From positions 1-46,803 of the forward strand of contig JADLDB010000020.1 of the NCBI GenBank assembly GCA_020846875.1: a stretch of 46,803 nt of DNA, written 5' to 3'. Both the position numbers and the translations under genes were made by a program. Source of the DNA: Myxococcales bacterium. GTDB taxonomy: Bacteria > Myxococcota > Myxococcia > Myxococcales > Myxococcaceae. Below, in pieces: positions 1-46,803 of this stretch. Every line of letters begins with the position of its first letter. The stretch's first letter is position 1. The notes beneath the pieces are model-generated. The model did not search any database and was not told where the DNA came from. It saw only the letters and a list, made by a program, of their open reading frames with translations.

Positions 1-2
1 AA

Positions 3-20
3 ATGAGACGACAGTCTCAT
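3..20. repeat. Perfect inverted repeat at the left edge
   Basis: ATGAGAC (3-9) and GTCTCAT (14-20) are exact reverse complements around a GACA loop. It lies about 100 bp upstream of the first promoter and could be an operator or the end of a transcript entering from outside the window. No T-run follows, so an intrinsic terminator is not supported. Confidence 0.4.
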
Positions 21-119
21 CTCAGTCTCACGCCTTCGAGGGCAGTCCCCGGGCGCCCCTTCAGACGGTCGGCGCTGGGCGAGCGCACCGGGGGACAGGC
101 AACGCGACGGGTTGTCCGC

Positions 120-125
120 TACGGT
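120..125 (+). promoter_or_regulatory. -10-like hexamer TACGGT, leaderless arrangement
   Basis: TACGGT preceded by GC ends 7 nt before the ATG at 133. This spacing would place the transcription start at or next to the start codon. No Shine-Dalgarno sequence is seen. It supports ATG 133 over the upstream GTG/TTG codons. Confidence 0.4.
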
Positions 126-132
126 TTCGGTG

Positions 133-924
133 ATGTGGCCTCGTTTGCTGGTCCTCTGTGCCTGCTTCCTCGCTGCCTGTGGGCCTTCGACGTCCAGCCA
201 GGACTCGGGCGGGCCGCCGCCCCGCGACTCGGACGGAGGGGACTCGGGCACCGACGGCGGGCGAGCCGACGGTGGGGCGCGGGACGGCGGCTTCGACGCA
301 GGGACGGTGTGCCGGGTGGACGCGGGCCCGGAGCTCCCCCGTGACGGCGGGCCGCTCCAGTGCGCCCCCTGCTCCAGCGCCACCGGGTGTGGCCCCAGCG
401 GTACCTGCGGCTTCCTCTCCACCAGCACCTGCGTCGGCGTCTGCTCTGTGTATGGTGACGCCTGCCCGGCGGGGGGGCCCCTGGCCACCCGCTTCGTGGT
501 GACTGTCGAGGTGGAGTCCTTCAGCTGTCCCAACCGGCATCCCGGCGGCTGTGACTATCGCCACGTCGTCAACCTCACCACGGGGGAAATCGCCCTGTCG
601 GTGGTGTTCCTCTCCTCAGACGGCGGCGTCGAGGACTCGTATGGCGCGGTCCCCTCGCTGGCGGTCCCGGCCATTCAGGACGCGGCGCTGCAGGAGCTGT
701 GGTGCGTGGGGGAGCGCGATCTCTTCGCCGAGCGCTGCGTCGAGCGCAGCTCGGTGGTGCGCGTGGAGGCAGACGCACCCGACGCGGGCGCGGTGGTCCG
801 CTGGCCCCTGCGCGCCGGGCACCTGCCGCCGAAGGGGCTCCACGGCGCCGTCACCGATGTCCTGCGCAGCGGCGACCCGGTGTTCCGCGCCGCGGGCGTG
901 CCGTGGTCGCGCAATCCCCCCTAG
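133..924 (+). CDS. Putative lipoprotein with Asp/Gly-rich linker
   Basis: 263 residues. The first 16 form a lipoprotein signal peptide: Arg, a hydrophobic stretch, then a lipobox LAAC with the acylated Cys at 16. A low-complexity Ser/Asp/Gly linker follows (about 20-70), then a Cys-containing segment (about 75-125) and a less constrained C-terminal part. Such DGG linkers tethering an exposed domain are common in myxobacterial surface lipoproteins. I recognise no enzymatic motif. The start was chosen at ATG 133 because it opens directly on the signal peptide and sits 7 nt after a -10-like hexamer; TTG 112 or GTG 130 would only add a short non-hydrophobic extension. The stop lies in a terminator-like hairpin shared with the convergent SDR gene. 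Function unknown; probably cell-envelope. Confidence 0.75.
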   Translation: MWPRLLVLCACFLAACGPSTSSQDSGGPPPRDSDGGDSGTDGGRADGGARDGGFDAGTVCRVDAGPELPRDGGPLQCAPCSSATGCGPSGTCGFLSTSTCVGVCSVYGDACPAGGPLATRFVVTVEVESFSCPNRHPGGCDYRHVVNLTTGEIALSVVFLSSDGGVEDSYGAVPSLAVPAIQDAALQELWCVGERDLFAERCVERSSVVRVEADAPDAGAVVRWPLRAGHLPPKGLHGAVTDVLRSGDPVFRAAGVPWSRNPP

Positions 925-948
925 AGCGCCAACCTGTTCGGCGCTCTA
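922..948. terminator. Hairpin between convergent genes
   Basis: TAGAGCGCC (922-930) pairs perfectly with GGCGCTCTA (940-948) across a 9-nt loop. The left arm begins with the stop codon of the lipoprotein gene, and the hairpin ends 3 bp before the stop of the convergent SDR gene. It may act in both directions. There is no clear U-tract, so termination efficiency is uncertain. Confidence 0.5.
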
Positions 949-951
949 AGG

Positions 952-1728
952 TCACAGCCGGATCGACGGATTCCCCTGCGCGCCGTCCACCACCACGTCC
1001 GCGCCGTTCACCCAGGTGGAGCGCGGCGAGAGGAGAAAGGCGATCACGTCTGCCACCTCGTCCAGCGTCCCCATGCGCCCCCAGGGGAACTCCCGGGCGA
1101 TGAAGTCGGCGAGCTTCTCCGGCATCGCCGCCTGCCGCTTCGCCCAGGAGCCGCCCTCGAAGTGGATGCTGCCGGGGCTCACCGTGTTGACGCGGATCCG
1201 CTGTGGCGCGAGCTCGCGCGCCAGCGACGCGGCCGCGGAGATCTCCGCTGCCTTCGCCGCCCCGTACTGAGCGCGGGGCCCGGGGCGCGAACCGGAGATG
1301 CTGGCGATGAAGACGGCGCTGCCCCCGCCCACCTTCGCCAGGTGAGGCGCCGCGGCCTTCAGCGCGCGCACCGCGTGGACCAGGTTCACCTCCAGCGTCT
1401 TCACCCATGCGTCCGCTTCCGTCTCGAGGAAGTTGCCTCCAGCCGTCCCGCCGACGTTGGCCACCAGCCCGTCCACTCCGCCCAGCGCCCCGGCACACTC
1501 GTCCACGAAGCGCTCCACGCCGCCCGGCTCCAGCACGTCCACCTGCACCCCGTGCGCCTTCACGCCCAGGGCCACAAGCCGGCCCACCATCGCCTCGAGG
1601 GCCTCCTTCGTCCGCCCGCACACGCCCACGCTGGCGCCTTCCTCCGCGCAGCGCAGCGCTGCCGCCTGCCCGATGCCGCGCGTCCCGCCGGTCACCAGCA
1701 CCACCTTGCCCTGCAGCCTCAAGTCCAT
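952..1728 (-). CDS. Short-chain dehydrogenase/reductase (SDR)
   Basis: 258 residues, typical of classical SDRs. The cofactor motif TGGTRGIG is at 13-20, the NVGG motif (the NNAG equivalent) at about 91-94, and the active site has Ser near 143 with YGAAK at 155-159. The C-terminal part holds the usual PG segment and a final VDGA motif. The enzyme should catalyse NAD(P)-dependent oxidation or reduction of an alcohol/ketone; the substrate cannot be read from sequence. The 3-oxoacyl-ACP reductase/glucose dehydrogenase type is plausible. The ATG at 1728 is preferred over far upstream codons because the Rossmann fold begins right after it and a TAGAAG hexamer lies 8 nt upstream. The gene diverges from the diguanylate cyclase gene across 76 bp. 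Confidence 0.88.
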   Translation of the reverse strand: MDLRLQGKVVLVTGGTRGIGQAAALRCAEEGASVGVCGRTKEALEAMVGRLVALGVKAHGVQVDVLEPGGVERFVDECAGALGGVDGLVANVGGTAGGNFLETEADAWVKTLEVNLVHAVRALKAAAPHLAKVGGGSAVFIASISGSRPGPRAQYGAAKAAEISAAASLARELAPQRIRVNTVSPGSIHFEGGSWAKRQAAMPEKLADFIAREFPWGRMGTLDEVADVIAFLLSPRSTWVNGADVVVDGAQGNPSIRL

Positions 1729-1736
1729 GGGGGCTG

Positions 1737-1742
1737 CTTCTA
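1737..1742 (-). promoter_or_regulatory. -10-like hexamer TAGAAG (SDR gene)
   Basis: On the minus strand TAGAAG ends 8 nt before ATG 1728. There is no Shine-Dalgarno sequence in between, consistent with a leaderless mRNA. The match to TANNNT is imperfect at the last base. Confidence 0.3.
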
Positions 1743-1791
1743 CCGGGGCCGCCCCGACACGCAAACCCGCCCGAAGGCAGCCCTCGACGGC

Positions 1792-1797
1792 TACACT
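1792..1797 (+). promoter_or_regulatory. -10-like hexamer TACACT (diguanylate cyclase gene)
   Basis: TACACT, preceded by GGC, ends 7 nt before ATG 1805. Transcription would begin at about the start codon. Together with 1737-1742 it forms a back-to-back promoter pair. Confidence 0.4.
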
Positions 1798-1804
1798 GGC
1801 CGCG

Positions 1805-2842
1805 ATGACGCCGGTCGACCTGCTCGCCGCCATGAGACGCACCGTCGATCAACTGGCGGCGTTCAACGACATCGCCAAGGTGCTCACCTCCACCCTGGAG
1901 CTCCAGGAGGTGCTGGTGCTGATCGGCGCGAAGCTGTCGCAGATCCTCGGCGCCGAGCGCTGGTCGCTGCTGCTCGAGCACGACGATGGGCTGCTGCACT
2001 TCGAGCTGGCCCAGGGGCCGGGCGCGGAGAAGCTCAGAGACGAGGTGCTGGTGGCGGGCGAAGGCATCGCCGGGGTGGTGTTCGCCTCGGGCAAGCCCCG
2101 GCTGTCCCGCCACGCCCGGGAAGATCCCGACTTCGCCGATCGCTTCGACCACGTGACCGGCTCGAGGACGGGCTCGGTGCTGGCGGTGCCGCTCACGGTG
2201 CGCGACCGGGTGCTGGGCGTGCTGGAGCTGGTGGGTGGGCAGGACTCGCCGCCCTTCTCCATGGAGGATCTGCGCGCGGCGATCACCATCGCGGACTTCG
2301 CGGCCATCGCCATCGACAACGCGCGCAACTTCAAGAAGGTGCAGGAGCTCACCCTCACCGACGAGCACACCGGGCTGTACAACGCCCGCCACTTCAAGGC
2401 GCTGGTGGACGCCGAGGTGGCCCGCTGCGTCCGGTTCGCCCGGCCCCTGTCGCTCCTCTTCCTCGATCTCGACGACTTCAAGAAGGTCAACGACACGCGC
2501 GGGCACCTGGTGGGCTCGGGCGCCCTCAAGCACGCGGGCCAGGTGATCGCCTCCTCCATCCGCGGCGTCGACACGGCCTTCCGCTACGGGGGCGACGAGT
2601 TCGCGGTGCTGCTGGTGGAGACCGGCCACGACGGCGCGCGCACCGTGGCGCAGCGGATCGTCGAGGCCTTCCGCGGCGCGCCCTTCGAGCCGGGCAAGGG
2701 AGGCGCGGTGCCGATCACCGTCAGCGTCGGCTACGCCAGCTTCCCGGATCACGGCATCTCGGCCACCGCGCTGCTCCAGCACGCCGACGCGGCCATGTAC
2801 CGGGCGAAGCAGGCGGGGCGCGACCGCGTGGCGGCTCCCTGA
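1805..2842 (+). CDS. GAF-GGDEF diguanylate cyclase
   Basis: 345 residues. A GAF sensory domain covers about 17-175, and a GGDEF domain covers about 180-340. The active-site loop is intact (RYGGDEF, 260-266), as are the GTP-handling residues DLDDFKKVND (221-230). The inhibitory site RxxD is present at 253-256, exactly five residues before GGDEF, so product inhibition by c-di-GMP is likely. The protein should make cyclic di-GMP from two GTP in the cytoplasm in response to a small ligand or redox cue sensed by the GAF domain; no transmembrane segment is seen. In myxobacteria c-di-GMP influences motility, polysaccharide and development. The start at ATG 1805 follows a TACACT hexamer by 7 nt. It converges with mfd, with one base between the stop codons. 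Confidence 0.92.
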   Translation: MTPVDLLAAMRRTVDQLAAFNDIAKVLTSTLELQEVLVLIGAKLSQILGAERWSLLLEHDDGLLHFELAQGPGAEKLRDEVLVAGEGIAGVVFASGKPRLSRHAREDPDFADRFDHVTGSRTGSVLAVPLTVRDRVLGVLELVGGQDSPPFSMEDLRAAITIADFAAIAIDNARNFKKVQELTLTDEHTGLYNARHFKALVDAEVARCVRFARPLSLLFLDLDDFKKVNDTRGHLVGSGALKHAGQVIASSIRGVDTAFRYGGDEFAVLLVETGHDGARTVAQRIVEAFRGAPFEPGKGGAVPITVSVGYASFPDHGISATALLQHADAAMYRAKQAGRDRVAAP

Positions 2843-2843
2843 C

Positions 2844-5800
2844 TCACGCCCCGCCTGGCGCGGCGCAGGCGAGCAGATCCCGCACCACCTTCCGCGCGGC
2901 CACCAGGAACGCCGCGCCCTTCACCTGCTCTTCCAGCTTCGCCACCAGCTTCATGTCCGGCGTCAGGCGGTACAGCCCCCTCGACTTCTGCACCAGCGTG
3001 GCCAGGCGGCCCGCGTCCAGGCGGGCGTCGGCGCCCAGGGTGGCCACCAGTCGGCCCGGACCGGCGTCCAGTTGCCGCAGGGCGAGGCGCCGCAGCTCCT
3101 GCTTGAGCAGCATCACCTCCTGCAGCGCGTCCAGCTCCAGCGGAGGATCGCCGAAGCGATCGATGAGCTCGCTGCGCAGCTCGGCCACCTCGTCCGGCGT
3201 CTGGGCCTGGGAGTACCGCTTGTAGAGCACCAGCCGCTGGTGCACGTCGGGCACGTACGCCTCCGGGAGGAAGGCGGGCACCGGGAGGTTCACGTCGGGC
3301 TCGACCTCGCTGCGCGCCGGCTCGCCCCGCACCTCGGCGATCGCCTCCTCCAGTAGCTCCGCGTAGAGCTCGAAGCCCACCGCCTCGATGCTGCCGGACT
3401 GCTCCCTGCCCAGCAGGCTGCCCGCGCCGCGGATCTCCAGATCGTGTGAGGCGATCGAGAAGCCCGCCCCCAGCTCGGTGAAGGCCTGCAGCACCTCCAG
3501 CCGCCGCTGCGCGTCCTTCGTCACCGCCCGGCCCTGCGGCACCAGCAGGTACGCGTACGCGCGCTCCTTCGAGCGGCCCACCCGCCCCCGCAGTTGGTAC
3601 AGCTGGGACAGACCGAACTGATCGGCCCGGTTGACGATCATCGTGTTCGCGGAAGGGATATCGATGCCGCTCTCCACGATCGCCGTGGAGAGCAGCACCT
3701 GCGCCCGCTTCTCCACGAAGGCCAGCATCGCCTTCTCCAGCGCGCCCTCGGTCATCTGCCCGTGCGCCACCACCACCGACACCTGCGGCACCAACTGGCG
3801 GAGGAACTTCTCCATCGAGGCGATCGACTGCACCCGGTTGTGGATGAAGAAGACCTGACCGCCGCGCTGCACCTCGCGAAGGATCGCCTCCTTGATCTGC
3901 TGCTCGTCGAACTTGTTGACGAAGGTGCGGATCGCGCGGCGATCCTGCGGCGGGGTGGTGATGAGGGACATGTCGCGCAGGCCGCTCATCGCCATGTTCA
4001 AGGTGCGCGGAATGGGCGTGGCCGTGAGCGTCAGCGTGTCCACCGTCGTCTTGAGCCGCTTCAAGGCTTCCTTCTGCTTCACGCCGAACTTCTGCTCCTC
4101 GTCGATGACCAGCAGGCCGAGATCCTTGAAGGCCACCTGCGCGCCCAACAGCTTGTGGGTGCCGATCAGCACGTCCACCCGGCCTTCGCGCGCCTTGTCC
4201 AGCGCTTCCCGCACCTCGGCCGGCTTCTTGAGCGAGGACACCACGTCGACGCTGATCGGGTAGCCGTCCAGCCGGCGGCGAAAGCTGTGCAGGTGCTGGT
4301 GGGCGAGCAGGGTGGTGGGCACCAGCACCGCCACCTGCTTGCGATCGAGCACGGCCTTGAAGGCGGCCCGCATCGCCACCTCCGTCTTCCCGTAGCCCAC
4401 GTCGCCGCAGACCAGCCGATCCATCGGCTCCGCCTTCTGCATGTCGGCCAGCACCTCGTCGATGGCGCGCTGCTGATCCGCCGTCTCCTCGAACTCGAAG
4501 TCCGCCTCGAACTGGTGGAAGTAGCGATCGGGCGCGCTGAAGCGGTGGCCGGGGTGGGCCCTGCGCTGGGCGTACAGCCGCAGGAGGTCCGCCGCCATCT
4601 GCAGCAGTTGCTCCTTCACCTGCGCCTTGCGCCTGTCGAAAGAGCCGCTGCCCAGGCGATCGAGCGGCACCTTCGCGGGGTCGCCCCCGGTGAACTTCGA
4701 GACCAGCCGCAGCCGGCTCACCGGCAGGTACACCTTGTCCTTCCCGGCGAACTCCAGCACCAGGAAGTCGGCGCCCACCCCGTCCACCTCCAGCGCCAGC
4801 AGGCCCCCGTAGCGGCACACGCCGAAGTCGCGGTGCACGCAGAGGTCGCCTTCGGCCAGATCCTTGAAGCTGGCGGCGAAGCCCTCCAGCGCGCTCCTCC
4901 GGCGGCGGGGGCGGCGGCGGGCGCGCGCGCCGAAGATGTCCTCGTCGGCCAGCAGCACCAGCCCGCCGGCGCTGTCCACGAAGCCCTCAGAGACCTCGCC
5001 CGGAAAGAGGTGCGCGGTGGGAGTCGCCGCCGGGGCCGGCGCCGCGGCGAAGGGCTCCGGGTGTGGCACCGCGCGAACGCCCCGCTCCAGGAGCAGCCGC
5101 CGCAGGCGATCGACCTGCCCCGCCGAGCCACACGCCACCGCACAGGAAAGCCCTTCCTCCGCCCAGGCGCCGAGGCGCACCAGCAGCGGCGTGAGCGCCC
5201 CGTCTTCGCCGTGTTGGCGTTGGATCTCCTCCCGGAGCGCGCGGGTGCTGCCCAACCGGAAGGAGACCGGCTCCCCCTCCCCGCCATCCAGCGACAGGCC
5301 GCCCTCCAGCACGCGGAAGGAGGCGAGGCGCGCGCGCACCTCGGCGCCGGTGAGGAAGTGGGCCGCCGGGGGGAAGGTCAGCTCCAGGCGGCGCGCCGCC
5401 TCCCCGTGGCTCCTCTCCACGTCGCCCTCCAGTTCCTCCAGGGCGCGCTCCTGGGCCGCGGGCCCGTCCAGCCACACCAGGGGCGAGGGGTGCCAGGCGG
5501 CCAGGTAGTCGAAGACGGTGGACAGGCCGCCCTCGAAGAAGCCGGGCAGGAGGCCCTCCAGGCCGGCCGTGCCCAGGCCCTCGCGGATCTGCTCCAGCCG
5601 CTCGCGCACCTTGCTGGTAGGCACGTGCTGCTCTTCGGCCGCTGCGCGCACCGCCGCCTCGGCCCGCCGCTTCGTCTCGGCACTGAAGAAGAGCTCGCGC
5701 GCCGGGAGGAGGGTGAGCGTGTCCAGCGGGGCGACCGTGCGCTGCGTGTCGGGATCGAAGCTGCGCATCGACTCCACGGTGTCGCCGAAGAACTCCAGCC

Positions 5801-6374
5801 GCACCGGCACCTCGTGCAGCGCGGGGAAGACGTCCAGCAGGTCGCCCCGCAGCGAGAAGGTGCCGGGATCCTCCACCAGCGGCGCGCTGCGGTACCCCAT
5901 GTCCGTCAGCTTGAGCGCGAGCGCGTCCCGGCCCGCGTCCTCGCCCAGCTTCACCAGGGCGGTGAGGCGGTGCATCTGCCCCAGCGGCAGCACCCGCCGG
6001 GACAGCGCCCGCGCCGAGAGCACCAGCGCCCCGAAGCCCGTGCCCCGGGCCAGGTGGAAGAGGGCGGACAGGCGCTCGGCCACCGCGCCGGGATCCGGCA
6101 CCAGCTCGTCCCACGGCAGCACCTCGTCGGCGGGCAGACGCAGCACGGTGGGCGACAGCCGCGTGCCCTCACCGCCGAGGAAGAAGGCCAGGTCGCCGGC
6201 CAGCGCGTCGGCCGCGTCCTCGTCGGCCGTGACGCACACCAGCGGCGCCGCGGCTTCCCGCGACAGGCGCGACAGCACCCACCCGCGCGCGGCGCCGGTG
6301 AGGCCCACGGTGCGCACACGCCGTCCGGGCGACAGGGAGGACAGCAGGGAGGCGGGGACGTCGGCGCGCGGCAT
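2844..6374 (-). CDS. mfd: Transcription-repair coupling factor Mfd
   Basis: 1176 residues, near the usual 1150. Mfd removes RNA polymerase stalled at DNA lesions and recruits the UvrA excision machinery. The UvrB-like N-terminal module is at about 20-350, a basic Arg linker near 485-493, and the CarD-like RNA polymerase interaction domain at about 505-560 (GDLCVHRDFGVCRY). The RecG-like translocase has Walker A GDVGYGKT (657-664), the DEEQ box (758-761), motif III TATPIPRT (784-791) and motif VI QLRGRVGR (927-934). The TRCF C-terminal domain spans about 1030-1150. The ATG at 6374 begins the protein. It lies 37 bp after the hybrid kinase stop on the same strand and may be read from that unit, although mfd is often transcribed on its own. 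Confidence 0.97.
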   Translation of the reverse strand: MPRADVPASLLSSLSPGRRVRTVGLTGAARGWVLSRLSREAAAPLVCVTADEDAADALAGDLAFFLGGEGTRLSPTVLRLPADEVLPWDELVPDPGAVAERLSALFHLARGTGFGALVLSARALSRRVLPLGQMHRLTALVKLGEDAGRDALALKLTDMGYRSAPLVEDPGTFSLRGDLLDVFPALHEVPVRLEFFGDTVESMRSFDPDTQRTVAPLDTLTLLPARELFFSAETKRRAEAAVRAAAEEQHVPTSKVRERLEQIREGLGTAGLEGLLPGFFEGGLSTVFDYLAAWHPSPLVWLDGPAAQERALEELEGDVERSHGEAARRLELTFPPAAHFLTGAEVRARLASFRVLEGGLSLDGGEGEPVSFRLGSTRALREEIQRQHGEDGALTPLLVRLGAWAEEGLSCAVACGSAGQVDRLRRLLLERGVRAVPHPEPFAAAPAPAATPTAHLFPGEVSEGFVDSAGGLVLLADEDIFGARARRRPRRRRSALEGFAASFKDLAEGDLCVHRDFGVCRYGGLLALEVDGVGADFLVLEFAGKDKVYLPVSRLRLVSKFTGGDPAKVPLDRLGSGSFDRRKAQVKEQLLQMAADLLRLYAQRRAHPGHRFSAPDRYFHQFEADFEFEETADQQRAIDEVLADMQKAEPMDRLVCGDVGYGKTEVAMRAAFKAVLDRKQVAVLVPTTLLAHQHLHSFRRRLDGYPISVDVVSSLKKPAEVREALDKAREGRVDVLIGTHKLLGAQVAFKDLGLLVIDEEQKFGVKQKEALKRLKTTVDTLTLTATPIPRTLNMAMSGLRDMSLITTPPQDRRAIRTFVNKFDEQQIKEAILREVQRGGQVFFIHNRVQSIASMEKFLRQLVPQVSVVVAHGQMTEGALEKAMLAFVEKRAQVLLSTAIVESGIDIPSANTMIVNRADQFGLSQLYQLRGRVGRSKERAYAYLLVPQGRAVTKDAQRRLEVLQAFTELGAGFSIASHDLEIRGAGSLLGREQSGSIEAVGFELYAELLEEAIAEVRGEPARSEVEPDVNLPVPAFLPEAYVPDVHQRLVLYKRYSQAQTPDEVAELRSELIDRFGDPPLELDALQEVMLLKQELRRLALRQLDAGPGRLVATLGADARLDAGRLATLVQKSRGLYRLTPDMKLVAKLEEQVKGAAFLVAARKVVRDLLACAAPGGA

Positions 6375-6411
6375 GCCGGGTGGGTGGGGTAAGGCCCGGC
6401 ACGCCCCGTCG

Positions 6412-8658
6412 TCAATCCGATTGCGCGATCAACTGCGCCAGCAGGCTGGCGAAGGCCGAGGCGGTGAAGGGCTTCTCCAGCATGGGGGGGGCCACTTCGT
6501 CGAGGAAGTGGCGGGCGCGCTGGGTGAAGGTGCCGCCGGTCATGAAGATGAAGCGCTTGCGCTGCTGGGGATCGAGCTCGCCCAGCCGCTCCCACACGTC
6601 GAGGCCCGACACGTCGGCCATCATCATGTCGCACAGCACCGCGTCGTAGCGGTGGCCCGCCTCCAACAGCGCCAGGGCCTCGCGGCCGCTGCCGGCCAGG
6701 GTCAGGGTGTGGCCTCGCCCCAGCATGCGCCCCAGCGCCTTGAGCAACAGCGGCTCGTCGTCCACCACCAGCAGCGTGGCTCCGCGGGTGACGGGCGCGG
6801 GGGACGGCGCCGAGCCCTGCCAGGGCACCACCGCCGCGGGCAGCCGCACGTCGAAGGTGGTGCCGTGCCCCTGGGTGCTGTCGACCGAGAGATCGCCGCC
6901 CAGATCCCGCACGATGTTCTGCGCGATGAACAGGCCCAGGCCGGTGCCTTCGCCCACCGCCTTGGTGGAGAAGAAGGGATCGAAGATGCGCGGGAGGTGC
7001 TCGGGGGCGATGCCGCAGCCGGTGTCCTTTACCGAGACGTGAAGGCTGGCGCCCTGCTCGCGCACCGTGAGGGTGATGGAGTTTTGATCCGCCTTCCCGT
7101 CGGGGATCGCCTGGGCGGCGTTGACGATCAGGTTGAGGAAGACCTGGCCCAGCCGCGCCTCGTTGGCCAGCACCGGCCCGACGGGCTCGAAATGCGTCAC
7201 CACCTGGGCGCGGTGGCGCGTCTCGTTGCGGGCCATGTTCAGCGCGGCAGAGATCACCTGGGACACGTCGCACGGCACCCGCCGGTGCTCGTCCACCCGC
7301 GCGAAGGTGCGCAGATCCGAGACGATCTGCTTCACCCGCTCGGCGCCGTCCTTGGCCTCTGCGAGCGCGGGGAGGATCTCAGCCAGCTCGGCGCCTGGAG
7401 GCTTGCGCGCCTGCAGCTCGGCGAGGACCACCGTCAGGTTGGACAGCACGTAGGCCAGGGGGTTGTTGATCTCATGGGCGACGCCCGCGGCCAGCGTGCC
7501 GATCGACGCCATGCGCTCGGTGAGCTGCAGCTTGGCGTTGAGGCGCACCTGCTCGGAGATGTCCTGCACCACGCCGAACAGGGGCAGGCCGGAGCCGCTG
7601 GAGCGCTCCCGGGTCCACAGCCGCAGCTCGTGCACTTCGCCGTCCGCGGCCCGGGCCCGCGTCTGCAACGACACCGCTTCGCCGGTGAGCGCCCGCTCCA
7701 GCGCGCCCCGGACGCGGGGCCGCTCTTCCGGCGTGAAGCACCCCACCAGCGCGTCCAAGGACACCGGCGCCACGCCACCGCCCAGGCCCAACAGCGTGCG
7801 CAGCCGGGACGACAGGCTGAAGGTACGGCCGGCCGCGTCCGCCTCCCAGGTGCCGAGGTGGGCGATTTCCTGCGCGTCGGCCAGTTGCTGGCGGCTCCTC
7901 GCCAGCTCGTCGGCATGGCGCCGCAGCTCGGACACGTCCACCCCCCGGGCGAACCACACCTCGCCCCACAGGGGGCTGCGTTGCCGGGTGGCGCTCATCG
8001 CCAACCACCGCCAGCTCCCGTCGGCGTGGCGGCTCCGCACCTGGACGTTGTGGAGGGGCTGGGGGCGCAACGCCAGCTCCAGCACCGAGGTGTCCTCGGG
8101 GTGGATCAGCTCGAGCAGCTTGCGGCCGACCAGGGCGCCGCTCGGCACGCCGAAGGTGGCCTCGGCGCCCTCGTTGAGGTGGAGGATCACGCCGCTGGCC
8201 TCGCTCACCACCGCCAGCACGTCGTTGGACAGCTCGACGAAGCGGCGCGTCTCCTCCAGCTCGCGCTCGCGGGCCAGCTCCCGGGTGACGTCGGAGAAGA
8301 TCTCCACCACCCGCTGGGGCGTGCCAGGGGCGCCGGGGATCGGCACCGCGGTGACCACCAGGTTGCGCAGCTCGCCTCCTGGCTGCTGCACCGCCAGCCG
8401 CCGGCGCAGGACGGGGGCGCTGGTGATGCGCGCCTCGACCGAGGGGAATTCCGCCTTGGGCAGCGCCGACAGATCCGGCCGCACCAGGCGCCAGGCCGGA
8501 TCCGTCTCCTTCATCCCGAGCAGCTCCTCGGCCGTCAGCCCCAGCACCTCGAGGGCGCGACGGTTGAAGCCGATGATCTCGCCGCTCTCGCCGTGCACCA
8601 CCACGCCCTCGTCGAGCGCTTCGAAGACGCGTCCGTCCTGCAGGGCGGGGGTCGGCAT
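6412..8658 (-). CDS. Hybrid sensor histidine kinase, PAS-PAS-PAS-HK-REC
   Basis: 748 residues, with no transmembrane segment, so a cytoplasmic sensor. Three PAS-like domains occupy about 10-125, 135-245 and 255-370. The dimerisation domain carries phosphoacceptor His395 in AGVAHEINNPL. The ATPase domain has an N box (NLIVNAAQAI, 509-518), G1 (DTGCGI, 545-550), an F box (FDPFFSTK) and G2 (GEGTGLGLF). A receiver domain at about 628-745 has the acidic pair VVDDE, phosphoacceptor Asp677 and the conserved KPF lysine. There is no Hpt domain or output domain, so a separate phosphotransfer partner is expected; none is adjacent. The start at ATG 8658 lies 7 bp after the subtilase stop, which suggests co-transcription. 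Confidence 0.93.
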   Translation of the reverse strand: MPTPALQDGRVFEALDEGVVVHGESGEIIGFNRRALEVLGLTAEELLGMKETDPAWRLVRPDLSALPKAEFPSVEARITSAPVLRRRLAVQQPGGELRNLVVTAVPIPGAPGTPQRVVEIFSDVTRELARERELEETRRFVELSNDVLAVVSEASGVILHLNEGAEATFGVPSGALVGRKLLELIHPEDTSVLELALRPQPLHNVQVRSRHADGSWRWLAMSATRQRSPLWGEVWFARGVDVSELRRHADELARSRQQLADAQEIAHLGTWEADAAGRTFSLSSRLRTLLGLGGGVAPVSLDALVGCFTPEERPRVRGALERALTGEAVSLQTRARAADGEVHELRLWTRERSSGSGLPLFGVVQDISEQVRLNAKLQLTERMASIGTLAAGVAHEINNPLAYVLSNLTVVLAELQARKPPGAELAEILPALAEAKDGAERVKQIVSDLRTFARVDEHRRVPCDVSQVISAALNMARNETRHRAQVVTHFEPVGPVLANEARLGQVFLNLIVNAAQAIPDGKADQNSITLTVREQGASLHVSVKDTGCGIAPEHLPRIFDPFFSTKAVGEGTGLGLFIAQNIVRDLGGDLSVDSTQGHGTTFDVRLPAAVVPWQGSAPSPAPVTRGATLLVVDDEPLLLKALGRMLGRGHTLTLAGSGREALALLEAGHRYDAVLCDMMMADVSGLDVWERLGELDPQQRKRFIFMTGGTFTQRARHFLDEVAPPMLEKPFTASAFASLLAQLIAQSD

Positions 8659-8665
8659 TCCTCGG

Positions 8666-11113
8666 TCAACCGCAGTAGCCCGTCCCCACGTTGCAGGTGG
8701 ACGGCGCGCAGTCCGGATCGGACGTGCACGCGGGCAGGCACACGCCCGCCCCGGTGCCGTCGTCCTCGCAGACGAAGCCGCCGCGGCAGGACGACTGGCC
8801 TGTCCGGGGCCCCGCGCAGGTGGCGAGGCACGCCTGCACGGTGGTGAAGTCGATGCACTTCGCCCCCACCGGGCACGCCGCGGTGCCGCACTCGCGCGAG
8901 CAGTACCCCTGGGGCCAGGAGGTGAGGCAAGCGCCGCCCGAGCCGCAGGCCGAGTCGTCCGCGCAGGCCATGCCCACGGTCGATCCACCACTCCCCGGCA
9001 GGCTGGTGTCAGGCGCCAGCACGAAGTTCACCTCGGCGACGGTCTGGCCCACCGTCACCTCCAGCTCCGCGGGAGAGTCGGTGTTGGGCCACAGCCCGTA
9101 CGGCTCGCCGTCGTCCAGATCGCCGTTGTTGTTGGCGTCGACCAGCCCCAGCACGTAGTAGCGGCCGGCCGGCGCGTCGATGGAGTAGCGGTACCCGTTG
9201 CCCGGGGTGGCCTCGGCCGCGCCGCCCACCTGCCAGGCGCCCTGCTGATCCTGGTACACCAGCGCCACCACCGCCGTCGCCTGGTTGGCCGGCGCCCCCG
9301 CGCGCAGCTTCACCGTGACGCCTGCCCCGCCCACCGGAGACGAGATCGAGACGGTGGCCGAGTGCATGCCGTCGGCCAGCCCCGCGAAGTCCGCGCGCAC
9401 CGGGAAGGTGGAGGACTGGCCCGGGCCCACCGAGGCCTGCGCGCCGCCGGGGAAGGACAGCCGGCCGCCCTCCGTCCCGCCCGCCGTCAGCGCGACCTGC
9501 GCGGCCTGGCCGCCCACGTTGGAGATCGTCAGCGACTGCTCGACCGCCTGGGCGGTGAGGAAGAGCTCGGTGGTGCTCACCACCAGCCTCGCCGGGCCCG
9601 TCGGGGCCTGTCCCGTCGCCGCCAGCACCGCCGCGTGCGCGTTGACCAGCCCGGCGCCGCAGCCCTCGCTGCACTGGAAGGCGGTGTTGGCGGTGGACGT
9701 GAGCGCCAGCTTCGCCTGCGCGGCGGTGATCGCGGCTGAGCGCGCCTTCATCAGCGCCACCACGCCCGCCACGTGTGGCGAAGCCATGCTGGTGCCCTGC
9801 TCGAACTGGAAGACGGCGTCGGCGCCGTCCTGGAAGGTGGACAGCACGCCGTCGGGGTAGCTGTCGCCGTTGGCGTCCTCCGCCGACTCTCCGCCGGGGG
9901 CCACCACGTGCACCGCGCCCCCGAAGTTGGAGTAGCTGGCCCGCTTGCCCGAGAAGCGGGTCGCCCCCACGCAGATCACCTGCTGCTGGTTGCAGGGGGT
10001 GAAGCGAGAGGCCTCGATGTTGTCGTTGCCCGCCGCCACGACGATCACCGCGCCGCGGCCCACCGCCTCGTCGATCACGTCCTGGTAGCTCTGCGCCGGC
10101 CCGCCTTCCCCGCCGAGGCTCAGGTTGAGGACCGAGGCTGGCGTGGGGTTGGCGGGCGCGCCCGGCACCGCGCCGCCCGAGGCCCACTGCACCCCCGCGG
10201 CGATGTCGAAGTCCGTGCCGCCGCCCTTGCCCAGCACCCGCACCGGCAACAGCCGCGCGTTCCAGTCGACGCCCGCCACGCCCACCTGGTTGTTGGACAC
10301 GGCGCCGATGGTGCCGGCCACGTGGGTGCCGTGCCAGCTGGACTCGCCGTTGGGCAGATCACGGCCTTGATCGGTGGGATCCGCGTCGCGCCCGTCGCCG
10401 TCCTGCGCCCGCGCCGAGTCGGTGACGAAGTCGTACCCGGCCAGCACGCGCTGTCCGAGATCGGGGTGGCTGACGATGCCGGTGTCGATGACCGCCACCA
10501 CCACCGTCGCGCTGCCGGTGGTGAGATCCCACGCCGCCGGCAGGTTCATCGCCGGGTAGTGCCACTGGGCGGCGTAGAGCCTGTCGTTGGGGACGGCCAG
10601 CGGGTGGCGTACCCAGTTCGCCTCCGCGAACTTCACCCCTCGCGCGCCGCTCAGCCGATCGGCCAGGGCCAGCGTCTCCGGCCCGGACAGGGGGCGGCCG
10701 TCGGGGCGCGTGAAGACGATCAGGTGGAGGAACCTGCTGGCGAAGCCGGCGTGGCGCGCGTCCAGGCCGCGCTGCTTCACCTGCTGGAGCGCCTGGGCCG
10801 CGTCCAGCGCCTCATGGAAGCGGAGGATGATCTCCCCCGGCCGCACCTCGCTGGTCGTCTGCACGCCGTGCAGGCGGCCGGTGCTGATCAGCCTGGGCAG
10901 CCCCAGGAGCTGCCGGCTGCGCACGAAGGCCGAGAGGGTCGGCTCGACGCGCGCACGCTGGGTGGCGCCCTGGAAGACGGACACCGTGCCCGAGACCGCG
11001 CCGCCAGGCCCTCCGCCGCCTCCGCCCGCGCCGCCGCCAGTCCCAGTCCCTCCGTCACCGCTGCAGCCGCAGATCCACAGCGCCAGCGCCAAGCCTGCCA
11101 TCGCACGTCTCAT
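8666..11113 (-). CDS. Secreted S8 (subtilisin-like) peptidase, probable lipoprotein
   Basis: 815 residues. The signal peptide ends in ICGC (Cys17), consistent with lipidation, followed by a Gly-rich spacer (20-38) and a propeptide-like region (about 40-175). The subtilase domain (about 185-500) has the full catalytic triad: Asp210 in VIDTG, His261 in HGTHVAG and Ser442 in GTSMASPHVAG. The oxyanion Asn is 363. A beta-sandwich segment of BACON-like character follows (about 505-605), then a DANNNGDLDDGE loop at 659-670 that could bind calcium. A C-terminal region (716-815) contains 16 Cys, compatible with eight disulfides and therefore an extracytoplasmic location. The start at ATG 11113 opens on the signal peptide. 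The gene is 35 bp downstream of the TPR membrane protein gene and 7 bp upstream of the hybrid kinase gene. Confidence 0.92.
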   Translation of the reverse strand: MRRAMAGLALALWICGCSGDGGTGTGGGAGGGGGGPGGAVSGTVSVFQGATQRARVEPTLSAFVRSRQLLGLPRLISTGRLHGVQTTSEVRPGEIILRFHEALDAAQALQQVKQRGLDARHAGFASRFLHLIVFTRPDGRPLSGPETLALADRLSGARGVKFAEANWVRHPLAVPNDRLYAAQWHYPAMNLPAAWDLTTGSATVVVAVIDTGIVSHPDLGQRVLAGYDFVTDSARAQDGDGRDADPTDQGRDLPNGESSWHGTHVAGTIGAVSNNQVGVAGVDWNARLLPVRVLGKGGGTDFDIAAGVQWASGGAVPGAPANPTPASVLNLSLGGEGGPAQSYQDVIDEAVGRGAVIVVAAGNDNIEASRFTPCNQQQVICVGATRFSGKRASYSNFGGAVHVVAPGGESAEDANGDSYPDGVLSTFQDGADAVFQFEQGTSMASPHVAGVVALMKARSAAITAAQAKLALTSTANTAFQCSEGCGAGLVNAHAAVLAATGQAPTGPARLVVSTTELFLTAQAVEQSLTISNVGGQAAQVALTAGGTEGGRLSFPGGAQASVGPGQSSTFPVRADFAGLADGMHSATVSISSPVGGAGVTVKLRAGAPANQATAVVALVYQDQQGAWQVGGAAEATPGNGYRYSIDAPAGRYYVLGLVDANNNGDLDDGEPYGLWPNTDSPAELEVTVGQTVAEVNFVLAPDTSLPGSGGSTVGMACADDSACGSGGACLTSWPQGYCSRECGTAACPVGAKCIDFTTVQACLATCAGPRTGQSSCRGGFVCEDDGTGAGVCLPACTSDPDCAPSTCNVGTGYCG

Positions 11114-11148
11114 GGGTGCCCCACCTCGTTCCAGCGTTTTGCCTCTTC

Positions 11149-11877
11149 TTACTGCCCTTGTCCGGACGTTGCGCTGTTCCTCGGCGCCGCCGATGGGGTC
11201 AACTGGACCCACCAGAGGATGCCGGCGGAGACGGCCGCGACAGCGGCGAGGCCGTAGGAGATGTTGGCCCCGGTGGCGTTGGCGCGGGCCGCGTTGCCGA
11301 GGGAGAGGAAGTCGGACTCGTAGTAGGCCGCGTTGGCCTGGGCCTCGAGGTGCTTCGCGGACACCCCGAGCCCGATGCCGACGGCGAGCGCGGCGACGGC
11401 CACCACGGAGAGGGCGATGGGGACGGCGTGCCGCTTCCACTCGATGGTGGGCCAGGGGGCAGGCGCCTCGGCCCTGGGCGTAGGGGTGAGCTCGGGGCGC
11501 CGGGGGGTGTCGTCGCTCGGGAGATCGCTGTCCGGGAAAGGCGGTGGCGGCTCCACCAGGCTCTGCTTCACCTCCAGCCACAGATCGATCGCCTTGGGGC
11601 TGGAGTAGGGCGGCAGCTCTCCCGCGGCGTCGATGCGCTGGGCCACGCGGAAGTGCTCGGTGGCCTCCTTCACCTGGCCCAGGTTGAAGCGCGCGAGGCC
11701 CGAGTACACCTCGATCTCGAACAGCTCCTTCGGCGCGCTGGTCCACTTCTTTGAGGCCTGCTCCAGGCGCTCCAGGCAGCGCTCGAAGTCCAGCGAGCCG
11801 TACAGGGCCTTCGCCTCGGCGAGGTAGGGGTTGGGGGTGGCGGCGGAGAGGGCGAGGGTGAGCGCGAGGGAGATCAT
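11149..11877 (-). CDS. TPR protein with two C-terminal membrane segments
   Basis: 242 residues. An N-terminal signal-like stretch (1-14) is followed by tetratricopeptide-type helices (about 20-95), a Pro-rich charged linker (105-145) and two transmembrane helices (151-173 and 206-226). Myxobacterial genomes carry many such envelope TPR proteins, which generally act as protein-protein adaptors; the partner is not known. The ATG at 11877 overlaps the TGA of the upstream lipoprotein gene by 4 nt (ATGA), so the two are probably translationally coupled and may work together at the cell envelope. No catalytic motif is visible. Confidence 0.8.
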   Translation of the reverse strand: MISLALTLALSAATPNPYLAEAKALYGSLDFERCLERLEQASKKWTSAPKELFEIEVYSGLARFNLGQVKEATEHFRVAQRIDAAGELPPYSSPKAIDLWLEVKQSLVEPPPPFPDSDLPSDDTPRRPELTPTPRAEAPAPWPTIEWKRHAVPIALSVVAVAALAVGIGLGVSAKHLEAQANAAYYESDFLSLGNAARANATGANISYGLAAVAAVSAGILWWVQLTPSAAPRNSATSGQGQ

Positions 11878-12710
11878 GGGAGCTCCAGCATCACCGCGGG
11901 GTTGTCCGCCACCTGCCAGCCCGAGAGCGTGACGGTCCAGCCGGTGCCCGCGTCGCCGCCGTAGTCCACCACGCCGAGGCGCAGGCGGGTGGGCGGCGTG
12001 GTGGTGCCTGCCGGGCCGATGGGGCTGCTCGCGAGCAGCACCCCGTCCAGGGAGACCTGCCGGGCGCCGCCGCGGGTCCAGCTCACGTCCAGCACGTAGT
12101 CGCCGGCGCCGAAGCCTCCGTCGCGGGTGAAGACCTCTGTCATCGCGCTCAAAGAGAGGGTCTGCGCGTCGCTGCGCACCCAGAGCCGCCCCTGGGCGTC
12201 GAAGCCCAGCTTGAGCCAGGTGTCGCCGTTGGCGGCGTCGAGGGCGAGGAAGGACGCGGGGCCGCGCAGCTGCAGCGGGGCGGACAGGGTGAGGTGGCCC
12301 TGGAGGTGCCCGTAGGCGGCGCCGGGCAGGCGGGCAGGTTCTTCGATCTCGGCGGTGGCGGTGTCGCTGGCGTCGTCGGCGGAGACGATGGTGGCCCATA
12401 CCCGGTTGCCGCGGGAGGGATCGATGTCCAGGGTGCAGGCGGTGTCGACGGTGCTGTTGGTGAAGCCGTGGAGGCGCTGCTGCCACAGGGGCGCTAGCCC
12501 GGCGTCGAAGCGCCCCGCGTCCGGCGATCCAGCGTCGCCGCCGTCTAGCTCGTCGGGGGCGTGGCAGTGGCTGTCCACGCAGGTGCGCCCCGGGCCGCAG
12601 GGGTGGGCGTCGTCGCAGGCCCGGCCCGGCACGTCGTGGAGGTCCACCCCGCAGGACGCGCCAGCCCCCCACAGGACCAGCAGCGCGAAGGCAACCGGGA
12701 GGCGACGCAC
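11874..12710 (-). CDS. Putative lipoprotein with Cys-rich motif and beta-sandwich domain
   Basis: 278 residues starting at GTG 12710. The N-terminus has Arg-Arg, a hydrophobic core and an approximate lipobox GASC (Cys20). A short Cys-rich segment (32-49, CDD...CGPGRTCVDSHC) resembles the repeats that precede folded domains in myxobacterial exoproteins. An Asp/Ala/Gly linker (54-72) leads to a domain (about 80-278) that looks like a concanavalin-type beta-sandwich with alternating strands and no obvious catalytic residues. The GTG start is supported by the TACCTT hexamer 9 nt upstream and by the signal peptide position; an upstream ORF start would add a Cys/Arg-rich extension lacking hydrophobicity. 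It overlaps the TPR membrane protein gene by 4 nt. Ligand unknown. Confidence 0.75.
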   Translation of the reverse strand: MRRLPVAFALLVLWGAGASCGVDLHDVPGRACDDAHPCGPGRTCVDSHCHAPDELDGGDAGSPDAGRFDAGLAPLWQQRLHGFTNSTVDTACTLDIDPSRGNRVWATIVSADDASDTATAEIEEPARLPGAAYGHLQGHLTLSAPLQLRGPASFLALDAANGDTWLKLGFDAQGRLWVRSDAQTLSLSAMTEVFTRDGGFGAGDYVLDVSWTRGGARQVSLDGVLLASSPIGPAGTTTPPTRLRLGVVDYGGDAGTGWTVTLSGWQVADNPAVMLELP

Positions 12711-12719
12711 AGGCCGCCG

Positions 12720-12725
12720 AAGGTA
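12720..12725 (-). promoter_or_regulatory. -10-like hexamer TACCTT, leaderless arrangement
   Basis: On the minus strand TACCTT preceded by GTGC ends 9 nt before GTG 12710. No Shine-Dalgarno sequence is present. Confidence 0.4.
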
Positions 12726-12802
12726 GCACGCCGGCCCCTTCCCGCTTCCCACAAGCTGTCGGCAGTTCCGCCCGGCGCCCCGGTGTGACACCGTAGCCGC
12801 CC

Positions 12803-13654
12803 GTGAACGGACGCCTCGCGGAAGCGCTGAAGCAGGGCCTGCGGAAGTGGACGGAGTCGATGGCGGGCGACGATCTGGAGGATCGCCTCGCCGGCGAGCG
12901 CCCGGAGAACGAGTACGGCGTCGATCCCTTCGGCTTCAGCCTGGAGTACGCGCTGTCGGCGATCGGCCCCTTCGTGTGGCTGTACCAGAAGTACTTCCGG
13001 GTGCAGACCTTCGGAATCGAGAAGGTGCCGCGCGGCCGGGTGCTGCTGGTGTCCAACCACTCGGGGCAGCTCCCGCTGGACGGCGCGATGATCGGCGTGG
13101 CCATGCTGACCGAGGCGCGTCCGGGCCGGGCCATTCGCAGCATGGTGATGAACTGGGTGCCCACGCTGCCCTTCGTGTCCACCTTCTTCGCGCGGGTGGG
13201 GCAGATCGTCGGCACGCCGGAGAACTGCCGGCGCCTGTTGGAGAAGGACGAGGCGATCCTGGTCTTCCCGGAGGGGCAGAAGGCGATCAGCAAGCTCTTC
13301 CCCTTGCGCTACCAGCTGCAGGACTTCGGGCAGGGCTTCATGCGGCTGGCGCTGGAGACCAACACCCCCATCGTGCCGGTGGCGGTGATCGGCGCCGAGG
13401 AGCAGGCCCCGGCCTTCGTGGACCTCAAGCCGGTGGCGAAGCTGTTGGGCTTCCCCGCCTTCCCGCTGACGCCCTGGGGCCTGCCCCTGCCGCTCCCCAC
13501 GCGCTACCGCCTCTACTTCGGCTCGCCCCTGTTCTTCACCGGCCGGGCCGACGACGACGACGCGGAGCTGGAGAAGAAGGTGAAGGTGGTGAAGGCGGCG
13601 ATGCAGACGATGATCGACCAGGGCCTCAAGGCGCGGAAGGCGGTCTTCTGGTGA
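12803..13654 (+). CDS. Lysophospholipid/monoacylglycerol-type acyltransferase
   Basis: 283 residues, LPLAT superfamily. The catalytic box is NHSGQLPLDG, with His86 and Asp93 separated by six residues instead of the four of PlsC. That variant is seen in the MGAT-like branch of the superfamily. FPEG at 155-158 is the second conserved motif. A hydrophobic segment near 50-66 may associate with the membrane. It should move an acyl chain from a donor such as acyl-CoA or acyl-ACP to a lipid hydroxyl; the acceptor is unknown. The GTG start at 12803 is favoured because the whole N-terminus is in frame; ATG at codon 20 is an alternative. Its stop overlaps the next start by 4 nt (GTGA), so it is coupled to the SDR that follows. 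Confidence 0.85.
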   Translation: MNGRLAEALKQGLRKWTESMAGDDLEDRLAGERPENEYGVDPFGFSLEYALSAIGPFVWLYQKYFRVQTFGIEKVPRGRVLLVSNHSGQLPLDGAMIGVAMLTEARPGRAIRSMVMNWVPTLPFVSTFFARVGQIVGTPENCRRLLEKDEAILVFPEGQKAISKLFPLRYQLQDFGQGFMRLALETNTPIVPVAVIGAEEQAPAFVDLKPVAKLLGFPAFPLTPWGLPLPLPTRYRLYFGSPLFFTGRADDDDAELEKKVKVVKAAMQTMIDQGLKARKAVFW

Positions 13655-14583
13655 GCGATGATCGCGCGGCGGTGGTGGTGACGGGCATCTCGGGGAACTT
13701 GGGCCGCGTGGTGGCCAAGCAGCTCCACCTGTCCGAGCGGGTGCTGGGGATCGATCGCCGCCCCTTTGTGGGCCGGCCCAAAGACGTGGAGCACGTGCAG
13801 GTCGATCTGCGCAAGAAGAAGACCGACGAGGTGTTCCGGCGGAACCGGGTGAAGGCGGTCATCCACATGGGGATCCTCCATGATCCCCGGATGAGCGCGG
13901 AGGATCACCACAGCTTCAACGTGCTGGGCACCACCCGGGTGCTGGAGTGCGCCGCGAGGTACGGGGTGAAGAAGGTGGTGGTGCTGTCGAGCGCCAACGT
14001 CTACGGCCCGTCCCCCAACAACTCGAACTTCCTCACCGAGGACGCGCCGCTGATGGCCGCGTCCCGCTTCCCGTCGGTGCGCGATCTGATCGAGGTCGAC
14101 ATGCTGGCGCACGGCTTCTTCTGGAAGCACCCGGAAATCGAGACCGTGGTGCTCCGCCCCGTGCACATCGTGGGGCCGTCGGTGAAGAACGCCCCGTCCA
14201 ACTACCTGCGCCTCGAGCGGCCGTGGGTGATGTCGGGCTTCGATCCGATGGTGCAGCTCATCCACGTGGAGGACGTGGGGCGCGTGTTGATCGACGCGCT
14301 CAAGCCCGGCCGCAAGGGCGTCTACAACGTCGTCGGCCCCGGCGAAGTCCCCCTGTCCGCCGTCTTCCGCGAGCTGGGCCACCGTCCGCGCTCGGTGCCC
14401 CACGTCCTCGCGCGCCCCGTCCTCCACACGCTCTTCAAGTACCGCCTCGCCAGCTACCCGCCGGAAGAGCTGGATCACATCCAGTTCCTCTGTATGGTGG
14501 ACGGCTCCCGCTGGGCGGCCGAGTCGGGCTGGACGCCGCGCTTCTCCATGCGCGAGACGATCCGCTCCGTGCTGGGGGAATGA
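13651..14583 (+). CDS. Extended SDR / NAD-dependent epimerase-like protein with altered active site
   Basis: 310 residues. The Rossmann motif TGISGNLGR (11-19) is intact, and SSANVYGPS (113-121) matches the extended SDR family. The catalytic YxxxK is not conserved: in the segment SRFPSVRDLIEVD the expected Tyr is Ser142 and the expected Lys is Leu146, judging by the usual FxYxRDK context. NAD(P) binding is therefore likely, but classical dehydrogenase or epimerase chemistry is doubtful. It could be a cofactor-dependent scaffold or regulator, or use a different mechanism. Translation begins at GTG 13651 inside the stop of the acyltransferase gene, so a shared lipid or envelope role is plausible. 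Confidence 0.82.
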   Translation: MSDDRAAVVVTGISGNLGRVVAKQLHLSERVLGIDRRPFVGRPKDVEHVQVDLRKKKTDEVFRRNRVKAVIHMGILHDPRMSAEDHHSFNVLGTTRVLECAARYGVKKVVVLSSANVYGPSPNNSNFLTEDAPLMAASRFPSVRDLIEVDMLAHGFFWKHPEIETVVLRPVHIVGPSVKNAPSNYLRLERPWVMSGFDPMVQLIHVEDVGRVLIDALKPGRKGVYNVVGPGEVPLSAVFRELGHRPRSVPHVLARPVLHTLFKYRLASYPPEELDHIQFLCMVDGSRWAAESGWTPRFSMRETIRSVLGE

Positions 14584-14600
14584 CCTTCCTTCGTGATCCC

Positions 14601-14614
14601 TGACACGGCTGTCA
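14601..14614. promoter_or_regulatory. Inverted repeat, candidate enhancer for the sigma-54 promoter
   Basis: TGACA (14601-14605) and TGTCA (14610-14614) form a perfect dyad with a CGGC centre. It lies about 87 bp upstream of the -24 box at 14701, within the range where bacterial enhancer-binding proteins act. It also sits just after the SDR stop and could contribute to its 3' end. The cognate activator is not identifiable here. Confidence 0.35.
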
Positions 14615-14639
14615 TGCAGGGCGCCCTCGCGCGCCCTCC

Positions 14640-14669
14640 CGCAGGGCTCCAGAGCTCCCTAACCCTGCG
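14640..14669. repeat. 7-bp inverted repeat upstream of the sigma-54 promoter
   Basis: CGCAGGG (14640-14646) and CCCTGCG (14663-14669) are exact complements with a 16-nt loop. It lies between the TGACA/TGTCA dyad and the -24 box. It may be a second protein-binding site or a hairpin ending the upstream transcript. No T-run is present. Confidence 0.35.
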
Positions 14670-14700
14670 TGAGTACAAAGGAATGTGACGCGAGGCAGCA

Positions 14701-14716
14701 TGGCACCCCGGTTGCT
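14701..14716 (+). promoter_or_regulatory. Sigma-54 (RpoN) promoter, consensus -24/-12
   Basis: TGGCACC-N4-TTGCT matches the sigma-54 consensus TGGCACR-N4-TTGCW in nearly every position. The GG (14702-14703) and GC (14714-14715) doublets are spaced as required. Transcription would start near 14727. No open reading frame of usable size lies directly downstream on this strand; a terminator does. Confidence 0.72.
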
Positions 14717-14726
14717 CAGGAAGGAG

Positions 14727-14803
14727 CGAAGTAGGAGATCCCATTGGGGGATTTCCGACGCCCACCGCCTCGGCCGGCCCCGAGACGGTGGGCGGTTTTT
14801 TTT
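14727..14803 (+). ncRNA. Candidate sigma-54-dependent small RNA
   Basis: From the predicted start 12 nt after the GC doublet to the end of the T-run the transcript would be about 77 nt. It folds into two hairpins. The first pairs 14734-14742 with 14748-14756 (GGAGATCCC/GGGATTTCC, one G-U pair). The second is the terminator at 14760-14793. The single-stranded leader contains TAGGAG, which resembles a Shine-Dalgarno sequence. No start codon with a matching downstream frame is apparent. The upstream gene ends at 14583 and the facing gene ends at 14822, so the RNA lies in its own intergenic space. Myxobacteria have a known developmental sRNA (Pxr), and a comparison is warranted, but I cannot confirm identity. 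Confidence 0.6.
14760..14803 (+). terminator. Strong rho-independent terminator
   Basis: GCCCACCG (14760-14767) pairs with CGGTGGGC (14786-14793), and inside it CTCGG (14769-14773) pairs with CCGAG (14780-14784). Eight T residues follow at 14796-14803. On the opposite strand no U-tract follows, so it serves plus-strand transcription. It is the only textbook hairpin-plus-T-run terminator found in the window. Confidence 0.85.
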
Positions 14804-14821
14804 GTCCAGCGCAGTCGTCCG

Positions 14822-15286
14822 TCAGGGCGCCGCTGGATCGCTCTTCGGCGGGCTCTTCCCGGGAAGCTCTGCGGAGAAGGGCCCTTCGTCCTGGCTCTCT
14901 ACCAGCCACGCCGAGTCGCGCCACACCATCGAGGTGGTGATGACGGCCTTCTTCTCGGTGCCGTCGGGCAGGCGGTACCAGGACAGCTTCGAGACGACGG
15001 TGGCGGACATTTGGTCGGCGGCCACCACCGCGTCCTCCAGCTGGAAGTCGGTGATGAAGAGATCCCGCTCGTCTTCATTCTTGAGCCGCGCCTTGATGAA
15101 GGCCGCGCGGCGCTCGGGCACGAGGCGATCCGCCGCGCCCCGGTAGTCCTTCCAGCGCAGCGCCTGGTGGAAGCTCTCGATCGCCGGCTTGATCTCCTCG
15201 GGGTCGCCCTTCCCGCTCAAGGTGGCGCAGGCGCCGGCGGCGAGCGCGGCGACGAACAGGCAGGGGAAGGTGACGCGGTGGCTCAT
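14822..15286 (-). CDS. Small putative lipoprotein, NTF2/SnoaL-like
   Basis: 154 residues. The signal peptide (1-about 20) ends in AGAC, a lipobox-like site, so an envelope lipoprotein is likely. The mature part has an alpha-plus-beta pattern (helices near 35-70, strands near 85-140) compatible with an NTF2-like fold, without recognisable catalytic residues. The C-terminus is Pro/Lys-rich. The ATG at 15286 is chosen because the signal peptide starts there and a TACCGT hexamer lies 8 nt upstream; an alternative 6 codons upstream is weaker. It faces the small RNA terminator and diverges from the large TPR gene. Function unknown. Confidence 0.72.
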   Translation of the reverse strand: MSHRVTFPCLFVAALAAGACATLSGKGDPEEIKPAIESFHQALRWKDYRGAADRLVPERRAAFIKARLKNEDERDLFITDFQLEDAVVAADQMSATVVSKLSWYRLPDGTEKKAVITTSMVWRDSAWLVESQDEGPFSAELPGKSPPKSDPAAP

Positions 15287-15294
15287 GGTGCGCG

Positions 15295-15320
15295 ACGGTA
15301 GCACCGGCCGTTGCTAGGGT
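15295..15320. promoter_or_regulatory. Divergent -10-like hexamers for lipoprotein and TPR genes
   Basis: On the minus strand TACCGT (15295-15300) ends 8 nt before ATG 15286. On the plus strand TAGGGT (15315-15320) lies 18 nt before ATG 15339, giving a leader of about 11 nt. The two promoters nearly abut, so the genes could compete for RNA polymerase. Confidence 0.35.
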
Positions 15321-15338
15321 CGCGAAACCGCACTCCGT

Positions 15339-18300
15339 ATGTCCAAGTCGACCGTCGATAAGTACGAGCAGATGCTGACCCAGGATCCCGCCTCGACCGT
15401 CTTCGTCGAGCTGGCGCGCGCGTACCTGGAGCGCGGCGAGAACGATCGGGCGATGACCGTCTGCGAGCAGGGCGTCAACCACCACCCCAACTCGGTGGTG
15501 GGCCGCGTGCTGTGGGGCAAGGCGCTCATCAACAAAGGTAAGGCCGCCGAAGCGATGAAGCAGTTCGATCTCGCGGTGAACATCGATCGCGAGAACCCGC
15601 ACGCCTACAACCTGATCAGCGAGGCCCTGCTGCGCAAGGGGCTGTTCCGCTCGGCGCTGCCCATCCTCCGCAAGGCGGCGGCGCTCCAGCCCAACGACGC
15701 GCGCATCGCGCAGTGGCTGGAGCAGACCCGCTCGGCGCTCTCGGGCGGCCCGGCCCCGGTCCTCTACGACTCCACCACCGTGGGCGTGGAGGCCTACGCC
15801 CCCACCGCCACCGGTGCGCCCGCGCCGCCCATCCCCGAGCCGCCCACCGCGGAGATGCCCGCCGCGCGGACCACCGGCGACTCCGACGAGCCCACCTCGC
15901 AGCACCCGCTTCCCCAGGGCCAGGAGGACCGCACCAGGGACAAGCTGGGCCTAGCCCGCGGCACGCCCGCGCACGGCGTGGCACCGTCGCCCAGCGCGCC
16001 CTCGCGCGGGACTCCCGCCCACGGCGTCGCCCCGGCGGCCAGCGCGCCCCGCGGCACTCCGGTGCACGGCGTGACGCCGGCGCGATCGACGCCTGCGCGC
16101 GGTGTGGCCCCCGCCCGGCCGGGCGATCCCGACGTGTTCGCCGCCTTCGCCCAGGGGAAGGTGGATCCTCAGGCCGAGCCCACGGTGGTGATGAGCGCGT
16201 ACGATCCGGCGGCGCACGGCGTGCCGGCCCTCGAGGCGCGGCCCGGTCCTCCGGTGCCCACCGGTGAGCTGCCCCAGGTCGACGGCCGGCCCACCCAGGA
16301 GCTGCCCGCGGCGGACGGCGACGCAGACCTGCCGCTGATCGCCGGTGAGCCCGACACGGAGCTTCCGCCGCCGCCCGATCCCTTCGCCTCCGTCCCCTCG
16401 CGCACCGACTCCACCGACACCTTCCGCGGCCTCACCAGCACCTTCGACGCACTCACCGAAGGCGCCTCGCCCGACATCCCCCACGTCGAGAAACCCCGCT
16501 CGTCTGCGCCGCGCGTCGGCACGCCCGAGCCGTCGGTGATCCCCGCGGCGGACCTCTCCGCGCCGGCGCCTCACCCAGGCGCCGGAGGGGGCGGGCTCCT
16601 CGACGACGTCGTCTCTGCGCAGTCGGACGTCCCCACCGGAGAGACGGGCTTCCCCGGCGCGCCCTCGCCTCTGCCGCAGCCCGCGCCCCGGGCGTCGGCC
16701 CCCCGCGCCGACGGCCGCGCCCCCCTCCTGGAGGACATCCCCGACGATCAGGTCCTCGAGCCCGCGTCTTCGCTCGAGGTGCCGCGGGTGGAGCTCAACA
16801 CCCAGGCCACCGAGGCGATCGCCAAGGAGTACGAGCGCGAGCTGCGGGCCAAGCTGGAGGTGACGAAGCAGAAGAAGACCTTCCTCCAGAAGCACGGCCT
16901 CAAGCTGGCCATCACCGCCATCCTGCTGGTGGTCGCCGGCGGCCTGGGCGGCAGCTTCGTGTACACCTCGAACAAGCACCAGGGCGAGACGCTCCAGACG
17001 TCGCTGGCCAAGGGAATTACGGGCATCAGCGCCGACACGCGCGAGCAGTACGAGGCGGCGGTGAAGTCGCTCGACCAGGCCCTGTCGATGGAGGACGGCA
17101 ACGTCGAAGTGCTGGCGCACAAGGGCTACGCCCAGGCGCTGCTCTACGCCGAGCACACCCACGCCGACGCCGATCGCCAGTCGGCGATGACCATCTTCCA
17201 GTCCTCGCGGGTGCGGGAGCTGCACCCCGAGTTCGCGCTGGTGGTGGACGCGCTCACCGCCCACGAAGCCGAGGCCGCCGCCGCCCGCCAGCAGTTGTTG
17301 GGCTCGGAGCTGGACAAGAGCGTGGTGCACGCCGAGGCCGGCCGCCGGCTGCTCGCCGACAAGAAGTACGACGAGGCGCTCGCCCGGCTGAAGAAGGCCA
17401 TCGACGGCGCGGACACCACCCGGTTGGCCCACGTCCGCGCGCTGGTGGCGCTGGGCGACTACTACCTGGGCTTCGAGGACTGGGACAACGCGCTGGAGAT
17501 GTTCAGCCGCGCCGAGCCCCTGTCCCGCTTCCACCCCGGGCGGGTGGTGGGCCACGCCGAGGCGCGCCTGGAGCTGGGCCGCGAGCTCCCCGAGGCCTTG
17601 AGCGATCTCGACGGGCTGACGAAGAACGCCTCCGTGCCCGAGGCCCTCAAGGGCCGCTACACCCTGATGCTGGGGCGCGCCCAGTCCGCCAACGGCCGGC
17701 ACGAGGACGCGCTCAAGACGCTCACCGCCGGGCAGGCCGAGTACAAGGACCTGGCCTTCGAGTACGCGATGGGCCTGGGGCAGGCGACCCGCGCCGCGGG
17801 GAAGATGGACGTCGCCCAGAAGACCTTCGAGGAGGCGCTCAAGCTGAGGCCGAAGAGCGAGGACGCGAAGGAAGGCCTGGGGCGGGTGCTGCTCGCCCGC
17901 AGCCGCGAGAAGGAGCTGCTCGATCGCTTGAAGCCCGAGCGCGACGCGAGGAAGGTGGCGCTCTTGCGGGGCATCGCCTTCTGGAGGCTGGGCGATCCCC
18001 GGCGGGCCCGCGCCGAGCTCGCGAGCACCCAGGTGTCCGGCAAGTACCCCGCCGAGGCCGTCGTCTACCTGGCGCTCACCGACGCCGCCGAAGAAGCCCA
18101 GGCCGACAAGGCGGTGGAGATGCTGGAGAAGCTGGCCACCAGCACCCGGAAGAACAAGGCCACCGTGCAGGTCGCGCTGGCCCGCGTGTACATGCAGAAG
18201 GGCGCGCTGGACAAGGCCAAGGCCCAGCTGGAGGAAGCCGCGAAGGATCCCGCCGACTACGAAGGCAACGCGCTTTTGGGCGAGCTGCTCCTCAACGCCG

Positions 18301-19244
18301 GCCTTCCCCCCGAGGTGGCGCTCGAGCCGCTGCAGCGCGCCGTCGACCGCAACGGCAGCCACGCCCCCTCCAGGCACCTCCTCACCCGCACCCTGCTCGC
18401 GATGGGCCGCACCGCCGACGCGGTGGCGCAGGTGGAGGCCTGGACCCAGGACAACCCGTCGCTCGAGCAGGCCTGGCGCGACGCGGCGCTCACCTACCTG
18501 GAAGCAGGGAAGGTGAAGGAAGCCGACGCGGCCGCCCAGAAGGTGCCGCAGGGATCCACCGACACCGAGGGCTGGCGGGTGCGGGCGCGGGTCCTCTTCG
18601 CCCGCGGTGACGGCCGGGGCGCGATGGCGGCGCTGGAGAAGGCCAACAAGCTGAACCCGCGCGACGCCGACACCTTCTGCGAGATCGGCAACGCCTTCGT
18701 GCGCCAGGGCAACCCGGACACCGCGGCCAAGGCCTACGAGGCGGCGCTGCGCGAGGATCCCAAGAGCGTCTGCGGCCAGGCGGGCCCGTTCCACGCCAAG
18801 CCCACCACGAAGAACAAGGCCAAGCAGCTCCTCACCCAGTTGGTCGTCAAGTCCTCCAACGCCTGGGAGAAGGGCTTCCTGCAGGCCACCCTGGCGCGGG
18901 TGCACCTCGAGGAGCGCAACCTGAAGGAGGCGGCGGCGATGACCGAGGACGCCCTGCAGTCGGCCCCCGCGTCGCCCTTCGTTTGGTTCGCGAAGGCCGA
19001 GGTGGCAAAGAAGCAGAAGGACGGCGAGAAGTCCTTCGAGGCGTACACGAAGACGGTGGAGCTGGACGCCTCCTGGTCCGCCCCACGGCTGGCGGTGGCC
19101 GACGCGCTGGCCCGCAAGGGAGGCGACCAGCTGCCGAAAGCCATCGCCGAGTACGAGGCGGTGCTGACCATCGATCAGAACGAGGCGGATCAGACGCGGG
19201 TGAGGAAGGCGCTCACCACCTTGAAGAAGCAGCTGGAGAAGTAA
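15339..19244 (+). CDS. Large TPR protein with Pro-rich linker and one transmembrane helix
   Basis: 1301 residues. N-terminal TPR helices (about 5-130) precede a long Pro/Ala/Gly/Asp-rich disordered region (about 140-480) that holds a GTPAHGVAP-type repeat (207-261). A charged helix (490-515) leads to one transmembrane segment (520-542). The remainder (about 555-1300) is almost entirely tandem TPR-like helical repeats. The topology suggests an N-terminal cytoplasmic part, including the linker, and a long periplasmic TPR array, but the reverse is possible. Such proteins act as scaffolds for multi-protein machines. No enzyme motif is present. The ATG at 15339 has no good Shine-Dalgarno sequence. 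The next gene starts 12 bp downstream and may be part of the same unit. Confidence 0.85.
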   Translation: MSKSTVDKYEQMLTQDPASTVFVELARAYLERGENDRAMTVCEQGVNHHPNSVVGRVLWGKALINKGKAAEAMKQFDLAVNIDRENPHAYNLISEALLRKGLFRSALPILRKAAALQPNDARIAQWLEQTRSALSGGPAPVLYDSTTVGVEAYAPTATGAPAPPIPEPPTAEMPAARTTGDSDEPTSQHPLPQGQEDRTRDKLGLARGTPAHGVAPSPSAPSRGTPAHGVAPAASAPRGTPVHGVTPARSTPARGVAPARPGDPDVFAAFAQGKVDPQAEPTVVMSAYDPAAHGVPALEARPGPPVPTGELPQVDGRPTQELPAADGDADLPLIAGEPDTELPPPPDPFASVPSRTDSTDTFRGLTSTFDALTEGASPDIPHVEKPRSSAPRVGTPEPSVIPAADLSAPAPHPGAGGGGLLDDVVSAQSDVPTGETGFPGAPSPLPQPAPRASAPRADGRAPLLEDIPDDQVLEPASSLEVPRVELNTQATEAIAKEYERELRAKLEVTKQKKTFLQKHGLKLAITAILLVVAGGLGGSFVYTSNKHQGETLQTSLAKGITGISADTREQYEAAVKSLDQALSMEDGNVEVLAHKGYAQALLYAEHTHADADRQSAMTIFQSSRVRELHPEFALVVDALTAHEAEAAAARQQLLGSELDKSVVHAEAGRRLLADKKYDEALARLKKAIDGADTTRLAHVRALVALGDYYLGFEDWDNALEMFSRAEPLSRFHPGRVVGHAEARLELGRELPEALSDLDGLTKNASVPEALKGRYTLMLGRAQSANGRHEDALKTLTAGQAEYKDLAFEYAMGLGQATRAAGKMDVAQKTFEEALKLRPKSEDAKEGLGRVLLARSREKELLDRLKPERDARKVALLRGIAFWRLGDPRRARAELASTQVSGKYPAEAVVYLALTDAAEEAQADKAVEMLEKLATSTRKNKATVQVALARVYMQKGALDKAKAQLEEAAKDPADYEGNALLGELLLNAGLPPEVALEPLQRAVDRNGSHAPSRHLLTRTLLAMGRTADAVAQVEAWTQDNPSLEQAWRDAALTYLEAGKVKEADAAAQKVPQGSTDTEGWRVRARVLFARGDGRGAMAALEKANKLNPRDADTFCEIGNAFVRQGNPDTAAKAYEAALREDPKSVCGQAGPFHAKPTTKNKAKQLLTQLVVKSSNAWEKGFLQATLARVHLEERNLKEAAAMTEDALQSAPASPFVWFAKAEVAKKQKDGEKSFEAYTKTVELDASWSAPRLAVADALARKGGDQLPKAIAEYEAVLTIDQNEADQTRVRKALTTLKKQLEK
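15957..16121 (+). repeat. In-frame protein repeat RGTPAHGVAP
   Basis: Within the TPR protein, residues 207-261 comprise units of 15-16 residues: RGTPAHGVAP, RGTPAHGVAP, RGTPVHGVTP and a shorter ARGVAP, each followed by a Ser/Ala/Pro spacer. The DNA repeats are diverged, so expansion is not recent. Confidence 0.7.
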
Positions 19245-19256
19245 GGCCGGGGCCCG

Positions 19257-19604
19257 ATGGCGAAGGTGCCCGTCTTTCGGATCAGCCTCACCAACGCCAC
19301 GCTGCTCTCGGGCGTGTACCTGGTGGGCGGCGCGGCGGTGGAGCTCGCCCGGCGCCTGTGGAACCCGCGCTGGGCCGAGCGCCTGTCCTTGTCGCTGGAG
19401 GCCTTCCCGGCCCGGGTGCTGGAGTTCCTCGGCCTCTTCGAGCCGCTGCGGCGCGCCTGGCTGGAAGGGCACCTCTCGGAGCTCCAGGTGCGGCTCGTCT
19501 ACGGCCTCACCACGGTGGCGCTCATCTACTCCCTGGGGGTGGCGGTGGGCGGGCTGATGTGGGGCGTGGCCCGGCTGGCGGGGAAGACGGATCTCGAGGC
19601 CTGA
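19257..19604 (+). CDS. Small membrane protein of unknown function
   Basis: 115 residues with two hydrophobic segments, near 13-31 and 82-105, separated by an amphipathic Arg/Leu-rich stretch. I do not recognise the family. It begins 12 bp after the large TPR protein gene on the same strand and is probably co-transcribed, so it may be a membrane partner of that scaffold. The ATG at 19257 is the only reasonable start. It converges with recQ. Confidence 0.65.
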   Translation: MAKVPVFRISLTNATLLSGVYLVGGAAVELARRLWNPRWAERLSLSLEAFPARVLEFLGLFEPLRRAWLEGHLSELQVRLVYGLTTVALIYSLGVAVGGLMWGVARLAGKTDLEA

Positions 19605-19616
19605 CGTCCTGTGCGC

Positions 19617-19633
19617 GCGGTGGCGATCACCGC
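19617..19633. terminator. Short hairpin between convergent genes
   Basis: GCGGTG (19617-19622) pairs with CACCGC (19628-19633) with a 5-nt loop. The right arm contains part of the recQ stop codon. No U-tract; weak candidate. Confidence 0.3.
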
Positions 19634-21663
19634 CTGCGCTTCTTGCCCACGGCGGCCACCTGCTGGGGCGCGTCCCCCGACGCCCGGGCCATCAGGCACA
19701 CCTTCGTCACCAGGGGGCCGAAGCGCTCCCAGCGCGACTCGCCGGTGCCCTTCACGCGGAGGAACTCGGCCCGGGTGGTGGGGAGCGCCGCGGCCAGCGC
19801 GTAGAGGGTGGCGTCGTTGAAGATGATGAAGGGCGGCACGCCGAGATCCTGCGCCAGCTCGCGCCGCCAGCGCTTGAGCTCCTCCGCCGCGAGGTTCGAG
19901 TAGCGCTCCGGCAGGGCGCGCGCGCCGGCGGCGCCGTGGGCGGTGGCGCTTCTCGCCGCAGCCACCTTGAGGCGGGGCCCGGCGCACACGTCGCAGCTGC
20001 CGCAGGCCTGGCTGAAGGGGACAGACTCGCCGAAGTACCGCAGGAGGAAGGCCCGCCGGCAGCGCTTCGCGTAGGCGTAGTCCGTCATCCGCTTGAGCAG
20101 CAGCAGTTGGTTGCGCTCCTGCTCGCGGAGGCGAGACAGATCGACGCCCAGCGCCGTCCACGGCTCCTGGCGCAACACGGCGATGGTGCGGCCGGCGAAG
20201 GGGCGCTGCACGGTGACGGCGCCGGCGCGCTCGAGCAGCGTCAACGCGTGGCGCGTGGAGTCCACGTCGAGGCCGGCGCGGCGGGCGAGGATCGACAGCT
20301 CGCTCTGCGCCTTCGCGCCCAGGGGGAAGGCAGCGGTGAGGGAGGCCAGCAACGCCTTCGCGTCGGCGCTGCGCGGGTGGTGCCTGGCCGCCCCCTCCAG
20401 CAGGGTGATCCCGTAGCGCCCTTCCCCACGGGACGAGCGTGACAACAGTCCTTCGCGCTCCAGGTGCTTCAGCACCGCGGAGAGCTCGAACTCCGACGCG
20501 CCCACCTGGTGGGCCAGGTGGGTGACGCCGCGATCGAAGGTGGGGGAGTGGCGCAGGGCCCCCCAGACGTCGGCGAAGAGCGTCTCGGGCGGGTGGTTGG
20601 ACTGGATCAGCCGCTCCTGGGTGAAGACGTCGGCGTGGTTGAAGAGCAGCACCGCGCGGGCGGGCTGGCCGTCGCGGCCGGCGCGGCCGATCTCCTGGTA
20701 GTAGGCCTCCACCGCGCGGGGGATGCCGGCGTGCGCCACGAAGCGGATGTCGGGCTTGTCGATGCCCATGCCGAAGGCGTTGGTGGCCACGGCCACGGCG
20801 CCGGGCGCCGTCATGAAGTCGTCCTGGGCCTTCTTGCGCGAGTCGTCGTCGAGGCCCGCGTGGTACAGCAGCGCGTGCACGCCTGCGTCGACGAGGTGCT
20901 CGTGGATCGCCTCGGCCTGCTTGCGGGTGGAGCAGTAGATCACCCCGCTGCCCGTCTCGCACAGCCGCTCGCACGCGGCGCGCTTCTCCGCGTCGCCCGA
21001 CACCGGGAGCACCTCGAGGAAGAGGTTGGGGCGATCGAAGCCGGCCACGAAGACCTTCGGCTCCTTCATCAGCAGCACCCGGGTGATGTCGGCCTGCACC
21101 TCGGGGGTGGCGGTGGCGGTGAGCGCCACGGTGCGCGGAGGCCGCAGCCGCTTGCGCACCTGGCCCAGCAGCGCGTAGTCGGGCCGGAAGTCGTGGCCCC
21201 ACTGGGAAATACAGTGCGCCTCATCGATGGCGTAGAGCGCCACCCCGGCGTCGGTGAGGGCGCTGACAAAGGCCTCGGACTTGAAGCGCTCGGGGGCCAC
21301 GTAGACCAGCTTGTACTCGCCGGCCCGCAGGCGCCGCTGGCGGTCGGCCCGCTCCGAGTCGGTCAGCGTGGAGTTGATGAAGGTGGCGCGGATCCCCCGC
21401 TCGGTGAGCGCGTCCACCTGGTCCTGCATCAGGGCGATCAGCGGTGAGACGACCACCGTCACGCCGTCGAGCAGCAGCGCGGGCAGTTGGTAGCACAGCG
21501 ACTTGCCCGCGCCGGTGGGCATCACCACCACGGTGTTGCGGCCCGAGAGGACCGAGGCGATCACCTCCCGCTGGCCGGGGCGGAAGGCCTTGAGCCCGAA
21601 GTGCCGCTCGAGGCCCTGGGTCAGCTCGTCTTCGAGGGGCAGCTCGGCGGTCACCGCGGGCAT
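19627..21663 (-). CDS. recQ: ATP-dependent DNA helicase, RecQ family
   Basis: 678 residues. The helicase core has Walker A PTGAGKS (49-55), DEAH (147-150), TATATP (182-187) and motif VI QEIGRAGRDG (323-332). The zinc cluster is Cys535, 554, 557 and 560 (CGSCDVC), and an HRDC domain occupies about 595-670. RecQ unwinds DNA 3' to 5' in recombination and repair. Unusually, roughly 200 residues separate motif VI from the zinc cluster, where E. coli RecQ has a short connector; the insert (about 345-510) looks like winged-helix material. The start at 21663 is preferred over ATG 21672 because an AAAGGA Shine-Dalgarno sequence lies 8 nt before it. radC is just upstream on the same strand. Confidence 0.9.
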   Translation of the reverse strand: MPAVTAELPLEDELTQGLERHFGLKAFRPGQREVIASVLSGRNTVVVMPTGAGKSLCYQLPALLLDGVTVVVSPLIALMQDQVDALTERGIRATFINSTLTDSERADRQRRLRAGEYKLVYVAPERFKSEAFVSALTDAGVALYAIDEAHCISQWGHDFRPDYALLGQVRKRLRPPRTVALTATATPEVQADITRVLLMKEPKVFVAGFDRPNLFLEVLPVSGDAEKRAACERLCETGSGVIYCSTRKQAEAIHEHLVDAGVHALLYHAGLDDDSRKKAQDDFMTAPGAVAVATNAFGMGIDKPDIRFVAHAGIPRAVEAYYQEIGRAGRDGQPARAVLLFNHADVFTQERLIQSNHPPETLFADVWGALRHSPTFDRGVTHLAHQVGASEFELSAVLKHLEREGLLSRSSRGEGRYGITLLEGAARHHPRSADAKALLASLTAAFPLGAKAQSELSILARRAGLDVDSTRHALTLLERAGAVTVQRPFAGRTIAVLRQEPWTALGVDLSRLREQERNQLLLLKRMTDYAYAKRCRRAFLLRYFGESVPFSQACGSCDVCAGPRLKVAAARSATAHGAAGARALPERYSNLAAEELKRWRRELAQDLGVPPFIIFNDATLYALAAALPTTRAEFLRVKGTGESRWERFGPLVTKVCLMARASGDAPQQVAAVGKKRRR

Positions 21664-21687
21664 ACCGATCATCCTTTCGGCCCTTCG

Positions 21688-22416
21688 TCAACGGTTGTTG
21701 GGCTCGTCGAGGCGCGTCAGGAAGGTGGAGGTGTCCTCCCGGAGCAACCCCCGGGCGAGCATCGACACGTAGCTGCGCTCGCCCAGCACCAGGTGATCGA
21801 GCACCCGAATGCACAACAGCTTCGCGCCGTCGCGCAGTTGGCGGGTGAGCGCCACGTCGTTCACCGACGGCTCCGGATCTCCGCTGGGGTGGTTGTGGAT
21901 GAGGACGATCCCGGTGGCCCGGCAGGCGATCGCCGGGGCCAGGGCCTCGCGGGGATCGACGTTGCATTGATCCACGCTGCCCTCGGCCACCCGAACGCTG
22001 CGCAGCAGCACGTTGCGGCTGTTGAGGCAGAGCACGTGGAACTCCTCGCGGCGCAGGCCGCAGAGGCGGGCGCGAGCCCACTCGTAGATGGCCTGGGGCG
22101 TCTGGAGGCGGGGGCGCTCTTCGGCGGCGTGTGGCAGCCGGCGCGCCAGCTCGCCCGCGGCCAGCAGGCGGGCGGCGGTGTGGCGGTCGAGGCCGTGGTG
22201 CTCGACGAGCGCCTCTGGGTGAGAGGACACGATCGCGCGCAGCCCGTGCTGCAAGAGCGCCGCGAGGGCCGGCGGATCTGTCAGGCCGATCAGCACGCTC
22301 ACCAGCTCGGCGTCGGTGAGGGCCTGGGGTCCCAGCCGCATCAACCGCCGCCGCGCGTCATCCACGATGCCCTTCGGGCGCTGGTGCACGCCCGACACGC
22401 TGTCCAGCCAATCCAT
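21688..22416 (-). CDS. radC: RadC family (JAB/MPN domain) protein
   Basis: 242 residues, the normal size. An N-terminal helix-hairpin-helix-like region (about 15-90) is followed by the MPN/JAMM domain with HNHPSGDP and a downstream Asp, the metal-binding signature. RadC is historically linked to DNA repair, though its biochemical role is unsettled; the JAMM fold suggests a metal-dependent hydrolase. ATG 22416 is preceded by GAAAGGG at a suitable distance. The stop lies 24 bp before recQ, so a radC-recQ operon is likely. The upstream 180 bp to the nucleotidyltransferase gene holds no gene I can support. Confidence 0.92.
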   Translation of the reverse strand: MDWLDSVSGVHQRPKGIVDDARRRLMRLGPQALTDAELVSVLIGLTDPPALAALLQHGLRAIVSSHPEALVEHHGLDRHTAARLLAAGELARRLPHAAEERPRLQTPQAIYEWARARLCGLRREEFHVLCLNSRNVLLRSVRVAEGSVDQCNVDPREALAPAIACRATGIVLIHNHPSGDPEPSVNDVALTRQLRDGAKLLCIRVLDHLVLGERSYVSMLARGLLREDTSTFLTRLDEPNNR

Positions 22417-22596
22417 CGCCGCCGCCCTTTCGTCCGTACCGCGTCCGACCCGGCAGCCGTTCAACGAGCGTGCCGGGCCGAAAGCCCAGCGCGGGCGGTG
22501 CTCCTGCGCTGCCCCCGGCGTCCCGGCTGTGGGGCAGGCGTGCGTCGCGGCGGACGAGCGCGCGTGCTCCACCTTCCTCTCGGCTGGTGAGAATGC

Positions 22597-23097
22597 TCAG
22601 CGCTGCGTCTCGCGAGCCAATCGTTCGCGGATCGCCCGAAGCTCGGCTTCGACCAGCTTGTCCTTGGGGCGGCCGACGAAGGCCTTCACGGAGATGAGGT
22701 CGTCGAGCGCGATGACGCGACAGTCTCGGTCGAAGACCTCGAGGTGCTTCGCCGAGGCAGCCACCGCCGCGAAGTCTCCCACGGGTGGAACCGCACTGAG
22801 TATGTCGACGATGCCCAGTGAGGTCTGCAGGTACAAGTTCTTGAAGGCGGCGAGCTCCTCATCGGTGCGTGTCACGAGCGGCTTGCCGAAGGCCTGGTAG
22901 AAGCGCGGTTCGAGCGGGCGCAGCACACCCATCAGGCGTGCGACGTTGGGCTGCGTGAGCGGCGCGGCGATGTCCAGGTCCTTGGTGAGCTGCTGGGATC
23001 CCCAGGCGATCGCGGCGATGCCCCCGACGACGACCAGCTCCACGTCTGCCTCGAGGAGGCGCCGGAGCAGCTCAGCGCTGTTCTGGGAGGGCGGCAC
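22597..23097 (-). CDS. Nucleotidyltransferase-fold protein (possible toxin)
   Basis: 166 residues. The motif VVGGIAAIAWGS...TKDLD carries the GG pair (25-26) and Asp40/Asp42 of the Pol-beta nucleotidyltransferase superfamily, and Asp98 in VDIL is a good third carboxylate. The protein resembles the AbiEii/DUF6036-like nucleotidyltransferases that often occur in toxin-antitoxin or abortive infection pairs. The target is unknown. The start is GTG 23097, overlapping the upstream small gene by 26 bp, so translation is coupled. Base composition is slightly less GC-extreme than in neighbours, which might indicate transfer, but this was not measured. Confidence 0.75.
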   Translation of the reverse strand: MPPSQNSAELLRRLLEADVELVVVGGIAAIAWGSQQLTKDLDIAAPLTQPNVARLMGVLRPLEPRFYQAFGKPLVTRTDEELAAFKNLYLQTSLGIVDILSAVPPVGDFAAVAASAKHLEVFDRDCRVIALDDLISVKAFVGRPKDKLVEAELRAIRERLARETQR

Positions 23098-23302
23098 CGT
23101 GCAGGGTCTCGAAGGTCCTCATCATCTGCTCGTGCTGGAGCAGACGTTCGGTGGGGGTGAGGGTGAGGTTGAACTCGAGCTGGCCCATGTCGATCCCCAT
23201 CTCGAGGGCCGCGTCCCATGCGGGGCCGGCGCTCGGAAAGTTCGCTCTCCACACTTGCCGAAGGTCCAGCGCCGTGCAGTCTTCGGGCTTTGTCGCGTCC
23301 AC
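23072..23302 (-). CDS. Small protein preceding the nucleotidyltransferase (possible antitoxin)
   Basis: 76 residues from GTG 23302. The C-terminal half (LTPTERLLQHEQMMRTFETL) is helical and resembles the short ERL-type helical proteins found next to nucleotidyltransferases. No DNA-binding domain is obvious. The gene overlaps the nucleotidyltransferase gene by 26 bp. TATGGT 6 nt before the GTG fits the leaderless pattern and supports this start; a later ATG would delete half of the protein. An antitoxin role is inferred only from the arrangement. Confidence 0.6.
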   Translation of the reverse strand: MDATKPEDCTALDLRQVWRANFPSAGPAWDAALEMGIDMGQLEFNLTLTPTERLLQHEQMMRTFETLHGAALPEQR

Positions 23303-23308
23303 CCGTGA

Positions 23309-23314
23309 ACCATA
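23309..23314 (-). promoter_or_regulatory. -10-like hexamer TATGGT
   Basis: On the minus strand TATGGT ends 6 nt before GTG 23302, with no Shine-Dalgarno sequence. Confidence 0.35.
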
Positions 23315-23348
23315 CCAGCCTGCGGCGCAGGTCAGAAGGCGTGGCGAC

Positions 23349-24710
23349 TCACAGCGGCTCGACGCGCAGCTCGTCGAACTCGACGGTCGTCTGCCACCCG
23401 GAGAAGCCGAGGTGCCGGTTGCCGGGCCCGGTCAGCGGGTTGCCGTCGTTCATCTCGAGGAATGGCTGGCCGTCGATCCGCCACATCAGGTTTCCGCCCT
23501 GCCGCTCGATGGTCCACTGGTACCAGCGCCCCTGCTCGACGCGCACGTCGCTGCGCTCGACGCGATCGGGCGTGTGCTCGTGCTGCCGGGCGATGGCCGA
23601 GATGGTGTTCTTCCACCCGCCGAAGACGAAGACGTAGCCGGAGGCGGTGTACTGGAGCCGCGGATCGCCCTGGTACCCCGACTGGCCGTCGCCCCACAGC
23701 TCGACCTTGAGGTCGCCTTCCGGCGAGAGCGAGCGCGCCTTGAAGGAGACGCGGGCGCGATCGGGGATGGGTCGGGTGAGCCAGAGCGGGCGGTTCCTCA
23801 TCTCCGAGAGGCGCAGGTGGCCGTCGAAGATCCCCACGTTGGCGATGCCCAGGCTGCGGTACCCGTCCCCCACCGCGCCGCGCTCGAAGTCGTCGGCGAA
23901 GGGCTCGCTGGGTGGAGAGGGCGGTGGCGCGACCGGCGCGAAGCCCGAGGCGGCCGACACCTTGAGCGCGTCGAAGCGGATCGCCGCCTCCCAGCCGTTC
24001 AACCCGACGCGGTCGTTGAAGCGGCCTTCGAGCGGGAAGGGGTCGACGAAGCGGGCGACCTGTTGGCCGTCGATGCTCCAGCGCACCTCGGCGCCGATCC
24101 GCTCGACGCGGTGGTGGTAGGTGCGGCCGGGCTCGACCTTCGGGGCGGAGGCGTCGATGCGCACCGCCATGCCCGCGCGGAAGGCGCCCTGGTCCGCCAG
24201 CTCCTGCAGCCCGTTCACCGTGAGCCCGCGCTTGCGCGCCTCGGCCAGGCGATCATTGAGGTGCGGGGTGGAGGCGACCCCCAGCCGCCCCAGCATCGAC
24301 TGGCCGTTGTTGTAGGCGCCGTGCGCCAGGGTGTAGCCGCTGCCGCCGTTGACGCCGTCGCCGCAGAGCTCGAGGCGCACGTCGGCCTCCGGGCCCAGGG
24401 GCGTGGCGTCGACCTCCAGCACGAAGTCGCGCGGCACCGCGGCCTTCAGCCACAGCGGGTTGTTCTTCACGCCGGGGGAGACGAGGGCGCCCGACTCGAC
24501 GCGCCACAGCCCGCCGGTGGACCAGTAGTGGTCGGCCAGCCGCTTCGGATCGTCGAAGCCGTCCTGCCAGGGGAGCTGCGCGGTGGCCGGCTGCGGCCCG
24601 CGAAACAGGTAGTAGTGCACCAGCGGCAGGTTGACGCCGAGGATGAGCAGCGCCAGCGCCAGCATGGTGCGGTGGTGGGTGGGGCGGATCCAGGGCTCAG
24701 GCTGGCTCAT
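23349..24710 (-). CDS. Membrane-anchored protein with two tandem beta-sandwich domains
   Basis: 453 residues. A single hydrophobic segment (about 15-35) anchors or exports the protein. Two related domains follow, at about 50-252 and 271-452: both contain NPLW/RPLW, a DVRLELCGDG or DLKVELWGDG strand, and a W-x-IDGQ strand, so they arose by duplication. The pattern of long beta-strands fits a concanavalin/LamG-like fold, often involved in carbohydrate binding. No catalytic residues are evident. The ATG at 24710 opens the N-terminus. It is 71 bp downstream of the DUF1361 gene on the same strand. Function unknown; an extracytoplasmic glycan-binding role is inferred. Confidence 0.75.
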   Translation of the reverse strand: MSQPEPWIRPTHHRTMLALALLILGVNLPLVHYYLFRGPQPATAQLPWQDGFDDPKRLADHYWSTGGLWRVESGALVSPGVKNNPLWLKAAVPRDFVLEVDATPLGPEADVRLELCGDGVNGGSGYTLAHGAYNNGQSMLGRLGVASTPHLNDRLAEARKRGLTVNGLQELADQGAFRAGMAVRIDASAPKVEPGRTYHHRVERIGAEVRWSIDGQQVARFVDPFPLEGRFNDRVGLNGWEAAIRFDALKVSAASGFAPVAPPPSPPSEPFADDFERGAVGDGYRSLGIANVGIFDGHLRLSEMRNRPLWLTRPIPDRARVSFKARSLSPEGDLKVELWGDGQSGYQGDPRLQYTASGYVFVFGGWKNTISAIARQHEHTPDRVERSDVRVEQGRWYQWTIERQGGNLMWRIDGQPFLEMNDGNPLTGPGNRHLGFSGWQTTVEFDELRVEPL

Positions 24711-24781
24711 GCGCCGGGCACCTTGCTGTCGCGACGCCCTGCTGTCGAGCAGGAAGTCGGGAGCTGTCTGACGCGGCCGCT

Positions 24782-25438
24782 CTACCCGGGTTCCCGCGCC
24801 GGCCCGACCAGCAGGTAGCCGGCGCCCACCAGCACGGCGAAGGCCCCGGAGAAGAAGACGGCGTGCGGCTCGGCCAGGGCGTGCAGCGCCGTCCTCACCA
24901 CGCCGAGCGGATCGATCACCACGTCCCAGCTGTTGAGGCGCAGGAAGCGGCCCAGGTAGATGCCGAAGCCGGTCAGCAGGAGGACCGACGCGACGAAGGC
25001 CATCGAGCCCACCTTCCCCAGGCGCGCCGACAGGGTGCGCGCCACCGCCTCCAGCGACGTCCACCCGAGCAGCAGCCCAGCCAGCGCGAAGGACACCCAG
25101 AGGAGCAGATCGAACCAGAGCGGCACCGGCGGGCGCGCCTTGAGGTGGAGGAGATCGGTCACCAGGTACGGGGCGTTGGGCAGGAACACCAGCCACGCGG
25201 CGCCGACGGGCCACGCCAGCGGCCCGCGCAGCCGCACCAGGACGGCCGACAGCACCCAGGGGATCCACGCGAGGAAGAGGTTCCACCAGAGGAAGTCCAG
25301 CCGCGGTCCGACCAGCTTCGCGCGCACCAGCCAGACGAGTCCGGCCAGCCACGAGGCGACCAGCGGCGCGGCCCAGCGGAGACGGACGGACGGGGCGGGC
25401 GCGGCCAAGGCGCCACGAGGCGGGCGATCGGTCGTCAT
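24782..25438 (-). CDS. DUF1361 multi-spanning membrane protein
   Basis: 218 residues with about six hydrophobic segments. The signatures LDFLWWNLFLAWIPW and FLPNAPYLVTDLLHL match DUF1361, a family of inner-membrane proteins of unknown function. ATG 25438 is preferred over an upstream TTG that adds six residues. It sits 64 bp after the TIGR02996 gene and before the duplicated beta-sandwich protein, all on the minus strand. The name reflects the family, not a known activity. Confidence 0.85.
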   Translation of the reverse strand: MTTDRPPRGALAAPAPSVRLRWAAPLVASWLAGLVWLVRAKLVGPRLDFLWWNLFLAWIPWVLSAVLVRLRGPLAWPVGAAWLVFLPNAPYLVTDLLHLKARPPVPLWFDLLLWVSFALAGLLLGWTSLEAVARTLSARLGKVGSMAFVASVLLLTGFGIYLGRFLRLNSWDVVIDPLGVVRTALHALAEPHAVFFSGAFAVLVGAGYLLVGPAREPG

Positions 25439-25502
25439 GTCCGGCGGAGGGTGCAAGCGGACTGCCGGGCAGAGCGCCTTCCTTCGCTCCGCGCAGCTTC
25501 AG

Positions 25503-27314
25503 CTACTCGCCCACCGCGGAGTAGCGGTGCTCGTCGGCCGCGCGCTCCTCGTCCTGGTCGGCCACGAGCACCTCGGCGCAGAGGTCCTTCACCAGGACCA
25601 GGGCGTCCTCACCGAGGCAGTTCTCCGAGAGGTCGAGGCGCTTCAAGTGCCGCAACTGCTCGCGGTGCTGGGCCAGCACCTGCGCGCCCGTCGCGGTGAG
25701 GCACCCCTTCGAGAGGTCCAGCGACTCGAGGCCCGGCAGAAGGGGAGACCTCACCAGCAGCGGGATCAGCTCGTCGAGGAACTCGCAGTTGCCCAGGCCC
25801 AGGTGGGTGAGCTTCCAGTCGCTGCGCGTCAGCAGCGGCCGCACGTCGTCCACCGTGCACTCGCCACCGTAGTTGTCCTGGCCGAACCACAGGGAGAGGG
25901 AACGGATCCTGGGCCACTTCGCCTTGAGCACCGCCTCCAGGCTGGCGCGGGACAGGCCGCCGGTCTCGATCGCGAAGCGCTCCAGGGCCGGGTGCTCGAT
26001 GCGCCCCAGCTCCATCGAGCCGGCGCGCAGCGTGAGGGCCTTGAGCTTCGGGAAGGCCGCATACAGCGGCGACGCGTCGCCCAGCGCCGACCAGGACAGC
26101 TCGCAGTCCTCGCTCTCGAAGTCCGCGATGAAGAGGGACTCCAGCGACGGCAGGCGGTCCGCGGCGGCGGCGAGCTGGGCGATCGTCTCGCCGAAGTCGT
26201 ACTGGTCGTCGTGGTGCGGCGGCCCCACCGTCAGCTCGCGGACGAAGCGGGCCTCGTCCAGCTCCAGGAAGTATTCGATCAACTCTCGGTCCTCGAGCTG
26301 GTCGTCGTACGTCAGACCGAGGCGGATGCCGTGCAGGAAACCCAGGCGGAAGGTGGCCGTCGTGCCCTCCAGCCCGCCCAGCGCCCCGAGCAGCACCCCC
26401 ACCGCCTTCGTGATCGCGGCGTCCTCCGCGGCCTTCAGCCCGTCGTCGTCCGGGCGAGCCTGACGCTCGGCCTGAACCATCACCAACTCGCCGCGCGGGT
26501 CGCCCTGCTGCTGCAGCCAGTCGCCGTAGATGCGATGAGCCTGCACGTCGTCGCGGCTCGAGAAGACCGCGGCCTCCAGCCGGGCGCCGACCTCATCAGC
26601 GCTCCCGGCGCCGCGCTTCCTCGCGGACGCATCGAGCTGGGCGCGGCTGGCCTTGAGCGCCTCGCGCCGCTGGTACTCCTTCTCGGCCGCCTGGCGCTGC
26701 AGCTCCCGGCGATCGAGCGGGCGCGCCTTCACCTGGCCCAGCCGCGGGTCGTCCTGGAAGCGCTTCTTCGCCAGCGCCAGCAGCCCGTCGTACTGGCTGG
26801 TCTCCGTCGTCGACGCGAGGGCGGCGAACACCCGGTCCGCCGGCCAGAGCGCCTTCGGGACGCTCCCCAGGGCGCGCGCCTGCTCCTCCGGGGCCAGGCC
26901 GGCCGCCTCGACGCGGGCGACGTACTCGGGGCCAAACTCGAGCTGGGCGTCGGCGCCGACGTGGGAGTACCCGTCGATCAGCTGCTCGATCCCCGCGCCC
27001 GGCAGCGAGAGCAGGGTGCGGAAGGCCGCGACGACGGGCGCACGCTCTCCCAGCGACGCCTTGCACTGGATCCACAGCGCCAGGGCCTTCGGATCCGCCG
27101 ACTCCCCCGCGCGCACGCCGTCGAGCGCTTGAAGCGCCGCGCGCCAGCGGCCCTCGTCGTACATCGGCCTGGCCAGCTCGTAGGCCGCGCGCACCTCGGC
27201 GGACGCGGAGACGGTGGACGCGGGGACGGAGAGCGACTGCTCCGGTGGCGGCTTCGCGCCAGCACCGCCGAAGACCCCCTTCACCGCATCGACGAAGCGC
27301 CCCCACCCAGCCAT
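25503..27314 (-). CDS. TIGR02996-domain protein with leucine-rich-like repeats
   Basis: 603 residues, no signal peptide. The N-terminal half (about 35-240) is helical and may be TPR-like. A TIGR02996 companion domain lies at about 245-290 with HRIYGDWLQQQGDPRGEL, a motif found mainly in myxobacteria and planctomycetes. The C-terminal half (about 385-580) has irregular leucine-rich repeats (LESLDLSKGCLT, LKRLDLSENCLG). Such proteins are thought to be protein-interaction modules; the function is unknown. A strong GAGGAGG Shine-Dalgarno sequence precedes ATG 27314. The gene starts 15 bp after the ABC-F gene and is probably co-transcribed. Confidence 0.85.
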   Translation of the reverse strand: MAGWGRFVDAVKGVFGGAGAKPPPEQSLSVPASTVSASAEVRAAYELARPMYDEGRWRAALQALDGVRAGESADPKALALWIQCKASLGERAPVVAAFRTLLSLPGAGIEQLIDGYSHVGADAQLEFGPEYVARVEAAGLAPEEQARALGSVPKALWPADRVFAALASTTETSQYDGLLALAKKRFQDDPRLGQVKARPLDRRELQRQAAEKEYQRREALKASRAQLDASARKRGAGSADEVGARLEAAVFSSRDDVQAHRIYGDWLQQQGDPRGELVMVQAERQARPDDDGLKAAEDAAITKAVGVLLGALGGLEGTTATFRLGFLHGIRLGLTYDDQLEDRELIEYFLELDEARFVRELTVGPPHHDDQYDFGETIAQLAAAADRLPSLESLFIADFESEDCELSWSALGDASPLYAAFPKLKALTLRAGSMELGRIEHPALERFAIETGGLSRASLEAVLKAKWPRIRSLSLWFGQDNYGGECTVDDVRPLLTRSDWKLTHLGLGNCEFLDELIPLLVRSPLLPGLESLDLSKGCLTATGAQVLAQHREQLRHLKRLDLSENCLGEDALVLVKDLCAEVLVADQDEERAADEHRYSAVGE

Positions 27315-27329
27315 GTCGTCCTCCTCTTC

Positions 27330-28949
27330 TCAGTGCAGGCCCGGCGCCTCCCGGCCCGTGCGCGAGACGTACTCGGTGTACCCGCCGCCGTACAGGTGCG
27401 GCCCTTCCGGCGTCAGCTCCAGCACCCGGTTGGACAGCTCGGCGAGGAAGTGCCGGTCGTGCGAGACGAAGAGCATCGAGCCCTCGTAGGTGCGCAGGGC
27501 TTCGATCAACATCTCCTTGGTCGCCAGGTCGAGGTGGTTGGTGGGCTCGTCCAGCACCAGCAGGTTGGGCGGATCGAAGAGCATCAGCGCCATCACCAGG
27601 CGCGCCTTCTCACCGCCGGACAGCACGCGCACCACCTTCTCCACCTCGTCCTTCGGGAAGCCGAAGCAGCCGGCCAGCGTGCGCAGGGTGCCCTCGGAGG
27701 TGCGGGGGAAGGCGTCCACCAGCGTCCTCCAGACGGTCTTCTCGCCGTCCAGCACCTCCATCGCGTGCTGCGCGAAGTAGCCCAGCTTCACCGAGGCGCC
27801 GATCGTCACCGCGCCGTGATCCGGCTGCGACTGGCCGGCGACCATCTTGAGCAGCGTGGACTTCCCCGCGCCGTTGACGCCCAGCACGCACCAGCGCTCG
27901 CGGCGCCGCAGGAGGAAGCTGAAGTCCTTGTAGACGACCAGGTCCCCGTACGCCTTGGACACGCCTTCCACCTTCACCACGTCCTCGCCGCTGCGGGGCG
28001 CCTGCTTGAACTCGAAGGACACCTTCTCGTGGCGGCGGGGCGGCTCGACGCGCTCGATCTTCTCCAGCTTCTTCACCCGCGACTGCACCTGCGCCGCGTG
28101 GGAGGCCCGCGCCTTGAAGCGCTCGATGAAGGCGAGCTCCTTCTTCAGCATCGCCTGCTGGCGCTCGAAGGTGGCCTGCTGCTGCTGATCGGCGATCGCG
28201 CGCTGCTTCACGTAGTACTCGTAGTCGCCGGAGTAGGACGTCAGCTCGCCCCCGTCGATCTCGAGGATCCGCGTGCACACGCGGTTCAGGAACTCGCGGT
28301 CGTGCGACGTCATCAAGAGCCCGCCCTCGAAGCGCTTGAGGAACTGCTCCAGCCAGATGAGCGACTCGAGATCGAGGTGGTTGGACGGCTCGTCCAAGAG
28401 CATCGCGTCCGGCTGCATGAGGAGGATCCGCGCCAGCGCCACGCGCATCTTCCAGCCGCCCGACAGCGCGCCCACGTCGTCGTCCACCACCGCCTCGCGG
28501 AAGCCCAGGCCGGCGAGGATCTCCCGCGCGCGGCCCTCCAGCGCGTAGCCGCCCAATTCGTCGAAGCGCGCCTGCACCTCGCCGAAGCGCTCCACCAGCT
28601 TCTCCAGCTCGCCGGCGCGAGCCGGATCCGCCAGCGCGTGCTCCAGCACTTTCAGCTCGTGGGCCACCTCCGACACCGGGCCGGCGCCGTCTAAGGTGGC
28701 CTCCAGCACCGTCTTGCCCTTCAGCTCGCCTACGTCCTGACGGAAGTAGCCGATGGAGACGCCGCGATCGACGGACACCTGGCCTTCGTCGGGGTCCTCC
28801 TCGCGCATGACCAACCGGAACAGCGTGGACTTGCCGGAGCCGTTGGGCCCCACCAGCCCCACCTTCTCGCCCTTGTGCAGCGCCGCGGAGGCTTCCACGA
28901 AGAGGACCTGCTGGCCGTGCTGGAGATAGATCGAGTCGAGCCGAATCAC
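27330..28949 (-). CDS. ABC-F family ATPase
   Basis: 539 residues with two ABC domains and no membrane segments, the ABC-F architecture. Domain 1 has Walker A GPNGSGKS (34-41) and signature LSGGWK (162-167). Domain 2 has Walker A GVNGAGKS (357-364), signature LSGGEK (443-448), DEPTNHLD (467-474) and SHDRHF (496-501). The charged helical linker between them (about 245-320) corresponds to the P-site tRNA interaction motif. ABC-F proteins bind ribosomes and rescue or regulate translation; some give resistance to ribosome-targeting antibiotics, but the subtype cannot be fixed here. The GTG start at 28949 aligns with the conserved N-terminus (IRLDSIYL); the longer upstream frame is unrelated. It is divergent from a PlsC gene. 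Confidence 0.93.
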   Translation of the reverse strand: MIRLDSIYLQHGQQVLFVEASAALHKGEKVGLVGPNGSGKSTLFRLVMREEDPDEGQVSVDRGVSIGYFRQDVGELKGKTVLEATLDGAGPVSEVAHELKVLEHALADPARAGELEKLVERFGEVQARFDELGGYALEGRAREILAGLGFREAVVDDDVGALSGGWKMRVALARILLMQPDAMLLDEPSNHLDLESLIWLEQFLKRFEGGLLMTSHDREFLNRVCTRILEIDGGELTSYSGDYEYYVKQRAIADQQQQATFERQQAMLKKELAFIERFKARASHAAQVQSRVKKLEKIERVEPPRRHEKVSFEFKQAPRSGEDVVKVEGVSKAYGDLVVYKDFSFLLRRRERWCVLGVNGAGKSTLLKMVAGQSQPDHGAVTIGASVKLGYFAQHAMEVLDGEKTVWRTLVDAFPRTSEGTLRTLAGCFGFPKDEVEKVVRVLSGGEKARLVMALMLFDPPNLLVLDEPTNHLDLATKEMLIEALRTYEGSMLFVSHDRHFLAELSNRVLELTPEGPHLYGGGYTEYVSRTGREAPGLH

Positions 28950-29042
28950 GGTTAGCGCCCTTGGCACAGGCGCCCAGATTCCTCCAAGCCGGAATCGCCG
29001 TGACAGTCCGGTGACGAAACTGGCCCACCATGAGTCCTCTCC

Positions 29043-29870
29043 ATGAGGACTCTCAACTCCGCGATTCGACTCATCTTTGGTTTCCTCTGGATGGCGATCG
29101 CCTCCAGCGTCTTCATGGTGCTGGCGACGCTGCTGATGCCCTTCCGGGTGACGCGGGTGAAGCTGTGCAACTGGTACGGGCACATCGCGGGGCGCTCCAT
29201 CACCTGGTTCGCCGGCGTGACGCCGCGGGTGAAGCACCACGAGCGGCTGCAGGGCTCGAACCCGGCCATCTTCGTGATGAACCACACCTCGACGGTGGAC
29301 GCCTTCCTTGGCATCTGGCTGTGCCCCATCGGCGCGTGCGGCGTCTTCAAGAAGGAAATCGTCCGCGTGCCCTTCTTCGGCCAGCTCGCCTGGCTGTCGG
29401 GGCACCTCTTGCTCGATCGCTTCAACCGGGAGAAGGCGGTGGAGACGCTGTCGGACGCGGCGAACTTCGTGAAGAAGAACCGGCTGGGGATCTGGATCAT
29501 GCCGGAGGGCACACGCTCGAAGGACGGGCGGCTGCTCCCCTTCAAGAAGGGCTTCGTGCACCTGGCGATCGCCACCGGCTTCCCGGTGGTGCCGGTCGTC
29601 ATCCACGGCGCGCACAAGAACTGGGTGAAGGGCACCTTCTTCAGCTTCACGCCGATGGATCTGGACATCGAGATCCTCGAGCCCATCGACACGTCCACCT
29701 GGCGCGAGGAAAGCGCGAGCGCCCACGCCGACGCGGTGCGGGCGATCTTCGCCGCGCGGCTGCCCGAAGACATGCAGCCCGCGGCGGTGCCCGGCCCCCC
29801 AGCCACGCCACCTCCCGCGGCGTCCATCGAGGTGGCCCGCGAGCCGACGCCGCACGCCCCCGGCGTCTGA
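29043..29870 (+). CDS. plsC: 1-acyl-sn-glycerol-3-phosphate acyltransferase, PlsC type
   Basis: 275 residues. A hydrophobic N-terminus (about 8-33) anchors it to the membrane. The catalytic box HTSTVD gives His81 and Asp86 (HX4D), and PEGTRS is at 154-159. The family converts lysophosphatidic acid to phosphatidic acid using acyl-ACP or acyl-CoA. The C-terminal 25 residues are Pro/Ala-rich and probably disordered. There are two further acyltransferase genes in the window, so the exact acceptor of this one is uncertain and the symbol is tentative. The ATG at 29043 places the membrane helix at the N-terminus. It converges with the CsgA-like SDR gene, with 6 bp between stops. Confidence 0.87.
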   Translation: MRTLNSAIRLIFGFLWMAIASSVFMVLATLLMPFRVTRVKLCNWYGHIAGRSITWFAGVTPRVKHHERLQGSNPAIFVMNHTSTVDAFLGIWLCPIGACGVFKKEIVRVPFFGQLAWLSGHLLLDRFNREKAVETLSDAANFVKKNRLGIWIMPEGTRSKDGRLLPFKKGFVHLAIATGFPVVPVVIHGAHKNWVKGTFFSFTPMDLDIEILEPIDTSTWREESASAHADAVRAIFAARLPEDMQPAAVPGPPATPPPAASIEVAREPTPHAPGV

Positions 29871-29876
29871 AGGCGC

Positions 29877-30575
29877 CTACCAGGGCAGCTCGTTCCCCTC
29901 GAAGCTCCAGAAGCGGCCGCTCTTCTCCGGCGAGAGGGCGTCGAACTGCTCGATCAGCGCGCGCGCCGACACGTCCACCGGGGTGGGGGCGTGCAGACCG
30001 CCCATGTCCGTCTGCACCCAGCCGGGGTGAAAGACGGCGGTGGTGACGCCGCGATCCGAGAGATCGACGGCCAGGCTGCGGCACGCCATGTTCAGCGCCG
30101 CCTTGCTCATCCGGTACGCGTAGGCGCCGCCGGAGCGGTTGTCGTCGATGGATCCCATCCGCGAGGTCATGTGGACGATCACCCGCCGCGCGCCCTTCAG
30201 CACCAGGGGCAACAGCGCCCGCGTCACGCGCAGCGGGCCCACGGCGTTCACCTCGAAGACGGCGTGAAGATCGGCCAGCTCCAGCTCCTCCAGGCTGGTC
30301 GGCTTGCCCATCACCCCCGCGTTGTTGATGAGCAGGTCCACGCCGGCCGCGTCTGCCCGCTCGATCGCCCGCGCGAAGTCGGCCACCGCGCCGTCGTGGG
30401 TGACGTCGCAGGTGTGGATGCGCAGCCGGCCGGAGGACGAGGCCTCGAGGTGCTTGAGGGCGGCGGCCTGGGAGCCGGACCGCACCGCCGCCTCCACCGT
30501 GTCGCCGCGGGCCAGGTACTGGCGGGTCAGCTCGAGCCCGATGCCCCGGCTGGTCCCGGTGATGACGATCCGCAT
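29877..30575 (-). CDS. CsgA/C-factor-like short-chain dehydrogenase
   Basis: 232 residues. Cofactor motif TGTSRGIG (6-13), NNAG (84-87), Ser138 and YRMSK (154-158) are all present. The segments TSRMGS, GGAYAYRMSKAALNMA and HPGWVQTDMGG, and the SGRF motif near the C-terminus, closely match CsgA of Myxococcus xanthus, an SDR required for aggregation and sporulation (C-signal). CsgA-like SDRs also occur outside myxobacteria, so a developmental role is not proven. Unlike a truncated signal form, this protein is a full SDR with an intact N-terminal Rossmann motif. ATG 30575 follows a TACAAG hexamer by 8 nt. The gene diverges from a zinc-ribbon protein gene across 53 bp. Confidence 0.87.
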   Translation of the reverse strand: MRIVITGTSRGIGLELTRQYLARGDTVEAAVRSGSQAAALKHLEASSSGRLRIHTCDVTHDGAVADFARAIERADAAGVDLLINNAGVMGKPTSLEELELADLHAVFEVNAVGPLRVTRALLPLVLKGARRVIVHMTSRMGSIDDNRSGGAYAYRMSKAALNMACRSLAVDLSDRGVTTAVFHPGWVQTDMGGLHAPTPVDVSARALIEQFDALSPEKSGRFWSFEGNELPW

Positions 30576-30583
30576 GGGGGGGG

Positions 30584-30589
30584 CTTGTA
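30584..30589 (-). promoter_or_regulatory. -10-like hexamer TACAAG (CsgA-like gene)
   Basis: On the minus strand TACAAG preceded by CTGC ends 8 nt before ATG 30575. A C-tract, not a Shine-Dalgarno sequence, separates them. Confidence 0.35.
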
Positions 30590-30616
30590 GCAGGCCGGCG
30601 AGATCCCGACTCGCGA

Positions 30617-30622
30617 TAGGCT
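30617..30622 (+). promoter_or_regulatory. -10-like hexamer TAGGCT
   Basis: TAGGCT ends 6 nt before GTG 30629. It forms a divergent pair with 30584-30589. Confidence 0.35.
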
Positions 30623-30628
30623 GAGCCG

Positions 30629-31063
30629 GTGAGCTCGTTCCCCTCAGCCCGCCTCCCGTCGTCGTGCGCGGCGTGCAGGCAGCCCGGCGCGCTGCAGGTG
30701 GGGCAGACCATCTCGCAGGGGCGCCTCACCTGGTTCGAGCGCTTCGCGTGCGCCTGCGGCCACGGCTTCGAAGCGGACGGGGTGGGGCTGCCCACGCCCG
30801 CGGCGCGCGCCGCGCTCCTCGCGCAGTCGGGCACGGCCGAGCTCTGGTTGGACGCGGAGGCCGGGCGTCCGGTGTTGGTGAAGCTGCTCACGCTCCTGGC
30901 CGGGCTCGTCGAAGCCGAGGCCAGCGGGCGCCTCGTGACGCTGCCGGCGCTGGCCTGGTCCGGCACGCACGCCGAGGTGGCCTTCCTGCAGGCCGCGCTG
31001 GAGCAGAATGGTGTGGCGGCCCGCGTGGTCCATCGCGTCGCGATCGCGGAAACCCCCGGGTGA
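30629..31063 (+). CDS. Hypothetical protein with zinc-ribbon-like N-terminus
   Basis: 144 residues from GTG 30629. Two Cys pairs (CAAC near 13-16 and CACG near 41-44) are spaced like a zinc ribbon. The remainder (about 55-140) is mixed helix and strand with no motif I recognise. The family is unknown. The leaderless-type hexamer 6 nt upstream supports the start. It runs convergent to the DUF523 gene, with 44 bp between the stops and no clear terminator in that gap. Confidence 0.6.
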   Translation: MSSFPSARLPSSCAACRQPGALQVGQTISQGRLTWFERFACACGHGFEADGVGLPTPAARAALLAQSGTAELWLDAEAGRPVLVKLLTLLAGLVEAEASGRLVTLPALAWSGTHAEVAFLQAALEQNGVAARVVHRVAIAETPG

Positions 31064-31107
31064 GGGATCAGCCGCTCACGCCGTCCAGGACGAGCTGCTC
31101 GCGCCGC

Positions 31108-31581
31108 TCAAGCGCCCGGCTTCTCGGCTCGCTCCAGGGCGGCGAGGGCGCCCTCCAGCTCCAGCTCGCTGAAGACGGGAATGCCGGCGGCCCGCAGCGC
31201 CCAGGTGGTGGCGCCCTGTCCGGGCACCTTGGCGCCGGTGAAGCGCCCGTCGCCCACCAGCGAGGAGCCACACGAGGGGCTGCCTTCCTTCAGCACCGCC
31301 ACCGCCACGCCGTGCTCGCGCGCGAGCGCCACCGCGTGCTGCGCGCCGGCCCGAAAGGCCCCGCTGACGTCGCGCCCATTCACGTCGGCGATCCGCCCGT
31401 CAGGCTGGAGTTCGGCCGGAGGACGCGGCACCGGGAGCCCGCCCGCCACCTCCGGACACACCCTCACCACGCGCCCCTCGGCCTCCCAGCGCGCCAGCAC
31501 GCCGCTGTCCACGCGCTCGTCGCTCCCGTCGTAGCGGACCCGCTCACCCAGAAGGCACGCGCTCACCAGCACCTTCTTCAT
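31108..31581 (-). CDS. DUF523 family protein
   Basis: 157 residues. SACLLG (7-12) followed by VRYDG and the later KEGSPSCGS are the signatures of DUF523 (YbbK-like), a family of unknown biochemical role with conserved Cys residues that could bind a metal or take part in redox chemistry. ATG 31581 overlaps the TGA of the upstream NAD(P)-binding protein gene by 4 nt, so the pair is translationally coupled. An upstream ATG in the same frame adds ten residues but lacks the overlap. Confidence 0.85.
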   Translation of the reverse strand: MKKVLVSACLLGERVRYDGSDERVDSGVLARWEAEGRVVRVCPEVAGGLPVPRPPAELQPDGRIADVNGRDVSGAFRAGAQHAVALAREHGVAVAVLKEGSPSCGSSLVGDGRFTGAKVPGQGATTWALRAAGIPVFSELELEGALAALERAEKPGA

Positions 31582-32222
31582 GCGCGCCCAGCTTCCTCGA
31601 CGACGGCCCACAGCGACCGGCCTTCCAGCGCCACGCCGGTGGGCGCGCCCTTCGCCGCGACGTGCACCAGGGCCGAGGCGAGCTCCTCGAGGCGGATGGG
31701 CTGGTACTTCGTCAGGCCGAAGAGCTTCGTCAGCGCGCGCGCGCCCGGCAGGCGCTGGCCCGCGCGATCCTCGAAGGCCGACGGCCGGAAGAGGGTGAAA
31801 GGGATGCCGGACTCACGCACCAGCGCCTCGGCCTGCGCCTTGGCCTTCAGGTACGCGCCCACCGGACTGCCCGCGCCCACGGAGGAGAGGAGGATGAAGT
31901 GCTTCACGCCGGCCTGCTTCGCCGCCCAGACCAACTGCCGCGTCGTGCCGATGTCGCTCGTCTCGTAGGTGTCGCCCGCGGCGAAGCGCTTCTTCATGGT
32001 GCCGATGAGCTGCACCACGGTGGTGCAGCCGCGCAGCGCGTCGGCCAGCTTCGGATCCGCCAGCTCCAGCACCACCTTTCCCGGGTGCGACAGCCTGTCG
32101 GCGCTGGCCGGCCGCACGTGGGGCCTCACTTCGAGGCCGCGGCGCTCGGCGCAAGGCAGCAGCACCTGTCCCACGGCCCCGGTGGCCCCGGCGACGAAGA
32201 CGATGGGCTTGACGGTTGTCAT
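31578..32222 (-). CDS. NAD(P)-binding atypical SDR (NmrA/YbjT-like)
   Basis: 214 residues. GATGAVG (12-18) is the dinucleotide-binding loop, LLSSVGA (111-117) marks the central strand, and YLKAK (124-128) keeps a YxxxK arrangement. Members of this group act as reductases or redox sensors; the substrate is unknown. ATG 32222 is preceded by GGAGGG, a good Shine-Dalgarno sequence. The gene diverges from the RapA-like ATPase gene and overlaps the DUF523 gene at its 3' end. Confidence 0.85.
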   Translation of the reverse strand: MTTVKPIVFVAGATGAVGQVLLPCAERRGLEVRPHVRPASADRLSHPGKVVLELADPKLADALRGCTTVVQLIGTMKKRFAAGDTYETSDIGTTRQLVWAAKQAGVKHFILLSSVGAGSPVGAYLKAKAQAEALVRESGIPFTLFRPSAFEDRAGQRLPGARALTKLFGLTKYQPIRLEELASALVHVAAKGAPTGVALEGRSLWAVVEEAGRA

Positions 32223-32352
32223 CGAGCGGCCCTCCAGGTGGTGTCCGGCGAAGGCGCGGCCAGCTGTACCGGGTTTTCAACGCTGCGTCCTCCCCGGCGG
32301 CGGCCCCCGCTGCGGGGCTGCTTTGCGTGATGCGAGCGGCCGGCCGAGCCGC

Positions 32353-32358
32353 TATACG
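32353..32358 (+). promoter_or_regulatory. -10-like hexamer TATACG upstream of the RapA-like gene
   Basis: TATACG ends 13 nt before ATG 32372, giving a predicted leader of about 7 nt. No Shine-Dalgarno sequence fits in that leader. Confidence 0.3.
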
Positions 32359-32371
32359 CGCCCAACGTTTC

Positions 32372-35300
32372 ATGGCCACGTTCCTGGTTGGAATGAAGGT
32401 GAGGTACCTCCCGCAGCCCGAGTGGGGCGTGGGGCACCTCCTCGCGCTGGAAGAAAACGACACGCGCGCGCTGGTGCTCTTCCCGGTGCGCGAGTCCGAC
32501 GGCCCGACGCTGGTGAGCGCCCGCGGCGGCGCCCTGGTGCACGCCACCCTCGTCCCCGGCGACGCGGTGAAGACGGTCAAAGGCAAGACGGGAAAGGTGA
32601 CGGGCGAAGAGGAAGGCGCCCGCGGCCTCAAGCGCTACGTGGTGGCGCTGGACGAGGGCGGCGACACGGAGCTGCCCGAGACGGAGCTGCGCGCGCTGCC
32701 GCCGAAGCCGGACCTGCTGGCGATGCTCAAAGAGGGCCGCGCCGCCGACGCGAAGAACTTCCTCCTGCGCCGCACCGCGCTTCAGCTCGACGACGAGCGC
32801 CGCAACGACGCCCTGGGCGCCCTGCTCGCCTCCCGGGTGATGGTGAAGCCGCACCAGGTGGGCGTGGTGCAGCGCGTCCTGTCGTCCCGCCGCCCGCGCT
32901 TCGTGCTCGCCGACGAGGTGGGGCTGGGGAAGACCATCGAGGCGGGCATGATCTTCTCCGCCCTGCGCCTGTCCGGCCTCGCGCGCCGCGTGCTGGTGGT
33001 GGCCCCCAGCCACCTCACCGTGCAGTGGCTGGTGGAGCTCTTCCACAAGTTCAACCAGCTCTTCACCCTGATGGACGCCGAGCGCTACGAGAAGTCGCTC
33101 GACGAGCAGCCCACCGTCTCGCCCTGGGCGCGCTTCGATCACGTCATCACCAGCCTGGAGCTCTTCCAGCGCAGCGAGCAGCACCGCAAGGAAGCCGGTG
33201 ATCCCCGCGCCCACTGGGATCTGGTGATCATCGACGAAGCCCACCACCTGAAGGGCGAGAAGGCCTACCAGGCGGCGCAGGCGCTCTCGAAGAACTGTTG
33301 GGGGCTCTTGCTCCTCACCGCCACGCCCATGCAGCTCGATCCGGCGGAGTACCAGGCGCTGCTGTCCCTCATCGATCCGCTGACCGCGCCCTCGGCGAAG
33401 GAGTTCGAGGCGCGCCTCACCCGCCAGGAGGAGCTGTCTCAGGCGATCCGCGCGCTGCTATCCGGCAAGAAGACGAAGGGCGCGGTGAAGGACCTGGCGA
33501 AGCGCTTCCCCGAGGATCTTGCGCTCCAGGAGCTCGACGATGCCGACGACATGCTGGTGCACCTCGCGGAGACGTACTCGCTGTCCGATCGGCTGATCCG
33601 CAACCGGCGCGCGGTGGTGGGCGGCTTCTCCCAGCGGGCGCTGCACGTGCACCCGGTGGAACTCTCGAAGGACGAGCTGGAGGCCCGAGCCGCGGCGCTG
33701 GCGCACCTGGCGAAGGACGGCTCGGTGCGGGGCGCGGTCCTGTCCGGCCTGGTGCGACGGCTGGAGTCGTCGTCGGCCGCCTTCCTCGCCGCGCTCAAGA
33801 GCAACAAGGCGCTGGCGGGGATGAAGCTGACCTTGCCGGACCAGGACTCGAAGTTCGTCACCTTCGTCGCGCTGCTCAAGGGACTGTGGGCGAAGGAGAA
33901 GGGCGCCAAGGTGCTCGTCTTCACCGAGGCCCGCGACACCCTGGAGATGCTGCAAGGCAAGCTGCGCCACGAGTCGATCGACGCGCTCGCCTACCACGGC
34001 GATCTCGAGCTGGCCGAGCGCGACCGGCAGGTGGCCCGCTTCCGCGATCCCGAGGGCCCGAAGGTGCTGCTGTCCACCGAGGTGGGCGGCGAGGGCCGCA
34101 ACTTCCAGTTCTCCCACCACCTGGTGAACTACGATCTGCCCTGGTCCCCCGCGACGATGGAGCAGCGGATCGGCCGGCTCGATCGCATCGGGCAGACCCA
34201 GACCGTCGACATCCACGTCTTCGACGCGAAGGGCACCTTCAGCGCAGACGTGCTGGCCATGCTGCGCGACGCGGTGGGCGTCTTCGGAGAGACGGTGGGC
34301 GGGCTGGACGCGGTGCTGGAAGAGGTGGAGCCGAAGCTGACCGAGCTGGCGCTCGCCGAGCCGAAGGCGCGCGGCGCGTACTTGAAGGAGCTGGCCGCGA
34401 AGGTGAGGTCCGCCCGCGAGCAGGTGAAGCGCGCGTACGATCCACTCCTCGATCTGCGCAGCTTCGACAAGAGCGAGGTGCAGGGGCTGGTGGAGCGCGC
34501 CAACGAGCGCATCGATCACGACGGCGACGAGGGCTCCACCCTGGACGACGGGCTGTGGGGCATCGCCCGCGATCTCGACGAGCGGCTGGAGGAGTGCATC
34601 ACCGAGCTGGCCGATCGCATCGGCATCAAGGTGGACACGGATCAAGAAGTCGACGCCTTCCAGTGCGCCTTCCACTTCGGCCACGCGCTGAACGTGGAGG
34701 CCCTGCCGGGCTACGACATCTCCGGGGAGCGCACGGTGCTGGGCACCTTCTGGCGCGACACCGCCGTCGAGCAGGAAGAGATCGAGTACTACGCCACCGG
34801 CCACCCGCTGGTGGAGGCCCTGTTCGGCTTCGTCAAGGACGGGCCGTACGGCCGCAACGGCGCGCGCTTCCTCGACGTGAAGAAGCCCATCAAGGTGCGC
34901 GGGCTGGAGGTGCTCTTCCACGTCACCCCGCCCGAGGCGGCCGACACGTCCCCGGGCGCGAAGGTGCCGTCGCGGCAACTGTCCCGCTTCCTCGACACCA
35001 CCCTGGTGCACGTGGCGGTGGTGCTGGGGCCCGACGGCAAGCCGAAGGAAGACGGCGCGGTGCTGGAGGTGCTCAAGGCCGTGGACGGCCGCCCGCTCAA
35101 GGGGAGCGAGGTGGCGGCGGCGTACCCGGAGCTGCCGCGCTTCGTCGATCCCGCGATGCAGGTGGCCTTCGCCGCGGCGAAGAAGAAGCTGGCGACCATC
35201 AGGAAGCACGCCCAGCAGGCGATCGAGGACGAGCGCGACCTGTCCCTCATCCGCATCAAGCTTTCGCTGGAGCACCAGGGCGTGCCCGAGGCGAAGCTGG

Positions 35301-35407
35301 AGCAGGTCCTCGCGGACGAGCTGGGCCACTACGATCGACTGCTCGCGGCGCTCGCCGGGACCTCGGTGCAGCTCGACTCGGCCTGCGGCTTCATCATCAA
35401 CCGCTGA
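32372..35407 (+). CDS. rapA: RapA/HepA-like SNF2 ATPase
   Basis: 1011 residues, close to E. coli RapA (968). An N-terminal Tudor-like region (about 5-110) precedes the SNF2 core: ADEVGLGKT (180-188), DEAH (288-291), LLTATP (314-319) and the C-terminal lobe with GGEGRNFQF (572-580) and RIGRLDRIGQ (599-608). A long C-terminal region follows, ending in a coiled, charged segment. RapA binds RNA polymerase and helps recycle it after transcription; the match extends through the family-specific LVNYDLPWSPATMEQRIG block. ATG 32372 is chosen since the Tudor-like domain begins there; ATG 32393 is a possible alternative. The M14 peptidase gene starts 18 bp downstream. Confidence 0.9.
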   Translation: MATFLVGMKVRYLPQPEWGVGHLLALEENDTRALVLFPVRESDGPTLVSARGGALVHATLVPGDAVKTVKGKTGKVTGEEEGARGLKRYVVALDEGGDTELPETELRALPPKPDLLAMLKEGRAADAKNFLLRRTALQLDDERRNDALGALLASRVMVKPHQVGVVQRVLSSRRPRFVLADEVGLGKTIEAGMIFSALRLSGLARRVLVVAPSHLTVQWLVELFHKFNQLFTLMDAERYEKSLDEQPTVSPWARFDHVITSLELFQRSEQHRKEAGDPRAHWDLVIIDEAHHLKGEKAYQAAQALSKNCWGLLLLTATPMQLDPAEYQALLSLIDPLTAPSAKEFEARLTRQEELSQAIRALLSGKKTKGAVKDLAKRFPEDLALQELDDADDMLVHLAETYSLSDRLIRNRRAVVGGFSQRALHVHPVELSKDELEARAAALAHLAKDGSVRGAVLSGLVRRLESSSAAFLAALKSNKALAGMKLTLPDQDSKFVTFVALLKGLWAKEKGAKVLVFTEARDTLEMLQGKLRHESIDALAYHGDLELAERDRQVARFRDPEGPKVLLSTEVGGEGRNFQFSHHLVNYDLPWSPATMEQRIGRLDRIGQTQTVDIHVFDAKGTFSADVLAMLRDAVGVFGETVGGLDAVLEEVEPKLTELALAEPKARGAYLKELAAKVRSAREQVKRAYDPLLDLRSFDKSEVQGLVERANERIDHDGDEGSTLDDGLWGIARDLDERLEECITELADRIGIKVDTDQEVDAFQCAFHFGHALNVEALPGYDISGERTVLGTFWRDTAVEQEEIEYYATGHPLVEALFGFVKDGPYGRNGARFLDVKKPIKVRGLEVLFHVTPPEAADTSPGAKVPSRQLSRFLDTTLVHVAVVLGPDGKPKEDGAVLEVLKAVDGRPLKGSEVAAAYPELPRFVDPAMQVAFAAAKKKLATIRKHAQQAIEDERDLSLIRIKLSLEHQGVPEAKLEQVLADELGHYDRLLAALAGTSVQLDSACGFIINR

Positions 35408-35425
35408 CGAAAGGCGTACGAAGAC

Positions 35426-37171
35426 GTGCTCGGCCCGGCCCTCATCGTTGCGCTGTCCCTCGCGTCGAAGCCTCCAGCGCTCACCAGCACCGCCGAGACG
35501 TCGGGCTTCCAGCGCACCGGCCGCTACGAGGAGGTGCAGGCGCTGTGCGCCGCCTTCGTCGCCCGCTTCCCCGGCAAGGTGACGTGCGCGCCCTTCGGCA
35601 CCACGCCGCTGGGCCGCCCGATGCTGCACCTGGTGGCCTCGGAGGACGGCGTGCTGACGCCCGAGGCCGCGAAGGAGAAGGGCCGGCCGGTGCTCTTCTT
35701 TCAGGCCGGCATCCACTCCGGGGAGATCGACGGCAAGGACGCGGGCTTCCTGCTGCTGCGCGATCTGCTCGAGGGGAAGGTGGGCGACGGCGCGCTCTTC
35801 AAGGTGACTGTCGTCTTCGTGCCGGTGCTGAACGTCGACGGCCACGAGCGCTTCGGGAAGAACCACCGCCCCAACCAGCGCGGGCCCCGGGAGATGGGCT
35901 GGCGGGTGACCAGCCAGAACTTGAACCTCAACCGCGACTTCGCCAAGGCCGAGGCGCCCGAGACGCAAGCGGTGCTGAAGCTGCTCCACGCGTGGGCTCC
36001 GATCCTCTTCGCCGATCTCCACGTCACCGACGGCGCGAAGTTCCAGCACGACGTGTCGGTCACCTTCGAGCCCTGGGCGACGGGGCCGGAAGGGCTCAAG
36101 GTGGCGGGCAAGGCGCTGCGGGCCGAGCTCTTCGCCGAGCTGGAGGGCAAGGGCCACCTGCCGGTGGGCTTCTACCCGGCCTTCAACGCCGACGACGATC
36201 CGGCCAGCGGCTTCTCGTACGGCTGGCCCTCGCCGCGCTTCGCCAACGCCTACTGGGCCGCCAACAACCGCTACGGGCTGTTGGTGGAGACGCACAGCTG
36301 GAAGGACTTCGGCGCGCGGGTGAAGACGACGTACGACGTGTGCCTGGGCCTCTTGACGCAGGCGGCCCGCAACGGCCCGGCGTGGCTCAAGGCGGCGGCG
36401 GAGGCGGACGCGGCGGGCGCGAAGCAGGCGGGCGGGGACGTGGCGCTGCTGTACGAGCCGACCAAGCAGCCGCGCACCCTCGACTTCCTCGGCTACGAGT
36501 ACGCGCGCGAGCCCTCGGACGTCTCCGGCAAGCTGTGGATCCGCTACGACGAGAAGAAGCCCGCGGTGTGGAAGGTGCCGTACTTCGACGAGCTCGGGCC
36601 GGCCCTCACCGTCCGGGCGCCGAAGGGCGGCTACCTGGTGCCCCCGCCGCACGCCGCGTGGGTGGCGCAGAAGCTCGCGCTGCACGGGATCTCCTTCGTG
36701 ACGCTCGCGAAGGATGAGCCTTCCGCGAAGGTGCAGACCTTCCGCGCGACGCCGCGCTTCCGGGGCGCGCCCTACGAGGGCCGGCAGACCGTGCAGCTCG
36801 AGGGCCAGTGGAAGGACGACACCCAGGCGCTCCCCGCGGGGACGCTCTTCATCCCCGCCGCCCAGCCGCGCCTGTCCCTGGCGATGCACCTCCTCGAGCC
36901 GACCGCGCCCGACAGCTTCGCCGCGTGGGGCTTCTTCAACGCCCACTTCGAGCAGAAGGAGTACCTGGAGGACTACCTGGCCGAGGCCTTCGCCCGGGAG
37001 CTGCTCAAGGATCCGAAGGTGAAGGCGGCGTTCGACGCGCGGCTCAAGGACGAGGCCTTCGCGAAGGACCCCGCCGCGCGCCTGCGCTTCTTCTACGAGC
37101 GCCACCCCTCCTACGACGCTCGGCTCAACCTGGTGCCGGTGTACCGCGCCGAGCGCCAGCCCGGGCGTTGA
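35426..37171 (+). CDS. M14 family zinc metallocarboxypeptidase
   Basis: 581 residues from GTG 35426. A short hydrophobic N-terminus (about 1-14) looks like a signal peptide, so export is likely. Zinc ligands are His97 and Glu100 (HSGE) and His199 (DLHVTDG). Asn169-Arg170 (NLNRDF) fit the substrate carboxylate pocket, and Glu289 in VETHSW is the probable catalytic base. The enzyme should remove C-terminal residues from peptides or cell-wall fragments. The segment beyond about 330 is an additional domain of unknown role, longer than in simple carboxypeptidases. It follows the RapA-like gene by 18 bp but the functional link is unclear. The stop is 6 bp from that of the convergent acyltransferase gene. 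Confidence 0.88.
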   Translation: MLGPALIVALSLASKPPALTSTAETSGFQRTGRYEEVQALCAAFVARFPGKVTCAPFGTTPLGRPMLHLVASEDGVLTPEAAKEKGRPVLFFQAGIHSGEIDGKDAGFLLLRDLLEGKVGDGALFKVTVVFVPVLNVDGHERFGKNHRPNQRGPREMGWRVTSQNLNLNRDFAKAEAPETQAVLKLLHAWAPILFADLHVTDGAKFQHDVSVTFEPWATGPEGLKVAGKALRAELFAELEGKGHLPVGFYPAFNADDDPASGFSYGWPSPRFANAYWAANNRYGLLVETHSWKDFGARVKTTYDVCLGLLTQAARNGPAWLKAAAEADAAGAKQAGGDVALLYEPTKQPRTLDFLGYEYAREPSDVSGKLWIRYDEKKPAVWKVPYFDELGPALTVRAPKGGYLVPPPHAAWVAQKLALHGISFVTLAKDEPSAKVQTFRATPRFRGAPYEGRQTVQLEGQWKDDTQALPAGTLFIPAAQPRLSLAMHLLEPTAPDSFAAWGFFNAHFEQKEYLEDYLAEAFARELLKDPKVKAAFDARLKDEAFAKDPAARLRFFYERHPSYDARLNLVPVYRAERQPGR

Positions 37172-37177
37172 GCCGCC

Positions 37178-37912
37178 TCACTTCGCGCGGCGCACCGGCT
37201 GCGAGAGCCAGGACTCGTACCGCGACTCCACCTCGCGCACCCACGCCTCGTCGTCGGCGTCCTTCGGCGGCGGCAGGAGCGGCTCCATCACCCGCACCGT
37301 GACGCGGCCCGTGGGGGAGAACCACGGCCCGTCCTCGAAGACGAGCGCCCCCGTGCCTTCCAGCACCACAGGCACCAGCGGCACCTGCGCCTTCTGCGCG
37401 ATGCGGAAGGCCCCGCGCTTGAACGGCAGGCGCTCGGGCCCCGACGCGTAGGTGCCCTCGGGGAAGATCAGCAGCCGCTCCCCCGCCGCGAGCAACTCGC
37501 CGCAGGTGAACATGAGCTCCGCATGCGAGCCCTGCTTGCCGCGCTCCAGCCCCACGTACTTGAGGCGCCGCATCATGAAGCCCACCAGCGGGACCTCGAA
37601 GAGCGACGCCTTCGACACGAACTTGTAGTCCACCCCCAGGCCCATCACCGCGAGGATGTCCGCCATCGACTGGTGGTTGGCCACCAACACGCACGGCCCT
37701 TCGGGGATGTTGCCGCGGCCCTCCACGCGCACCCGCCAGCCCGGCCAGAAGCGCAGGTACAGGTGGCACCAGCCGCACACGAAGCGGTGCAGCGCCCGGC
37801 GCTCTGGATCGAAGGGTGCCGTCACGGCCAGCAACAGCAGCGCCAGCAGGTAGCCCACCGGCAAGGTGACGAGCACCGAGCCCCAGAGGAAGGCGGTGGA
37901 CAGGTAGCGCAC
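37178..37912 (-). CDS. PlsC-type acyltransferase
   Basis: 244 residues from GTG 37912. A hydrophobic N-terminal helix (about 8-32) anchors the enzyme. NHQSMAD gives His80 and Asp85 (HX4D), and FPEGTYA is at 150-156. The family acylates lysophosphatidate or related lysolipids at the inner membrane. No Shine-Dalgarno sequence is clear, and the GTG lies 15 bp after the stop of the FabL-like SDR gene, so translation probably depends on that gene. A fatty-acid or lipid-tailoring unit with the SDR is a reasonable inference. Confidence 0.85.
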   Translation of the reverse strand: MRYLSTAFLWGSVLVTLPVGYLLALLLLAVTAPFDPERRALHRFVCGWCHLYLRFWPGWRVRVEGRGNIPEGPCVLVANHQSMADILAVMGLGVDYKFVSKASLFEVPLVGFMMRRLKYVGLERGKQGSHAELMFTCGELLAAGERLLIFPEGTYASGPERLPFKRGAFRIAQKAQVPLVPVVLEGTGALVFEDGPWFSPTGRVTVRVMEPLLPPPKDADDEAWVREVESRYESWLSQPVRRAK

Positions 37913-37927
37913 GACCGGCGGTGGCGC

Positions 37928-38710
37928 TCAAAGCGCCCGCGACGAGAGGTAGAACTGGTAGTACTGCTCCAGCCCACCGTCGACGTTGATCACCGTGCCG
38001 TTGACGTACCTCGAGTCGGGCAGGCAGACCCACTCCAGCGCGGCGGCGATCTCGTCCGCGGGGGCGATGTGGCCGGCCGGCACCATCTCGCTCATCTTCT
38101 TCTCCAGCTTCGGCCAGTTCTCCGCGCCCACGTAGAAGCGCGAAGAGTCGGTGTCGATGTACCCGGGGTTCACCGCGTTGACGCGGATCCCGTCGCTGGC
38201 CAGCTCGCAGGCCAGGTACTTCACCAGGATCTCCATCGCGCCCTTCATCGCGCCGAGCAGCCCGTGGAAGGGCAGGGGGATGCGGCTGTCCATGCCCGAC
38301 ACCATCACGATGCGGCCGGCGCGCCCCCTCATCAGCGGCGCCGCGCGCTGTGCGCCGAGCAGGAAGCTCTTCACCGTCACGTTGAAGGTCTTGTCCATCT
38401 GGTGGGGCTTCAAGTCCATCAGCGGGGCGAACTTCGTCGACGCGGCGTTGGCGACGAAGACGTCGAGGTGCCCGAAGTCGGCCTGGATGCGATCGAAGAC
38501 GGCGTTCAGCGAGTCCGGCTCCAGTTGATCGGCCGCCACGGTGAGGCAGCGCCGGCCCAGCGCCTTCACCTCGGCCTCGAGCGCCTTCGCCGCGTCCACG
38601 TCGCGCCGGTAGGTGGACACGATGTCATGGCCCTTCTTCGCCAGGCGCACGGACAGCGCGCGGCCCACGCCTCGGCTGCCACCGGTGATCAACGCGACGG
38701 GAGTGCTCAT
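37928..38710 (-). CDS. FabL-like SDR with substituted catalytic Tyr
   Basis: 260 residues. The sequence follows enoyl-ACP reductase III (FabL): [11 protein letters not shown] (8-18), [15 protein letters not shown] and a C-terminal VDGG. In FabL the catalytic Tyr is seven residues before Lys (Y-x6-K). Here Lys156 is kept but the Tyr position is His149 ([10 protein letters not shown]). The Rossmann motif is intact, so NAD(P) should bind, but enoyl reduction may be altered or absent. It may instead serve another reduction or a structural role. ATG 38710 follows TAACTG by 9 nt. It shares the minus strand with the PlsC-type gene 15 bp downstream and diverges from cytidine deaminase. Confidence 0.85.
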
Positions 38711-38719
38711 GGGGCAGCG

Positions 38720-38725
38720 CAGTTA
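38720..38725 (-). promoter_or_regulatory. -10-like hexamer TAACTG
   Basis: On the minus strand TAACTG preceded by GTGC ends 9 nt before ATG 38710, without a Shine-Dalgarno sequence. Confidence 0.35.
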
Positions 38726-38784
38726 GCACGGGGAGGCCGCGAATTCGCGTCGATCCGCTGCTGTGGGAGACTGGGTGTCGCACG

Positions 38785-39183
38785 ATGAGCGGCACCGACT
38801 GGAAGAAGCTGTTCGACGCGGCGGAGGCGGCCCGGCAGCGGGCGCACGCCCCGTACTCGAAGTTCCACGTCGGCGCGGCGATCCTCTGTGACGACGGCTC
38901 CACCGTGTCCGGCTGCAACGTGGAGAACGCCAGCTACGGCCTGACGGTGTGCGCCGAGCGGAACGCGGTGGGGGCGATGGTGCTCGGCGCGCGCAGGCCG
39001 GCCGCGGTGGCCATCGTGGTGGACTCGAGGGAGCCGACGCCCCCCTGCGGCATGTGCCGGCAGGTGCTGGCCGAGTTCGGCGACAGCTCGCTCGAGGTGA
39101 GATCGCGCACGCCGGCCGGGAAGGAAGCGCGCTGGACGCTCGGCGAGCTGCTCCCCCACGCCTTCACGCAGAAGTTCTTCTGA
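38785..39183 (+). CDS. cdd: Cytidine deaminase
   Basis: 132 residues, the size of the small tetrameric class. CAERNA (56-61) supplies Cys56 and the proton-shuttling Glu58, and PCGMC (87-91) supplies Cys88 and Cys91 of the three-Cys zinc site. The enzyme deaminates cytidine and deoxycytidine to uridine forms in pyrimidine salvage. The N-terminal YSKFHVGAA segment is the usual substrate-binding motif. ATG 38785 has no obvious Shine-Dalgarno sequence; GAGACT 12 nt upstream may be its -10. It converges with the sigma-54 activator gene through a 7-bp hairpin. Confidence 0.95.
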   Translation: MSGTDWKKLFDAAEAARQRAHAPYSKFHVGAAILCDDGSTVSGCNVENASYGLTVCAERNAVGAMVLGARRPAAVAIVVDSREPTPPCGMCRQVLAEFGDSSLEVRSRTPAGKEARWTLGELLPHAFTQKFF

Positions 39184-39185
39184 CG

Positions 39186-39209
39186 GCGGCCTCTCGCGCT
39201 TCAGGCCGC
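39186..39209. terminator. Hairpin between cdd and the sigma-54 activator gene
   Basis: GCGGCCT (39186-39192) pairs with AGGCCGC (39203-39209) over a 10-nt loop. The right arm begins in the stop codon of the activator gene. It could serve both convergent genes; there is no T-run. Confidence 0.45.
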
Positions 39210-40832
39210 GGGCGCCACGGCGAAGCCGCCCTGCTGGTAGGCCTTCAGCTTGCGGAACAGGGTGGCCTGGCCGATGCCCAGCCGCTCGGCGGTGCGGGCG
39301 CGGTTGCCCTTCTCCGCCGACAGGGTGGCGAGGATCGCCTCCCGCTCCAGCTCGGCCAGGGTGTGGCCCACCGGCGCCCTGCGGGAGACGGCCGGCGGAG
39401 CGCGCAGCTCGTCGGGCAGATCGTCCACCTCCACGCGCCGGCCGGTGGCCAGCACCGTGGCGCGCTCCATGGCGTTGAACAGCTCGCGTACGTTGCCGGG
39501 CCAGGGCCAGGCCGCCACCCGCCGCAGCGCCTCGGGCGCCAGCTCCCGCACCGGCAGCTTCGAGCGCCGCGCCGCCTCCGACAGGGCGAGGCGGGCCAGC
39601 GGCAGCAGATCCTCCGCGCGCTCGCGGAGCGGCGGCACGCTCAGCTCCACCACCCGCAGCCGGAAGAAGAGATCTTTCCGGAAGCGCCCGGCCTTCACCT
39701 CGGCGTGCAGGTCGCGGTGCGTGGCTGCCAGCACCCGCACGTCGATGGCCCGCGTCTTGTTCTCGCCCACCCGGCGCACCTCGCGCTCCTGCAGCACGCG
39801 CAAGAGCTTGGCCTGCATCGCCGTGGGCAGCTCGCCCACCTCGTCCAGCAGCAGCGTGCCGCCCTTCGCCGCCTCGAACAGGCCGGCGCGATCGGTCACC
39901 GCCCCGGTGAAGGCGCCGCGCGCGTGGCCGAACAGCTCGCTCTCGAGCAGCGCCTCGGGCATCGCCGCGCAGTTGATCGCCACGAAGGGACCGGCCTGAC
40001 GGGGCGAGGTCTCGTGGATCAGCCGCGCCACCCGCTCCTTGCCCACGCCCGACTCGCCCAACAGCAGCACCGTGGCGTCCACCGCCGCCACCCGCTGGGC
40101 CTGGGACAGGACGGCCTTCATCGCCGCGCTCCGCGCCACCAGCCCCGTGCTGTCCTCCGCCTCGCGCTCGCGCCGCCGCGCCGCCAACTGCCGGTCGACC
40201 TTCTTCCAGTCCTGCTGCAGCCTCTTGAGCGCGCGCGTCAGGCAGTCCGCCTCGTAGAAGGCCAGCTCGGCCTGCTGCTCCGCAGGCCAGTCCTCCTTCG
40301 CGCGCCCCAGCAGGCGGCACACCGGGTCGCCCTTCCCGCGGCACGCCGTCTCCAGGCAGTAGATGGTGCGTCCATTGACGAACGAGAGGTAGCCCGACGC
40401 GAAGCCCGTCAGCGTCCAGCACACGCAGCCGTCCGCGCGGCCGTGGTGCAGCAGGTGCTGCTCCGCCTCGTAGCTGTCGTGCCACACCGACTCGGCGAAG
40501 GGCGGCGGCGTCAACGAAGGCTCCTTCACCGGCTCGAACACCACCATCCCGTGCAGCCGGTGCAGCCGCCCGCCCGCCACCCGCCACTCGCGCTCGTCGT
40601 CCCACTCAATCGCCGTCTTCATCGCCTCCGCCACCCGCCAGCCATGGCTGAAGCCGAAGCGCGTCAGCGTGGCCCGCGCCCCCGACAGCCCGAAGCTCTC
40701 GATCAACTGCGCGCGCAAGATCCCCATCGCCACCGCGTCCAGCAGCACCACCCGCTCTCCCGCGAAGGTCATCACCCCCCCGTCCGGCGAGAACTCGAAG
40801 ACGTCAGTCAACTGCAGGTTGCGGGCTCTCAT
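39201..40832 (-). CDS. XylR/DmpR-type sigma-54-dependent activator
   Basis: 543 residues. An XylR-N-like region (about 5-100) and a V4R domain (about 115-175, with Cys136, 138, 159, 164 and 172 available for a metal) form the ligand-sensing half. The AAA+ domain has Walker A GESGVGKE (259-266), the sigma-54 contact loop GAFTGA (306-311) and Walker B TLLLDE (326-331). A Fis-type helix-turn-helix lies at about 507-530. Homologues such as XylR and DmpR bind aromatic effectors and activate catabolic genes; the effector here is unknown. ATG 40832 is 9 bp from a dyad resembling XylR-family sites. The gene diverges from a pirin gene that has a sigma-54 promoter, its most likely target. Confidence 0.92.
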
Positions 40833-40840
40833 GAATGACT

Positions 40841-40851
40841 CTCAATTTGAG
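40841..40851. promoter_or_regulatory. Dyad CTCAATTTGAG, candidate activator binding site
   Basis: CTCAA and TTGAG are exact inverted halves around a central T. The core TCAATTTGA resembles the TCAATTGA centre of XylR/DmpR upstream sites. It is 68 bp upstream of the -24 box at 40919 and within the predicted leader of the activator gene, where binding could also repress that gene. Confidence 0.45.
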
Positions 40852-40868
40852 TTGGATGGACGCTCGAA

Positions 40869-40874
40869 AGGATA
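40869..40874 (-). promoter_or_regulatory. -10-like hexamer TATCCT for the activator gene
   Basis: On the minus strand TATCCT would start transcription near 40862, about 30 nt before ATG 40832. The dyad at 40841-40851 would then lie just downstream of the start site. Confidence 0.3.
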
Positions 40875-40918
40875 GATAGGGCCGGGCGCCTTCGGGCGCA
40901 ACCCCTCGTGGCGGCGTG

Positions 40919-40934
40919 TGGCACGCGACCTGCT
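40919..40934 (+). promoter_or_regulatory. Sigma-54 promoter of the pirin gene
   Basis: TGGCACG-N4-CTGCT matches TGGCACR-N4-TTGCW with one mismatch (C for the first T of the -12 box). The GG and GC doublets are 12 bp apart. The start site would be near 40945, only 3 nt before ATG 40948, so the Shine-Dalgarno-like GGAG at 40937-40940 would not be in the mRNA. The adjacent, divergent sigma-54 activator gene strengthens the call. Confidence 0.62.
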
Positions 40935-40947
40935 TTGGAGCGACGGC

Positions 40948-41646
40948 ATGATCACGATTCGACGAGGCACGGAGCGCGGCGCGGCGGACCACGGCTGGCT
41001 GGACACGAAGCACACCTTCTCGTTCGCCGACTACTACGACGCCAGGCACCTGGGCTTTCGGCAGTTGCGGGTGATCAACGAGGACCGGGTGATGCCGGGG
41101 CAGGGCTTCGGCACGCACCCGCACCGGGACATGGAGATCGTCTCGTACGTCCTCGCGGGCGGGCTCCAGCACAAGGACTCGATGGGGAACGGCAGCGTCA
41201 TCAAGCCCGGCGACGTGCAGCGGATGAGCGCGGGCACCGGCGTGCTGCACTCGGAGTACAACGCCTCCACGACGGATCCCGTCCACTTCCTGCAGATCTG
41301 GCTGCTCCCGGCCCAGCAGGCAATCGCCCCCGGCTACGAGCAGAAGACCTTCAGCGACGCCGAGAAGCGTGGGCGGCTCAGGCTGGTGGCTTCTCCCGAC
41401 GGCAGCGACGGCTCCGTCACCATCCACACCGACGCGAAGCTGTACGCCGCCGTCCTGGGGCCGGGCGAGCAGGCGGAGCTCCCCCTCCCGAAGTCGCGAC
41501 ACGCCTGGGTGCACGTCGCGCGCGGGCAGGTGAAGGCGAACGGGCACCTGCTGGTGGCGGGAGACGGCGCGGCGCTGTCCGACGAGGCGAAGGTGACGTT
41601 GGAGGGCGTCGAGGGCGCCGAGGTGTTGGTGTTCGACCTCGCCTGA
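40948..41646 (+). CDS. Pirin-family (YhhW-like) cupin protein
   Basis: 232 residues with two cupin halves. The N-terminal cupin has metal ligands His57, His59, His101 and Glu103 (HPH and HSE), as in pirin and in YhhW, which has quercetin 2,3-dioxygenase activity in vitro. The C-terminal cupin (about 135-230) lacks a comparable set. The natural substrate is unknown; an aromatic or flavonoid-like compound would fit the XylR-type regulator next door. ATG 40948 is chosen over GTG 40918, since the latter would translate through the sigma-54 promoter. It converges with the DUF1295 gene inside a shared hairpin. Confidence 0.9.
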   Translation: MITIRRGTERGAADHGWLDTKHTFSFADYYDARHLGFRQLRVINEDRVMPGQGFGTHPHRDMEIVSYVLAGGLQHKDSMGNGSVIKPGDVQRMSAGTGVLHSEYNASTTDPVHFLQIWLLPAQQAIAPGYEQKTFSDAEKRGRLRLVASPDGSDGSVTIHTDAKLYAAVLGPGEQAELPLPKSRHAWVHVARGQVKANGHLLVAGDGAALSDEAKVTLEGVEGAEVLVFDLA

Positions 41647-41659
41647 GGCGCTCTCAGGC
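41641..41659. terminator. Hairpin enclosing both stop codons of convergent genes
   Basis: GCCTGAG (41641-41647) pairs perfectly with CTCAGGC (41653-41659) around GCGCT. The pirin stop lies in the left arm and the DUF1295 stop in the right arm. A bidirectional end is likely; there is no strong T-run. Confidence 0.45.
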
Positions 41660-42538
41660 CTTCTTCGGCGGCAGCGGCAGGAGCATCGAGACGCGCTGCT
41701 GGTGCTCGGCGTAGCGCGGCCGGCGCGCCAGCGAGCGCTTCTCCGCCAGGGGAATGGACGCGCCCAGGAACATCGCCAGCAGCGCCACCACTCCAACGCC
41801 CGTCCACCACGGCGCCCCGCCCGAAAGCCCGAAGAGGAGCAGGCCCAGCCAGAAGAGGAGCTCCCCGAAGTAGTTGGGGTGCCGCGACCACGCCCAGAGG
41901 CCCACCGCGCAGATCTCCCTCGCGTCTGCCCGCGCGCGGCGGAAGCGCCGGAGCTGCTCGTCGGCCACCGCCTCGAGGACGATCGCGCCCGCCGTCACCA
42001 GCGCGGCTACCGCGTCCAGCCAGCCGAGGCCCGGGGCGTTGACGCCGTAGATGAGCGGCAGCAGCCCCAGGAAGACCATCGCCGTGGGGAGAAAGTGCAG
42101 CCCCACCAGGCTGACCAGCCAGTACGCCTTCCCGGTCTTCTGCCGGAGGTCGACGTAGCGCCAGTCCTCGTGCTTGAGGCCCGCCCAGCCCCGCGCCCAG
42201 TTGAAGGTCAGCCGCGCGCCGTACGCGAAGGTGAGCAGCAGGACGAGCGCCTGCCGGGCGTCGAGGCGGCCCCCGCCGGGCACCATCACCAGCCACAGCG
42301 CGATGAGCGGCGGCGCGACGCTCCAGTACGGATCGTAAACGGAGCTGTTGTCGAAGGCGCGCGAGAAGACGAACACCGTCACGGTGGCGGCGGCGTCGGC
42401 GGCGGCGAGCGCGACCACCGGGTGGGCGCTGGCCAGGAGGTCCAGGATCGTGGAGCCGACGAGGATCGCGATCACGTACGCGAAGCCGACGACGGCGAAG
42501 CCCGCCGCGAGGCGCTGCTCGACCACGGGGAGGCTCAT
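41654..42538 (-). CDS. DUF1295 / steroid 5-alpha-reductase-like membrane protein
   Basis: 294 residues with about seven hydrophobic segments. The C-terminal signature SRHPNYFGE (about 220-228) is characteristic of DUF1295, related to the 3-oxo-5-alpha-steroid 4-dehydrogenase and isoprenylcysteine methyltransferase group. It is presumably an NADPH-dependent reductase acting on a lipid in the inner membrane; the substrate is unknown. ATG 42538 follows a TACAAC hexamer by 10 nt; longer upstream frames are not hydrophobic and overlap the divergent promoter. It diverges from the ABC transporter genes across 64 bp. Confidence 0.87.
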   Translation of the reverse strand: MSLPVVEQRLAAGFAVVGFAYVIAILVGSTILDLLASAHPVVALAAADAAATVTVFVFSRAFDNSSVYDPYWSVAPPLIALWLVMVPGGGRLDARQALVLLLTFAYGARLTFNWARGWAGLKHEDWRYVDLRQKTGKAYWLVSLVGLHFLPTAMVFLGLLPLIYGVNAPGLGWLDAVAALVTAGAIVLEAVADEQLRRFRRARADAREICAVGLWAWSRHPNYFGELLFWLGLLLFGLSGGAPWWTGVGVVALLAMFLGASIPLAEKRSLARRPRYAEHQQRVSMLLPLPPKKA

Positions 42539-42548
42539 GCGGATCGCC

Positions 42549-42554
42549 GTTGTA
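42549..42554 (-). promoter_or_regulatory. -10-like hexamer TACAAC
   Basis: On the minus strand TACAAC ends 10 nt before ATG 42538, with no Shine-Dalgarno sequence. Confidence 0.3.
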
Positions 42555-42588
42555 ACGACCTGGTGGCGCGAAGGCGAGCGTTGACGGC

Positions 42589-42594
42589 TACAGT
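42589..42594 (+). promoter_or_regulatory. -10-like hexamer TACAGT, leaderless arrangement
   Basis: TACAGT preceded by GGC ends 8 nt before GTG 42603. Forms a divergent pair with 42549-42554. Confidence 0.4.
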
Positions 42595-42602
42595 CGCCGG
42601 CC

Positions 42603-43349
42603 GTGGAAGCAGCCCTCGAGCTCGCGCACGTCACCAAGCGCTTCGGCACCTTCACCGCGGTGGACGACGTCAGCTTTCGCCTGGAGCGGGGCGGCTTCCT
42701 CGGGCTGGTGGGCCGCAACGGCGCGGGCAAGTCCACCACGCTGAAGCTGGCCACGGCGCTGATGGTGCCCACCGCTGGCTCGCTGAAGGTCCTCGGGTAC
42801 GACGTGCAGGCCGACGCCCTGGAGGTGAAGCGGCGGATCGGCGCGATGCCCGAGGACATGGCCCTGCTGGAGATGCTCACCGGCCCCCAGTACCTGCGCT
42901 TCGTGGGCCGCATGCACGGCCTCGAGGACCAGGTCATCGACGCGCGGCGGGACGAGCTGTTCTCTTTGCTCGAGCTCGCCCCCGCGCCCCGCGCGCTGAT
43001 CGCCGACTACAGCTTCGGGATGAAGAAGAAGGTGGCCCTGTCCGCGGCGCTGCTCCACGGCCCGCAGTTGGTCTTCCTCGACGAGCCCTTCGAAGGCATC
43101 GATCCGGTGACGCGCCGGGTGATGAAGGACCTGTTGCTGGGCTTGCAGAAGAAGGGCGTCACCCTGGTGCTCACCACCCACATCCTCGAGGTGGTGGAGG
43201 CGCTCTGTCCGCTGATCGCGATCATCGACGGTGGGAAGCTGAAGGGCTTCGGGCCGCTCGACGAATTGAGGAAGCCCGGCCAGGGGCTCGAAGCGCTCTT
43301 CCTCGAGCTGGTGGGCAGCACCCGCGCCGGGGAGCTGTCGTGGTGGTGA
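42603..43349 (+). CDS. ABC transporter ATP-binding subunit (ABC-2 type)
   Basis: 248 residues. Walker A GRNGAGKS is at 37-44, Walker B with the catalytic Glu at LVFLDEP (156-162), and the switch His in TTHILE. The signature is YSFGMKKK (136-143), a variant in which Phe replaces the second Ser-Gly motif position; similar forms occur in ABC-2 exporters. The Q-loop region reads MPED. It should power the permease encoded immediately downstream, with substrate unknown. GTG 42603 follows TACAGT by 8 nt. The 3' end overlaps the permease gene start. Confidence 0.9.
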   Translation: MEAALELAHVTKRFGTFTAVDDVSFRLERGGFLGLVGRNGAGKSTTLKLATALMVPTAGSLKVLGYDVQADALEVKRRIGAMPEDMALLEMLTGPQYLRFVGRMHGLEDQVIDARRDELFSLLELAPAPRALIADYSFGMKKKVALSAALLHGPQLVFLDEPFEGIDPVTRRVMKDLLLGLQKKGVTLVLTTHILEVVEALCPLIAIIDGGKLKGFGPLDELRKPGQGLEALFLELVGSTRAGELSWW

Positions 43350-44890
43350 GCTTTCCCCGGGCGGTGCGGGCCCTGCTGGAGGTGCACCTGCGCACCGCCT
43401 TCAACGCGGGGCTGCGAGACGCGGGGCTGGCGGTGACGGCCCTGGCGCTCACCGGCGCGGCGCTGCTGTGGGGGCTGTTGGTGATCCCCCTCTGTGGCGT
43501 CGGCCTGTACCTGGGGAGCAAGCTGGCTGCGGAGGCCGGCGCCCTGGCCACGGCGGCCGGGGCCGTCTTCTCCGGCGCCCCGCTCTTCGGCTCCCTGCTG
43601 TCGGTGATGACCGGGGACACGCACGAGCTCGACCTGGAGAAGCTGGAGCCCTACCCGGTGCCGCCCTGGGCGCTCTTCTCCGCGGAGCTGCTCGCGTCCT
43701 TCGTGCACCCGGTGATGGCGGCGGCCGCGGCGGTCCAGGTCTGCTTCGCGGCGGGCGCGCTGTGGGGAGGCGCGGGGCCGGGCGTCCTCGCGGCGGCGGC
43801 GACGGGGCTGGTGTTGCAGTCGGCGGTCCGAAGTCTGACCGGCACCGCGGCGGCCCGCGTCATCCGCAAGGCGCAGGGGGTGCTCGTCTTCTTCCTCGCG
43901 GTGGCGCCGGTGGCGATTCTGGCGCTCGTGGCCCGGGCGGGGGAGCGCCGCGCCGAAGCGCTGATCGACCGGCTGGGCGTCGAGCTGGGCTCGCTCCCCG
44001 GCGGCCTGCAGGCGACGGCGCTGGTCCGCCCGGGCACGACGCCGCTCCTGCTCGCGCTCGAGCTCGTCGGTCCGCTGGTCGCGGCGACTCTGCTGCTGGT
44101 GCTCGCTGCCCGGTTCGCGCGCCGCGCCCAGGTCACCCCGGCGAGGCCGCAGTCCGGTCCAGCGCGGCTGTGGACGTTCCGATCCCCGGTGTGGGGCCTG
44201 GCCCGGCTGCAGTTGGCGGCGCTGTGGGCCACCGAGCTTGGGCGCTTCACCGTCTTCCTCCCGCTCCTCTGGTTGGTGTTTCTTCCGCTGAGGGCGGAGG
44301 CGCCGGCGCTCTCGGAGCGGCCCGAGTTGGTGTCGCTGTTCATCTGGGCGCTGCTGCCCACCATGCTGGCGGGGATGACGTTGAACCAGTTCGGCGTGGA
44401 TCGCGGCGCGGTCAAGGCGCTCTTCCTTCTGCCGGTGGACGAGGCGGACGTGCTGTACGGCAAGGCCCTGGGCCTGGGCGCCCTGCTCCTCGGGCAGTCG
44501 GCGATCGCCGCGGTGCTGGTGGGGCTCCTGGTCCCGCAGCACCCGGCCTTCCTCCTCGCCGGGCCCGCGCTCTCGATGGCGGTGGGCGGCCTGCAGTTGT
44601 TGATCGGCCAGTGGACGTCCGTCGCCTGGCCCCGGCCCATCCCGCGCAAGGGGCTTCGCCAGCCGCCCGGCTCGATCCTGATGAGCCTGGTGATCCTCGC
44701 CACGCTGTTCGGCACGGTGGCGCCGCTGGGGCTGCTCTGGTGGGTGTTGGGAGGCCGTTCCCCGCCGGCGCTCGCGGCGGCCCTGCTGGCTGTCGCGCTC
44801 GGAGTGGCCGGTCTGCACCGGATCTTCACGCCCGCTGCCGCCCGCGCGGTGGCGCTGCGCCGCGAGCGCCTGGTGGAGGCGCTGAGCTGA
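43340..44890 (+). CDS. ABC transporter permease, multi-spanning
   Basis: 516 residues with about 12 hydrophobic segments. It has no nucleotide-binding motif, so it is the membrane partner of the preceding ATPase. The central region (about 265-300) is hydrophilic and separates two membrane halves. Three consecutive GTG codons (43340, 43343, 43346) can start it; GGAG at 43331-43334 best suits the first two, while the third gives a 4-nt overlap with the ATPase stop. Direction and substrate of transport are unknown; the ATPase type suggests export or a lipid/antibiotic-like cargo. Confidence 0.82.
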   Translation: MVVSFPRAVRALLEVHLRTAFNAGLRDAGLAVTALALTGAALLWGLLVIPLCGVGLYLGSKLAAEAGALATAAGAVFSGAPLFGSLLSVMTGDTHELDLEKLEPYPVPPWALFSAELLASFVHPVMAAAAAVQVCFAAGALWGGAGPGVLAAAATGLVLQSAVRSLTGTAAARVIRKAQGVLVFFLAVAPVAILALVARAGERRAEALIDRLGVELGSLPGGLQATALVRPGTTPLLLALELVGPLVAATLLLVLAARFARRAQVTPARPQSGPARLWTFRSPVWGLARLQLAALWATELGRFTVFLPLLWLVFLPLRAEAPALSERPELVSLFIWALLPTMLAGMTLNQFGVDRGAVKALFLLPVDEADVLYGKALGLGALLLGQSAIAAVLVGLLVPQHPAFLLAGPALSMAVGGLQLLIGQWTSVAWPRPIPRKGLRQPPGSILMSLVILATLFGTVAPLGLLWWVLGGRSPPALAAALLAVALGVAGLHRIFTPAAARAVALRRERLVEALS

Positions 44891-44927
44891 CCGCCGTCTG
44901 TCTGGCCGGCGGCGCTGAATTGAACCC

Positions 44928-44963
44928 TGAAGCCGCCCTTCTGCCTCCCACGGCGGCGCTTCA
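44928..44963 (+). terminator. Hairpin between permease gene and serA
   Basis: TGAAGC (44928-44933) pairs with GCTTCA (44958-44963), and inside it CGCC (44934-44937) pairs with GGCG (44952-44955), with a 2-nt bulge. It lies 37 nt after the permease stop and 31 nt before serA. It may end the transporter transcript or be part of the serA leader; there is no T-run. Confidence 0.4.
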
Positions 44964-44994
44964 CCTCTGCCCTGACTAGCGCCAAGGTACCGCC

Positions 44995-46215
44995 ATGCCC
45001 CAGCTCACCGTGTTGTTGCTCGAGAACATCCACCGCGTCGCCGAGGCCCACCTCACCGAGCGCGGCTTCCAGGTGAAGCGCGTCAACGGGGCGCTCAAGG
45101 AAGACGAGCTGGTCAAGCACCTCGACGGTGTGCACGTGCTGGGCATTCGCTCCAAGACGTGCGTGACGAAGAAGGTGCTGGAGGCCCCCCAGGCGAAGGA
45201 TCTGCTGGCGATCGGCGCCTTCTGCATCGGCACCAACCAGGTCGCGCTCGAGGCGGCGGCGCGCAAGGGCGTGGCGGTGTTCAACGCGCCGTTCTCCAAC
45301 ACCCGCAGCGTGGCCGAGCTGGTGATGGCTGAGATCGTCATGCTGTCGCGCCAGTTGGGTGATCGCGTGCGCGAGATGCACCAGGGGGTGTGGCGGAAGG
45401 TGGCGGCGGGCGCCAACGAGGTGCGCGGGAAGACGCTGGGGGTGGTGGGCTACGGGCACATCGGCAGCCAGGTGGGGATCCTCGCCGAGTTCTTCGGCAT
45501 GAAGGTGATCTACTTCGACGTTGCCTCCAAGCTGCCGCTGGGCAACACCCAGCCTTCGCCCGCGCTGGACGCGCTTCTGGCCCAGTCGGACTTCGTCACC
45601 CTGCACGTGCCCGAGACGCCGCAGACGAGGGGGATGATCGGCGCGCCGCAGATGGCGCTGATGAAGAAGGGCGCCATGTTGATCAACGCCAGCCGCGGGA
45701 CGGTGGTGGATCTGGACGCGCTGGCCGACGAGCTCAAGCGCGAGCACCTGCGCGGCGCGGCGATCGACGTCTACCCGGAGGAGCCGGAGGCCAACGAGGC
45801 GAAGGGCTTCGCCTCGCCCCTGCAGGGCCTGCCCAACGTGATCCTCACGCCACACATCGGCGGCTCGACGGCGGAAGCGCAGGAGAGCATCGGTCGGGAG
45901 GTGGCCGGCACGCTGGCGCGCTTCGCCAGCCAGGGCGCGACCGCGGGATCCGTGAACTTCCCGCAGGTGGAGCTGGCCCCTTCGCCGAAGACGTGGCGCC
46001 TGGCGCACGTGCACCAGAACGTGCCCGGCGTGCTGCGCGACGTGAACCGCGTGGTGGGGGACGCGGGGGCCAACATCCACGCGCAGGTGCTGTCGACGAC
46101 GGCCGAGCTCGGCTACCTGCTGATGGATCTCGACTCCAGCCTGACGGAGCAGGTGGTGGAGGGGCTGCGGAAGCTGCCAACCACCATCAGCGCGCGCGTG
46201 GTGCCGGAGGACTGA
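44995..46215 (+). CDS. serA: D-3-phosphoglycerate dehydrogenase with ACT domain
   Basis: 406 residues, like the 410-residue E. coli enzyme. It oxidises 3-phosphoglycerate with NAD, the first step of serine synthesis. The NAD loop is GYGHIGS (152-158), and the catalytic set is Arg234 (ASRGT), Glu263 and His287 (TPHIGG). The C-terminal ACT domain (about 335-405) keeps the serine-contact residues of the E. coli type (HVHQN, His340/Asn342, and Asn360), so feedback inhibition by L-serine is expected. AAGG 7 nt before ATG 44995 is a plausible Shine-Dalgarno sequence. It converges with the beta-helix protein gene, 9 bp between stops. Confidence 0.95.
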   Translation: MPQLTVLLLENIHRVAEAHLTERGFQVKRVNGALKEDELVKHLDGVHVLGIRSKTCVTKKVLEAPQAKDLLAIGAFCIGTNQVALEAAARKGVAVFNAPFSNTRSVAELVMAEIVMLSRQLGDRVREMHQGVWRKVAAGANEVRGKTLGVVGYGHIGSQVGILAEFFGMKVIYFDVASKLPLGNTQPSPALDALLAQSDFVTLHVPETPQTRGMIGAPQMALMKKGAMLINASRGTVVDLDALADELKREHLRGAAIDVYPEEPEANEAKGFASPLQGLPNVILTPHIGGSTAEAQESIGREVAGTLARFASQGATAGSVNFPQVELAPSPKTWRLAHVHQNVPGVLRDVNRVVGDAGANIHAQVLSTTAELGYLLMDLDSSLTEQVVEGLRKLPTTISARVVPED

Positions 46216-46224
46216 TCGCGGCGC

Positions 46225-46803
46225 TCAGCCGACGATGGAGGTGTTCTCACTCAGGGTCGAGTTCCCCATCGCGCCATTCTGGTTCTTGATGAGGTTGGCG
46301 GTTGGCCAGGCCGCGCTGTGCCGGAAGGTGTTGCCGGTGGCGCGGTTGTTGGAACCTCCGCTGGAGCCCTGATAGCTCGCCCCGTTGAATCCGAGAAAGC
46401 CGTAGTAGGGGTTGAGCCCGGTGCCGCCGTACTTGAAGGTGTTTCCGGTGATCACCGCATAGGACAGCGCCCACAGGACCATGGGGCCGTCGGAGATCGA
46501 GCGGTCCAGTGTCAGCCCGACGTAGTCGACGTCCCAGTCGAAGGTGTTGTTCTCGATGATGAACCTGTCGTTCGGGTCCGGCGGCCAACCGAAATAGATG
46601 GCAGAGATCGACGGAAAGGCCGACGCGTAGAACGTGTTGTTCCGGATCGTGATGTTGTTTGGGCCCTCGATCACGAGGCTGTAGGGGAAGGTCGTGTTCC
46701 CCTCGGCACCGCCGCCTTTGAAGGTGCAGCCTTCCACCAGCACGTTGCCGCTGCGTCCAGCGAGGCCGAAGGAACTCATGGGACCATAGCAGGCGAAGTC
46801 GAG
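46225..46803 (-). CDS. Right-handed beta-helix protein, 5' end outside the window
   Basis: At least 192 residues; the frame stays open to the window edge, so the N-terminus is missing and the internal ATG at 46779 is probably not the start. The sequence has regularly spaced turns such as NVLVEGCTF, NITIRNNTF, FIIENNTF and AVITGNTF, typical of parallel beta-helix rungs with Asn ladders, as in pectate lyase-like and NosD-like proteins. It may bind or cleave polysaccharide, but the catalytic part, if any, is not seen. Base composition is slightly less GC-rich than in neighbours. It converges with serA. Confidence 0.75.
   Translation of the reverse strand, partial: LDFACYGPMSSFGLAGRSGNVLVEGCTFKGGGAEGNTTFPYSLVIEGPNNITIRNNTFYASAFPSISAIYFGWPPDPNDRFIIENNTFDWDVDYVGLTLDRSISDGPMVLWALSYAVITGNTFKYGGTGLNPYYGFLGFNGASYQGSSGGSNNRATGNTFRHSAAWPTANLIKNQNGAMGNSTLSENTSIVG

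Follow-up and report, generated by a model that had tools for sequence, protein, structure and literature searches.

A predicted sigma-54-dependent small RNA family, probably trans-acting, in Myxococcaceae and two neighbouring families

The question raised by this locus is whether a 238-bp intergenic stretch, bounded by the gene of an NAD-dependent epimerase (Pfam PF01370; 13651..14583, + strand) and the convergent gene of a putative lipoprotein of 160 aa without Pfam family (14822..15304, − strand), contains a gene of its own, and if so how that gene is controlled and what its product does. The window, by which we mean the whole 46,803-nt stretch of Myxococcales DNA that was analysed (contig JADLDB010000020.1 of assembly GCA_020846875.1), holds in this short space a dyad, a sigma-54-type box, two hairpins and a run of eight T residues. 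A first-pass annotation had read these elements as a sigma-54-driven, terminator-ended small RNA (sRNA) gene with an enhancer-type dyad, a reading that our comparative sequence evidence supports. Positions 14727-14803 are almost certainly a real sRNA gene. As a whole, the locus is best explained by a new, vertically inherited sRNA family of the Myxococcaceae and two neighbouring families, which would be driven by sigma-54 and an activator and would act in trans, and we consider this account likely. The sRNA family itself is new, while its kind, the sigma-54-dependent regulatory sRNA, is already known. Myxobacteria are a model for bacterial multicellularity and possess many sigma-54 activators, and the literature that we found on their trans-acting sRNAs treats only Pxr in depth.

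Fold and covariation of the RNA

The predicted non-coding transcript spans ~77 nt (14727..14803, + strand), its start being placed 12 nt after the −12 C, and its homologues score 50-100 bits. It would fold into hairpin 1 (14734..14756, + strand), with a 9-bp stem and the pentaloop AUNGG at 14743-14747, and hairpin 2 (14759..14794, + strand), a terminator stem with the apical part CGG-CCGGCC-CCG and its loop at 14774-14779, followed by the T8 tail of the intrinsic terminator (14796..14803, + strand). The two hairpins and the eight T residues had been noted before, and all of them are found again in relatives. The two-hairpin fold has a free energy of −43.8 kcal/mol and a z-score of −4.7 (78-nt stretch versus shuffles). 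A simple terminator scan reported nothing in the region, despite the plain stem-loop and T8.

Covariation is evident in both hairpins, in agreement with the structure first proposed. Among 48 aligned copies, in an alignment fitted to the covariance model, 95.1% of pair cells are standard and double changes occur in 18 of the 24 pairs (8/9 in hairpin 1 and 10/15 in hairpin 2); double-changed cells number 142, against 44 in shuffles and 8-18 when the partners are slid. An independent MAFFT alignment (n=24) gave 10 pairs with double changes and 53 such cells versus 20. The loops are nearly invariant while the stems vary. Of the 47 aligned rows that include loop 1, 46 read AUNGG and one ends in U instead of G; the central position tolerates any base (U 25, G 16, A 5, C 2), and the loop may be closed by C-G, G-C or A-U. 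Loop 2 is CCGGCC in 48/48 copies. Pairwise identity among homologues reaches 0.57-0.95 in the RNA versus 0.27-0.34 in most of the upstream region. Covariation thus shows the second step of the mechanism that we propose, in which the RNA would fold as two hairpins and end at the second, an intrinsic terminator.

The transcript could also be a short mRNA encoding a small protein, and some homologues do contain short chance frames. However, no open reading frame is common to the homologues, a frame of at least 8 codons is absent from the transcript in most of them and in the window, and changes in loops and stems track pairing, not codons. The earlier statement that no protein fits therefore stands, and the probability of a coding function is, in our view, practically nil.

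Promoter and upstream elements

We consider the gene very probably sigma-54 dependent, judging from the conservation of its upstream elements. The −24/−12 promoter TGGCACC-CCGG-TTGCT (TGGCACCCCGGTTGCT; 14701..14716, + strand) matches the consensus exactly, as first annotated; it is the sole exact match to TGGCAC-N5-TTGCW in the window, where 0.11 would be expected, and it is conserved in relatives. Of 28 homologues, 24 have a perfect box and three a box with one mismatch, and pairwise identity among homologues is 0.68 in the box versus ~0.29 around it. The dyad TGACA-N4-TGTCA (TGACACGGCTGTCA; 14601..14614, + strand), presumably the site of a sigma-54 activator, begins 17 bp after the end of the epimerase stop codon and lies 100 bp upstream of the box. 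Its chance expectation in the window is 0.00, and the whole 7.06-Mb genome contains only two such dyads. Most homologues keep this element, also pointed out in the first-pass annotation, at a set spacing: one or two dyads are present, at ~100 and ~146 bp from the box on its upstream side; where both occur, 45 bp separate them. The 7-bp inverted repeat that had been proposed as a further upstream element falls in a stretch without conservation, and we do not retain it. A further set of 30 named or metagenome-assembled loci, many of whose records are the same genomes as the family sample, has a box in 29 cases and a dyad in 23, both counted within one mismatch.

The first step of the mechanism, strongly supported by this conservation, would be the binding of sigma-54 RNA polymerase at the −24/−12 box, fired by an enhancer-binding protein on one or two dyads. 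In about half of the homologues, an IHF-like site between dyads and box suggests DNA bending: such a site (at most one mismatch) occurs upstream of the box in 13/28, in 12 of these at 41-53 bp, compared with 0.4 in shuffles. At the promoter in the window itself, no sequence comes within one mismatch of an IHF site. The distance from box to loop 2 is either ~71 or ~120 nt, so that a short form, seen in the window, can be told from a long one extended at its 5′ side, whose candidate additional 5′ hairpin gives weak z-scores.

A search for dyad-N76-106-box as a joint pattern gave a single match in each of 56 of the 96 family genomes; 53 of these matches are at the RNA, and the reversed control gave 0. 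Since the pattern is almost confined to the RNA, the activator seems, within the strict consensus, to have the RNA as its main target, and the RNA may be transcribed only when this dedicated activator is switched on. The gene of sigma-54 itself, rpoN, was found in 11 of the 12 genomes checked and missed in one, a reduced 2.1-Mb draft. Control by sigma-54 is not universal: in genus g20 (2-3 Mb genomes) the RNA is kept behind a promoter that, in the one case read, has a degraded box and no dyad, and no box is recognisable at L116, a copy from f3, or at the duplicate L115. The g20 case (L122 in G019, a 2.7-Mb genome) is an example of the RNA being kept in a strongly reduced genome with both box and dyad degraded.

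Genomic setting and distribution

The order acyltransferase, epimerase, RNA, lipoprotein, TPR protein is syntenic in most genomes; the epimerase is kept beside the RNA in the family, and the lipoprotein gene in most of it, with one genus in which the latter is parted from the RNA. Where relatives retain the flanking genes, they also conserve promoter and hairpins. It would be tempting to regard the element as merely the terminator of the upstream acyltransferase-epimerase operon, conserved along with that operon, as most of the family has it just downstream of the operon, and its T-run is a good one. Against this, gene and hairpins are separated by a sigma-54 box and dyads that are conserved, another hairpin is conserved together with its fixed loop, and nearly invariant loops are not needed for termination. 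Moreover, the unit persists next to different genes in L029, L118 and f3, most f3 copies retaining box and dyad, usually with one mismatch, and one genome has a second RNA copy at another locus with its own perfect dyad and perfect box. The RNA unit is not tied to the epimerase operon, and a terminator function alone is very unlikely.

The layout also invites the idea that the RNA is a cis-acting antisense or 3′-end partner of the lipoprotein gene, the convergent arrangement being kept in most of the family with 3′ ends that almost touch. Yet the window RNA stops 18 bp short of that gene, extra genes intervene in genus g5 (first one whose sequence suggests an ECF sigma factor, then another), and the neighbour is missing in f2, f3 and L118, so we hold such a partnership to be extremely unlikely. 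In G013 the RNA is placed after the lipoprotein gene instead. At the g5 loci L084, L104, L106, L107 and L093, the ECF sigma factor-like gene and the second gene, perhaps that of an anti-sigma factor, immediately follow the RNA with the same orientation, and read-through from the RNA promoter is conceivable.

A different kind of change is seen in Myxococcus, where 2-4 tandem units of the hairpin pair, spaced at 71 bp, stand behind one shared promoter in each genome; we take the genus to be Myxococcus because it carries the Pxr primer sequence exactly. The T-runs that end the internal units are weaker, for example TTTCTTG or ATTCTTG, and the last unit ends in TTTCTTTT; read-through of the internal copies would therefore yield multi-site RNAs. 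Such 71-bp arrays with weakened internal terminators are present at L119, L120, L121, L125, L126 and L048, their copy number varying between species.

The family is nearly universal in the sampled genomes of its home lineage. Searching the DNA of 60 related genomes turned up a homologue in each of the 35 others from the same bacterial family. With a covariance model trained on 24 homologues, the RNA was detected in 95 of 96 same-family genomes, one genome from family f2 and five from f3 (E < 1e-9), f2 and f3 being further families of the order to which Myxococcaceae belong. The rest of the 195-genome phylum sample gave no RNA match at E 1e-4; some f5 genomes have weak matches with E above 1e-4, which look like generic hairpins. 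A pattern scan of a named collection of 84,980 species returned only Myxococcaceae, Archangium, Corallococcus, Hyalangium and similar records, plus one alphaproteobacterial match (L076), which has no match to the covariance model and which we attribute to chance.

No credible match was found in Rfam 15 at gathering or lax thresholds (best 19.3 bits where 79 are needed), and no description of the RNA in the open-access literature, subscription papers being outside the search. Being nearly universal in the sampled family and undescribed in Rfam and the papers searched, it makes a strong candidate for a hitherto unknown regulatory RNA of a much-studied bacterial group. A transcriptome paper on M. 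xanthus counts unnamed sRNAs without analysing them (PMC9548883), so the transcript may already sit unseen in those data.

Known RNAs, mode of action and candidate activators

The tie to the developmental sRNA Pxr that the first-pass annotation had drawn did not survive comparison. Pxr resembles our RNA in its bacterial group, its sigma-54 promoter, and its stem-loops with an intrinsic terminator, and it has paralogous tandem copies in some genera (PMC5568312), all of which could suggest a homologue or paralogue. However, Pxr lies downstream of pxrR, measures 108 nt and has three stem-loops; locus, sequence and loops are different, both invariant loops and the dyad are missing from it, and ~1.03 Mb separate the two within one Myxococcus genome. 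The model did not match Pxr with default filters, and with filters off it gave 17.2 bits versus 50-100 for homologues, a value no better than a generic hairpin would give, within the 12-28 bits of the antisense strands of true copies and below the 22-28 bits at which these often score. Kinship with Pxr we regard as having a negligible probability. What emerges instead is a second, widely conserved sRNA in Pxr-bearing genomes, with a single-target-like sigma-54 promoter.

Three other kinds of sRNA offer parallels. GlmY, which acts by sequestering the protein RapZ, is one of them. Like our RNA, enterobacterial GlmY, controlled by QseE/QseF, has a sigma-54 promoter with several activator sites and IHF sites before the sRNA gene (PMC8745638); it differs in the QseF/GlrR site, TGTC-N10-GACA versus TGACA-N4-TGTCA here, and no Rfam match to GlmY/GlmZ was obtained. 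RNAs of the CsrB/RsmZ type, with their repeated hairpins and fixed loop motif, recall the Myxococcus arrays, but their loop motif is GGA and not AUNGG. Qrr and CrcZ are sRNAs driven by sigma-54 and a dedicated enhancer-binding protein, have multiple copies in some species and use Hfq. Our RNA shares with them the predicted sigma-54/activator drive and the multiple copies in some species; by contrast, it has no sequence relation to them in Rfam, and its class is without the Hfq on which they depend.

In 145 genomes of the class, CsrA was found in none, control genomes being positive, and Hfq was likewise absent. A CsrA sponge is ruled out by the absence of CsrA from the class and by a loop that is AUNGG and not GGA, an Hfq-dependent sRNA by the absence of Hfq from the class, and thus the usual sRNA partners are ruled out. 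The loops have stayed nearly unchanged across three families lacking both proteins.

The third step of the mechanism, in which the RNA would act in trans via its nearly invariant loops, could take two forms. We lean towards a protein that binds the AUNGG pentaloop hairpin and that the RNA would carry or sequester, although we put protein binding as the main mode of action at slightly under an even chance. It is preferred because the free central base and the interchangeable closing pairs of the pentaloop speak more for a hairpin read by a protein than for an antisense seed, and the tandem multiplication of the hairpin pair fits protein titration. The case for sequestration rests on three features read from sequence, namely loop conservation, the free middle base of loop 1 and the tandem copies, and these do little to decide between protein binding and base pairing. 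A tentative but serious alternative is that the same sRNA gene acts by base pairing of its loops or 5′ leader with mRNAs, as an Hfq-independent antisense-type RNA of the sort proposed for Pxr. Base pairing is the common mode among bacterial sRNAs, the invariant, C/G-rich CCGGCC of loop 2 would suit a seed, and Pxr works without Hfq in the same bacterial group (PMC5684412). On the other hand, a central base in loop 1 that varies freely between fixed neighbours is odd for an antisense seed, and the lack of Hfq in the class also speaks against pairing. Targets are not predictable from the loops here, because GC-rich loops are too common.

Taking protein binding further, we speculate that the RNA might be the titrating partner of a lineage-specific RNA-binding protein recognising AUNGG, in a role like that of CsrA/CsrB or RapZ/GlmY, with its level set by one dedicated sigma-54 activator that has almost no other target and with its capacity raised in Myxococcus by tandem duplication. 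This fuller scenario is, in our estimation, unlikely to hold in all its parts.

The dyad provides a handle on the enhancer-binding protein of the RNA. Among known myxobacterial activators, NmpR recognises GCGCA-N5-TGCGC (PMC11841059) and Nla28 recognises CT(C/G)CG(C/G)AG (PMC7910581), and both sites differ from the TGACA-N4-TGTCA dyad. Other dyads of this form lie near scattered genes, some with sigma-54-like boxes, and none is obviously beside an enhancer-binding-protein gene. They include sites L151 1966, L152 1964, L154 1974, L156 1980, L162 1996 and L164 3876, several of which have a sigma-54-like box 66-125 bp away and some of which adjoin putative lipoprotein genes; these dyads are possible further targets of the same activator. 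The window also contains, 25 kb from the RNA, a gene for a sigma-54 enhancer-binding protein with XylR_N, V4R, AAA+ and Fis-type HTH domains (39204-40841, − strand), and no evidence ties this protein to the RNA. Divergent from that gene, TGGCACGCGACCTGCT at 40919-40934 (+ strand) has one mismatch to the sigma-54 consensus and lies ~14 nt upstream of the codon at which the gene that ends at 41646 probably starts.
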